Shown here: positions 1-21,530 of the stretch, piece after piece | How the letters are laid out: each line of letters opens with the position of its first letter | Position numbering within the stretch: position 1 is the stretch's first letter | Virus record (IMG/VR): IMGVR_UViG_3300013307_000052 | Span: 1 to 21,530 of that record | Strand: one strand, 5' to 3' | Length of the DNA stretch: 21,530 nucleotides | From: a virus | Position numbers and translations under genes: made by a program | Notes under the pieces: generated by a model | What the model saw: only the letters and a program-made list of their open reading frames with translations | Told to the model about the DNA's origin: nothing | Database searches by the model: none

Positions 1-110
1 AATATAATAACGGAATGAAACTGTAAAGTTTCGGTAGAAACACAGTTTCCTACGAAGGCACCGAGGAAAGCGAGAGCTTTTCGAGAGTGGTTTAGTTCCG
101 TTATTATATT
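1..110 (+). ncRNA. Candidate structured RNA: 15-bp closing stem around three hairpins
   Basis: Bases 1-15 and 96-110 are a perfect 15-bp inverted repeat. Inside are three hairpins in a row: 17-22/27-32 with GTAA loop; 34-41/45-53 with a 3-nt loop and one bulged C; and 59-62/85-89 plus 65-71/76-82 with GAGA loop. The third stem is interrupted by facing GA/GA (63-64 with 83-84), as expected for tandem sheared G-A pairs. Two GNRA tetraloops and the tandem GA appear only when the plus strand is read, which favours a plus-strand RNA. A leftward promoter at 144-172 could instead transcribe the other strand. No hammerhead core, tRNA T-loop or reverse-transcriptase gene is nearby. The class is unknown, and the element may continue left of the window. 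Confidence 0.5.
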
Positions 111-112
111 GT

Positions 113-134
113 GCGTAAGGTGGTGTCCTCACGC
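113..134. other. Hairpin next to the structured element
   Basis: GCGT (113-116) pairs with ACGC (131-134) and AGG (118-120) with CCT (127-129) around a 6-nt loop. It would be at the 5' end of any RNA started from the leftward promoter at 144-172. Confidence 0.45.
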
Positions 135-143
135 CCAATAACT

Positions 144-172
144 ATTATTGCTCAAATAGTTTCGCTGCGCAA
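144..172 (-). promoter_or_regulatory. Leftward sigma-70-like promoter
   Basis: Read on the minus strand: TTGCGC (167-172), 17-bp spacer, AATAAT (144-149). Transcription would begin near 137 and run through the 113-134 hairpin into the 1-110 element. Both boxes depart from consensus, so this is tentative. Confidence 0.35.
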
Positions 173-219
173 TCATTCTTTCCCGAGATATTACCGCTTC
201 GCAATTGTTCTTCCCGAAA
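161..219. repeat. Two tandem copies of a ~27-bp unit ending in TTCCCGA
   Basis: Copy A (162-188) and copy B (194-219) share the order CGCTKCGCAAT-N-T-TTC-TTCCCGA. The spacing is about 32 bp. A third TTTCCCGAA lies at 322-330 without the rest of the unit. Possible protein-binding repeats. Confidence 0.45.
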
Positions 220-732
220 TGATGATAATAACCTACGGTATAATTTCCTTATGAAACATTAATAACATAAAACATTTTAGTATGTTTATTGGTTGTTAGT
301 GTATTGTCAATTAGTGTAATCTTTCCCGAAAGTGATTGTTACTTAGATAATAGTTAGAATGCACATAGTAACTTGTGGTTATTATTACTTAGTTATCAAT
401 AACATATGTTAGCGTTTGTGTGTTGATTGTTTCCTTTGTTTACTATTGCACTTTCATAGATACAGGTTGTTTAGTGTGTTAATTGAGAGCTATTCTCGTT
501 TATTCACTGTATTGAATAACCATTCATTAAGATGCGTTAAAGTGTGTTAGTGGGTTGAATAACTGCATAATTGCCAATTGTTCACCTTCTCAGGTTGTCT
601 GTAAGCCATTCTAAGAGGCTTTTACTGTTAGCTGTGTGTTGGTATAGATTGAGAGAGATTCACCGTTTAAGCAGTTTTTGCATAAATCGACAGTGCGCGT
701 TATTGATAGGCAAAATCTATTGGAAACTTGCA
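220..732. other. Gene-free AT-rich stretch
   Basis: There are many stop codons in all frames and no start preceded by a plausible ribosome site. The only open frame of note (plus strand, 571-831) lacks an SD site and runs across a terminator into the gene on the other strand. A good minus-strand -35 (TTGACA, 305-310) is paired only with a poor -10 (282-287). Recurrent TTAGTGT and TTATTATTAC-like words are present. Nothing else can be assigned. Confidence 0.6.
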
Positions 733-760
733 GACAAAATAAAAGGGCTTTTCAGCCCTT
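733..760 (-). terminator. Intrinsic terminator after the 778-1179 gene
   Basis: GGGCT (745-749) and AGCCC (754-758) form the stem. On the minus strand it is followed by TTTT-A-TTTT (complement of 736-744). It ends the long minus-strand gene block. Confidence 0.8.
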
Positions 761-777
761 GTTTTGTTGTTCCTTGC

Positions 778-1179
778 TTACATAAAGCAAAACGCTTTAC
801 AAGCTTTATTTCTGCGTTCGATCACTTTTAAGATTGCCTCTAAATTCTGCTTTGTGATGTAGTTGCGTTCCATTGCTTCCCGAACATTGACACGATAAGC
901 GCCGAACCCCTCACGAATGATCAGGATGTTGTCCAGTGGGGTGAGCATTACCCCTGCAACCTCCTCAGAGAAGAAAAGCGCGTTTACTTCGTATTCGATA
1001 TTTCCATCATTCACACTTTCGATCATAATGTCAGTACGAACAGCCCAGGCGTAACAATCGTGAATCAGGGTTGTTTGATCTTGGGTTAATGTTCTGTTGC
1101 TGATTGCGTGAGTCAGAGCAGCCGCACCAAAAGTTTCCGCGATAGTGATAACATCGTTAAAGGTGGTGATAGCGAACAT
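778..1179 (-). CDS. Hypothetical protein, 133 aa
   Basis: No family recognised. The protein is soluble-looking, mixed helix and strand, with an alanine-rich N-terminal third (residues 14-26), a hydrophobic middle (residues 68-92) and a basic, cysteine-containing tail ending KACKAFCFM. The ATG at 1179 follows AAGGG with good spacing. It is monocistronic: it has its own promoter (1230-1259), and an intrinsic terminator starts 18 bases beyond the stop. It is the last gene of the minus-strand block before the gene-free left end. Confidence 0.85.
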   Translation of the reverse strand: MFAITTFNDVITIAETFGAAALTHAISNRTLTQDQTTLIHDCYAWAVRTDIMIESVNDGNIEYEVNALFFSEEVAGVMLTPLDNILIIREGFGAYRVNVREAMERNYITKQNLEAILKVIERRNKACKAFCFM

Positions 1180-1259
1180 AATAAAACCCTTTTTGTTTGT
1201 GGGTTGCTGTATTGCTTCCCGATGAAAAGATTATACGACAAAAGCCCCTTTCGGGGCAA
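1180..1259 (-). promoter_or_regulatory. Terminator-promoter composite and leader of the 778-1179 gene
   Basis: On the minus strand: TTGCCC (1254-1259), 18-bp spacer, TATAAT (1230-1235). The spacer and -35 contain the GCCCCGAAAGGGGC hairpin (1244-1257) followed by TTTT, which also terminates the 1280-2203 operon. The leader carries GC-AATACA-GC inside a GGG/CCC frame (1201-1220). Its TTTTCATCGG after the -10 recurs in the leader of the 6346-6528 gene. Confidence 0.75.
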
Positions 1260-1279
1260 GTGTTTTGATCATTTGTTTG

Positions 1280-1573
1280 TTATTCTTTTTCTAGCGGTTC
1301 AGCCTCATAACCTAGCGTTCTTATGTCAAACAATGCTTGATCAATCTCGTTGATCTTCTTCTGAAAGAATTCCCGCCGTGCTTGTAAGCTGTCGTCTAGC
1401 TTCTCTAATGACTCTTTAACCGTTGATCCACTAGATTCTATTGTGCCATTGCCTAGCCCTGGCATATTCCCCGCTGACGATGTAGCACACCAATAGCCCC
1501 GCTTTGACCAGAAAACGCGGAAAGTGTTTGCATCAAAAATCATCTTTTTAAGCAAGGGAGAAAAACGGATCAT
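1280..1573 (-). CDS. Hypothetical protein with C-terminal coiled coil, 97 aa
   Basis: Not recognised. Residues 1-45 look like a small strand-rich segment (FRVFWSKRGYWCATS). A Gly/Ser linker follows around 33-52. Residues 53-88 are a strongly heptad-like helix, rich in Glu, Lys and Leu. It is the fourth and last gene of the operon that begins at 2203. Its ATG overlaps the stop of the preceding gene (GAATGA). The hairpin at 1244-1257 terminates the transcript about 25 bases past its stop. Confidence 0.8.
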   Translation of the reverse strand: MIRFSPLLKKMIFDANTFRVFWSKRGYWCATSSAGNMPGLGNGTIESSGSTVKESLEKLDDSLQARREFFQKKINEIDQALFDIRTLGYEAEPLEKE

Positions 1574-1734
1574 TCTATCACCTCATAGCCAATTGTTTCA
1601 CACCAGGAAAGCGCCTGATCTTTTGTCTGGAATCTTGCACCCTCTACCGCTTGATTTTCCCGATAGCCTGACATTATTTTCATAGTGTAATCAACCTTAT
1701 TACGATAACGATTAGTGATTATTTTTACTCTCAT
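1570..1734 (-). CDS. Small hypothetical protein, 54 aa
   Basis: Starts MRVKIITNRY and ends GYEVIE. It is basic at the N-terminus, then has an amphipathic stretch around QTKDQALSWCETIG that resembles the 'aligned helix' segment common in tiny phage proteins, though no family is assigned. The ATG at 1732-1734 overlaps the stop of the upstream gene (TAATG), and its TGA overlaps the next ATG. Translation is therefore coupled on both sides, which strongly supports it despite its size. Confidence 0.8.
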   Translation of the reverse strand: MRVKIITNRYRNKVDYTMKIMSGYRENQAVEGARFQTKDQALSWCETIGYEVIE

Positions 1735-1931
1735 TATTTCCACGCTTTAATTGATCTTTCTAGCTTAGGAATGCTAACCTTTAAGGCTAACATTAAGTTA
1801 ACTTGCTTAGGTTTCCAGGTGTCTTGATCCTGCAAGGCTGCATAACGCTTTTTATCATAGGCTAATTGCTCTTTCTTCTTCTTAAGTGTTAACTTACCGT
1901 GCCAAGTAAAACCGCTAACTGTATTATTCAT
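1734..1931 (-). CDS. Basic hypothetical protein, 65 aa
   Basis: Lysine-rich and mostly helical (KLTLKKKKEQLAYDKKRYA), ending in KLERSIKAWK. A nucleic-acid or membrane-surface role is possible but not shown. Start ATG follows AGGTGATAAA. The AGG overlaps the stop region of the upstream membrane-protein gene 8 bases away, and its stop overlaps the next start (TAATG). It is the second gene of a four-gene operon. Confidence 0.8.
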   Translation of the reverse strand: MNNTVSGFTWHGKLTLKKKKEQLAYDKKRYAALQDQDTWKPKQVNLMLALKVSIPKLERSIKAWK

Positions 1932-1939
1932 TTTATCAC

Positions 1940-2203
1940 CTATGCAAAGAGAGCCACACCGCCACCGAGAAGGAAAGGCAGATCATAACGTGTAAAGCGC
2001 TTGTAACGCATCCATTGAATGATCACAAAGGAAAGCAACTGTAAAGCGTCGATCACGTTGTTTGTGATATTGACTGTTTCACCACTAAACACCATTTCAC
2101 CTGTAAGATTGAAAACCACGTTTGACACGTAAGCACAAACTACAGAGAATAAGCAAGCTTTGATAATGCTTGTTTTTGATAGTGTTTTGATAATTGATTT
2201 CAT
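1940..2203 (-). CDS. Small multi-pass membrane protein, 87 aa
   Basis: From MKSIIKTL, three hydrophobic segments are visible: about residues 14-34 (ACLFSVVCAYVSNVVFNL), 49-64 (ALQLLSFVIIQWM) and 75-87 (LPFLLGGGVALFA). The last runs to the C-terminus. It is an inner-membrane protein by composition, function unknown. An ATG four codons upstream (2215) is also in frame, but the 2203 start is preferred because the upstream ATG falls in the AATGG leader-loop sequence. First gene of the operon running to 1280. Confidence 0.75.
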   Translation of the reverse strand: MKSIIKTLSKTSIIKACLFSVVCAYVSNVVFNLTGEMVFSGETVNITNNVIDALQLLSFVIIQWMRYKRFTRYDLPFLLGGGVALFA

Positions 2204-2260
2204 TTGTTGCACCATTTGAGCCAGAAAATCTATTATGCACTATTGCCCCTTTCGGGGCAA
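2204..2260 (-). promoter_or_regulatory. Terminator-promoter composite upstream of the membrane-protein operon
   Basis: On the minus strand: TTGCCC (2255-2260), 17-bp spacer, CATAAT (2232-2237). The C-CCC-GAAA-GGG-G hairpin (2245-2258) lies in the -35 and spacer and follows the 2267-2461 gene. It therefore terminates one unit and helps form the promoter of the next. Confidence 0.75.
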
Positions 2261-2266
2261 GCTTTA

Positions 2267-2461
2267 TTAGTAAATGATTTTCTCGCAGGTCATAGCGTTA
2301 TAATCTTTCATTGCCATAGTTATGCTACCCTTACGCAGATCCCAATCAAGATTAAGCTTTTGTGCGTGAGTGATTTCGAATTGACCAAAGGCGTGATAAG
2401 CAAAGTATTTATCGTCAACGATATCGAATCCAGTGTGTGAGATAATGATAGAATCTTGCAT
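2267..2461 (-). CDS. Hypothetical protein, 64 aa
   Basis: Begins MQDSIIISHTGFDIVDDKYF. Predominantly strand-like with alternating hydrophobics, no transmembrane segment, one cysteine near the C-terminus. No family recognised. Start supported by AGGA 10 bases upstream. It is monocistronic between two terminator-promoter composites (2232-2260 and 2492-2520). A 66-codon frame at 2320-2520 overlaps it on the same strand but has no ribosome site and crosses the promoter, so it was not adopted. Confidence 0.8.
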   Translation of the reverse strand: MQDSIIISHTGFDIVDDKYFAYHAFGQFEITHAQKLNLDWDLRKGSITMAMKDYNAMTCEKIIY

Positions 2462-2520
2462 TTGATGTTATTCCTAATTGGGTGAGATAAGATAGTAACA
2501 TTACCCCCTTTCGAGGGCAA
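2462..2520 (-). promoter_or_regulatory. Terminator-promoter composite for the 2267-2461 gene
   Basis: On the minus strand: TTGCCC (2515-2520), 17-bp spacer, TACTAT (2492-2497). The hairpin GCCCTCGAAAGGGGG overlaps the -35 and spacer immediately after the stop of the 2528-2881 gene. Confidence 0.75.
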
Positions 2521-2527
2521 GCATTAT

Positions 2528-2881
2528 TTAATCTTCCTTTGCTTCTTTCCAGTAAGTCAGATTAACAACGCCTTTTGCTTTCATCTTTTCGACTAAATCG
2601 CTTGCAGTATTGAAAGAGTTTTTATAATAAGTTACTGTTTCGAAATAGCCAATTGATTCATCTTCCAGATCCTCGGAATGAATCTTACCAATAATCAGAG
2701 AGTTTAAAACGTAATGTTCGCCGGTGTACCAGTTATGCAGGTGAATCGAACAAGAAAAATCATCGCTCGGGCCTTCTGGAGTCATACACGCGATCAGATC
2801 TTCGCGCTCAACACTCAATCCCCAAACGTGATCTACATCGCCAGGAGTTTTTACCGTTGCGTTTAAGTTGATGGTTTTCAT
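2528..2881 (-). CDS. Hypothetical protein, 117 aa
   Basis: Starts MKTINLNATVKTPGD. Acidic, soluble, mixed alpha/beta, with cysteines at about 32 and 44 and the sequence SIHLHNWYTGEHYV in the middle. Unrecognised. The frame stays open upstream for 63 codons, but 2881 is the start: it sits after a promoter (2935-2962) and a leader hairpin, and the upstream extension overlaps another gene. Followed directly by the 2492-2520 composite. Confidence 0.8.
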   Translation of the reverse strand: MKTINLNATVKTPGDVDHVWGLSVEREDLIACMTPEGPSDDFSCSIHLHNWYTGEHYVLNSLIIGKIHSEDLEDESIGYFETVTYYKNSFNTASDLVEKMKAKGVVNLTYWKEAKED

Positions 2882-2962
2882 TGTTGATTGCCTTAATCTT
2901 GTGAGGGCTGGCACCATTGCCGCCCAACACAGACATAATAACATAACGAGGATTAAAGGCAA
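2882..2962 (-). promoter_or_regulatory. Promoter and stem-loop leader of the 2528-2881 gene
   Basis: On the minus strand: TTGCCT (2957-2962), 16-bp spacer, TATTAT (2935-2940). A leader hairpin at 2905-2925 has nested GGGC/GCCC and GGC/GCC stems and an AATGGT loop. The same loop recurs in other leaders of this window. Confidence 0.7.
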
Positions 2963-2970
2963 CACTTTGA

Positions 2971-3213
2971 TCAAGAATGTTTGAAATTCTTTTGAGCTAC
3001 ATCTAAATGATCTTTTATTGCTTTGAGGCTTGACATATGCGCCAAATGCTCTACCTTTCCTTTCTGGCAATGCTTCTTAGTTAGATGATATCGAGCCAGT
3101 AGACAAAGATAATCGAAATCGTTATCATTTATCAGTTTATTGCAAATGCCGAAACGGCGGGATATTGGATAACCTTTAAGAGGGTTAAACGCATTGTGAC
3201 GATTAGCGCCCAT
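2971..3213 (-). CDS. Basic hypothetical protein, 80 aa
   Basis: Starts MGANRHNAFNPLKGYPISRRFG. Rich in Lys, Arg and His, with three cysteines, so a nucleic-acid-binding role is possible by composition only. ATG overlaps the upstream stop (TAATG), with GAGGA 12 bases before it. It is the second gene of a two-gene unit from the promoter at 3469-3496. Its 3' end abuts the promoter of the next gene. Confidence 0.75.
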   Translation of the reverse strand: MGANRHNAFNPLKGYPISRRFGICNKLINDNDFDYLCLLARYHLTKKHCQKGKVEHLAHMSSLKAIKDHLDVAQKNFKHS

Positions 3214-3422
3214 TATACGCGATCATCCTCAATCAAAATAATTTCATCGCTGAAATGATGCGTTACCATCTCGCAACCTTCCTCAGTGATATAATGGATT
3301 GACATATAATCGCCGTGATCAACTTCTGTGATCAGCAATGAATATTGCTCACCGAAACAGTTTTCACGCGCCAGGCGATCACCCGCTTGGATACATTCAG
3401 CCTTAATCATACGTGCTTTCAT
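3213..3422 (-). CDS. Hypothetical small beta-rich protein, 69 aa
   Basis: Starts MKARMIKAECIQAGDRLAREN. The opening 'KAECIQAGDRL' and the later alternating strands (YSLLITEVDHGDYMSIHYIT) suggest a small SH3-like or Hedgehog/intein-type beta barrel of a kind frequent in phage genomes. This is a fold impression, not a match. Start 3422 chosen because AAGGAAAACAAAATG precedes it. A longer in-frame start at 3473 overlaps the promoter. Confidence 0.8.
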   Translation of the reverse strand: MKARMIKAECIQAGDRLARENCFGEQYSLLITEVDHGDYMSIHYITEEGCEMVTHHFSDEIILIEDDRV

Positions 3423-3496
3423 TTTGTTTTCCTTAGTGGTTAGCAGTATTGCCGCCCTTCTGATAAACATCATATCATAGTGAGCGACACGATCAA
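3423..3496 (-). promoter_or_regulatory. Promoter and leader of the 3422-2971 operon
   Basis: On the minus strand: TTGATC (3491-3496), 16-bp spacer, TATGAT (3469-3474). The leader contains GC-AATACT-GC and ends CTAACCACTAAGGAAAACAAAATG-like, the form shared by many genes here. Confidence 0.7.
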
Positions 3497-3499
3497 CAC

Positions 3500-3760
3500 T
3501 TATTTAAATCTATTTGCTCTTTCTTTTGCTATTTCTTTTTTGAACTGCTTAACATACACTTTATTAAAGTTTTGCAACTGAGTGAAAGCGATGTTATATA
3601 GCTTTTTCTCTGTCTGATACTCCGGCGTTACTTTGATGTGATCCGGCGTTAATCCCATCGCGCCGCGTGGATATTTATCAAAAGCAGATCCTAACAGCTT
3701 GCAATTTTCTTCTAACTGCGCTTTAACTTTCTTTGCTTCTTCAAAGGTATAAGCTAACAT
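3500..3760 (-). CDS. Helical, lysine-rich hypothetical protein, 86 aa
   Basis: Starts MLAYTFEEAKKVKAQLEENC and ends AKERANRFK. Mostly helical with two long amphipathic segments (5-25 and 50-86) separated by a GLTPDHIKVTPEYQ turn. No family recognised. ATG overlaps the stop of the preceding small membrane protein (TAATG), with GGAGTG about 8 bases upstream. Its transcript ends shortly after the gene, before the 3469-3496 promoter. Confidence 0.8.
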   Translation of the reverse strand: MLAYTFEEAKKVKAQLEENCKLLGSAFDKYPRGAMGLTPDHIKVTPEYQTEKKLYNIAFTQLQNFNKVYVKQFKKEIAKERANRFK

Positions 3761-3915
3761 TAATCACACTCCGCACACGAATTAATCAGACCAATAAAAC
3801 CAGAAAGCAACGATACCATAAACAGCACCAAACTACCAGCGTTTTCGGTCAAAGGAACTTTAAAAATCATTGAGCAGATGAAAGCAATAATAGCGATGAT
3901 GAATGAAAAGCGCAT
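3760..3915 (-). CDS. Small two-segment membrane protein, 51 aa
   Basis: Starts MRFSFIIAIIAFICSMIF. Hydrophobic segments at about 4-18 and 28-45, with a short polar loop between (KVPLTENAG) and a polar end NSCAECD. Likely a hairpin in the inner membrane, function unknown. Translationally coupled to the next gene through TAATG. Promoter at 3961-3970 and leader hairpin at 3938-3951 lie directly upstream. Confidence 0.8.
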   Translation of the reverse strand: MRFSFIIAIIAFICSMIFKVPLTENAGSLVLFMVSLLSGFIGLINSCAECD

Positions 3916-3970
3916 TTTCTGATTCCTGTCTTTGTTTAGGCTCTATTGCCTCAGTCCGTATATAATAGCA
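3916..3970 (-). promoter_or_regulatory. Extended -10 promoter and hairpin leader
   Basis: On the minus strand TGCTATTATA (3961-3970) is an extended -10 with no good -35. The leader hairpin AGGC-AATAGA-GCCT (3938-3951) follows. The promoter at 5161-5170 is built the same way. Confidence 0.65.
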
Positions 3971-4093
3971 TAACCAGTTTTAAGATCCACTATTGTTTTG
4001 TAAAGATTGTGGAACTATTCTCATTACCAGAATAACAGGTATCTCCAGTGTGTTTCCTCCGGTGTCCATCGTTGCCGCTGTAAGTAAGATAAC
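3971..4093. other. Short gene-free interval
   Basis: A 29-codon minus-strand frame (MDTGGNTLEI...) ends at 3980 but has no ribosome site ahead of it. GGAGG and GGAG words inside are not followed by usable starts. No convincing gene or promoter. Confidence 0.4.
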
Positions 4094-4117
4094 AAAAAAG
4101 GCCAGCGATTGCCAGCC
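4094..4117 (-). terminator. Intrinsic terminator after the 4128-4475 gene
   Basis: On the minus strand GGCUGGC and GCUGGCC pair (7 bp with two G-U pairs) around AAUC, then TTTTTT (4094-4099). Confidence 0.8.
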
Positions 4118-4127
4118 CTTTCTACTA

Positions 4128-4475
4128 TTATTCGTAATCCTTGTAAATCTCTGTAATAACTTCCCAAACATCTGCCTTTGTATGACAGATTCTATACTCT
4201 TCAGAGGCGACTACATCGCCCATCTGTGATCCTTCGTCAGTCTCAGGATCTACACCTTCGGGAAAGTGAACCAGCGTTAAATCTTCAACACGATAAGCAC
4301 TCTTGCCGCTTCGCAGATTCATCGGGCCTGGTGCAATAGTGTAGCACAACTCATAACGTTTACAAACAGACAAGACAGAATTAACATGAGAGTAAGACGG
4401 ATGACCATAGTCACGGATATTTGCCATATCTTCACGGGCTTTATCTTTTGCATCTTTCAGTTTAAAACGAATCAT
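4128..4475 (-). CDS. Hypothetical protein, 115 aa
   Basis: Starts MIRFKLKDAKDKARED. A basic N-terminal helix (1-22) is followed by an acidic C-terminal half (ETDEGSQMGDVV and ITEIYKDYE). No family recognised. The frame extends 44 codons upstream, but 4475 is chosen because AAGGATAAATAAA precedes it and the extension covers another small gene and the promoter. Second gene after the 24-aa membrane peptide, and followed by a strong terminator. Confidence 0.8.
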   Translation of the reverse strand: MIRFKLKDAKDKAREDMANIRDYGHPSYSHVNSVLSVCKRYELCYTIAPGPMNLRSGKSAYRVEDLTLVHFPEGVDPETDEGSQMGDVVASEEYRICHTKADVWEVITEIYKDYE

Positions 4476-4486
4476 TTTATTTATCC

Positions 4487-4561
4487 TTAAGCAACGATTG
4501 CAGCGATTGAAAACATAAAGCCGATAATACCTAAAATCATAACGCCGTGTAAGTTGTTCAT
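4487..4561 (-). CDS. Tiny single-span membrane peptide, 24 aa
   Basis: The product is MNNLHGVMILGI followed by IGFMFSIAAIVA: a five-residue polar start and then one continuous transmembrane segment. The start follows GGAAAGAAACAAA. The stop lies 11 bases before the next gene's start, with an SD between them. Position directly after a promoter, leader form and TM composition support a real gene. Function unknown; such peptides often modulate a host membrane complex, which is inference only. Confidence 0.65.
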   Translation of the reverse strand: MNNLHGVMILGIIGFMFSIAAIVA

Positions 4562-4618
4562 TTTGTTTCTTTCCGTTGTCTGTTTCAGTAAGGCTATTAT
4601 GCCCCACTTTCGCAGGGC
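4562..4618 (-). promoter_or_regulatory. Promoter with hairpin abutting the -10
   Basis: On the minus strand CATAAT (4596-4601) follows GCCC-TGCGAAAGT-GGGGC (4601-4618), which also follows the 4636-5112 gene. No convincing -35 at 17 bp, so this is a weaker member of the terminator-promoter set. Confidence 0.5.
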
Positions 4619-4635
4619 TGTTTTATCAATTTGTG

Positions 4636-5112
4636 CTATTTAATATAGTCTTTGCAATCTTCTGGGTTTAAGAATGGCATATGTTGCGCCATAACTTTAC
4701 CATATCTGCCGCTTCCCCACTGATTAAGGTTATATTCTGCCGTTCGCTGAATCACTAAACCGCACTGGATCTTGTCTGCTGCTTCTTTTTCTCTGTTGTT
4801 CAAAAAGTCGTGAAATCTCGGTACTGACTTATTGTTTTCTTTTTCAAATTCTGCTAGCGCGTCTCTTTCTTCTAGGACGAACATCAAATCACGAAAACCG
4901 TTATTTGCCATTTCTTGACCAGTAGCAAAACGGGAATGATGATAAAAATAGTTGGTTGGATCTTGATACTCTTCCAGCGGCTGCACTTCGTCTAAGAAAA
5001 ATAGTTGACCGTTATCAAGCCCTAACCCATTTTCAGAGAGAGTTTCAACAGTTGCAATTTTGCGAGTTTCCAGAACAATGACTTTTTGGCCCACACAGAA
5101 GAAGTTTTTCAT
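4636..5112 (-). CDS. Hypothetical protein with SH3-like N-terminus, 158 aa
   Basis: Starts MKNFFCVGQKVIVLETRK. Residues 1-45 alternate strands and turns in the manner of a small barrel (VGQKVIVL...ATVETLSENGLGLDNGQLFFL). The remainder is helical and charged (ALAEFEKENNKSVPRFHDFLNNREKEAADKI). No catalytic motif seen and no family recognised. Start 5112 chosen over 5163 because the leader (hairpin then AACAAAATG) ends there. Monocistronic, followed by the hairpin at 4601-4618. Confidence 0.8.
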   Translation of the reverse strand: MKNFFCVGQKVIVLETRKIATVETLSENGLGLDNGQLFFLDEVQPLEEYQDPTNYFYHHSRFATGQEMANNGFRDLMFVLEERDALAEFEKENNKSVPRFHDFLNNREKEAADKIQCGLVIQRTAEYNLNQWGSGRYGKVMAQHMPFLNPEDCKDYIK

Positions 5113-5170
5113 TTTGTTTGTCTCAGTTAGCGCCGCACCATTGCCGCGCCTTCTGTGATACATAATAGCA
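5113..5170 (-). promoter_or_regulatory. Extended -10 promoter and stem-loop leader
   Basis: TGCTATTATG (5161-5170, minus strand) with no clear -35. The leader hairpin at 5130-5149 has GCGC/GCGC ends and an inner GCAATGGTGC loop. Confidence 0.65.
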
Positions 5171-5200
5171 AACTGAGTTATTTTGTTTTATCTTTTTGTG

Positions 5201-5389
5201 CTATTGCATTTCAGCGTGAATAATGGCGCATTCAATCCCCGCCAGGATATTACGGTGATCTTTTAGAAGTTCGTCCAGTGTCGGGGATGGTGATAATAAA
5301 TGTTCTGTTTCTGCGATCTCGCGCTGAACGATTTCAGACAGTGTGCGCATTTTTTCAATAGTCAAGTTTAAAGTAACAATTTTGCTCAT
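5201..5389 (-). CDS. Helical hypothetical protein, 62 aa
   Basis: Starts MSKIVTLNLTIEKM. Two helices, about 10-32 (EKMRTLSEIVQREIAETEHLL) and 38-60 (LDELLKDHRNILAGIECAII), separated by SPSP. It looks like a helical hairpin of the kind that dimerises. No family recognised. GAGGAAATT precedes the ATG. Monocistronic, with an extended -10 promoter at 5437-5445. Confidence 0.8.
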   Translation of the reverse strand: MSKIVTLNLTIEKMRTLSEIVQREIAETEHLLSPSPTLDELLKDHRNILAGIECAIIHAEMQ

Positions 5390-5445
5390 AATTTCCTCTA
5401 TTCATTGATAGTGCATAAGTAACGGGGTTTATGCAGATAGTAACA
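5390..5445 (-). promoter_or_regulatory. Extended -10 promoter and hairpin leader
   Basis: On the minus strand TGTTACTAT has its -10 at 5437-5442. The leader hairpin GCATAA/TTATGC (5413-5434) has a 10-nt loop. Confidence 0.6.
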
Positions 5446-5471
5446 GATAGCAACTAAATTTAAGCCATTTT

Positions 5472-5536
5472 CAGGAGATCACGACAAATCGCCCTATCTT
5501 AAAACCTCCTGTAACGCTCTCTAAGCGTTGATCTCC
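5472..5536 (-). ncRNA. Candidate switch-like structured RNA in an intergenic gap
   Basis: GGAGATC (5474-5480) pairs with GATCTCC (5530-5536), enclosing AACGCT/AGCGTT (5513-5518 and 5524-5529). CAGGAG (5472-5477) can instead pair with CTCCTG (5506-5511). The two pairings share 5474-5477, so they exclude each other. On the minus strand one arm is AGGAGG, a perfect anti-SD complement. A 40-codon frame also crosses here (5463-5594 region) without a ribosome site. Confidence 0.4.
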
Positions 5537-5631
5537 GAAAGTGCTACCATTGCATTGCCTCGCAGAGATCTCTTTAAATTCACTTTTTTGCATAACGCAA
5601 AAATGAAATAAAGTTGTATTTTCTATTGATT

Positions 5632-5739
5632 TTAATCGTCAAGTAAGATCACGATTAGCCAAATGATTAAAGCGGTCGTCCAGCCGAACAAATGTACCAT
5701 AAGAGCGAAAAACAATACATCAATGATAAAGTCACGCAT
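5632..5739 (-). CDS. Tiny membrane protein, 35 aa
   Basis: Starts MRDFIIDVLFFALMVHLF and ends LIVILLDD. Nearly the whole chain is hydrophobic: two short spans or one long one with a central GWTT, and acidic residues at both ends. AAGGGTAATT precedes the ATG, and the start lies 5 bases after the stop of the 5745-6221 gene, so it is the last gene of that operon. Function unknown. Confidence 0.75.
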   Translation of the reverse strand: MRDFIIDVLFFALMVHLFGWTTALIIWLIVILLDD

Positions 5740-5744
5740 AGTAA

Positions 5745-6221
5745 TTACCCTTTGTTATTAACGATCATAAAGTGCTTGATACGGTGCCAGGTACGATACA
5801 AATTATCGTGATAACCTATCCCACGAATGTTAACATCATTGTATGCTTCGATTGCTAACTGTTTCGTAGCGGGATTATCCAGCTTAAAACGTTTCCCTTG
5901 TGTTACTACTTCTACACAATCTTGGATGTAGTAAACATAATCGCCTTGATCAGTAAATATTGTGCGATTATCACGAATATAGCGGATCAGATAATCATTG
6001 CCAAATTGCTTAACTTTTCGCAGTGCCGCGCTACCATTAAACAACTTTCTAATATGGTAAGGATCATTTATTGCCTTATTTGAATCCTTACACCAAGCAG
6101 ACAACGCTTTTTTGATGTCGCGTGATCTTGCTTCGTACTCCGGCACTAACACATTGATCCGCGCTTGCGCTTTTGCTTCGTCGCTCAATTCGTCGTAATA
6201 GAAAAATTCCGTGATATTCAT
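5745..6221 (-). CDS. Phage protein with 'FYYDELSDEAKAQAR' N-terminus, 158 aa
   Basis: Residues 6-20 carry the ELS-(D/E)EAK-x-(K/Q)AR motif seen at the start of many uncharacterised phage proteins. The rest is helical and basic in the middle (RDIKKALSAWCK; NGSAALRKVKQFG) with a later FTDQGDYVYYIQDC segment. No catalytic signature. AAAAGGGC lies 9 bases before the ATG. Third gene of the 6528-5632 operon, four bases after the stop of the ATT-initiated frame. Confidence 0.8.
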   Translation of the reverse strand: MNITEFFYYDELSDEAKAQARINVLVPEYEARSRDIKKALSAWCKDSNKAINDPYHIRKLFNGSAALRKVKQFGNDYLIRYIRDNRTIFTDQGDYVYYIQDCVEVVTQGKRFKLDNPATKQLAIEAYNDVNIRGIGYHDNLYRTWHRIKHFMIVNNKG

Positions 6222-6224
6222 TGG

Positions 6225-6350
6225 TTAAGCCCTTTTCATAAAGTCAACGGCACTTGATAAGCTGCGTAATTTGCTTTCTATTGCAAGTGAGATAGCATTG
6301 TATGTTTTAACCCGACTAGGTGCAAGCTGAATCTTGCGGATCTCGTTAAT
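6225..6350 (-). CDS. Small basic protein probably initiated at ATT, 41 aa
   Basis: The product is (M)NEIRKIQLAPSRVKTYNAI..., ending SSAVDFMKRA: a plausible short helical basic protein. The frame has no ATG, GTG or TTG near its start. ATT at 6348-6350 overlaps the preceding stop (ATTAA) and lies 6 bases after AAAGG. The stop is 3 bases before the next gene, which leaves exactly the space an operon member should fill. ATT initiation is rare in bacteria (infC is the standard case). A sequencing error is the alternative. Confidence 0.6.
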   Translation of the reverse strand: MNEIRKIQLAPSRVKTYNAISLAIESKLRSLSSAVDFMKRA

Positions 6351-6528
6351 ATTTTGCCTTTACTTTCTTGTTACATCCAGCATCATTAGCAACGGTATTC
6401 ATCACCGCTTGCACTTTCTGATTGTGAATTCTGAAAATTGCATCAGGGTTATATTCCTGGCGCTTTGTTGCTGTCAGAGTGTCGTTGGCGATTGAACGTA
6501 ACAGAGTGAGGAGTTGTAAAGGTTGCAT
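6346..6528 (-). CDS. Hypothetical protein, 60 aa
   Basis: Starts MQPLQLLTLLRSIANDTLTA; helical, basic, ending KKVKAKY. No family recognised. AAGGCAAACAAAATG precedes the start. First gene of the operon 6528-6225-5745-5632. Its leader shares TATAAT-NN-TTTTCATCGG with the 778-1179 gene, so the two regulatory cassettes are probably copies. Confidence 0.8.
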   Translation of the reverse strand: MQPLQLLTLLRSIANDTLTATKRQEYNPDAIFRIHNQKVQAVMNTVANDAGCNKKVKAKY

Positions 6529-6590
6529 TTTGTTTGCCTTAGTTGCTTAACCGATGAAAACCATTATACACTAACAGAGGCGGGAGTAAA
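6529..6590 (-). promoter_or_regulatory. Terminator-promoter composite of the 6528-5632 operon
   Basis: On the minus strand: TTTACT (6585-6590), 16-bp spacer, TATAAT (6563-6568). A GCGGG/CCCGC hairpin (6580-6598) that follows the 6609-6725 gene contains the -35. Confidence 0.65.
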
Positions 6591-6608
6591 CCCCCCGCGC
6601 AATGTTTA

Positions 6609-6725
6609 TTATTGGAAACACAAGACTAAAAAGACGATAGCCCACAAACCGCCGCTGATTAACAGCTTTGTTTTGTTTTCTGCTAAAAATGATTCTTCTT
6701 TATAGTCTATACTGTCGCTTTCCAT
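6609..6725 (-). CDS. Tail-anchored small membrane protein, 38 aa
   Basis: The first 20 residues are polar and acidic (MESDSIDYKEESF). Residues 21-38 form a single transmembrane segment ending at the C-terminus (LLISGGLWAIVFLVLCFQ). The AGAGG upstream is rather far (about 14 bases), so translation may depend on coupling to the gene ending 6 bases earlier. Last gene of the 8127-6609 operon. Confidence 0.65.
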   Translation of the reverse strand: MESDSIDYKEESFLAENKTKLLISGGLWAIVFLVLCFQ

Positions 6726-6731
6726 ATGGGT

Positions 6732-7046
6732 TTAGTTTACCTCTAAGTCTGATTTATTAAATTGGAATTTGATTTCAGGATGTAACATATTTTCTAAAAT
6801 CACTTTCCCGCTGTTATCATCTTGCGAGTCTGAAACAATGTAACATCCCCGCGTAATGATGTGATCTGCGTCTACCGTTTCAACGTCCGGCATAAAGTCC
6901 AGAATGTCAAAACAATTATTCGCATCTTTCTTTAACTCGGTAACAGAGTTGCTTACCCAGGTTTTTTCAAAATCTGCGCCGCACTTGTCGTTAGTTTGCG
7001 TTGCGATGTTACACAGTGAAGCGATTAAAACAATAGATGCGAACAT
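6732..7046 (-). CDS. Putative exported cysteine-containing protein, 104 aa
   Basis: Starts MFASIVLIASLCNIATQTND: short hydrophobic core (4-15) but no basic N-terminal residue, so the signal is atypical. The ASLC around Cys12 is not a good lipobox. The mature part has cysteines at about 22, 45 and 68 and is acidic. AAGGATCTAAA precedes the ATG. It lies in an operon with a clear secreted protein (7339-7908), which supports export. Function unknown. Confidence 0.75.
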   Translation of the reverse strand: MFASIVLIASLCNIATQTNDKCGADFEKTWVSNSVTELKKDANNCFDILDFMPDVETVDADHIITRGCYIVSDSQDDNSGKVILENMLHPEIKFQFNKSDLEVN

Positions 7047-7055
7047 TTTAGATCC

Positions 7056-7325
7056 TTAAGCTGTCATATAATCGTTGACGATAGCAACAATAGTTGCTGG
7101 AGTATCTTGCAGTGAGATAACAGCGTTATCGCTCACCTGATGAAAACCATTATCGCATAAATAGGTTAGATTGCAAAGATTATTTTCAACTGATACCACA
7201 ATTCCCACTCTGCGATTATGAAACGAAAACTTAAACGTTTTTTCTGTCTTTGTTACGTCTTGGGAGTCTAACATAACGCCGTCAACAATACTAGAGAAAA
7301 AAGCCAAAGTGTTTGCGAGTACCAT
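7056..7325 (-). CDS. Hypothetical beta-rich protein, 89 aa
   Basis: Starts MVLANTLAFFSSIVDG. A hydrophobic N-terminus (3-15) could be a weak signal or the core of the fold. The rest alternates strands (RRVGIVVSVENNLCNLTYLCDNG) and ends in an amphipathic helix (ATIVAIVNDYMTA). Not recognised. AAGGAATATTTTTAA precedes the start, a slightly long spacing. Third gene of the operon. Confidence 0.75.
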   Translation of the reverse strand: MVLANTLAFFSSIVDGVMLDSQDVTKTEKTFKFSFHNRRVGIVVSVENNLCNLTYLCDNGFHQVSDNAVISLQDTPATIVAIVNDYMTA

Positions 7326-7338
7326 TTAAAAATATTCC

Positions 7339-7908
7339 TTACAGTGCGATTAGTTGGGTGGCAATGCAGCCTTTTAGCACAACAGCGCCAGCCTCTTTAC
7401 TAATGAAATCACAGTTTAGCTTAATGCCTAGTGATTGTCCAGAAAATTCTGCTGCCAATGTCTCTGTGATTTCTGTTCCCTTCTCCACCATTGGCACGGC
7501 TCTAGCTTCTAATTCCTTTGCGGTTAGCTGGACGTAAGCAACAACCGGACTTGCTTTAGAATACAGGTTTACTTTAAGGTTTAGATTACCGTTAGCCATT
7601 TCTACAGATTCGCCAATACTTTTCACCTTGAAAAACACCTGGCCTAGTGATGATTTTAATTGCTTCTTTGCACCTTCGAGATCACTTACTGCATTCTCTG
7701 CAATACCTTGGGATAAAAACATTCTCGCATAAGCTGGATCAGATGTAAAGTCTTGTTTTGACATAGTACCAGAGTAAAAACAATCCTGGATAGCTAAAGC
7801 GTGATAACGGGATTCTTGCCCGAAATTAGTATCACTGCACCACTTAGGCGCGGCGCTGGCGGTGAAGCTGGAAAGGGCCAGGGCTGCAACTAGGATTGTC
7901 TTTTTCAT
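7339..7908 (-). CDS. Secreted (periplasmic) hypothetical protein, 189 aa
   Basis: Textbook signal peptide: MKKTILVAALALSSFTASAA with cleavage expected after the ASA or SAA residues (about 19-20). The mature protein has four cysteines (about 24, 43, 165, 180), suggesting two disulfides, and a central repeat-free alpha/beta body. No family recognised. AAGGCGAGACA precedes the ATG. The largest product of the 8127-6609 operon, which appears to export two or three proteins and so probably acts on the cell envelope. Confidence 0.85.
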   Translation of the reverse strand: MKKTILVAALALSSFTASAAPKWCSDTNFGQESRYHALAIQDCFYSGTMSKQDFTSDPAYARMFLSQGIAENAVSDLEGAKKQLKSSLGQVFFKVKSIGESVEMANGNLNLKVNLYSKASPVVAYVQLTAKELEARAVPMVEKGTEITETLAAEFSGQSLGIKLNCDFISKEAGAVVLKGCIATQLIAL

Positions 7909-7917
7909 TGTCTCGCC

Positions 7918-8127
7918 TTATATCTGCTTTGTCTCAATCAGTGCAGATATACTAACACAGTTTTCCCAATTATCTATAACTATTTTTGATTCTTTTTCGT
8001 CTACAGACAACACAATGCCCCACACAGAGAAGCCGTATTGATCGCGGTAACGCGCTTGCATTCTATTGGATTGCTTCCATTGGAGGATAAAAGCGGGGAG
8101 GTTGTTTATAGCGGTGTCGTGTCTCAT
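7918..8127 (-). CDS. Hypothetical SH3-like small protein, 69 aa
   Basis: Starts MRHDTAINNLPAFI. From residue 24 the pattern RYRDQYGFSVWGIVLSVDE, KSKIVIDNW, CVSISALI resembles a five-strand barrel. No exact family. First gene of the operon. The ATG lies after AGCAGCA, a poor ribosome site, so the start is less certain than most. Confidence 0.7.
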   Translation of the reverse strand: MRHDTAINNLPAFILQWKQSNRMQARYRDQYGFSVWGIVLSVDEKESKIVIDNWENCVSISALIETKQI

Positions 8128-8165
8128 TGCTGCTGTAATCCATTCTAAGCGGGTTTATTGCTTTG
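8128..8165 (-). promoter_or_regulatory. Promoter of the 8127-6609 operon
   Basis: A -10 TAGAAT (8142-8147, minus strand) lies 15 bases upstream of the start codon. No clear -35 at 17 bp. The short leader makes this the least certain promoter of the set. Confidence 0.4.
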
Positions 8166-8209
8166 CTAGTGTGATTGTGTGGCTGTCTGATTCAAGCCCT
8201 TAAACGTTG

Positions 8210-8231
8210 AAAGGGGCGCTATTTGCGCCCC
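8210..8231 (-). terminator. Intrinsic terminator after the 44-aa gene
   Basis: GGGGCGC/GCGCCCC stem (8213-8219 with 8225-8231), 5-nt loop, then TTT on the minus strand. Short T tract. Confidence 0.65.
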
Positions 8232-8237
8232 CTCTTA

Positions 8238-8372
8238 TTACTCTTGCCAGTTGCGTTTATTGTTTACGCCTCGCGTGGTTTTGTTGCGCTTTGCGCCTTT
8301 CTTCACTACCACTTCACCAAATGCCAGGCGCTTGCCAGATTTCATTTTTTCAGCTTTGTTAGTGTATTGCAT
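8238..8372 (-). CDS. Very basic small protein, 44 aa
   Basis: Starts MQYTNKAEKMKSGKRLAFG and continues EVVVKKGAKRNKTTRGVNN. Twelve or more Lys/Arg in 44 residues suggest nucleic-acid or ribosome association, by composition only. GAGGGTAACACG precedes the ATG. Lies 29 bases after the kinase-like gene and may share its transcript. A strong hairpin follows. Confidence 0.75.
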   Translation of the reverse strand: MQYTNKAEKMKSGKRLAFGEVVVKKGAKRNKTTRGVNNKRNWQE

Positions 8373-8401
8373 CGTGTTACCCTCTTTAAGTTTAAGTTAG
8401 A

Positions 8402-8962
8402 TTATTTGCTACGCATTTCGTTTGCTGTACTGCGCATAAAGAAGCAGTCTAGCAGAATCAGCTTGCCGTTGTCTACTGCAACATTTCGCGGTGAAATCTC
8501 AAACATTACATCAGATCCGTAATTCGCCACATCGTCCAGCGCTTCGATCATCGTGTTTCGCAACTGTTCATCTTCGATTGTAGAAAATGCTTCGTGTACT
8601 GCGTTGTAACTGTCGTGGATATTGCTAGGACATTTTAACACGTCTTGGGCTTTACGTAAAGTTTTATAGATTTCGTATTGCTCTGCTTCTAAGCTGTTTT
8701 TCAGGCTTGAAACTTTCGTGTAACGTTTCATCTTATAGATGCTTTCGCCGCTTGAAAGATAATCGACTTTCTCAGTCACTGGAAACAGTGTATCACACAG
8801 CCAGCCCATTGAGTAGACTTCTTTCAATGGATCTTCACTTACTAACAGTACTTCACTATCACCCAAAGCAAAACATTCAGTGAACAAACCTTTACCCAGC
8901 TTTTGCAGACCTTTAACTAACTGGCGCTTAGTGGTTTTGTCTGTGATTTCGATGATAGTCAT
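8402..8962 (-). CDS. Protein-kinase-like-fold phage protein, probably catalytically altered, 186 aa
   Basis: Residues 23-34 (GKGLFTECFALG) and 36-48 (SEVLLVSEDPLKE) resemble the glycine-rich loop and beta3 of kinase-like proteins found in phages. Residues 154-162 (FEISPRNVA) resemble the catalytic loop and 170-175 (LLDCFF) the metal-binding Asp strand. Against a canonical D-x4-N, the position five before Asn159-160 is Glu, and the usual beta3 Lys is not obvious, so activity is doubtful. At 186 aa it is compact. AGGAAAAACAAA precedes the start. A strong TTGACT promoter (9035-9040) drives it. Assignment from motif order only. Confidence 0.6.
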   Translation of the reverse strand: MTIIEITDKTTKRQLVKGLQKLGKGLFTECFALGDSEVLLVSEDPLKEVYSMGWLCDTLFPVTEKVDYLSSGESIYKMKRYTKVSSLKNSLEAEQYEIYKTLRKAQDVLKCPSNIHDSYNAVHEAFSTIEDEQLRNTMIEALDDVANYGSDVMFEISPRNVAVDNGKLILLDCFFMRSTANEMRSK

Positions 8963-9040
8963 TTTGTTTTTCCTGGTTAGTGTGTGATTGTTTCTCTAAA
9001 TCAGAGACACTATTCTATAATGTCTCTTGTTTACAGTCAA
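8963..9040 (-). promoter_or_regulatory. Strong promoter with inverted repeat flanking the -10
   Basis: On the minus strand: TTGACT (9035-9040), 17-bp spacer, TAGAAT (9012-9017). AGAGACA (9003-9009) and TGTCTCT (9021-9027) are perfect inverted repeats on either side of the -10. Confidence 0.8.
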
Positions 9041-9043
9041 CAG

Positions 9044-9199
9044 TTATTTTGAAACTTTTACTACTTTCCAACCTTTGCAGCCTGTAAACACTTCCTTATA
9101 CTCTCGCTTTGCTTCTTGGGCGTCAGCATATGGTAAACGCCAATCTGGTTTAAAGATAGAACCGTCAGCCTGCGTACATTGGATAGTGTATTTGTTCAT
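9044..9199 (-). CDS. Small hypothetical protein, 51 aa
   Basis: Starts MNKYTIQCTQADGSIFKPDW and ends WKVVKVSK. A strand-helix-strand layout (helix about 25-38, AQEAKREYKEVF) as in single-domain RNA-binding or inhibitor folds, but no family is recognised. AGAGAAGAAA precedes the ATG. Monocistronic with its own hairpin leader. Confidence 0.75.
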   Translation of the reverse strand: MNKYTIQCTQADGSIFKPDWRLPYADAQEAKREYKEVFTGCKGWKVVKVSK

Positions 9200-9273
9200 T
9201 TTCTTCTCTCTATCGGCGGGAGCCATTCCCGCCCTGTGATAAGTAGTATCGTTTATTTTGAATCTTACGTCAA
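9200..9273 (-). promoter_or_regulatory. Promoter and stem-loop leader of the 51-aa gene
   Basis: On the minus strand: TTGACG (9268-9273), 17-bp spacer, GATACT (9245-9250). Leader hairpin GGCGGG-AATGGCT-CCCGCC (9215-9233). Confidence 0.8.
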
Positions 9274-9286
9274 CAACTATTTTTGT

Positions 9287-9634
9287 TTATTCTTCGCTTT
9301 CTGCTTCTTCTAATTCGTCTTCCAGATCCTGCAACTCGTTTTCTAATGTCTCTAACTCTTCCGCTAACTCTTTGTATTCTTCGTTTTCTTCTTTTTCTAA
9401 AGAATCTTCATAGTCGCTTTTTCCGACGTTGTATGCTGTTTCATCAACCATCTTAAGAGCGTAAGCAGGGGAATAAGTGTTTCCGCAGATTTCTACTTCT
9501 TCATATGCATCATTCAGAAAATCATCATACTCTCTTTCGCTTACAGTGATTTCAAAGTTATCCATTTCGGCCTGCTTTGCTTTGATTTCAGCAGTTTTAG
9601 AAACGATGTTTGCTTTGATGGTTGCGATAGTCAT
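9287..9634 (-). CDS. Acidic coiled-coil protein, 115 aa
   Basis: Starts MTIATIKANIVSKTAEIK. Residues 1-27 are helical. The middle (28-70) is strand-like with one cysteine. Residues 75-115 are an uninterrupted acidic helix (over 20 Glu), ending DELEEAESEE. Strong negative charge is typical of phage anti-host or DNA-mimic proteins, but that is only an inference here. GAGAAGAGAAAATATT precedes the start. Own promoter at 9687-9714. Confidence 0.8.
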   Translation of the reverse strand: MTIATIKANIVSKTAEIKAKQAEMDNFEITVSEREYDDFLNDAYEEVEICGNTYSPAYALKMVDETAYNVGKSDYEDSLEKEENEEYKELAEELETLENELQDLEDELEEAESEE

Positions 9635-9714
9635 AATATTTTCTCTTCTCTGTTAGGGACAACCCTTTGTTGTCCTGATATGAAACATTCTACGCTATTT
9701 TGATTTAGAGTCAA
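9635..9714 (-). promoter_or_regulatory. Promoter and stem-loop leader of the acidic-protein gene
   Basis: On the minus strand: TTGACT (9709-9714), 16-bp spacer, TAGAAT (9687-9692). Leader hairpin GGACAAC/GTTGTCC (9657-9675), perfect 7 bp, 5-nt loop. Confidence 0.8.
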
Positions 9715-9751
9715 CAACTATTTTTCTAAATCTTTTAACTTTCTTTCTCAT
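9695..9751 (-). CDS. Possible 18-aa basic peptide
   Basis: The product would be MRKKVKRFRKIVVDSKSK, preceded by AAAGGGGCA, a strong ribosome site directly after a hairpin (9751-9774). However, the 3' half coincides with the AAAGATTTA...TTGACT block that is conserved upstream of several promoters here, so the open frame may be incidental. Confidence 0.3.
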   Translation of the reverse strand: MRKKVKRFRKIVVDSKSK

Positions 9752-9774
9752 TGCCCCTTTAATCAAAGAGGCAA
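9751..9774 (-). terminator. Hairpin after the 9787-10113 gene
   Basis: TTGCC/GGCAA and CTTT/AAAG pair around a short loop. No T tract follows, so it may be an RNA 3'-end stabiliser rather than an intrinsic terminator. Confidence 0.5.
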
Positions 9775-9786
9775 CACGAAAAATCG

Positions 9787-10113
9787 TTATTCTGTTTCTT
9801 CCTCGTCTTCTTCCCACCATACTAAATCATTTGATTGCTGAATGTCAATGTAGAGTTGTTCGTAAATTCTAGCCTGTAAAATCCGCGTAACATCTTTTGT
9901 CTCAGGAATCAAGCCGCTATCCTCGAACTCGTGACAAATTCCTTCTGACGCCATCACCTGGAAAATCTTGCTATAGTAATGAGGTACATAATGATCCGCC
10001 ACTTCGTGCAATGCATCGTGAAAATCTGAATCTTGTGTAAGCTGGTCATACTGGATACGCTCGTTAAAGCCGACGATTGCATTTTTCAGAACTTCGTTGT
10101 AAGTGGTAGTCAT
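9787..10113 (-). CDS. Acidic hypothetical protein, 108 aa
   Basis: Starts [20 protein letters not shown]. Helical, with a His-rich centre ([20 protein letters not shown], residues 32-51) and an acidic end ([10 protein letters not shown]). The spaced His/Asp residues could bind metal but match no known site. AAGGAAAAGAAA precedes the ATG. Monocistronic. Confidence 0.8.
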
Positions 10114-10177
10114 TTTCTTTTCCTTGGTTGCTCTGTTAGTGTGAGAGTATTTTATTACAGGCTATCGCTATTTGCAA
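10114..10177 (-). promoter_or_regulatory. Terminator-promoter composite of the 9787-10113 gene
   Basis: On the minus strand: TTGCAA (10172-10177), 17-bp spacer, TAAAAT (10149-10154). The hairpin AGGCTAT/ATAGCCT (10159-10165 with 10177-10183) follows the 10197-10367 gene and spans the -35 and spacer. Confidence 0.7.
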
Positions 10178-10196
10178 TAGCCTATTAAAAATATTC

Positions 10197-10367
10197 TTAC
10201 TTTTTCAGAGAAAGTTTTTTACCGTGTGAGATACCAGGGAAAGTCCAGAGACCGTCCGCGCCTTTCACAGGTGCGCGTAATGTCGCTTTACTTCCGGCTG
10301 CTTTTGCTTTCTCGTTTACTGCGTTGCGGTTTGCACGGGCTGCTTCGCGGGTGATGAAAGTTTTCAT
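10197..10367 (-). CDS. Small basic protein, 56 aa
   Basis: Starts MKTFITREAARANRNAVNEK. Helical Ala/Arg/Lys-rich first half, then GADGLWTFPGISHGKKLSLKK. Charge suggests nucleic-acid contact; no family recognised. AGAGAAGACAAAAT precedes the ATG. Codon use favours GCA, CGC and GGT, as in well-expressed genes. Monocistronic, with one of the two consensus TTGACA promoters in the window. Confidence 0.8.
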   Translation of the reverse strand: MKTFITREAARANRNAVNEKAKAAGSKATLRAPVKGADGLWTFPGISHGKKLSLKK

Positions 10368-10450
10368 ATTTTGTCTTCTCTTTTGTTTGAGCGGGAAACC
10401 ATTTCCCCGCTTGATGTAAGTATTATCGTTTATTCGGTTGTTGCTGTCAA
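10368..10450 (-). promoter_or_regulatory. Strong promoter and stem-loop leader of the 56-aa gene
   Basis: On the minus strand: consensus TTGACA (10445-10450), 17-bp spacer, GATAAT (10422-10427). Leader hairpin 10390-10411 (AGCGGG...CCCGCT) with AATGG in the loop region. Confidence 0.85.
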
Positions 10451-10468
10451 CACTTTATTTTGAATCTT

Positions 10469-10735
10469 TTACAGTAAAAATAAAACTTCTTTCGCGGTTA
10501 ATTCTGAATCGATAATCATCGGGCTTTTATAGTCAACAAAGCGGGATGTTTTTTCTATTGCAAAGCCCATATAATCCGCGCCAGCCTCTTTCTTGAAACT
10601 TTCCCGCGCTACTTCGATTGCAGCCGCCAGGCTTAAACGCCCATCGATACTAATGTTTGCAAAGCTTCCAGATCCGGCGATCACTTTATCACCCATTGCA
10701 GAAGATTTAAACATTGTTGCGCTGAAAGAAGCCAT
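10469..10735 (-). CDS. Hypothetical protein, 88 aa
   Basis: Starts MASFSATMFKSSAMGDKVIAG. Serine- and alanine-rich N-terminus, then a helix (LAAAIEVARESFKKEAGA) and a strand-like end (ELTAKEVLFLL). No family recognised. AAGGAAAATAAA precedes the ATG. Monocistronic, with a strong promoter that begins inside the stop codon of the preceding gene. Confidence 0.8.
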   Translation of the reverse strand: MASFSATMFKSSAMGDKVIAGSGSFANISIDGRLSLAAAIEVARESFKKEAGADYMGFAIEKTSRFVDYKSPMIIDSELTAKEVLFLL

Positions 10736-10807
10736 TTTATTTTCCTTGGTTGATTGTTTTCTCTTACCTAGTGAGGCTATTCTAAAGCCCCACTAAATCA
10801 AAGTCAA
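10736..10807 (-). promoter_or_regulatory. Strong promoter with inverted repeat flanking the -10
   Basis: On the minus strand: TTGACT (10802-10807), 17-bp spacer, TAGAAT (10779-10784). AGTGGGGCT (10786-10794) and AGCCTCACT (10770-10778) flank the -10 with one mismatch. The TGA of the upstream gene lies inside the -35. Confidence 0.8.
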
Positions 10808-10959
10808 ACTGTTTTTAAACCCCATTGACGAAAACCACAATCTTTATTACGTTTCAATTCTGCTTTCAGTCGCTTGCAACGTTGCTTTATTGCGTAAAGA
10901 TCTGGAGTGCAAACCGTAGCGCCTGACTTAAAGTGAATTTTCATAACATATTGTTTCAT
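10804..10959 (-). CDS. Small basic protein, 51 aa
   Basis: Starts MKQYVMKIHFKSGATVCTPD; then a basic helix (IKQRCKRLKAELKRNKD) and ends FRQWGLKTV. Three cysteines. A beta hairpin plus helix is likely; no family. GGAAACAAAGCA precedes the ATG. Its stop codon is part of the TTGACT -35 box of the next promoter, leaving no intergenic space. Confidence 0.75.
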   Translation of the reverse strand: MKQYVMKIHFKSGATVCTPDLYAIKQRCKRLKAELKRNKDCGFRQWGLKTV

Positions 10960-11021
10960 TGCTTTGTTTCCGTTGTTGTCTCAGTGATTGATATACTACG
11001 CTTTGCTTTCGGATAATGCAA
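10960..11021 (-). promoter_or_regulatory. Promoter of the 10804-10959 gene
   Basis: On the minus strand: TTGCAT (11016-11021), 17-bp spacer, TAGTAT (10993-10998). It lies immediately after the stop of the 11027-11185 gene. Confidence 0.7.
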
Positions 11022-11026
11022 CTCTT

Positions 11027-11185
11027 TTAGAAAAATACTTTTGCAAGCACTGGAATCCAAACCAGTAAGGAAAATAAACCAGCAATGATCAAGCCTTCTT
11101 TACGTACACCACGATTGGCGCGATCATCTGCATCGTTCTGCATAGTGATGAAATCCGCTTGTTTAAAGTTGGTTGGCTTGTTCAT
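11027..11185 (-). CDS. Tail-anchored small membrane protein, 52 aa
   Basis: Starts MNKPTNFKQADFITMQND. The first 30 residues are polar and charged. Residues 32-52 form one transmembrane helix to the C-terminus (GLIIAGLFSLLVWIPVLAK). An ATG two codons upstream (11191) is only 3 bases from AAGG, whereas 11185 is at a better 9 bases, so 11185 is preferred. Orientation N-in by the basic residues before the span. Confidence 0.75.
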   Translation of the reverse strand: MNKPTNFKQADFITMQNDADDRANRGVRKEGLIIAGLFSLLVWIPVLAKVFF

Positions 11186-11256
11186 ATTCATTTTCCTTAG
11201 TTGTTTAGGTTGTTGTTACTGTGAAGCTATCTTATCACACTGAATCTTTATTTCAA
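11186..11256 (-). promoter_or_regulatory. Promoter of the 52-aa membrane protein gene
   Basis: On the minus strand: TTGAAA (11251-11256), 16-bp spacer, TAAGAT (11229-11234). Upstream sequence AAAGATTTAAAATAG resembles that before the 9709 promoter. Confidence 0.7.
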
Positions 11257-11376
11257 CTACTATTTTAAATCTTTTCAACTTATCCAGACTTCGTATGCTC
11301 TGGCGCTACTGCCCTTTCGGGTGGCTCCCTGCCTCGTTGATGTGATAATAGTAAGGGATCTCGTTTTTTAAGTCAA
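11257..11376 (-). promoter_or_regulatory. Orphan strong promoter followed by hairpin-rich, gene-free RNA
   Basis: On the minus strand: TTGACT (11371-11376), 17-bp spacer, TACTAT (11348-11353). The predicted RNA from about 11341 contains CCC-GAAA-GGG (11309-11318) and CCAGA/TCTGG (11281-11300) but no start codon until the next gene, which has its own promoter. It is either a second promoter with a long leader or a small RNA. Confidence 0.55.
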
Positions 11377-11903
11377 TCCCAAAAACGTTTATTTAATGCA
11401 TTTTTTAACTCTTCTTCTGTAAAGGCTTCGCTATGTGCTGCATCAGCAAAGATCTCCGGCGCTTCCTCTTCTTCCTGCTCTTCCTCGTCTAGCTCTGCTA
11501 GTTTGTGGATCTTCTCTTCTGCCTTCTTTAGTTTGTTGTCTAGCACTCGCATAGCTAGATCATAGGTTCCTTTTGTAATCTTTCCGGCTTCAAGATCAGC
11601 AAGCATTGCCGCCGCTCTTCCTTCGTACTCTTCCAGAATCTTAAACGCTGGATCTATTGCGTAAAGAGGATTAACGCGGCGCGGCGCTCTCTCTGGTTCG
11701 GCGGCTCCTGCAATGTCTGCCGTTCCGTCAGGATTCCAGCCTGGGATCGTTCTCGTTCTTACGTTACCGTTTGAACGTGCTAAGCGGTTGCCTACCTGCT
11801 CCCCGCTATACCCTACAGAATGATCTAGCAATTCGTCAGGGCTAACCCGCCAATCATCAGGATCGTGTTTTACCCACGATTGAATCACATACTCACGCCC
11901 CAT
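11373..11903 (-). CDS. Hypothetical protein with acidic coiled-coil C-terminus, 176 aa
   Basis: Starts MGREYVIQSWVKHDPDDWRV. Residues 1-75 look poorly ordered and Gly/Arg/Pro-rich (RSNGNVRTRTIPGWNPDGTA). Residues 84-150 form long helices (ILEEYEGRAAAMLADLEAG; ALNKRFWD at the end) with an EEEQEEEEA acidic run. It could be a scaffold- or adaptor-like protein, but no family is recognised. ATG overlaps the preceding stop (TAATG), with GGAGGATG in front. The final TGA lies inside the next -35. Confidence 0.8.
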   Translation of the reverse strand: MGREYVIQSWVKHDPDDWRVSPDELLDHSVGYSGEQVGNRLARSNGNVRTRTIPGWNPDGTADIAGAAEPERAPRRVNPLYAIDPAFKILEEYEGRAAAMLADLEAGKITKGTYDLAMRVLDNKLKKAEEKIHKLAELDEEEQEEEEAPEIFADAAHSEAFTEEELKNALNKRFWD

Positions 11904-12163
11904 TAAAACATCCTCCGCGATTTCTTAACTTGTTTAATTGCATTATATAGGATCTCTGCATCCTTTGAATAGTATCCGTCCAAGGTGTACCCGTTATCAA
12001 ACCGGATAAGCAGAACTTTAACAAATGTGGAAACGCAAGTTATATGCATCCTGTTTTGTGCTTCTGTTACACTGTCGGGATTCTTAACCACTGTTGCTAG
12101 CAGTCTTTGCGCCTTCTCTGTGTTGAACACATATAAAACGCCGCCTGTTTTGAATGGAAACAT
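11903..12163 (-). CDS. Hypothetical protein, 86 aa
   Basis: Starts MFPFKTGGVLYVFNTEKAQR. Strand-helix-strand layout with VKVLLIRFDNGYTLDGYYS, then a helix and a basic end (KQVKKSRRMF). Not recognised. AGAGAGGGCAAAA precedes the ATG. First of a two-gene unit with 11373-11903. Divergent from the plus-strand gene at 12305. Confidence 0.8.
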   Translation of the reverse strand: MFPFKTGGVLYVFNTEKAQRLLATVVKNPDSVTEAQNRMHITCVSTFVKVLLIRFDNGYTLDGYYSKDAEILYNAIKQVKKSRRMF

Positions 12164-12221
12164 TTTTGCCCTCTCTTGTTGTTTAGGCTTCGTATTCTAC
12201 AGATAAAACAATTTAAATCAA
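12164..12221 (-). promoter_or_regulatory. Leftward half of a divergent promoter pair
   Basis: On the minus strand: TTGATT (12216-12221), 16-bp spacer, TAGAAT (12194-12199). Its -35 is only 3 bp from the -35 of the plus-strand promoter (12225-12230), so the two may compete or share activator sites. Confidence 0.75.
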
Positions 12222-12224
12222 GTG

Positions 12225-12304
12225 TTGTTTTTACTTTTGTTTAGTGTATTATAGCCACACTAAACACGGATAGCCGCAAGGCTTACAACTTAACAGGGCA
12301 ACAT
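12225..12304 (+). promoter_or_regulatory. Rightward half of a divergent promoter pair, with operator-like palindrome
   Basis: TTGTTT (12225-12230), 16-bp spacer, TATTAT (12247-12252). TTTAGTGT (12240-12247) and ACACTAAA (12257-12264) flank the -10 perfectly. Leader hairpin AGCC-GCAA-GGCT (12272-12283) carries a GNRA loop, followed by AGGGCAACAT before the ATG. Confidence 0.75.
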
Positions 12305-12532
12305 ATGAAACAGTTTACAATGGTTATTGCTAAAAGTGGTTTTCAGATTAAATCGTTAAATGGTCGGGGCCGTCCTGTAAACGTGAAGCCTGGCGATCTG
12401 TTCCTAGTTACTTCTCCAGCCCATAACAACAAAGATCAAGTTATGGTAGACCGTAAAGCCAGGGCTATGATCAATTCTGGTTATTGCCTCAGTCGAGCAG
12501 ACCTAGAAACTTTCTTTGATATTGTGGAATAA
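12305..12532 (+). CDS. Phage hypothetical protein, beta-rich, 75 aa
   Basis: Starts MKQFTMVIAKSGFQIKSLNG. Residues 24-52 (VNVKPGDLFLVTSPAHNNKDQVMVDRK) read as a small beta barrel. The C-terminal part (AMINSGYCLSRADLETFFDIVE) is helical. The combination is familiar from small phage proteins, but no function is known. AGGGCAAC precedes the ATG. One of few plus-strand genes. Terminated by the hairpin at 12544-12561 that also belongs to the next promoter. Confidence 0.85.
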   Translation: MKQFTMVIAKSGFQIKSLNGRGRPVNVKPGDLFLVTSPAHNNKDQVMVDRKARAMINSGYCLSRADLETFFDIVE

Positions 12533-12537
12533 AACTA

Positions 12538-12595
12538 TTGATTGCCCGATTCAATTCGGGCATAATGCTTTCACTCCAACAAATGAGGCAAGAAA
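12538..12595 (+). promoter_or_regulatory. Terminator-promoter composite on the plus strand
   Basis: TTGATT (12538-12543), 17-bp spacer, CATAAT (12561-12566). The spacer is exactly the hairpin GCCCGA-TTCAAT-TCGGGC (12544-12561). This shows the composite design also on the plus strand. Confidence 0.75.
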
Positions 12596-12772
12596 ATGAT
12601 CACAACATCTGATACAATCGTTACAATGTTCACTTGGGAAACGAGTGCTTTACATTGCGGATCTCGCCAGGTGCCATTGCCTCACGCTATGAAAATGCTA
12701 AACGCCGGATTCTATCGGGTGAAGTTGGTAGCGGAGAATGGGGAAATAATTGCAGATACTTTGAATTATTGA
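12596..12772 (+). CDS. Small hypothetical protein, 58 aa
   Basis: Starts MITTSDTIVTMFTWETSALH and ends ENGEIIADTLNY. Likely a small alpha/beta fold (helix PLPHAMKMLNAG, then strands FYRVKLVAENGEII). GAGGCAAGAAA precedes the ATG at an ideal distance, 30 bases after a good -10, so it is the likelier of two overlapping frames. A +2-shifted frame (12634-12963) overlaps its last 46 codons. Family unknown. Confidence 0.7.
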   Translation: MITTSDTIVTMFTWETSALHCGSRQVPLPHAMKMLNAGFYRVKLVAENGEIIADTLNY

Positions 12773-12963
12773 TAGACAGGGGCGCAAGCTCCTGTTACAC
12801 TATCTTTGAAGTAAGGCAACGCCAACCAACGGCGCTAAACTTGGCTAGCAGGCCCGAAGGGGCTGCAAGGTGGATCGCCGGTAGGCTGTCTAAAATAAGT
12901 TTTGTAAAGATTGAAATAAAGCTTGATCCATTCTGCCACTATGATATTATATTCACAGAGTAA
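12634..12963 (+). CDS. Overlapping frame, possible 109-aa protein (TTG start)
   Basis: Open from TTG at 12634 to TAA at 12961-12963, reading LGNECFTLRISPGAIASRY and ending FCHYDIIFTE. The product is protein-like throughout, but there is no ribosome site, five of its last six arginines use AGG, and the frame overlaps a better-supported gene. It could be an overlapping gene, the product of a frameshift near 12770, or chance. Confidence 0.3.
   Translation: MGNECFTLRISPGAIASRYENAKRRILSGEVGSGEWGNNCRYFELLIDRGASSCYTIFEVRQRQPTALNLASRPEGAARWIAGRLSKISFVKIEIKLDPFCHYDIIFTE
12773..12892 (+). ncRNA. Hairpin-rich segment, possible RNA structure
   Basis: TAGACAG (12773-12779) and CTGTCTA (12886-12892) are perfect 7-bp ends of a closed region. 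Inside are CAGGGGC-GCAA-GCTCCTG (12777-12794, GNRA loop, shares CAG with the outer stem) and GCAGGCCC-GAA-GGGGCTGC (12848-12866, one mismatch). The hairpin at 12777-12794 could also terminate the 58-aa gene. Not independent of the coding alternative above. Confidence 0.3.
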
Positions 12964-13055
12964 GACGCTACTTAAGTGAAGAGAGAACCACCCCTGCGCG
13001 TCATTCAGGTAGTTACTCACCGTGACTAACCATTTTCCAATAGTAACGCAATGTG
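12964..13055. other. Gene-free interval
   Basis: No open frame with a start site on either strand and no clear promoter. A minus-strand frame at 12835-13020 has no SD and lies opposite the plus-strand frames. Confidence 0.5.
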
Positions 13056-13150
13056 ACTATCACGCCTGAAATGATAACGTGCGGTATCATTAGGCTGCGA
13101 ACTATCACCCCCGAAACTATGATCAGGCGCATAATCAACCCCGAAAATGC
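13056..13150. repeat. Three iteron-like copies around CCYGAAA
   Basis: Copies start at 13056 (ACTATCACGCCTGAAATGAT), 13101 (ACTATCACCCCCGAAACTAT) and 13131 (ATAATCAACCCCGAAAATGC), spaced 45 and 30 bp. All are in direct orientation. They lie immediately before AT-rich repeats, like binding sites beside a DNA-unwinding element. Confidence 0.5.
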
Positions 13151-13153
13151 GAT

Positions 13154-13260
13154 TTTTTAATATAAATTTAGGATTACGAATTCTGTTTTTCAAAAAGTCA
13201 AAAAAATCCTACGACCCTGGCCCGATTTTTGAAAAATATTTTTGTCAAGGTTTTTAAAAA
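13154..13260. repeat. AT-rich direct repeat, copy 1
   Basis: Starts TTTTTAATATAAATTTAGG. The first 63 bp match copy 2 (13297-13359) at 53 of 63 positions, including a shared end AAAAAATCCTACGACC. Weaker similarity continues for about 45 more bases. TAGGATT and AATCCTA form an inverted repeat inside. Confidence 0.7.
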
Positions 13261-13296
13261 TAATTCTATCTTGTTGGCTGTTTTCTTGGGAAAGTA

Positions 13297-13403
13297 TTTT
13301 TAATATAAATTCAGGTTTACGAATATTGATTTCTGAAAACTCGAAAAAATCCTACGACCTTTTGCCAATTTTAGATAAATTGTTTTGCAAGATTTTGTAA
13401 AAC
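13297..13403. repeat. AT-rich direct repeat, copy 2
   Basis: Offset 143 bp from copy 1 and about 84% identical over 63 bp. Long A and T tracts, no coding potential. The internal inverted repeat is less perfect than in copy 1. Confidence 0.7.
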
Positions 13404-13580
13404 TCTCTCAGATGCGTTCTAAGAGGTTTTTAGAAATACTTGAATGTTGGGTTAGGTTTACTGAGAAAGCTTCTGAGGATGCAGCGGTAGAATCAGGAGA
13501 GGTGTTAGCTCTCCATTTTCCAGGGATCGGCACGTCACCTCAAAACCCTAATTCTTTTCAAATATCCCGCCTAATATCTA
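13404..13580. other. Interval without a convincing gene
   Basis: A TTG-initiated plus-strand frame (13385-13594, 69 codons) is open but has no ribosome site, starts inside the repeat and runs into the end of a minus-strand gene. A hairpin at 13496-13514 is described separately. Confidence 0.5.
13496..13519 (+). terminator. Possible terminator on the plus strand
   Basis: GGAGAG (13496-13501) and CTCTCC (13509-13514) pair around 7 nt, then ATTTT. It may stop plus-strand transcripts before the convergent operon. Confidence 0.4.
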
Positions 13581-13892
13581 TCACTCGATATTGAAGACAA
13601 CCTTACAATCGTCTGACTCCTCCAGAGAGAAGCTATCTAGCTTCAATGTTCCGGTAGGTTTTGACGCAGATAGGGCCGCAAACAAAAGCTTCAATGAATC
13701 GCAGTTGTTACCTGAGTATCCTAGCTCAAAAGGAATACTTCTACCTAAGTTCTGAACCAATAAAGCACTACTGTTCTCTGATATATTAACTGCAAACTTA
13801 ACTACACCAGCTTGGTACTCTATGTTACTAGCAGGGATAGGCACACCATCCACCAGTAAGGTTGTCTGCATATGGTTGTAATGTCTACTCAT
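13581..13892 (-). CDS. Hypothetical protein, 103 aa
   Basis: Starts MSRHYNHMQTTLLVDGVPIP. Strand-rich throughout (VVKFAVNIS; ALLVQNLG; FELGYSG; KLDSFSLEE) and ending CKVVFNIE. It resembles a small jelly-roll or immunoglobulin-like domain in pattern, which is a fold impression only. ATG overlaps the preceding stop by 8 bases (ATGAGTAG), with GAGGAG upstream. Last gene of the long minus-strand operon series. Confidence 0.8.
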   Translation of the reverse strand: MSRHYNHMQTTLLVDGVPIPASNIEYQAGVVKFAVNISENSSALLVQNLGRSIPFELGYSGNNCDSLKLLFAALSASKPTGTLKLDSFSLEESDDCKVVFNIE

Positions 13893-14211
13893 AATCGCTT
13901 ATCTCCTCGTATGGAATCACTTTATCAATATTTGAACGTATATAGGATAGGACTTCTGACTTTCCTATACCAGTAATGCCGTCTGTAATGGCACTACATT
14001 CTAAATAGAATAGTGTATGGTTATGTATGCTACCATCAGAACACAGCATTTCTTGAGATACTTCTAAAAATACATCGTCCCGCTCTGCTAAGTAGTATCG
14101 CTCTGCCCACATACCACTCACTACATTGTAGTCCCATCTAATTTTACCGGACTGTAGGGCTTCTTCCAAGGACACTTTAATGTATTTAGTTACTGCTATC
14201 TCTACTTCCAT
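13885..14211 (-). CDS. Hypothetical protein, 108 aa
   Basis: Starts MEVEIAVTKYIKVSLEEALQ. Mixed fold with an aromatic middle (WDYNVVSGMWAERYYLAERDD) and an acidic end (VIPYEEISDYE). Unrecognised. GGAGGAAAG fits the ATG at 14211 rather than the in-frame ATG at 14226. It begins only 10 bases after the terminator of the ATPase gene, so it is probably expressed by read-through or from an unseen promoter. Confidence 0.8.
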   Translation of the reverse strand: MEVEIAVTKYIKVSLEEALQSGKIRWDYNVVSGMWAERYYLAERDDVFLEVSQEMLCSDGSIHNHTLFYLECSAITDGITGIGKSEVLSYIRSNIDKVIPYEEISDYE

Positions 14212-14220
14212 CTTTCCTCC

Positions 14221-14246
14221 AAACAAAAAGAGGGCCGAAGCCCTCT
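14221..14246 (-). terminator. Strong intrinsic terminator after the AAA+ ATPase gene
   Basis: AGAGGGC/GCCCTCT stem (14229-14235 with 14240-14246) with TTCG loop, then TTTTTGTTT on the minus strand. Confidence 0.9.
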
Positions 14247-14249
14247 CTA

Positions 14250-15380
14250 TTAGAAAATACGACTGAATCCACCAATTGCCGTGATTGGCTGCTCCAACAC
14301 AATACGAAGTGCAGCACCGGAATTGTCCTCGAACACCAGCTTCCCTCCGTCAGTAATAGCCATAGCCATTGTGTTAGCGCTAAAGGTGATTTCTGAGGTA
14401 TCGTCCTCGTCTTCGCCTACTTTGATCAGAGGAACTTGGCGCAGAAGTTCTTTCTGATTGCTTTTCTCTTTCAGATAGGCAGTAAGCTGAATGTTGTTAT
14501 CCAGGAACTTAATCAGGTCAAAGCCGTAGATACCGGAAACGTGGCCCGTCTGAATAACTTCTCCGTTGATGGTCATCTCTGACAGCTTCCATTCACCTTT
14601 GCCAGCACCGAAGGTGATACCCATCATATCCAGTGCATCCTTGAAATGCATATCAGGATAGGCGTTAAGCTCTTCCACTAAGCCCTGAATAACATCAAAC
14701 GACAGTTCAAAGCTTACTTCGTGCAGGCGTTTGAAGCCAGATACGTGCTCTTTGTTGTCCAGACGATGATCCAGATAGTCTTGCATCGTCGCATCACTGA
14801 TTTTATCGTAGTCAAAGCTGTAGAAAATACGGCTCGGACGGTTTTTGAAGAACTCAGACAGGAATCCGTTGTTCTTTGTCAGCGTAAACATCTTATTACC
14901 AGTGCCTGTACCATCCAGAACAGTAAGAAGAGCCTCTTGTTTCTTCTTCTCGTCGTAGAGTTTGTCAAATTCATCGATAATAACCATAGCTTTCTCTTGA
15001 ATCTTAGACATAAACTCGACAAAACCTGCATCGGTGTAGGCTTCGGAGATCAGAATAGTACTGATACCCAGGGTAGCCAGCTTCTTAGCAATCACTTTTG
15101 CCAGCATAGTTTTACCACTACCCTTTGTACCAGACAGGAGTACACCAGTATTGTCACCCTTCTCTGCACGGCGAAGGTAAGTTTTGATTACGTGGTCAGC
15201 ACGAGTCTCAGTTTCACCGTAAAGTACCGAAGGAGTGTCCATTTCAGGGGCAGCCGCCAAGTGATAACCAATGTTATCGTTATAGGACAGTGCATATGTG
15301 CCTACTGGCAGACTATCCATAGGGATGCCCATACGCTTGTTAATAGTAATCAGTTCACCGTAACGGGTATAAGTAGACAT
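14250..15380 (-). CDS. AAA+ family ATPase, 376 aa
   Basis: Walker A GTKGSGKT at residues 84-91, Walker B MVIIDEFDK at 132-140, a sensor-1-like TLTKN at 166-170 and a likely arginine finger around RPSR (181-184). This is a complete single AAA+ module, followed by a long C-terminal domain (about 220-376) that I do not recognise. The family converts ATP hydrolysis into remodelling of proteins or nucleic acids. Here the substrate is unknown, and the gene's place among anonymous small genes gives no hint. GAGGAGAATGAATA precedes the ATG, which overlaps the upstream stop (TAATG). A strong terminator follows. Confidence 0.9.
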   Translation of the reverse strand: MSTYTRYGELITINKRMGIPMDSLPVGTYALSYNDNIGYHLAAAPEMDTPSVLYGETETRADHVIKTYLRRAEKGDNTGVLLSGTKGSGKTMLAKVIAKKLATLGISTILISEAYTDAGFVEFMSKIQEKAMVIIDEFDKLYDEKKKQEALLTVLDGTGTGNKMFTLTKNNGFLSEFFKNRPSRIFYSFDYDKISDATMQDYLDHRLDNKEHVSGFKRLHEVSFELSFDVIQGLVEELNAYPDMHFKDALDMMGITFGAGKGEWKLSEMTINGEVIQTGHVSGIYGFDLIKFLDNNIQLTAYLKEKSNQKELLRQVPLIKVGEDEDDTSEITFSANTMAMAITDGGKLVFEDNSGAALRIVLEQPITAIGGFSRIF

Positions 15381-15520
15381 TATTCATTCTCCTCTTTTGG
15401 TGCAACTAAACCGTATTCTTCTAATGAAGCCAAGAGTTCTTCCCTTGGCATTGTATCGATCTTATGAAGCGCTTCTTCAAGCCACTTGTCAATCATTTCT
15501 TTTGATTCTTTACTTCTCAT
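15380..15520 (-). CDS. Small acidic helical protein, 46 aa
   Basis: Starts MRSKESKEMIDKWLEEALHK and ends LVAPKEENE. Two amphipathic helices, net acidic. Directly upstream of the AAA+ gene and overlapping it (TAATG), so it may be a partner or adaptor of the ATPase; that is inference from context. ATG overlaps the preceding stop (ATGA). Confidence 0.75.
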   Translation of the reverse strand: MRSKESKEMIDKWLEEALHKIDTMPREELLASLEEYGLVAPKEENE

Positions 15521-15915
15521 TGTGCTAGTCGGTCTAACTCTAACAGAACTCTTGCTTGGCGTCTAGCTAAATCTGACGCAAAGGTTGTAGCGTGAGGGCC
15601 AAATGTTGCACGTTCCACGTATGGCTTTGAATCAATGATTACAGCTTGTATCTCACGAATCAGATCCATCATCTTTATCTGTTCAGGAGTGTATCGTTGC
15701 TGTTGATAGTTCTTCTTGAACTCTGCAATGATCTTGTCGTCTTCTGCGATAGCAGCCTTAATACCTAACACTGCCTTAGAGAAAACAGACGGAGGCATAT
15801 TTCTTGTTAACCCGCGGTTGCTTTTTAAGGAATGAAGCGAGTCAATTTTAGTTTGACGAATAGCATTCATTGCCTTGAGTGCAGATGTATAGGACTTTTT
15901 ACTCAGCTTGGTCAT
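15517..15915 (-). CDS. Basic helical protein, 132 aa
   Basis: Starts MTKLSKKSYTSALKAMNAIR. Almost entirely helical; a basic N-terminal half, a TPEQIKMMDLIREIQ helix and a C-terminal helix (DLARRQARVLLELDRLAQ). No motif recognised. AAGGAGAACAACG gives a good start at 15915, overlapping the previous gene by 17 bases. In the ATPase operon. Confidence 0.8.
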   Translation of the reverse strand: MTKLSKKSYTSALKAMNAIRQTKIDSLHSLKSNRGLTRNMPPSVFSKAVLGIKAAIAEDDKIIAEFKKNYQQQRYTPEQIKMMDLIREIQAVIIDSKPYVERATFGPHATTFASDLARRQARVLLELDRLAQ

Positions 15916-16261
15916 CGTTGTTCTCCTTGCTCTCTAAATACGCCTTAAAAGCCTCTGTGAAGGCACGTTTGTGTCCATCCATACCATAACGGCTACCCTT
16001 CTCTAAAATGTGCTGAACAGCCTCTACGTTCGTCTCAGACGGTTCCCACTGACCTTCTAATCCGTAGCAGGAGCAATGCCCGCCCTCGGCTTCGTAGAGT
16101 TTACCATCTAGCTCATACAGAACATATGCATCGCCGGAGTAGCACTCGTATGTATACCACGCGATAATAATCTTTGCCCGATAAAGATCAGATGCTGCTT
16201 GATCTTCAATCTGAAAATCTCGAACGATATCTGCCACACAGTTGAAATCATCTAAAAACAT
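15899..16261 (-). CDS. Phage protein with GHCSCYGLEGQWEP motif, 120 aa
   Basis: Starts MFLDDFNCVADIV. Residues 53-75 hold LDGKLYEAEGGHCSCYGLEG and then QWEP. This His/Cys-Ser-Cys-Tyr-Gly...Glu-Gly-Gln-Trp signature belongs to a phage protein family of unknown function that I have seen in several tailed phages. A metal site through His and the Cys pair is possible. The C-terminal third is helical. GGAGGTAATTG precedes the ATG at 16261, which overlaps the upstream stop (TGATG). Confidence 0.8.
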   Translation of the reverse strand: MFLDDFNCVADIVRDFQIEDQAASDLYRAKIIIAWYTYECYSGDAYVLYELDGKLYEAEGGHCSCYGLEGQWEPSETNVEAVQHILEKGSRYGMDGHKRAFTEAFKAYLESKENNDDQAE

Positions 16262-16656
16262 CAATTACCTCCTTTAATCAGGGATGCTGCATATTCCAGC
16301 AGGTATAACTTGGGAGCTACCCATATTTGAACAATAATCATAATGTTATCAATCAGCAAAATGCTACTAATTACTAACAGTACTGCGGTGCCAATATGCG
16401 CAGGTGCGTTGCTAGAGTCTTCTTGATACCACTGACACGCTTTTCGGAAGAAAATGACTGTTACAATAGCAAAGATAACACCAACAGAGAAACCAATAAT
16501 ACCTTTCGCCATTTCCCACATTAGTAGTTGATGAATAACCTCTGGAATCTGTTGCTTCCCAAACTCCACAACATCACTCATACTCTTAACTGTAATATCA
16601 ATCATATTGATCAGGGCATCAGAAGCCTTATCTTTCACTTGATCTGTAGTTGCCAT
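16261..16656 (-). CDS. Two-span membrane protein, possible holin-type, 131 aa
   Basis: Starts MATTDQVKDKASDALINMID. A long N-terminal amphipathic region (1-48) precedes TM1 (about 51-70, GIIGFSVGVIFAIVTVIFF) and TM2 (about 88-113, IGTAVLLVISSILLIDNIM). A WVAPKLYLLEYAASLIK tail follows. This layout and tail resemble phage membrane proteins annotated as holin-like, but there is no adjacent endolysin and the size and position would also suit an envelope-modifying protein. AAGGAGGAAGT precedes the ATG. Confidence 0.7.
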   Translation of the reverse strand: MATTDQVKDKASDALINMIDITVKSMSDVVEFGKQQIPEVIHQLLMWEMAKGIIGFSVGVIFAIVTVIFFRKACQWYQEDSSNAPAHIGTAVLLVISSILLIDNIMIIVQIWVAPKLYLLEYAASLIKGGN

Positions 16657-16665
16657 ACTTCCTCC

Positions 16666-16854
16666 TTAAAAAGACTTGATGATAATACGTTTGCCACAAA
16701 CAGGGCAGTCGATATAATGATCCGTGCTAGTGCATTGCGAAATGTCCTTATATGTCACTGTTTTAATATCAGTGAAGACATAGGATAACACACTACCACA
16801 CTGACGACAATTACTTTGCATTTCTTTTTGCTCACCCACTACTTTGATAGCCAT
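16666..16854 (-). CDS. Zinc-ribbon protein, 62 aa
   Basis: Cys pairs at residues 16/19 (CRQC) and 50/53 (CPVC) form a C-x2-C...C-x2-C zinc ribbon with a 30-residue insert. The second knuckle CPVCGKR is typical. Such ribbons bind one Zn ion and contact nucleic acids or transcription proteins. GGAG precedes the ATG by about 10 bases, and the gene overlaps the upstream stop (TAATG). Confidence 0.8.
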   Translation of the reverse strand: MAIKVVGEQKEMQSNCRQCGSVLSYVFTDIKTVTYKDISQCTSTDHYIDCPVCGKRIIIKSF

Positions 16855-17060
16855 TAGAGAATGTCTCCTTCTGATTTACGATATTTGTACATACTCACCA
16901 TCCCCAAAAATGCTGGAACGTAGAGGATAGGCCATAAAACAGCCCCTAGAATAATCATCCAAGGGCTATCTACACAGCTTGCCTCAAGACAGTCCACGTA
17001 ATACACCAGCGTAGCTACCACAAAGCCAACGCTCAACCACCACAGGATAAATAGCATCAT
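16854..17060 (-). CDS. Small two-span membrane protein, 68 aa
   Basis: Starts MMLFILWWLSVGFVVATLVYY. TM1 about 2-21, a cysteine-bearing loop (DCLEASCVDSPW), TM2 about 34-57, then a charged cytoplasmic-type tail (YKYRKSEGDIL). Function unknown. ATG overlaps the previous stop (ATGA), and GGTGG lies upstream. Confidence 0.8.
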   Translation of the reverse strand: MMLFILWWLSVGFVVATLVYYVDCLEASCVDSPWMIILGAVLWPILYVPAFLGMVSMYKYRKSEGDIL

Positions 17061-17578
17061 ACGAAGCCACCATAAAGTGTCGCAAATCGTGCTGGATGAT
17101 TCTTAGGAAGCTTTAACGCCTTTTGAACTTCGGGTGTGTCCATTCGTGCTGTAATTCGTTTCTCAAGCTCTGCAAAATCTCCTGGGTAGAAAGTCTCTAC
17201 CTTCATCGTTTTATCTCCGACAGGGATGTTCTGCAAGTCTGGACGACCTTTCAGACGCATTGTACGACTCTTACCCGTTAATGAATTGTGCATTGTGATC
17301 TCTTCTGGAAAATCTTCTGGCTTAGCCTTCTCAATACCAATGCAGAAATCAGCCGCACGATAGAGTTCGCCTGGAGAAAGTCTTGACTTTCCTTCTGGAG
17401 TTGATGCCATAAGTACAGTTAGTGTATCTCGTTTCTGTCCGTTCATAATAGAATCCCCTTTAAGTTGAGTAAGTAGTGTCTCACGTAATAACTGTTCTTG
17501 TCCAGCAAAGTTTTCATTACGGGGAGATAACATAATCTCCTCCGCATTCCACTTAGAATTCGACAAACCCATCTTCAT
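17057..17578 (-). CDS. Short protein with compressed family-A DNA polymerase motifs, 173 aa
   Basis: In order it carries GRPDLQNIPV (111-120), DFAELEKRITARM (134-146) and HPARFATLYGG (161-171). They align with the LQNIP block, motif A (DYSQIELRI in Pol I) and motif B/O-helix (AKAINFGLIYG) of family-A polymerases. The spacings are far shorter than in Pol I (13 rather than about 23 residues between the first two). Motif C is missing, and the motif-B Lys is replaced by His, so it cannot be an active polymerase. Residues 1-105 are unrecognised. GGAGGATATGAACG precedes the ATG. Complete by its overlaps with both neighbours. Confidence 0.65.
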   Translation of the reverse strand: MKMGLSNSKWNAEEIMLSPRNENFAGQEQLLRETLLTQLKGDSIMNGQKRDTLTVLMASTPEGKSRLSPGELYRAADFCIGIEKAKPEDFPEEITMHNSLTGKSRTMRLKGRPDLQNIPVGDKTMKVETFYPGDFAELEKRITARMDTPEVQKALKLPKNHPARFATLYGGFV

Positions 17579-17828
17579 CGTTCATATCCTCCAAAGTGAC
17601 TTCATCAAGTGTCTTCAACACTACATACCCACGTTTAATACCTGGAACGATCTTATCAAAATATTCCTGGAACAAATCTTCTGCCGCAATCTTGTGTTCA
17701 GTGATCACAACAATACGCTTCTCTGCAACATAAGCTTTCCAAACCTTACCACACTTCCAAATGAAGTCTGCACGATCCGCACTCACCATACCTTTCTTAC
17801 GTACACGTTTAGCGATTGATTCCAACAT
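17553..17828 (-). CDS. Hypothetical protein, 91 aa
   Basis: Starts MLESIAKRVRKKGMVSADRA. A basic N-terminal half (FIWKCGKVWKAYVAEKRIVV) and an acidic C-terminal half (TLDEVTLEDMNDEDGFVEF). Possibly partners the polymerase-motif protein, whose gene overlaps it by 26 bases. First gene after the promoter at 17864-17892, and GGAGTTATTAAAG precedes the ATG. Confidence 0.8.
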   Translation of the reverse strand: MLESIAKRVRKKGMVSADRADFIWKCGKVWKAYVAEKRIVVITEHKIAAEDLFQEYFDKIVPGIKRGYVVLKTLDEVTLEDMNDEDGFVEF

Positions 17829-17892
17829 CTTTAATAACTCCGTTCTCTGTTTCGATAGGACACATACTACAAGACAGCCCGTAGGCTGTCAA
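17829..17892 (-). promoter_or_regulatory. Terminator-promoter composite with consensus -35
   Basis: On the minus strand: TTGACA (17887-17892), 17-bp spacer, TAGTAT (17864-17869). The perfect hairpin GACAGCC-TACG-GGCTGTC (17873-17890) begins inside the -35 and fills the spacer, and terminates the upstream operon at TTGT. The stop TGA of the 55-aa gene is part of the same -35. Confidence 0.85.
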
Positions 17893-18056
17893 TCGATAAT
17901 TTTAGCGTAATGATAGTTTAATACCTTATCTTTATTCGACTGAATCCATTTCAAGCCCATATGAATATCGGTGAAGCAAAAAACTTCGCTTTCTGTCCGT
18001 AGTTTAGGTGTAATGGCAGTGACACGACTTGTGCTAACAATCAGTGCTTTCTTCAT
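17889..18056 (-). CDS. Small hypothetical protein, 55 aa
   Basis: Starts MKKALIVSTSRVTAITPKLR and ends NYHYAKIID. Alpha/beta in pattern (ALIVSTS strand, VFCFTDIHMG). No family. ATG overlaps the lipoprotein gene's stop (TGATG), and AGGATGG lies upstream. Its stop is inside the -35 of the next promoter. Confidence 0.75.
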   Translation of the reverse strand: MKKALIVSTSRVTAITPKLRTESEVFCFTDIHMGLKWIQSNKDKVLNYHYAKIID

Positions 18057-18292
18057 CAATCCATCCTCGACACAAATTCGCGGTCTACTTTACCTTCCTT
18101 CCAGCGGGTAGACGTTGTGGAGTTAGGGCATACGAGGGCGTGGATGCCAACACCATCTGTGCTGGTCAGATAGTACATATGGCACTGAGAAAGCTCGTCT
18201 GGCAGCTTAAAAGTCTCAGTTGTGTTTGTTGACTCGGCTTTACAACCAACCAAGGCTAATGCAATGGCTGCCACAGCTAAAATCTTTTTCAT
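18056..18292 (-). CDS. Predicted outer-envelope lipoprotein, 78 aa
   Basis: MKKILAVAAIALALVGC: basic start, hydrophobic core and a clean lipobox L-V-G-C, so Cys17 is the expected acylated residue. Lys at +2 favours outer-membrane sorting. The mature part has two further cysteines (about 37 and 55) with HMYYLTSTDG and ALVCPNSTTST between, suggesting one disulfide. Phage lipoproteins commonly block receptor reuse or superinfection; that role is plausible, not shown. AAGGAGTGAAT precedes the ATG at 18292. Confidence 0.8.
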   Translation of the reverse strand: MKKILAVAAIALALVGCKAESTNTTETFKLPDELSQCHMYYLTSTDGVGIHALVCPNSTTSTRWKEGKVDREFVSRMD

Positions 18293-18301
18293 ATTCACTC
18301 C

Positions 18302-18796
18302 TTATTTGTTTTGAATTTTGTCGGTAAGCATTTCTGCAAATTTACGGCTCAAGTCTTGAATGAGATATTCACGAGGGAAGTGATCCCATACGCGAGTTGT
18401 CAGATTCATTGCCATTGCAACCTCACCTGCGATGTAAACACGGACACACATTGCTTCTCGAAGCGAATCTAGCTCTACACTAGTGTCCATAACGTCCAAG
18501 CTGTGCAGCTTATATGCCACTTCTAACGGGTTTGCCTCTTTACCATAAGGATAACCAAACTTTGGAACCTCTGGTATACGAATATAATCCTGCCCTGGCT
18601 GAATATGGTATTCACTGTCATTCCCGATAAAGTTCTTACCTAATACTTCATCCATAACATTAGCCATCTCAACAAGGTCTGACATTCTACGTTGTAGCTC
18701 GGTGTTATGTAACGCCGATTGAGTGTTTCGACGCTCCAGCGACGCTATCTGCTCACGCGCTTTGCGCTTCTGATTTCGACCGTAACGTTTAGACAT
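18302..18796 (-). CDS. Hypothetical protein with basic coiled-coil N-terminus, 164 aa
   Basis: Starts MSKRYGRNQKRKAREQIASL. Residues 1-60 form a basic-to-acidic heptad helix. Residues 75-95 are proline/tyrosine-rich (IPEVPKFGYPYG) and the rest is helical. No enzymatic motif. GGAGGAAAGGTA makes 18796 the start rather than the in-frame ATG at 18874. Overlaps the upstream gene by 8 bases. Confidence 0.8.
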   Translation of the reverse strand: MSKRYGRNQKRKAREQIASLERRNTQSALHNTELQRRMSDLVEMANVMDEVLGKNFIGNDSEYHIQPGQDYIRIPEVPKFGYPYGKEANPLEVAYKLHSLDVMDTSVELDSLREAMCVRVYIAGEVAMAMNLTTRVWDHFPREYLIQDLSRKFAEMLTDKIQNK

Positions 18797-19073
18797 TACC
18801 TTTCCTCCGATAGTAAGCCACATAAGACTGACTGTAACTCCAGCCATCTTTATTAGCAGTAATGCTGTCACCATTTAAAGTAACTTGATAATCTTTTTTC
18901 AGCTTTCCTGCTAGGGTGAGTTGATTTAACTTAGCGGCACCTGACAGAATAAGGGTAATACCTGTCTCCCTAGCTAAAATCTCCTCAATAGTACACTCAG
19001 ACTCTTCTATTGCTAAGAGAATGTCTTTGTGAATTGTTTGGTTGTTTGTGACTAAGGTAAAGATATGCATCAT
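18789..19073 (-). CDS. Hypothetical protein, 94 aa
   Basis: Starts MMHIFTLVTNNQTIHKDILL. Alternating strands and helices, with GITLILSGAAKLNQLTLAG and a basic end YYRRKGNV. Not recognised. GAGGTAGT precedes the ATG, which overlaps the previous stop (ATGA). The in-frame start at 19094 was rejected because it overlaps the neighbour without a ribosome site. Confidence 0.8.
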   Translation of the reverse strand: MMHIFTLVTNNQTIHKDILLAIEESECTIEEILARETGITLILSGAAKLNQLTLAGKLKKDYQVTLNGDSITANKDGWSYSQSYVAYYRRKGNV

Positions 19074-19294
19074 ACTACCTCGACTGGCAACCACATCTCG
19101 TAGCCCTCGATGAACACCTTACCTTCTGGACTGATAGAATCTTTATCTACCTGGAAGGTTTCGTGACCATAAGCGATAAGCGCCTTAAGAGAACGAATGT
19201 CGTACACAGCTTCCATAGTGGAAAGCTCAAAAAGATCCTCTTCATCGGTTAGGTTTGCTAGGATTGCATTCTTATTCAGTCTTACGTTTAACAT
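19070..19294 (-). CDS. Hypothetical protein, 74 aa
   Basis: Starts MLNVRLNKNAILANLTDEED. Two short helices followed by strands, with an acidic, aromatic end (GKVFIEGYEMWLPVEVV). Not recognised. AGGAGAACCGAAA precedes the ATG; the same AGGA-ACCGAAAATG leader precedes the 19397-19675 gene, so these two starts share a motif. Confidence 0.8.
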   Translation of the reverse strand: MLNVRLNKNAILANLTDEEDLFELSTMEAVYDIRSLKALIAYGHETFQVDKDSISPEGKVFIEGYEMWLPVEVV

Positions 19295-19305
19295 TTTCGG
19301 TTCTC

Positions 19306-19395
19306 CTATGAAAGTCTTTCTGACAGATTTTTTGTGATGCACTTGGGCCAAGAATCCAGATCAACCGCAGCGCGTAAAAATAAACCGTAGTTCAT
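19306..19395 (-). CDS. Tiny protein, 29 aa
   Basis: The product begins MNYGLFLRAAVDLDSWPKC and ends SERLS. GGGAGGACTAAG gives one of the best ribosome sites in the window, and the gene fills the gap between two operon members with 1-base and 11-base spacers. Role unknown; it may also serve as a leader peptide coupling the two. Confidence 0.7.
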   Translation of the reverse strand: MNYGLFLRAAVDLDSWPKCITKNLSERLS

Positions 19396-19396
19396 C

Positions 19397-19675
19397 TTAG
19401 TCCTCCCAAACGTCTTTACAAGTTCCGATGCTTCCATTGCCATTCTTAGCGCAAGTGATGTATCTCTTGTTCAGATAGTCCGAGGAGAGGTCAACACGTA
19501 ACAGGTATGCCCCACAGTCCAAAACTACTTTCTCTTGGTCACGACTACGGAAAAGCTCCAGACACTGAGGGATGTTGTTCTTCACCTCTGTCACTGTAGG
19601 AGGAGTATTGCCAGCCTGGGCTGCACTCATTGCTAACATCAGGGATACGCCAAAACTCAGTACGCTCTTTTTCAT
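19397..19675 (-). CDS. Secreted small cysteine protein, 92 aa
   Basis: Signal peptide MKKSVLSFGVSLMLAMSAAQA with A-Q-A cleavage before Gly-Asn. The mature part of about 71 residues has four cysteines (about 38, 54, 75, 86), so two disulfides are likely in the periplasm. No family match. AAGGAACCGAAA precedes the start. With the lipoprotein downstream it makes this operon envelope-directed in part. Confidence 0.85.
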   Translation of the reverse strand: MKKSVLSFGVSLMLAMSAAQAGNTPPTVTEVKNNIPQCLELFRSRDQEKVVLDCGAYLLRVDLSSDYLNKRYITCAKNGNGSIGTCKDVWED

Positions 19676-19688
19676 TTTCGGTTCCTTA

Positions 19689-20186
19689 TCATAAGATTTT
19701 AAGTGCTTCTGGACAGTGAGAGGAGTATAACATCTTCTGGAGATTACTTACAAGCCTCATTTTTCTTTTTGGTGCAAAGAGAAGGTTATCTCTTTGTCGA
19801 ACATATGTCAAGCTTGCTGCTGGCATAAATGTTCTTACAATCACCTGGAAAACACCATTGTCTATCATCTTACACTCAATTGCAAGTGCAAAGCACTCAA
19901 CAAGATTTCCTCGGTACAGTCGATAGAGGATCAGTCCACCGTCTTCGGCAAAGAATGCTTTATGCATAATCCTTCCCAAGTGAAGATCCACCATCTCCTG
20001 CAACATCACCATAATCTTATCAATATCCACATCTATGCGCAAGGATCTATCGAAGATTCGATCTGCTACGTGATTTGTGATCACCAGATCCATTTTCAAC
20101 CCAAACTCTTGCAGATGTTCATTAGCTTTCTCTGCAATGACGGATTTTCTATCTCGGATAATTCTTCTTGCTTCATAGAGTTTCAT
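19689..20186 (-). CDS. Hypothetical protein, RelE/DUF4258-like appearance, 165 aa
   Basis: Starts MKLYEARRIIRDRKSVIAEK. Residues 37-52 (TNHVADRIFDRSLRID) and a following strand-rich part (GGLILYRLYRG, CFALAIECKM, VFQVIVRTF) recall the H-x3-R-x3-R helix plus beta-sheet order of DUF4258/RelE-fold proteins. This is weak pattern evidence. The C-terminus (KRKMRLVSNLQKMLYSSH) is basic. AGGAGCCTAAA precedes the ATG. In the operon with the HD-domain gene 12 bases upstream. Confidence 0.6.
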   Translation of the reverse strand: MKLYEARRIIRDRKSVIAEKANEHLQEFGLKMDLVITNHVADRIFDRSLRIDVDIDKIMVMLQEMVDLHLGRIMHKAFFAEDGGLILYRLYRGNLVECFALAIECKMIDNGVFQVIVRTFMPAASLTYVRQRDNLLFAPKRKMRLVSNLQKMLYSSHCPEALKIL

Positions 20187-20198
20187 TTTAGGCTCCTG

Positions 20199-20849
20199 TT
20201 ATGGCTTTGTTTGACTGTCCAGTACAGCTTTTAGGCGCAGATATGCCTGATGATACTTTTTCATACGCTCAAAGTCTTTCTCTTCCAAACCTTTCAGGCG
20301 GCGAACGTCTGTATTATGACGCAAGTCTGCCAGTTTGACACGAACAGCATCGATATTCGGTATCATACGATCAATATACTGCTCGTAGGTCATACCTTTC
20401 TCTTTAGACATAAGACGGACGCCTTCGATTACACGATCAGAGAAGCCTTTATCACGTAGATCCTGTAAGGTTAGATCGGAATCTTCCTCCAAATCGTGCA
20501 TTACTCCAATTGCCATTAGCTCCATATCTTCTGTCTTAAGGTAGTGCATCACCTTCAACGGATGGAGGATGTAAGGCTTACCACCTTTATCCACCTGATT
20601 TATATGGCCTTGTGCTGCTAGCTGGATAGCTAGAGCTAATTGTTGATTTGGTGATAGTTTGGTCATCTCTTTATCCTTGTTGTAGTAGGTGGCTTCTTCG
20701 ATATAAACAGTATAGTCTCTACCGTTGTGTTCTACAACCCAAAACCCATCTTGTTCGTAATCCGAAAGGATCTTTACGATATCCCCCTTCTTCGGGCCTG
20801 ATGTACCATAACACCAATCTGACCTCATTTTTACGTGAGTGTATGTCAT
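20199..20849 (-). CDS. HD-domain (p)ppGpp hydrolase-like protein (MESH1/SpoT type), 216 aa
   Basis: Residues 66-210 match the alarmone hydrolase domain: A-x-AAQGHINQVDKGGKPY (76-93) and HP (96-97), the HD pair VMHDLEED (116-123), and VKLADLRHNTD (171-181) with the ALADRLHN-type motif. These His/Asp residues bind the Mn ion that cleaves the 3'-pyrophosphate of ppGpp. No synthetase domain follows. Residues 1-55 are a separate SH3/KOW-like barrel (KKGDIVKILSDYEQDG). Met62 is preceded by AAGGATAAAGAG, so a hydrolase-only form of 155 aa could be made from 20666. Likely counters the host stringent response. Confidence 0.85.
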   Translation of the reverse strand: MTYTHVKMRSDWCYGTSGPKKGDIVKILSDYEQDGFWVVEHNGRDYTVYIEEATYYNKDKEMTKLSPNQQLALAIQLAAQGHINQVDKGGKPYILHPLKVMHYLKTEDMELMAIGVMHDLEEDSDLTLQDLRDKGFSDRVIEGVRLMSKEKGMTYEQYIDRMIPNIDAVRVKLADLRHNTDVRRLKGLEEKDFERMKKYHQAYLRLKAVLDSQTKP

Positions 20850-20851
20850 AA

Positions 20852-21292
20852 TTACTCCTTATTCATAGCCAAGCCAACTCGGAGCAGATGCGAAGCCAGA
20901 TCAAGGACGGCATCACGATCACTAAATTCCAGCAAAGCTTCGCCGTGCTTGTCCTTAGCAGTGATCCAGATAAGATCAGTATCACCCTCATTGCCTGTCT
21001 CAATAGTCAAGCTGTCGCCATATGCATCGGAGAATCTTTCATCCCCTGAAACAGCAGGCAGAGGTTCATCTTCAACTTGAATGATCTCAAGGTTGAGTCG
21101 CATTATGCCAATAAATTTAGGGCCATAGCTTGTCTCCTCAAAGAATACATCTAAAGTGGATCGAGGATTGGAAATAACCGTATCAGATATTGTCTTTCCT
21201 ACTAGCCCGATATAATCAGTGTTCTCAAAGTTGCCTGTGTTGTTTCCAACATAACGTACAAGAGTGCCTTTAGGGATGTGTTCGTGTTGCAT
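20852..21292 (-). CDS. Hypothetical protein with SH3-like N-terminus, 146 aa
   Basis: Starts MQHEHIPKGTLVRYVGNNTG. Residues 6-70 look like a barrel with a PKGTLVRYVG opening, similar in style to the N-terminus of the HD gene product beside it. An acidic second half (EDEPLPAVSGDERFSD; SDRDAVLDLASHLLRV) forms a helix at the end. AAGGAGACATT precedes the ATG. The next gene starts 3 bases past its stop. Confidence 0.8.
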   Translation of the reverse strand: MQHEHIPKGTLVRYVGNNTGNFENTDYIGLVGKTISDTVISNPRSTLDVFFEETSYGPKFIGIMRLNLEIIQVEDEPLPAVSGDERFSDAYGDSLTIETGNEGDTDLIWITAKDKHGEALLEFSDRDAVLDLASHLLRVGLAMNKE

Positions 21293-21301
21293 AATGTCTC
21301 C

Positions 21302-21520
21302 TTATTTAACAAGCAGAGCCTTTGGCCCTGTCTTACGTGCGCCAACTTTATCAACGAAGATATTGAACACTGCCTCAGAGGGTGCAGACAGCATATAATA
21401 CTGAATACTCCCTGGATAAGCCATCTTCTGCTTGATACGAATGTCTAACTGTTTAATCTCCGTCTCTCCCCGAACTGCTGCTGCCTTGTTGGAAAAAGAC
21501 ACAGAGAAATCAAAGCTCAT
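21302..21520 (-). CDS. Hypothetical protein, 72 aa
   Basis: Starts MSFDFSVSFSNKAAAVRGET. Strand-helix-strand layout (FDFSVSFSN; TEIKQLDIRIKQKM; SEAVFNIFVDKVG) with a basic end (KTGPKALLVK), as in small ferredoxin-like folds. No family recognised. GGAGGACTAA precedes the ATG at the very edge of the window; the gene is complete. The operon continues upstream beyond the window. Confidence 0.75.
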   Translation of the reverse strand: MSFDFSVSFSNKAAAVRGETEIKQLDIRIKQKMAYPGSIQYYMLSAPSEAVFNIFVDKVGARKTGPKALLVK

Positions 21521-21530
21521 TTAGTCCTCC

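Follow-up and report, generated by a model that had tools for sequence, protein, structure and literature searches.

How the direct terminal repeat (DTR) of a phage genome is duplicated from a single copy is a long-standing question, studied mainly in T7 and T3. In T7 a concatemer hairpin, or palindrome, reportedly lies next to the terminal repeat, in work by Chung, Nardone and Hinkle from 1990. The pRNA of phi29 is an RNA of about 110-170 nt with a closing helix and hairpins, and is encoded near the genome end. Phage N4 carries terminal hairpins and inverted repeats at its DTR genome end, which may act in DNA synthesis (PMC3896407). A further small noncoding element, pseudo-ToxI with its 36-nt tandem repeat, is known from phage phiTE (PMC3475682). 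Here we describe a folded element at the start of a viral contig, which is probably an undescribed signal, or small RNA, for making or packaging repeated genome ends.

The window is the whole stretch analysed, 21,530 nucleotides of IMG/VR virus record IMGVR_UViG_3300013307_000052. Positions 1-112 form a branched self-pairing structure on the + strand (Table 1), closed by two arms of 15 nt each that are perfectly complementary. The initial annotation had noted this 15-bp terminal stem and judged such a density of structure hard to get by chance. We calculated a minimum free energy (MFE) of -43.2 kcal/mol for positions 1-110, compared with -19.1 +/- 3.2 in dinucleotide shuffles (z -7.44), and 0 of 200 shuffles folded as well. 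The element is also the only perfect inverted repeat of at least 15 bp, with a span of 60-320, in the whole window. Two close relatives, L002 and L003, were found through the gene next to the element and carry it whole in mid-contig. Their closing stem is 17 bp long (ACAATATAATAACGGAA/TTCCGTTATTATATTGT), so the stem noted earlier is real but cut by the contig end; the window begins 2 bp inside it and its 3' arm is 96-112. Fold-back chimeras occur at contig ends and the window does start inside a stem, but L002, L003 and finished isolate genomes all carry this element internally, and compensatory changes are found among them. The independent contigs exclude an assembly fold-back and the relatives refute a chance palindrome, leaving such explanations with practically no probability. 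The L042 stretch also ends inside its equivalent element (9194-9212), and strong hairpins or doubled terminal coverage may cause assemblies to break here.

Between the arms, the single-sequence MFE joins hairpins A and B as a single nested helix. This helix is impossible in L003, where both local hairpins survive, and the three adjacent hairpins drawn in the initial annotation are therefore the better model. The GA/GA internal loop described there is present in hairpin C (G63A64/G83A84) and largely conserved in relatives; in L003 the tandem GA and G66-U81 are unchanged despite the substitution at G65-C82. The window likewise has the two GNRA tetraloops, GAGA (72-75) and GTAA (23-26), but such loops are not shared by the family, and GTAA is ATAA in L002 and L003. 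A hairpin abutting the closing stem on the same side as P0 was also observed in LTH01, Hena1, CR8 and phAPEC8, and in several genera this hairpin shows G-A pairs on the opposite strand. Elsewhere in the window, a repeated ATTGCTTCCCGA / TTTCCCGA motif occurs at 175-186, 872-883 and 1211-1222, and L002 and L003 also carry it often, in noncoding stretches and at the ends of genes. A short motif at 599-635 (CTGTAAGCCATTCTAAGAGGCTTTT) resembles intergenic sequence of Erwinia phage Hena1 and Vibrio phage 1.193.O.

Table 1. Parts of the element and its surroundings in the window.
Feature	Position	Strand	Evidence and changes in relatives
P1 5' arm, closing stem	1..15	+	Complement of 96-110; truncated by contig start (2 more bp in relatives); homologous stems covary in other genera
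Hairpin A, GAAACT-GTAA-AGTTTC	17..32	+	T22-A27 to G-C in L002/L003; loop GTAA to ATAA
Hairpin B, GTA GAAAC-ACA-GTTTC (C bulge) TAC	34..53	+	GAAAC/GTTTC to GGAAC/GTTCC in L003, by direct reading
Hairpin C, CACC, tandem GA/GA (63-64 with 83-84), GGAAAGC, loop GAGA 72-75, GCTTTTC, G85, GTG 87-89	59..89	+	G65-C82 to A-U in L003
P1 3' arm, closing stem	96..112	+	17-bp stem of L002/L003; complementarity
P0 hairpin, GCGTAAGG-TGGTGT-CCTCACGC, abuts closing stem	113..134		L003 keeps the stem, loop differs
Long noncoding region with the element	1..777		First gene-like ORF at 778; synteny with isolate phages

In agreement with the initial annotation, no gene accounts for the element, and it is not a known Rfam RNA. 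No ORF of at least 60 aa overlaps it, and ARAGORN found no tRNA or tmRNA in the window. Searching the window and the loci of five relatives against Rfam 15 (including pRNA, hammerhead, 6S and tmRNA) gave 0 matches at the gathering threshold, and a relaxed threshold, with E up to 5, gave none at 1-110. As a check for retron msr-msd we scanned ten window proteins, among which no reverse transcriptase was recognised. A limited literature search, with most subscription journals outside its scope, returned no description or transcriptome of the element.

The source of the window is distantly related to the Vequintavirinae: its ATPase shares about 50% identity with the ATPases of Vequintavirinae-type phages, and positions 4017-4079 are 92% identical to Seunavirus GAP31. 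A DNA comparison of the element itself gave no isolate phage among the matches listed, and the elements of isolate phages were located through the neighbouring gene and synteny. We observed the element in most of the Vequintavirinae and Stephanstirmvirinae examined (relatives of rV5 and phAPEC8), at the same place, in the long noncoding gap that follows the last early gene. A perfect closing stem of 15-22 bp encloses branched hairpins, and the total length is 103-248 nt. The carriers are Seunavirus (4MG, GAP31, PVP-SE1), Mydovirus (KpS8, Ro1, KB57, KPP-1), Henunavirus (Hena1, SNUABM_01, SNUABM_55), Avunavirus (Av-05) and TH18, Serratia phage ChuuTotoro, LTH01 and A5-4, Certrevirus (CR8, CR3, DU_PP_IV, phiTE) and SSBI34, and among the Stephanstirmvirinae phAPEC8_ev052, phiWec181, phi92 and phi1_175008. 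Vequintavirus FV3 has the gap with no comparable stem, so the element is not essential to all relatives. Some records named as Campylobacter phages (for example MG065639 and MG065655) contain sequences of these enterobacterial phages, and the host label may be wrong.

Across 308 kb of related sequence, perfect repeats of the element's size are confined to this gap, with one element per genome; in addition, Av-05, TH18 and PVP-SE1 have further copies of the arm, and phiTE has one more repeat. By comparison, 668 kb of unrelated viral contigs contained six perfect repeats of such size. Pattern matches in L005 and L006 lay in unrelated sequence and were rejected as relatives, and the pattern GCTAATAATAAGCC proved too loose, and its loci were used solely as a control for how often long inverted repeats occur. 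The gene adjoining the element, on the - strand at 778-1179 (phrog_10173), is common to giant RaK2/121Q/Munch-like phages, and in fENko-Kae01 it sits within a 19.7-kb terminal repeat. Although the giant RaK2/121Q-like phages share this gene, the stretches of them that were read contain no perfect repeat of at least 15 bp.

For covariation we aligned ten Seuna-, Mydo- and Henunavirus elements (alignment A1; 48 pairs in four helices). Taken together, the element groups are too different in length and sequence for a common alignment. The 48 pairs are 99.6% paired and 18 of them change on both sides, compared with a mean of 9.2 in shuffles, none of 500 of which had as many. The covariation score was 0.304 versus 0.109. 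Sliding the partners abolished the covariation, a control biased towards this structure because the structure was partly derived from the same sequences. In P1, 12 of 20 pairs change on both sides, with a single G-U; five pairs covary in the tandem-GA hairpin, and helix B is invariant. The window group (the window, L002 and L003) has double changes in hairpins A, B and C. Compensatory change in relatives, which the initial annotation had proposed as a test, is thus present, and indicates a conserved structure under selection, formed by either RNA or single-stranded DNA.

The position of the element was compared with mapped or annotated DTRs in three genera of two subfamilies, namely in Hena1, phi92 and KPP-1. 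The repeats are 519 bp in Hena1, 343 bp in phi92 and, by PhageTerm, 514 bp in KPP-1 (PMC9862379). From the end of the element to the start of the DTR we measured 260 bp in Hena1, 251 bp in phi92 and 308 bp in KPP-1. The Hena1 and KPP-1 repeats are alike at their start (AACAC..TTCT) and end (TGTCCGTC), and in GAP31, 4MG, PVP-SE1 and phAPEC8 the element is likewise followed by DTR-like sequence. By synteny, the noncoding region at the start of the window appears equivalent to the terminus region of the Vequintavirinae. No DTR was recognised near the element in L002 or L003, and a genome end at this location in the window phage is therefore a prediction. PhiTE is described as circularly permuted (PMC3475682), which speaks against a fixed DTR end in that phage. 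Inside the DTR-like region we also observed a box of about 30 bp (GTGCGTATAAnnTGTnTTATGTTAAAT; for example L015 7838-7866 and L034 8618-8652) that is 86-97% identical across genera and found in KPP-1, Hena1, LTH01, A5-4, CR8, phiTE, Av-05, TH18, ChuuTotoro and FV3. It may be a shared early promoter or packaging site.

Third copies of the P1 arm are located at L024 2520-2598 (Av-05), L025 2520-2599 (TH18) and L019 2538-2852 (PVP-SE1), which suggests that the arm is a binding site or repeat unit in its own right. Replication origins and initiation sites typically have branched hairpins, and the element could be such a single-strand initiation structure, used for helicase or primase loading or bound by an initiator at the two P1 arms, and lie near the ends by chance. 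The noncoding, AT-rich surroundings are consistent with an origin, as is the resemblance of the extra arm copies to repeated binding sites. However, an origin does not predict a consistent distance from the DTR, and neither an initiator gene nor an iteron array was seen; we consider this explanation quite improbable.

We favour the window + strand, the one folded in the initial annotation, as the strand that folds, on the basis of wobble pairs and the tandem G-A loop. Hairpin C retains its GA/GA loop throughout the window group and the ten A1 sequences, and in three of the four Stephanstirmvirinae. Where only one side of a pair changes in the clean helices, the outcome on this strand is G-U, not A-C; counting every helix gives a suggestive 33 to 20, which is not significant alone (two-sided binomial ~0.1) and takes in a variable central part of the Seuna group that is poorly aligned. 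The + strand MFE also has more G-U pairs. The + strand equivalent folds better by energy in 19 of 19 relatives; the z-scores of the two strands are similar, however, which puts most of this energy edge down to composition, and we did not use fold energy as evidence of strand.

A branched, covarying structure, a GA/GA hairpin kept on the + strand in two subfamilies and the excess of G-U over A-C would all be expected of a noncoding RNA that acts in trans, is about 110-270 nt long and is transcribed from the + strand, perhaps with a role in packaging like phi29 pRNA, in regulation or in anti-defence. Several observations stand against it. A scan of both strands found no sigma-70 promoter whose position is constant, and on reading neither strand has the T run after the element that an intrinsic terminator would require. 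The closing stems of 15-22 bp almost never contain a G-U, the size varies more than twofold between phages, and the z-scores do not separate the strands. We regard such an RNA as possible but somewhat doubtful. That it forms a new class of phage noncoding RNA beside the terminal repeat, found in most Vequintavirinae and Stephanstirmvirinae and acting in packaging or end formation, is a narrower proposal and an unlikely one, although not negligible. Should it prove to be RNA, the element would represent a phage RNA family that is widespread and so far undescribed.

Of the double changes that separate sister P1 arms, 10 are of transversion type and 5 of transition type, an excess that fits arm-to-arm templated correction of a DNA hairpin. 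Sheared tandem G-A pairs are stable in DNA and RNA alike, so a folded DNA strand of + polarity would fit both this and the strand-specific features. Three features favour a role as DNA in genome-end formation: closing stems that are almost perfect, the absence of a conserved promoter, and the location. The undescribed structured RNA of the initial annotation stands as a real structure outside any Rfam family; its RNA nature was not established, as both strands fold, no promoter is fixed, the stems are almost free of G-U and the element lies by terminal repeats.

We prefer to view the element as a conserved folded nucleic acid that serves as a terminus-adjacent processing signal in the Vequintavirinae and Stephanstirmvirinae, ahead of a noncoding RNA, an origin or an artefact, while placing this interpretation a little below an even chance. 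During replication a concatemer junction would carry one DTR copy. The + strand equivalent, displaced or extended through the region, could then adopt the branched fold closed by P1, at about 250-310 nt from the boundary of the DTR; in a T7-like scheme, a strand displaced leftwards through the repeat would have + polarity. The fold may act as a turn-around or recognition point for the replication and terminase machinery, possibly by contact with polymerase or terminase, which would duplicate the DTR and cut the mature end, like the hairpins in the T7 concatemer model. This role is supported by the consistent place 251-308 bp from the DTR in three genera and by the DTR-like sequence after the element in four further phages, and also by perfect stems of differing sequence with transversion-type double changes, one repeat per genome, and two well-folding strands with no fixed sigma-70 promoter. 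It is weakened by the strand-specific tandem G-A and wobble pairs, which are as expected of RNA, by L002 and L003, where no DTR was recognised, by FV3, which lacks the stem, and by the reported circular permutation of phiTE. Because phi92, phAPEC8 and their relatives are common E. coli phages that grow easily, the role of the strongly conserved structure tied to their DTR boundary is directly testable.

Hairpins near terminal repeats are already known from T7 and N4, whereas the element itself has no Rfam family or description that we found. Although phiTE has both pseudo-ToxI and the present element, their loci differ (106.7 kb versus 49.3 kb) and pseudo-ToxI has no closing stem. The N4 repeats are at the very ends of the genome, whereas the present element lies 250-310 bp inside unique sequence. 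It resembles phi29 pRNA in size, in its closing helix and hairpins and in its genome-end location, but has no Rfam match and belongs to a different phage group with different packaging machinery. Compared with T7, the element is much larger, branched and strongly covarying, and occurs in myoviruses of 140-150 kb. As in T7, however, a self-pairing sequence is located just outside a short direct terminal repeat, and in phi92, Hena1 and KPP-1 this palindrome lies near the DTR boundary on the unique side.

Follow-up and report, generated by a model that had tools for sequence, protein, structure and literature searches.

Candidate PeSL-like promoter/stem-loop elements between the small early genes of an rV5/phAPEC8-type phage

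The DNA analysed in this work, hereafter the window, is a virus fragment of 21,530 bases from IMG/VR (IMGVR_UViG_3300013307_000052), and nucleotide searches placed it in the block of early genes of a phage of the rV5/phAPEC8 type, related to the Stephanstirmvirinae and Vequintavirinae. The searches returned Klebsiella phi1_175008, Escherichia Schickermooser and phiWec188 among the Stephanstirmvirinae and GAP31 and Hena1 among the Vequintavirinae, and IMG/VR holds close relatives at about 75-99% identity across the window. The early genes are mostly small, with intergenic gaps of about 50-100 bases, and an Rfam scan of the window matched no family. Sigma70-like promoters, which are sequence predictions throughout this work, were found at a score of at least 7 bits in 17 of the 22 window gaps and in 147 of 186 gaps over nine phages, the window included. 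Promoters of this kind in the short gaps that separate small early genes are expected of the PeSL (promoter early stem-loop) of T4-like phages, for which the available descriptions speak of "composite conserved promoter-terminator motifs" and of modular shuffling (Arbiol 2010; Comeau 2014).

The initial annotation had named seven sites at which the hairpin ending one gene lies inside the promoter of the next, and at all seven, where it had placed them, a hairpin overlaps the -35 and/or the spacer of a sigma70-like promoter; each site is located between two same-strand genes. On the minus strand, the element at 1230-1259 (TTGCCC-18-TATAAT) contains the stem-loop GCCCC GAAA GGGGC (1244-1257), has a terminator-like tail, TTTTG, after the stem, is identical in the relatives L009 and L012, and would end gene 1280-1573 and start gene 778-1179. 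That at 2232-2260 (minus strand, TTGCCC-17-CATAAT), between genes 2267-2461 and 1940-2215, has the stem-loop TTGCCCC GAAA GGGGCAA (2243-2260) and no U-tract, and in that at 2492-2520 (minus strand, TTGCCC-17-TACTAT; stem-loop 2501-2520) a G.U pair is replaced by G-C in relatives. At 10149-10183 (minus strand, TTGCAA-17-TAAAAT) the stem-loop occupies 10159-10183 (AGGCTATTGC AAATA GCGATAGCCT), with two compensatory pair changes in the relative L008 and a partly broken stem in L009. The element at 17864-17892 (minus strand, TTGACA-17-TAGTAT) carries its stem-loop at 17873-17890, and the TGA that ends the upstream gene 17889-18056 sits within the TTGACA hexamer. On the plus strand, at 12538-12566 (TTGATT-17-CATAAT), between genes 12305-12532 and 12596-12772, the stem-loop 12543-12562 fills the spacer. 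The remaining site, put at 6563-6590 and called probable, is present too: a hairpin occupies 6580-6598, within a minus-strand element at 6563-6598 (TTTACT-16-TATAAT) set between a short ORF at 6608-6725 (38-39 aa) and gene 6346-6528, but it spans the -35 and the bases upstream of it and overlaps the spacer only slightly. That the design repeats while the sequences differ was borne out across the sites, the arm sequences being unrelated from one to another.

Further sites had been missed. A probable member at 4596-4618 (minus strand) with a weak -35 has the stem-loop GCCCTGC GAAA GTGGGGC (4601-4618), the last base of which is the C of the CATAAT -10. Two minus-strand elements, both TTGACT-17-TAGAAT, place the -10 in the hairpin loop: one at 9003-9040, with the stem-loop AGAGACA...TGTCTCT at 9003-9027, and one at 10769-10807, with the stem-loop at 10769-10795 (TAGTGGGGCT TTAGAAT AGCCTCACTA). 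The gap 3916-4127 (minus strand) holds a canonical terminator of gene 4128-4476 (GGCTGGCAATCGCTGGCC followed by TTTTTTG) and directly after it a -10-like TATCTT, and our scan scored it as a -35/spacer hairpin. Hairpins in the leader were also found, namely a weak one with the promoter TTGATC-16-TATGAT of the gap 3422-3499 (minus strand), one just past the start site of the promoter at 9200-9286 (minus strand; GGCGGGAATGGCTCCCGCC), and others in the gaps 9635-9786 and 10368-10468.

In gaps as short as about 50-100 bases any hairpin and any promoter might be forced to overlap, by chance or by simple packing. In the main shuffle test the promoter hexamers were kept fixed and the remainder of each gap was shuffled, 1000 times for the window. 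A hairpin in the -35/spacer accompanies 8 of the 17 window promoters against 0.35 expected, with a maximum of 2 in any shuffle, so that the overlap lies well above chance; when hairpins around the -10 are counted as well, the figures are 10 of 17, 0.47 expected and a maximum of 3. The scan that it had proposed, for a stem-loop overlapping TTGNNN-16/18-TANNNT, gave 4 in the window against 0.8 in dinucleotide shuffles, and 31 against 6.7 when the window and five relatives are taken together, although L003 taken alone was not enriched (2 against 1.2); in 50 kb of E. coli K-12 the same test showed no enrichment (0 against 2.6). By the gap method, E. coli yielded two -35/spacer hairpins and one leader hairpin in only 12 upstream regions, a control that is weak and not empty. 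Chance or packing was rejected on the hexamer-preserving shuffles and on the discrete positions that the hairpins take, and we regard its probability as close to negligible.

Since the record is a fragment of 21,530 bases, the shuffle test was carried beyond the window to its relatives, where 115 of the 147 promoters of the nine phages form a non-redundant set. A scan for distant loci linked to the ATPase gave mostly distant matches and was excluded from use. In the non-redundant set the hairpins occupy three discrete slots, observed 25 times against 1.9 expected for the -35/spacer (slot A), 11 against 0.4 for a loop containing the -10 (slot B) and 49 against 1.9 for the leader just past the start site (slot C). 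In many slot A hairpins the last base is also the first of the -10, as in TTGACA-AGCGCCGGGAATCCGGCG-CATAAT of GAP31, slot B loops are centred on the -10, and slot C hairpins begin 13-21 bases past the first base of the -10. Thus the reuse of the -35 and spacer described by the initial annotation is real but is not the sole geometry. In the window slot A is filled most often, in the relatives slot C, and A and C occur together in two non-redundant gaps. This co-occurrence allows the slots to differ in function, and a simpler rule that we considered, of a single hairpin per gap placed either before or after the start site, is ruled out by the relatives that carry both. Leader hairpins (e.g., GGGCGGCAATGGTGCCGC) are dominant in the early gaps of the relatives L003, L005, L006 and L097, and they may be 5' stabilisers of the mRNA or protein-binding leaders.

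The inverted repeats might act in the DNA, as cruciforms or as operators for a dimeric protein that controls the promoter, and the coincidence of loops with the -10 and of arms with the spacer would suit such a role. The unrelated arm sequences of the different sites argue against one binding protein, and the mispaired positions show a strand asymmetry: in the stems of slots A and B, read on the coding strand, G.T occurs 18 times and A.C 3 times (P=0.0015; strand-symmetric search, with RB49 and T4 pooled in). Because a dyad acting at the DNA level should lack such a bias, the excess of G.T indicates structure in the sense RNA; a DNA operator or cruciform is disfavoured by it, and we consider that explanation very unlikely. 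As the slot A hairpins and the 5' arms of the slot B hairpins lie upstream of their own start site, the sense RNA holding them would be read-through from the preceding gene. The stems are also conserved. Among 175 pair comparisons in close relatives, 164 pairs were unchanged, 6 were kept by a one-sided change, 2 were compensatory and 3 were broken, all three in one homologue of the 10149 site, and divergence among these relatives amounts to 3.7% in stems, 6.8% at nearby positions and 10.3% in farther flanks. In eight slot B elements, which were selected for having the hairpin, 10 consecutive pairs are kept with several pair types at most positions; in a subset that shares its outer sequence, the same arm changes are seen in the alignment. 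Taken from sequence comparison, these patterns point to the hairpins nested in the promoters folding as sense RNA.

The nearest known system is the PeSL, and we judged the likeness on second-hand descriptions and our own scan of RB49 and T4. In the stretches examined, hairpins nested about the -10 or in the spacer accompany 13 of 22 RB49 promoters, where 0.31 would be expected, and T4 gave a weaker signal, with 3 of 18 against 0.24. As in the PeSLs, a strong sigma70-like early promoter and a stem-loop stand between small early genes, in many copies with differing arms, and, as in RB49 by our test, the -10 lies in the loop or the spacer is filled by the hairpin. Second-hand descriptions associate the PeSL with gene shuffling, and the window elements may have a similar link. 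The two differ in that the genomes here are of the rV5/phAPEC8 type and not T4-like (Straboviridae), in the leader-hairpin slot of the relatives, which the same scan did not detect in the RB49 and T4 stretches, and in the dominance of spacer hairpins in the window. By this analogy the window elements appear to work like PeSLs, with no claim of common descent with those of T4. A PeSL-like motif with the same proposed role, a TATA-like element with an inverted repeat that precedes most ORFs in one arm of the genome, has been proposed in the archaeal virus HGTV-1, although the promoter there is archaeal (PMC3950731). Closer to the window, in the same wider phage group, early promoters of Certrevirus are concentrated among small genes, and the main-text passages on Certrevirus and rV5 sigma70 promoters and terminators list the two separately and describe no nesting (PMC7344957, PMC3606486). 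The window would therefore represent a PeSL-like system outside the T4-like phages, and for this phage group we found no earlier description of one.

Whether the hairpins are terminators has a mixed answer. At least 5 T within the 8 bases past the stem were found in 4 of 24 slot A hairpins and in none of 10 slot B hairpins, and a GC-rich hairpin with an immediate U-tract occurs at 1244-1257 and in the 3916-4127 gap and not at most other sites. The absence of a U-tract from most spacer hairpins and from all -10-loop hairpins makes intrinsic termination doubtful there. The idea that each hairpin ends the upstream gene is thus supported insofar as the hairpins behave, in sense-strand RNA, like a 3' element, but the term terminator does not suit all sites; termination is likely for part of them. 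The main rival to a PeSL-like arrangement starts from this point: the hairpins would be elements of RNA processing or stability (RNase III sites or exonuclease blocks, protecting a 3' end) in a polycistronic read-through RNA, the genes being co-transcribed and each promoter only adding RNA. Besides the missing U-tracts, the -10-loop stems of up to 17 pairs with one mismatch speak for it, and the G.T bias is compatible with any function in sense RNA. It fits poorly with the clear terminator-like tails at 1244-1257 (TTTTG), in the 3916-4127 gap (canonical) and at position 1063 of the relative L097, and the PeSL stem-loops of RB49 and phi1 are reportedly effective terminators. On balance we hold processing or 3'-end protection to be unlikely, though it deserves serious consideration.

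We consider it rather probable that these are composite early PeSL-like promoter/stem-loop elements at the junctions of single-gene cassettes, with stop and start signals in one block. Read-through RNA from the upstream gene would fold at the element into a hairpin that forms its 3' end. Stems with a U-tract after them would do so by intrinsic termination, the others through a weaker termination across the AT-rich -10 or by protection of a processed 3' end. For the following gene the same DNA would be a strong promoter of the sigma70 type. RNA born at this promoter would begin at or past the hairpin and so be without it or without its 5' arm. This last property recalls gene e of T4, whose promoter is nested in the DNA for the 5' strand of a hairpin that only the longer RNA can fold (PMC3014915), and the window hairpins could in principle separate read-through from promoter-born RNA in the same way, the longer transcript hiding its ribosome-binding site. 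The hairpin of gene e hides that site, whereas the window stems end upstream of it, and a gene e-like switch is therefore most improbable. A more specific form of the PeSL-like reading is a relay in which the -10/spacer doubles as hairpin loop and terminator tail, and the host polymerase that releases the upstream RNA stays beside the promoter and restarts, along one-gene units that evolved separately from the T4 PeSLs. E. coli RNA polymerase can remain on DNA after termination and re-initiate at a nearby promoter (PMC11347151), and a promoter nested in the terminating element would carry this to the extreme; we regard the relay as a speculative and quite unlikely possibility.

With stop and start signals in one short block, a gene and its element would form a portable unit that could be gained or lost via recombination. 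One whole-cassette difference between relatives was observed. L009 (14811-15310) and L012 (1-470) contain, inside the equivalent of the window gap 3422-3499, where the gene is missing, an additional small gene in full and, after it, a promoter/hairpin element of its own, in which the -35 TTGCAA lies in the hairpin loop and TTACCGC-TTGCAATCGCTAG-GCGGTAA is followed by TAAGCT. The difference is bounded by two near-identical copies of the sequence preceding the start codons (CCACTAAGGAAAA...AAAATG). This single example looks as expected if a cassette of gene plus element had been gained or lost, and none of the other indels examined between close relatives coincides with a composite element. From such sequence evidence we infer promoter activity, termination or 3'-end formation and the mechanism of recombination. 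As a separate observation, gene 7339-7908 is missing in L009 (window 7248-7919 against L009 10980-11180), with the junction between a common promoter-like leader and the start codon.

To the T4-like phages, where this regulatory design was already known, these results add another, separate group of large enterobacterial phages, and they put figures to the design. If the elements work as proposed, they would help to explain how dozens of small exchangeable early genes are kept as independent units, and they would offer a natural test bed for the recycling of polymerase from a terminator to an adjacent promoter.

Several other features of the window were observed. Just 3' of the canonical terminator and -10-like element described above, 63 bases (4017-4079) without an Rfam match share about 92% identity with Cronobacter GAP31 and Enterobacter EC152, and they are a possible candidate for a conserved small RNA. 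Within the non-coding gap 5390-5634, a segment at 5561-5608 is 92-100% identical over 38-48 bases in several Klebsiella phages, and 109 bases at 12808-12916, between the early and later gene blocks, match Erwinia phage Hena1 at 89% identity, and no gene is annotated beneath the match. Diverged direct repeats (TAATATAAATT...AAAAAATCCTACGACC) lie at 13154-13402, between the early and ATPase blocks, and at the extreme end of the record (1-115) an inverted repeat, AATATAATAACGGAA ... TTCCGTTATTATATT, surrounds a stretch of about 110 bases.
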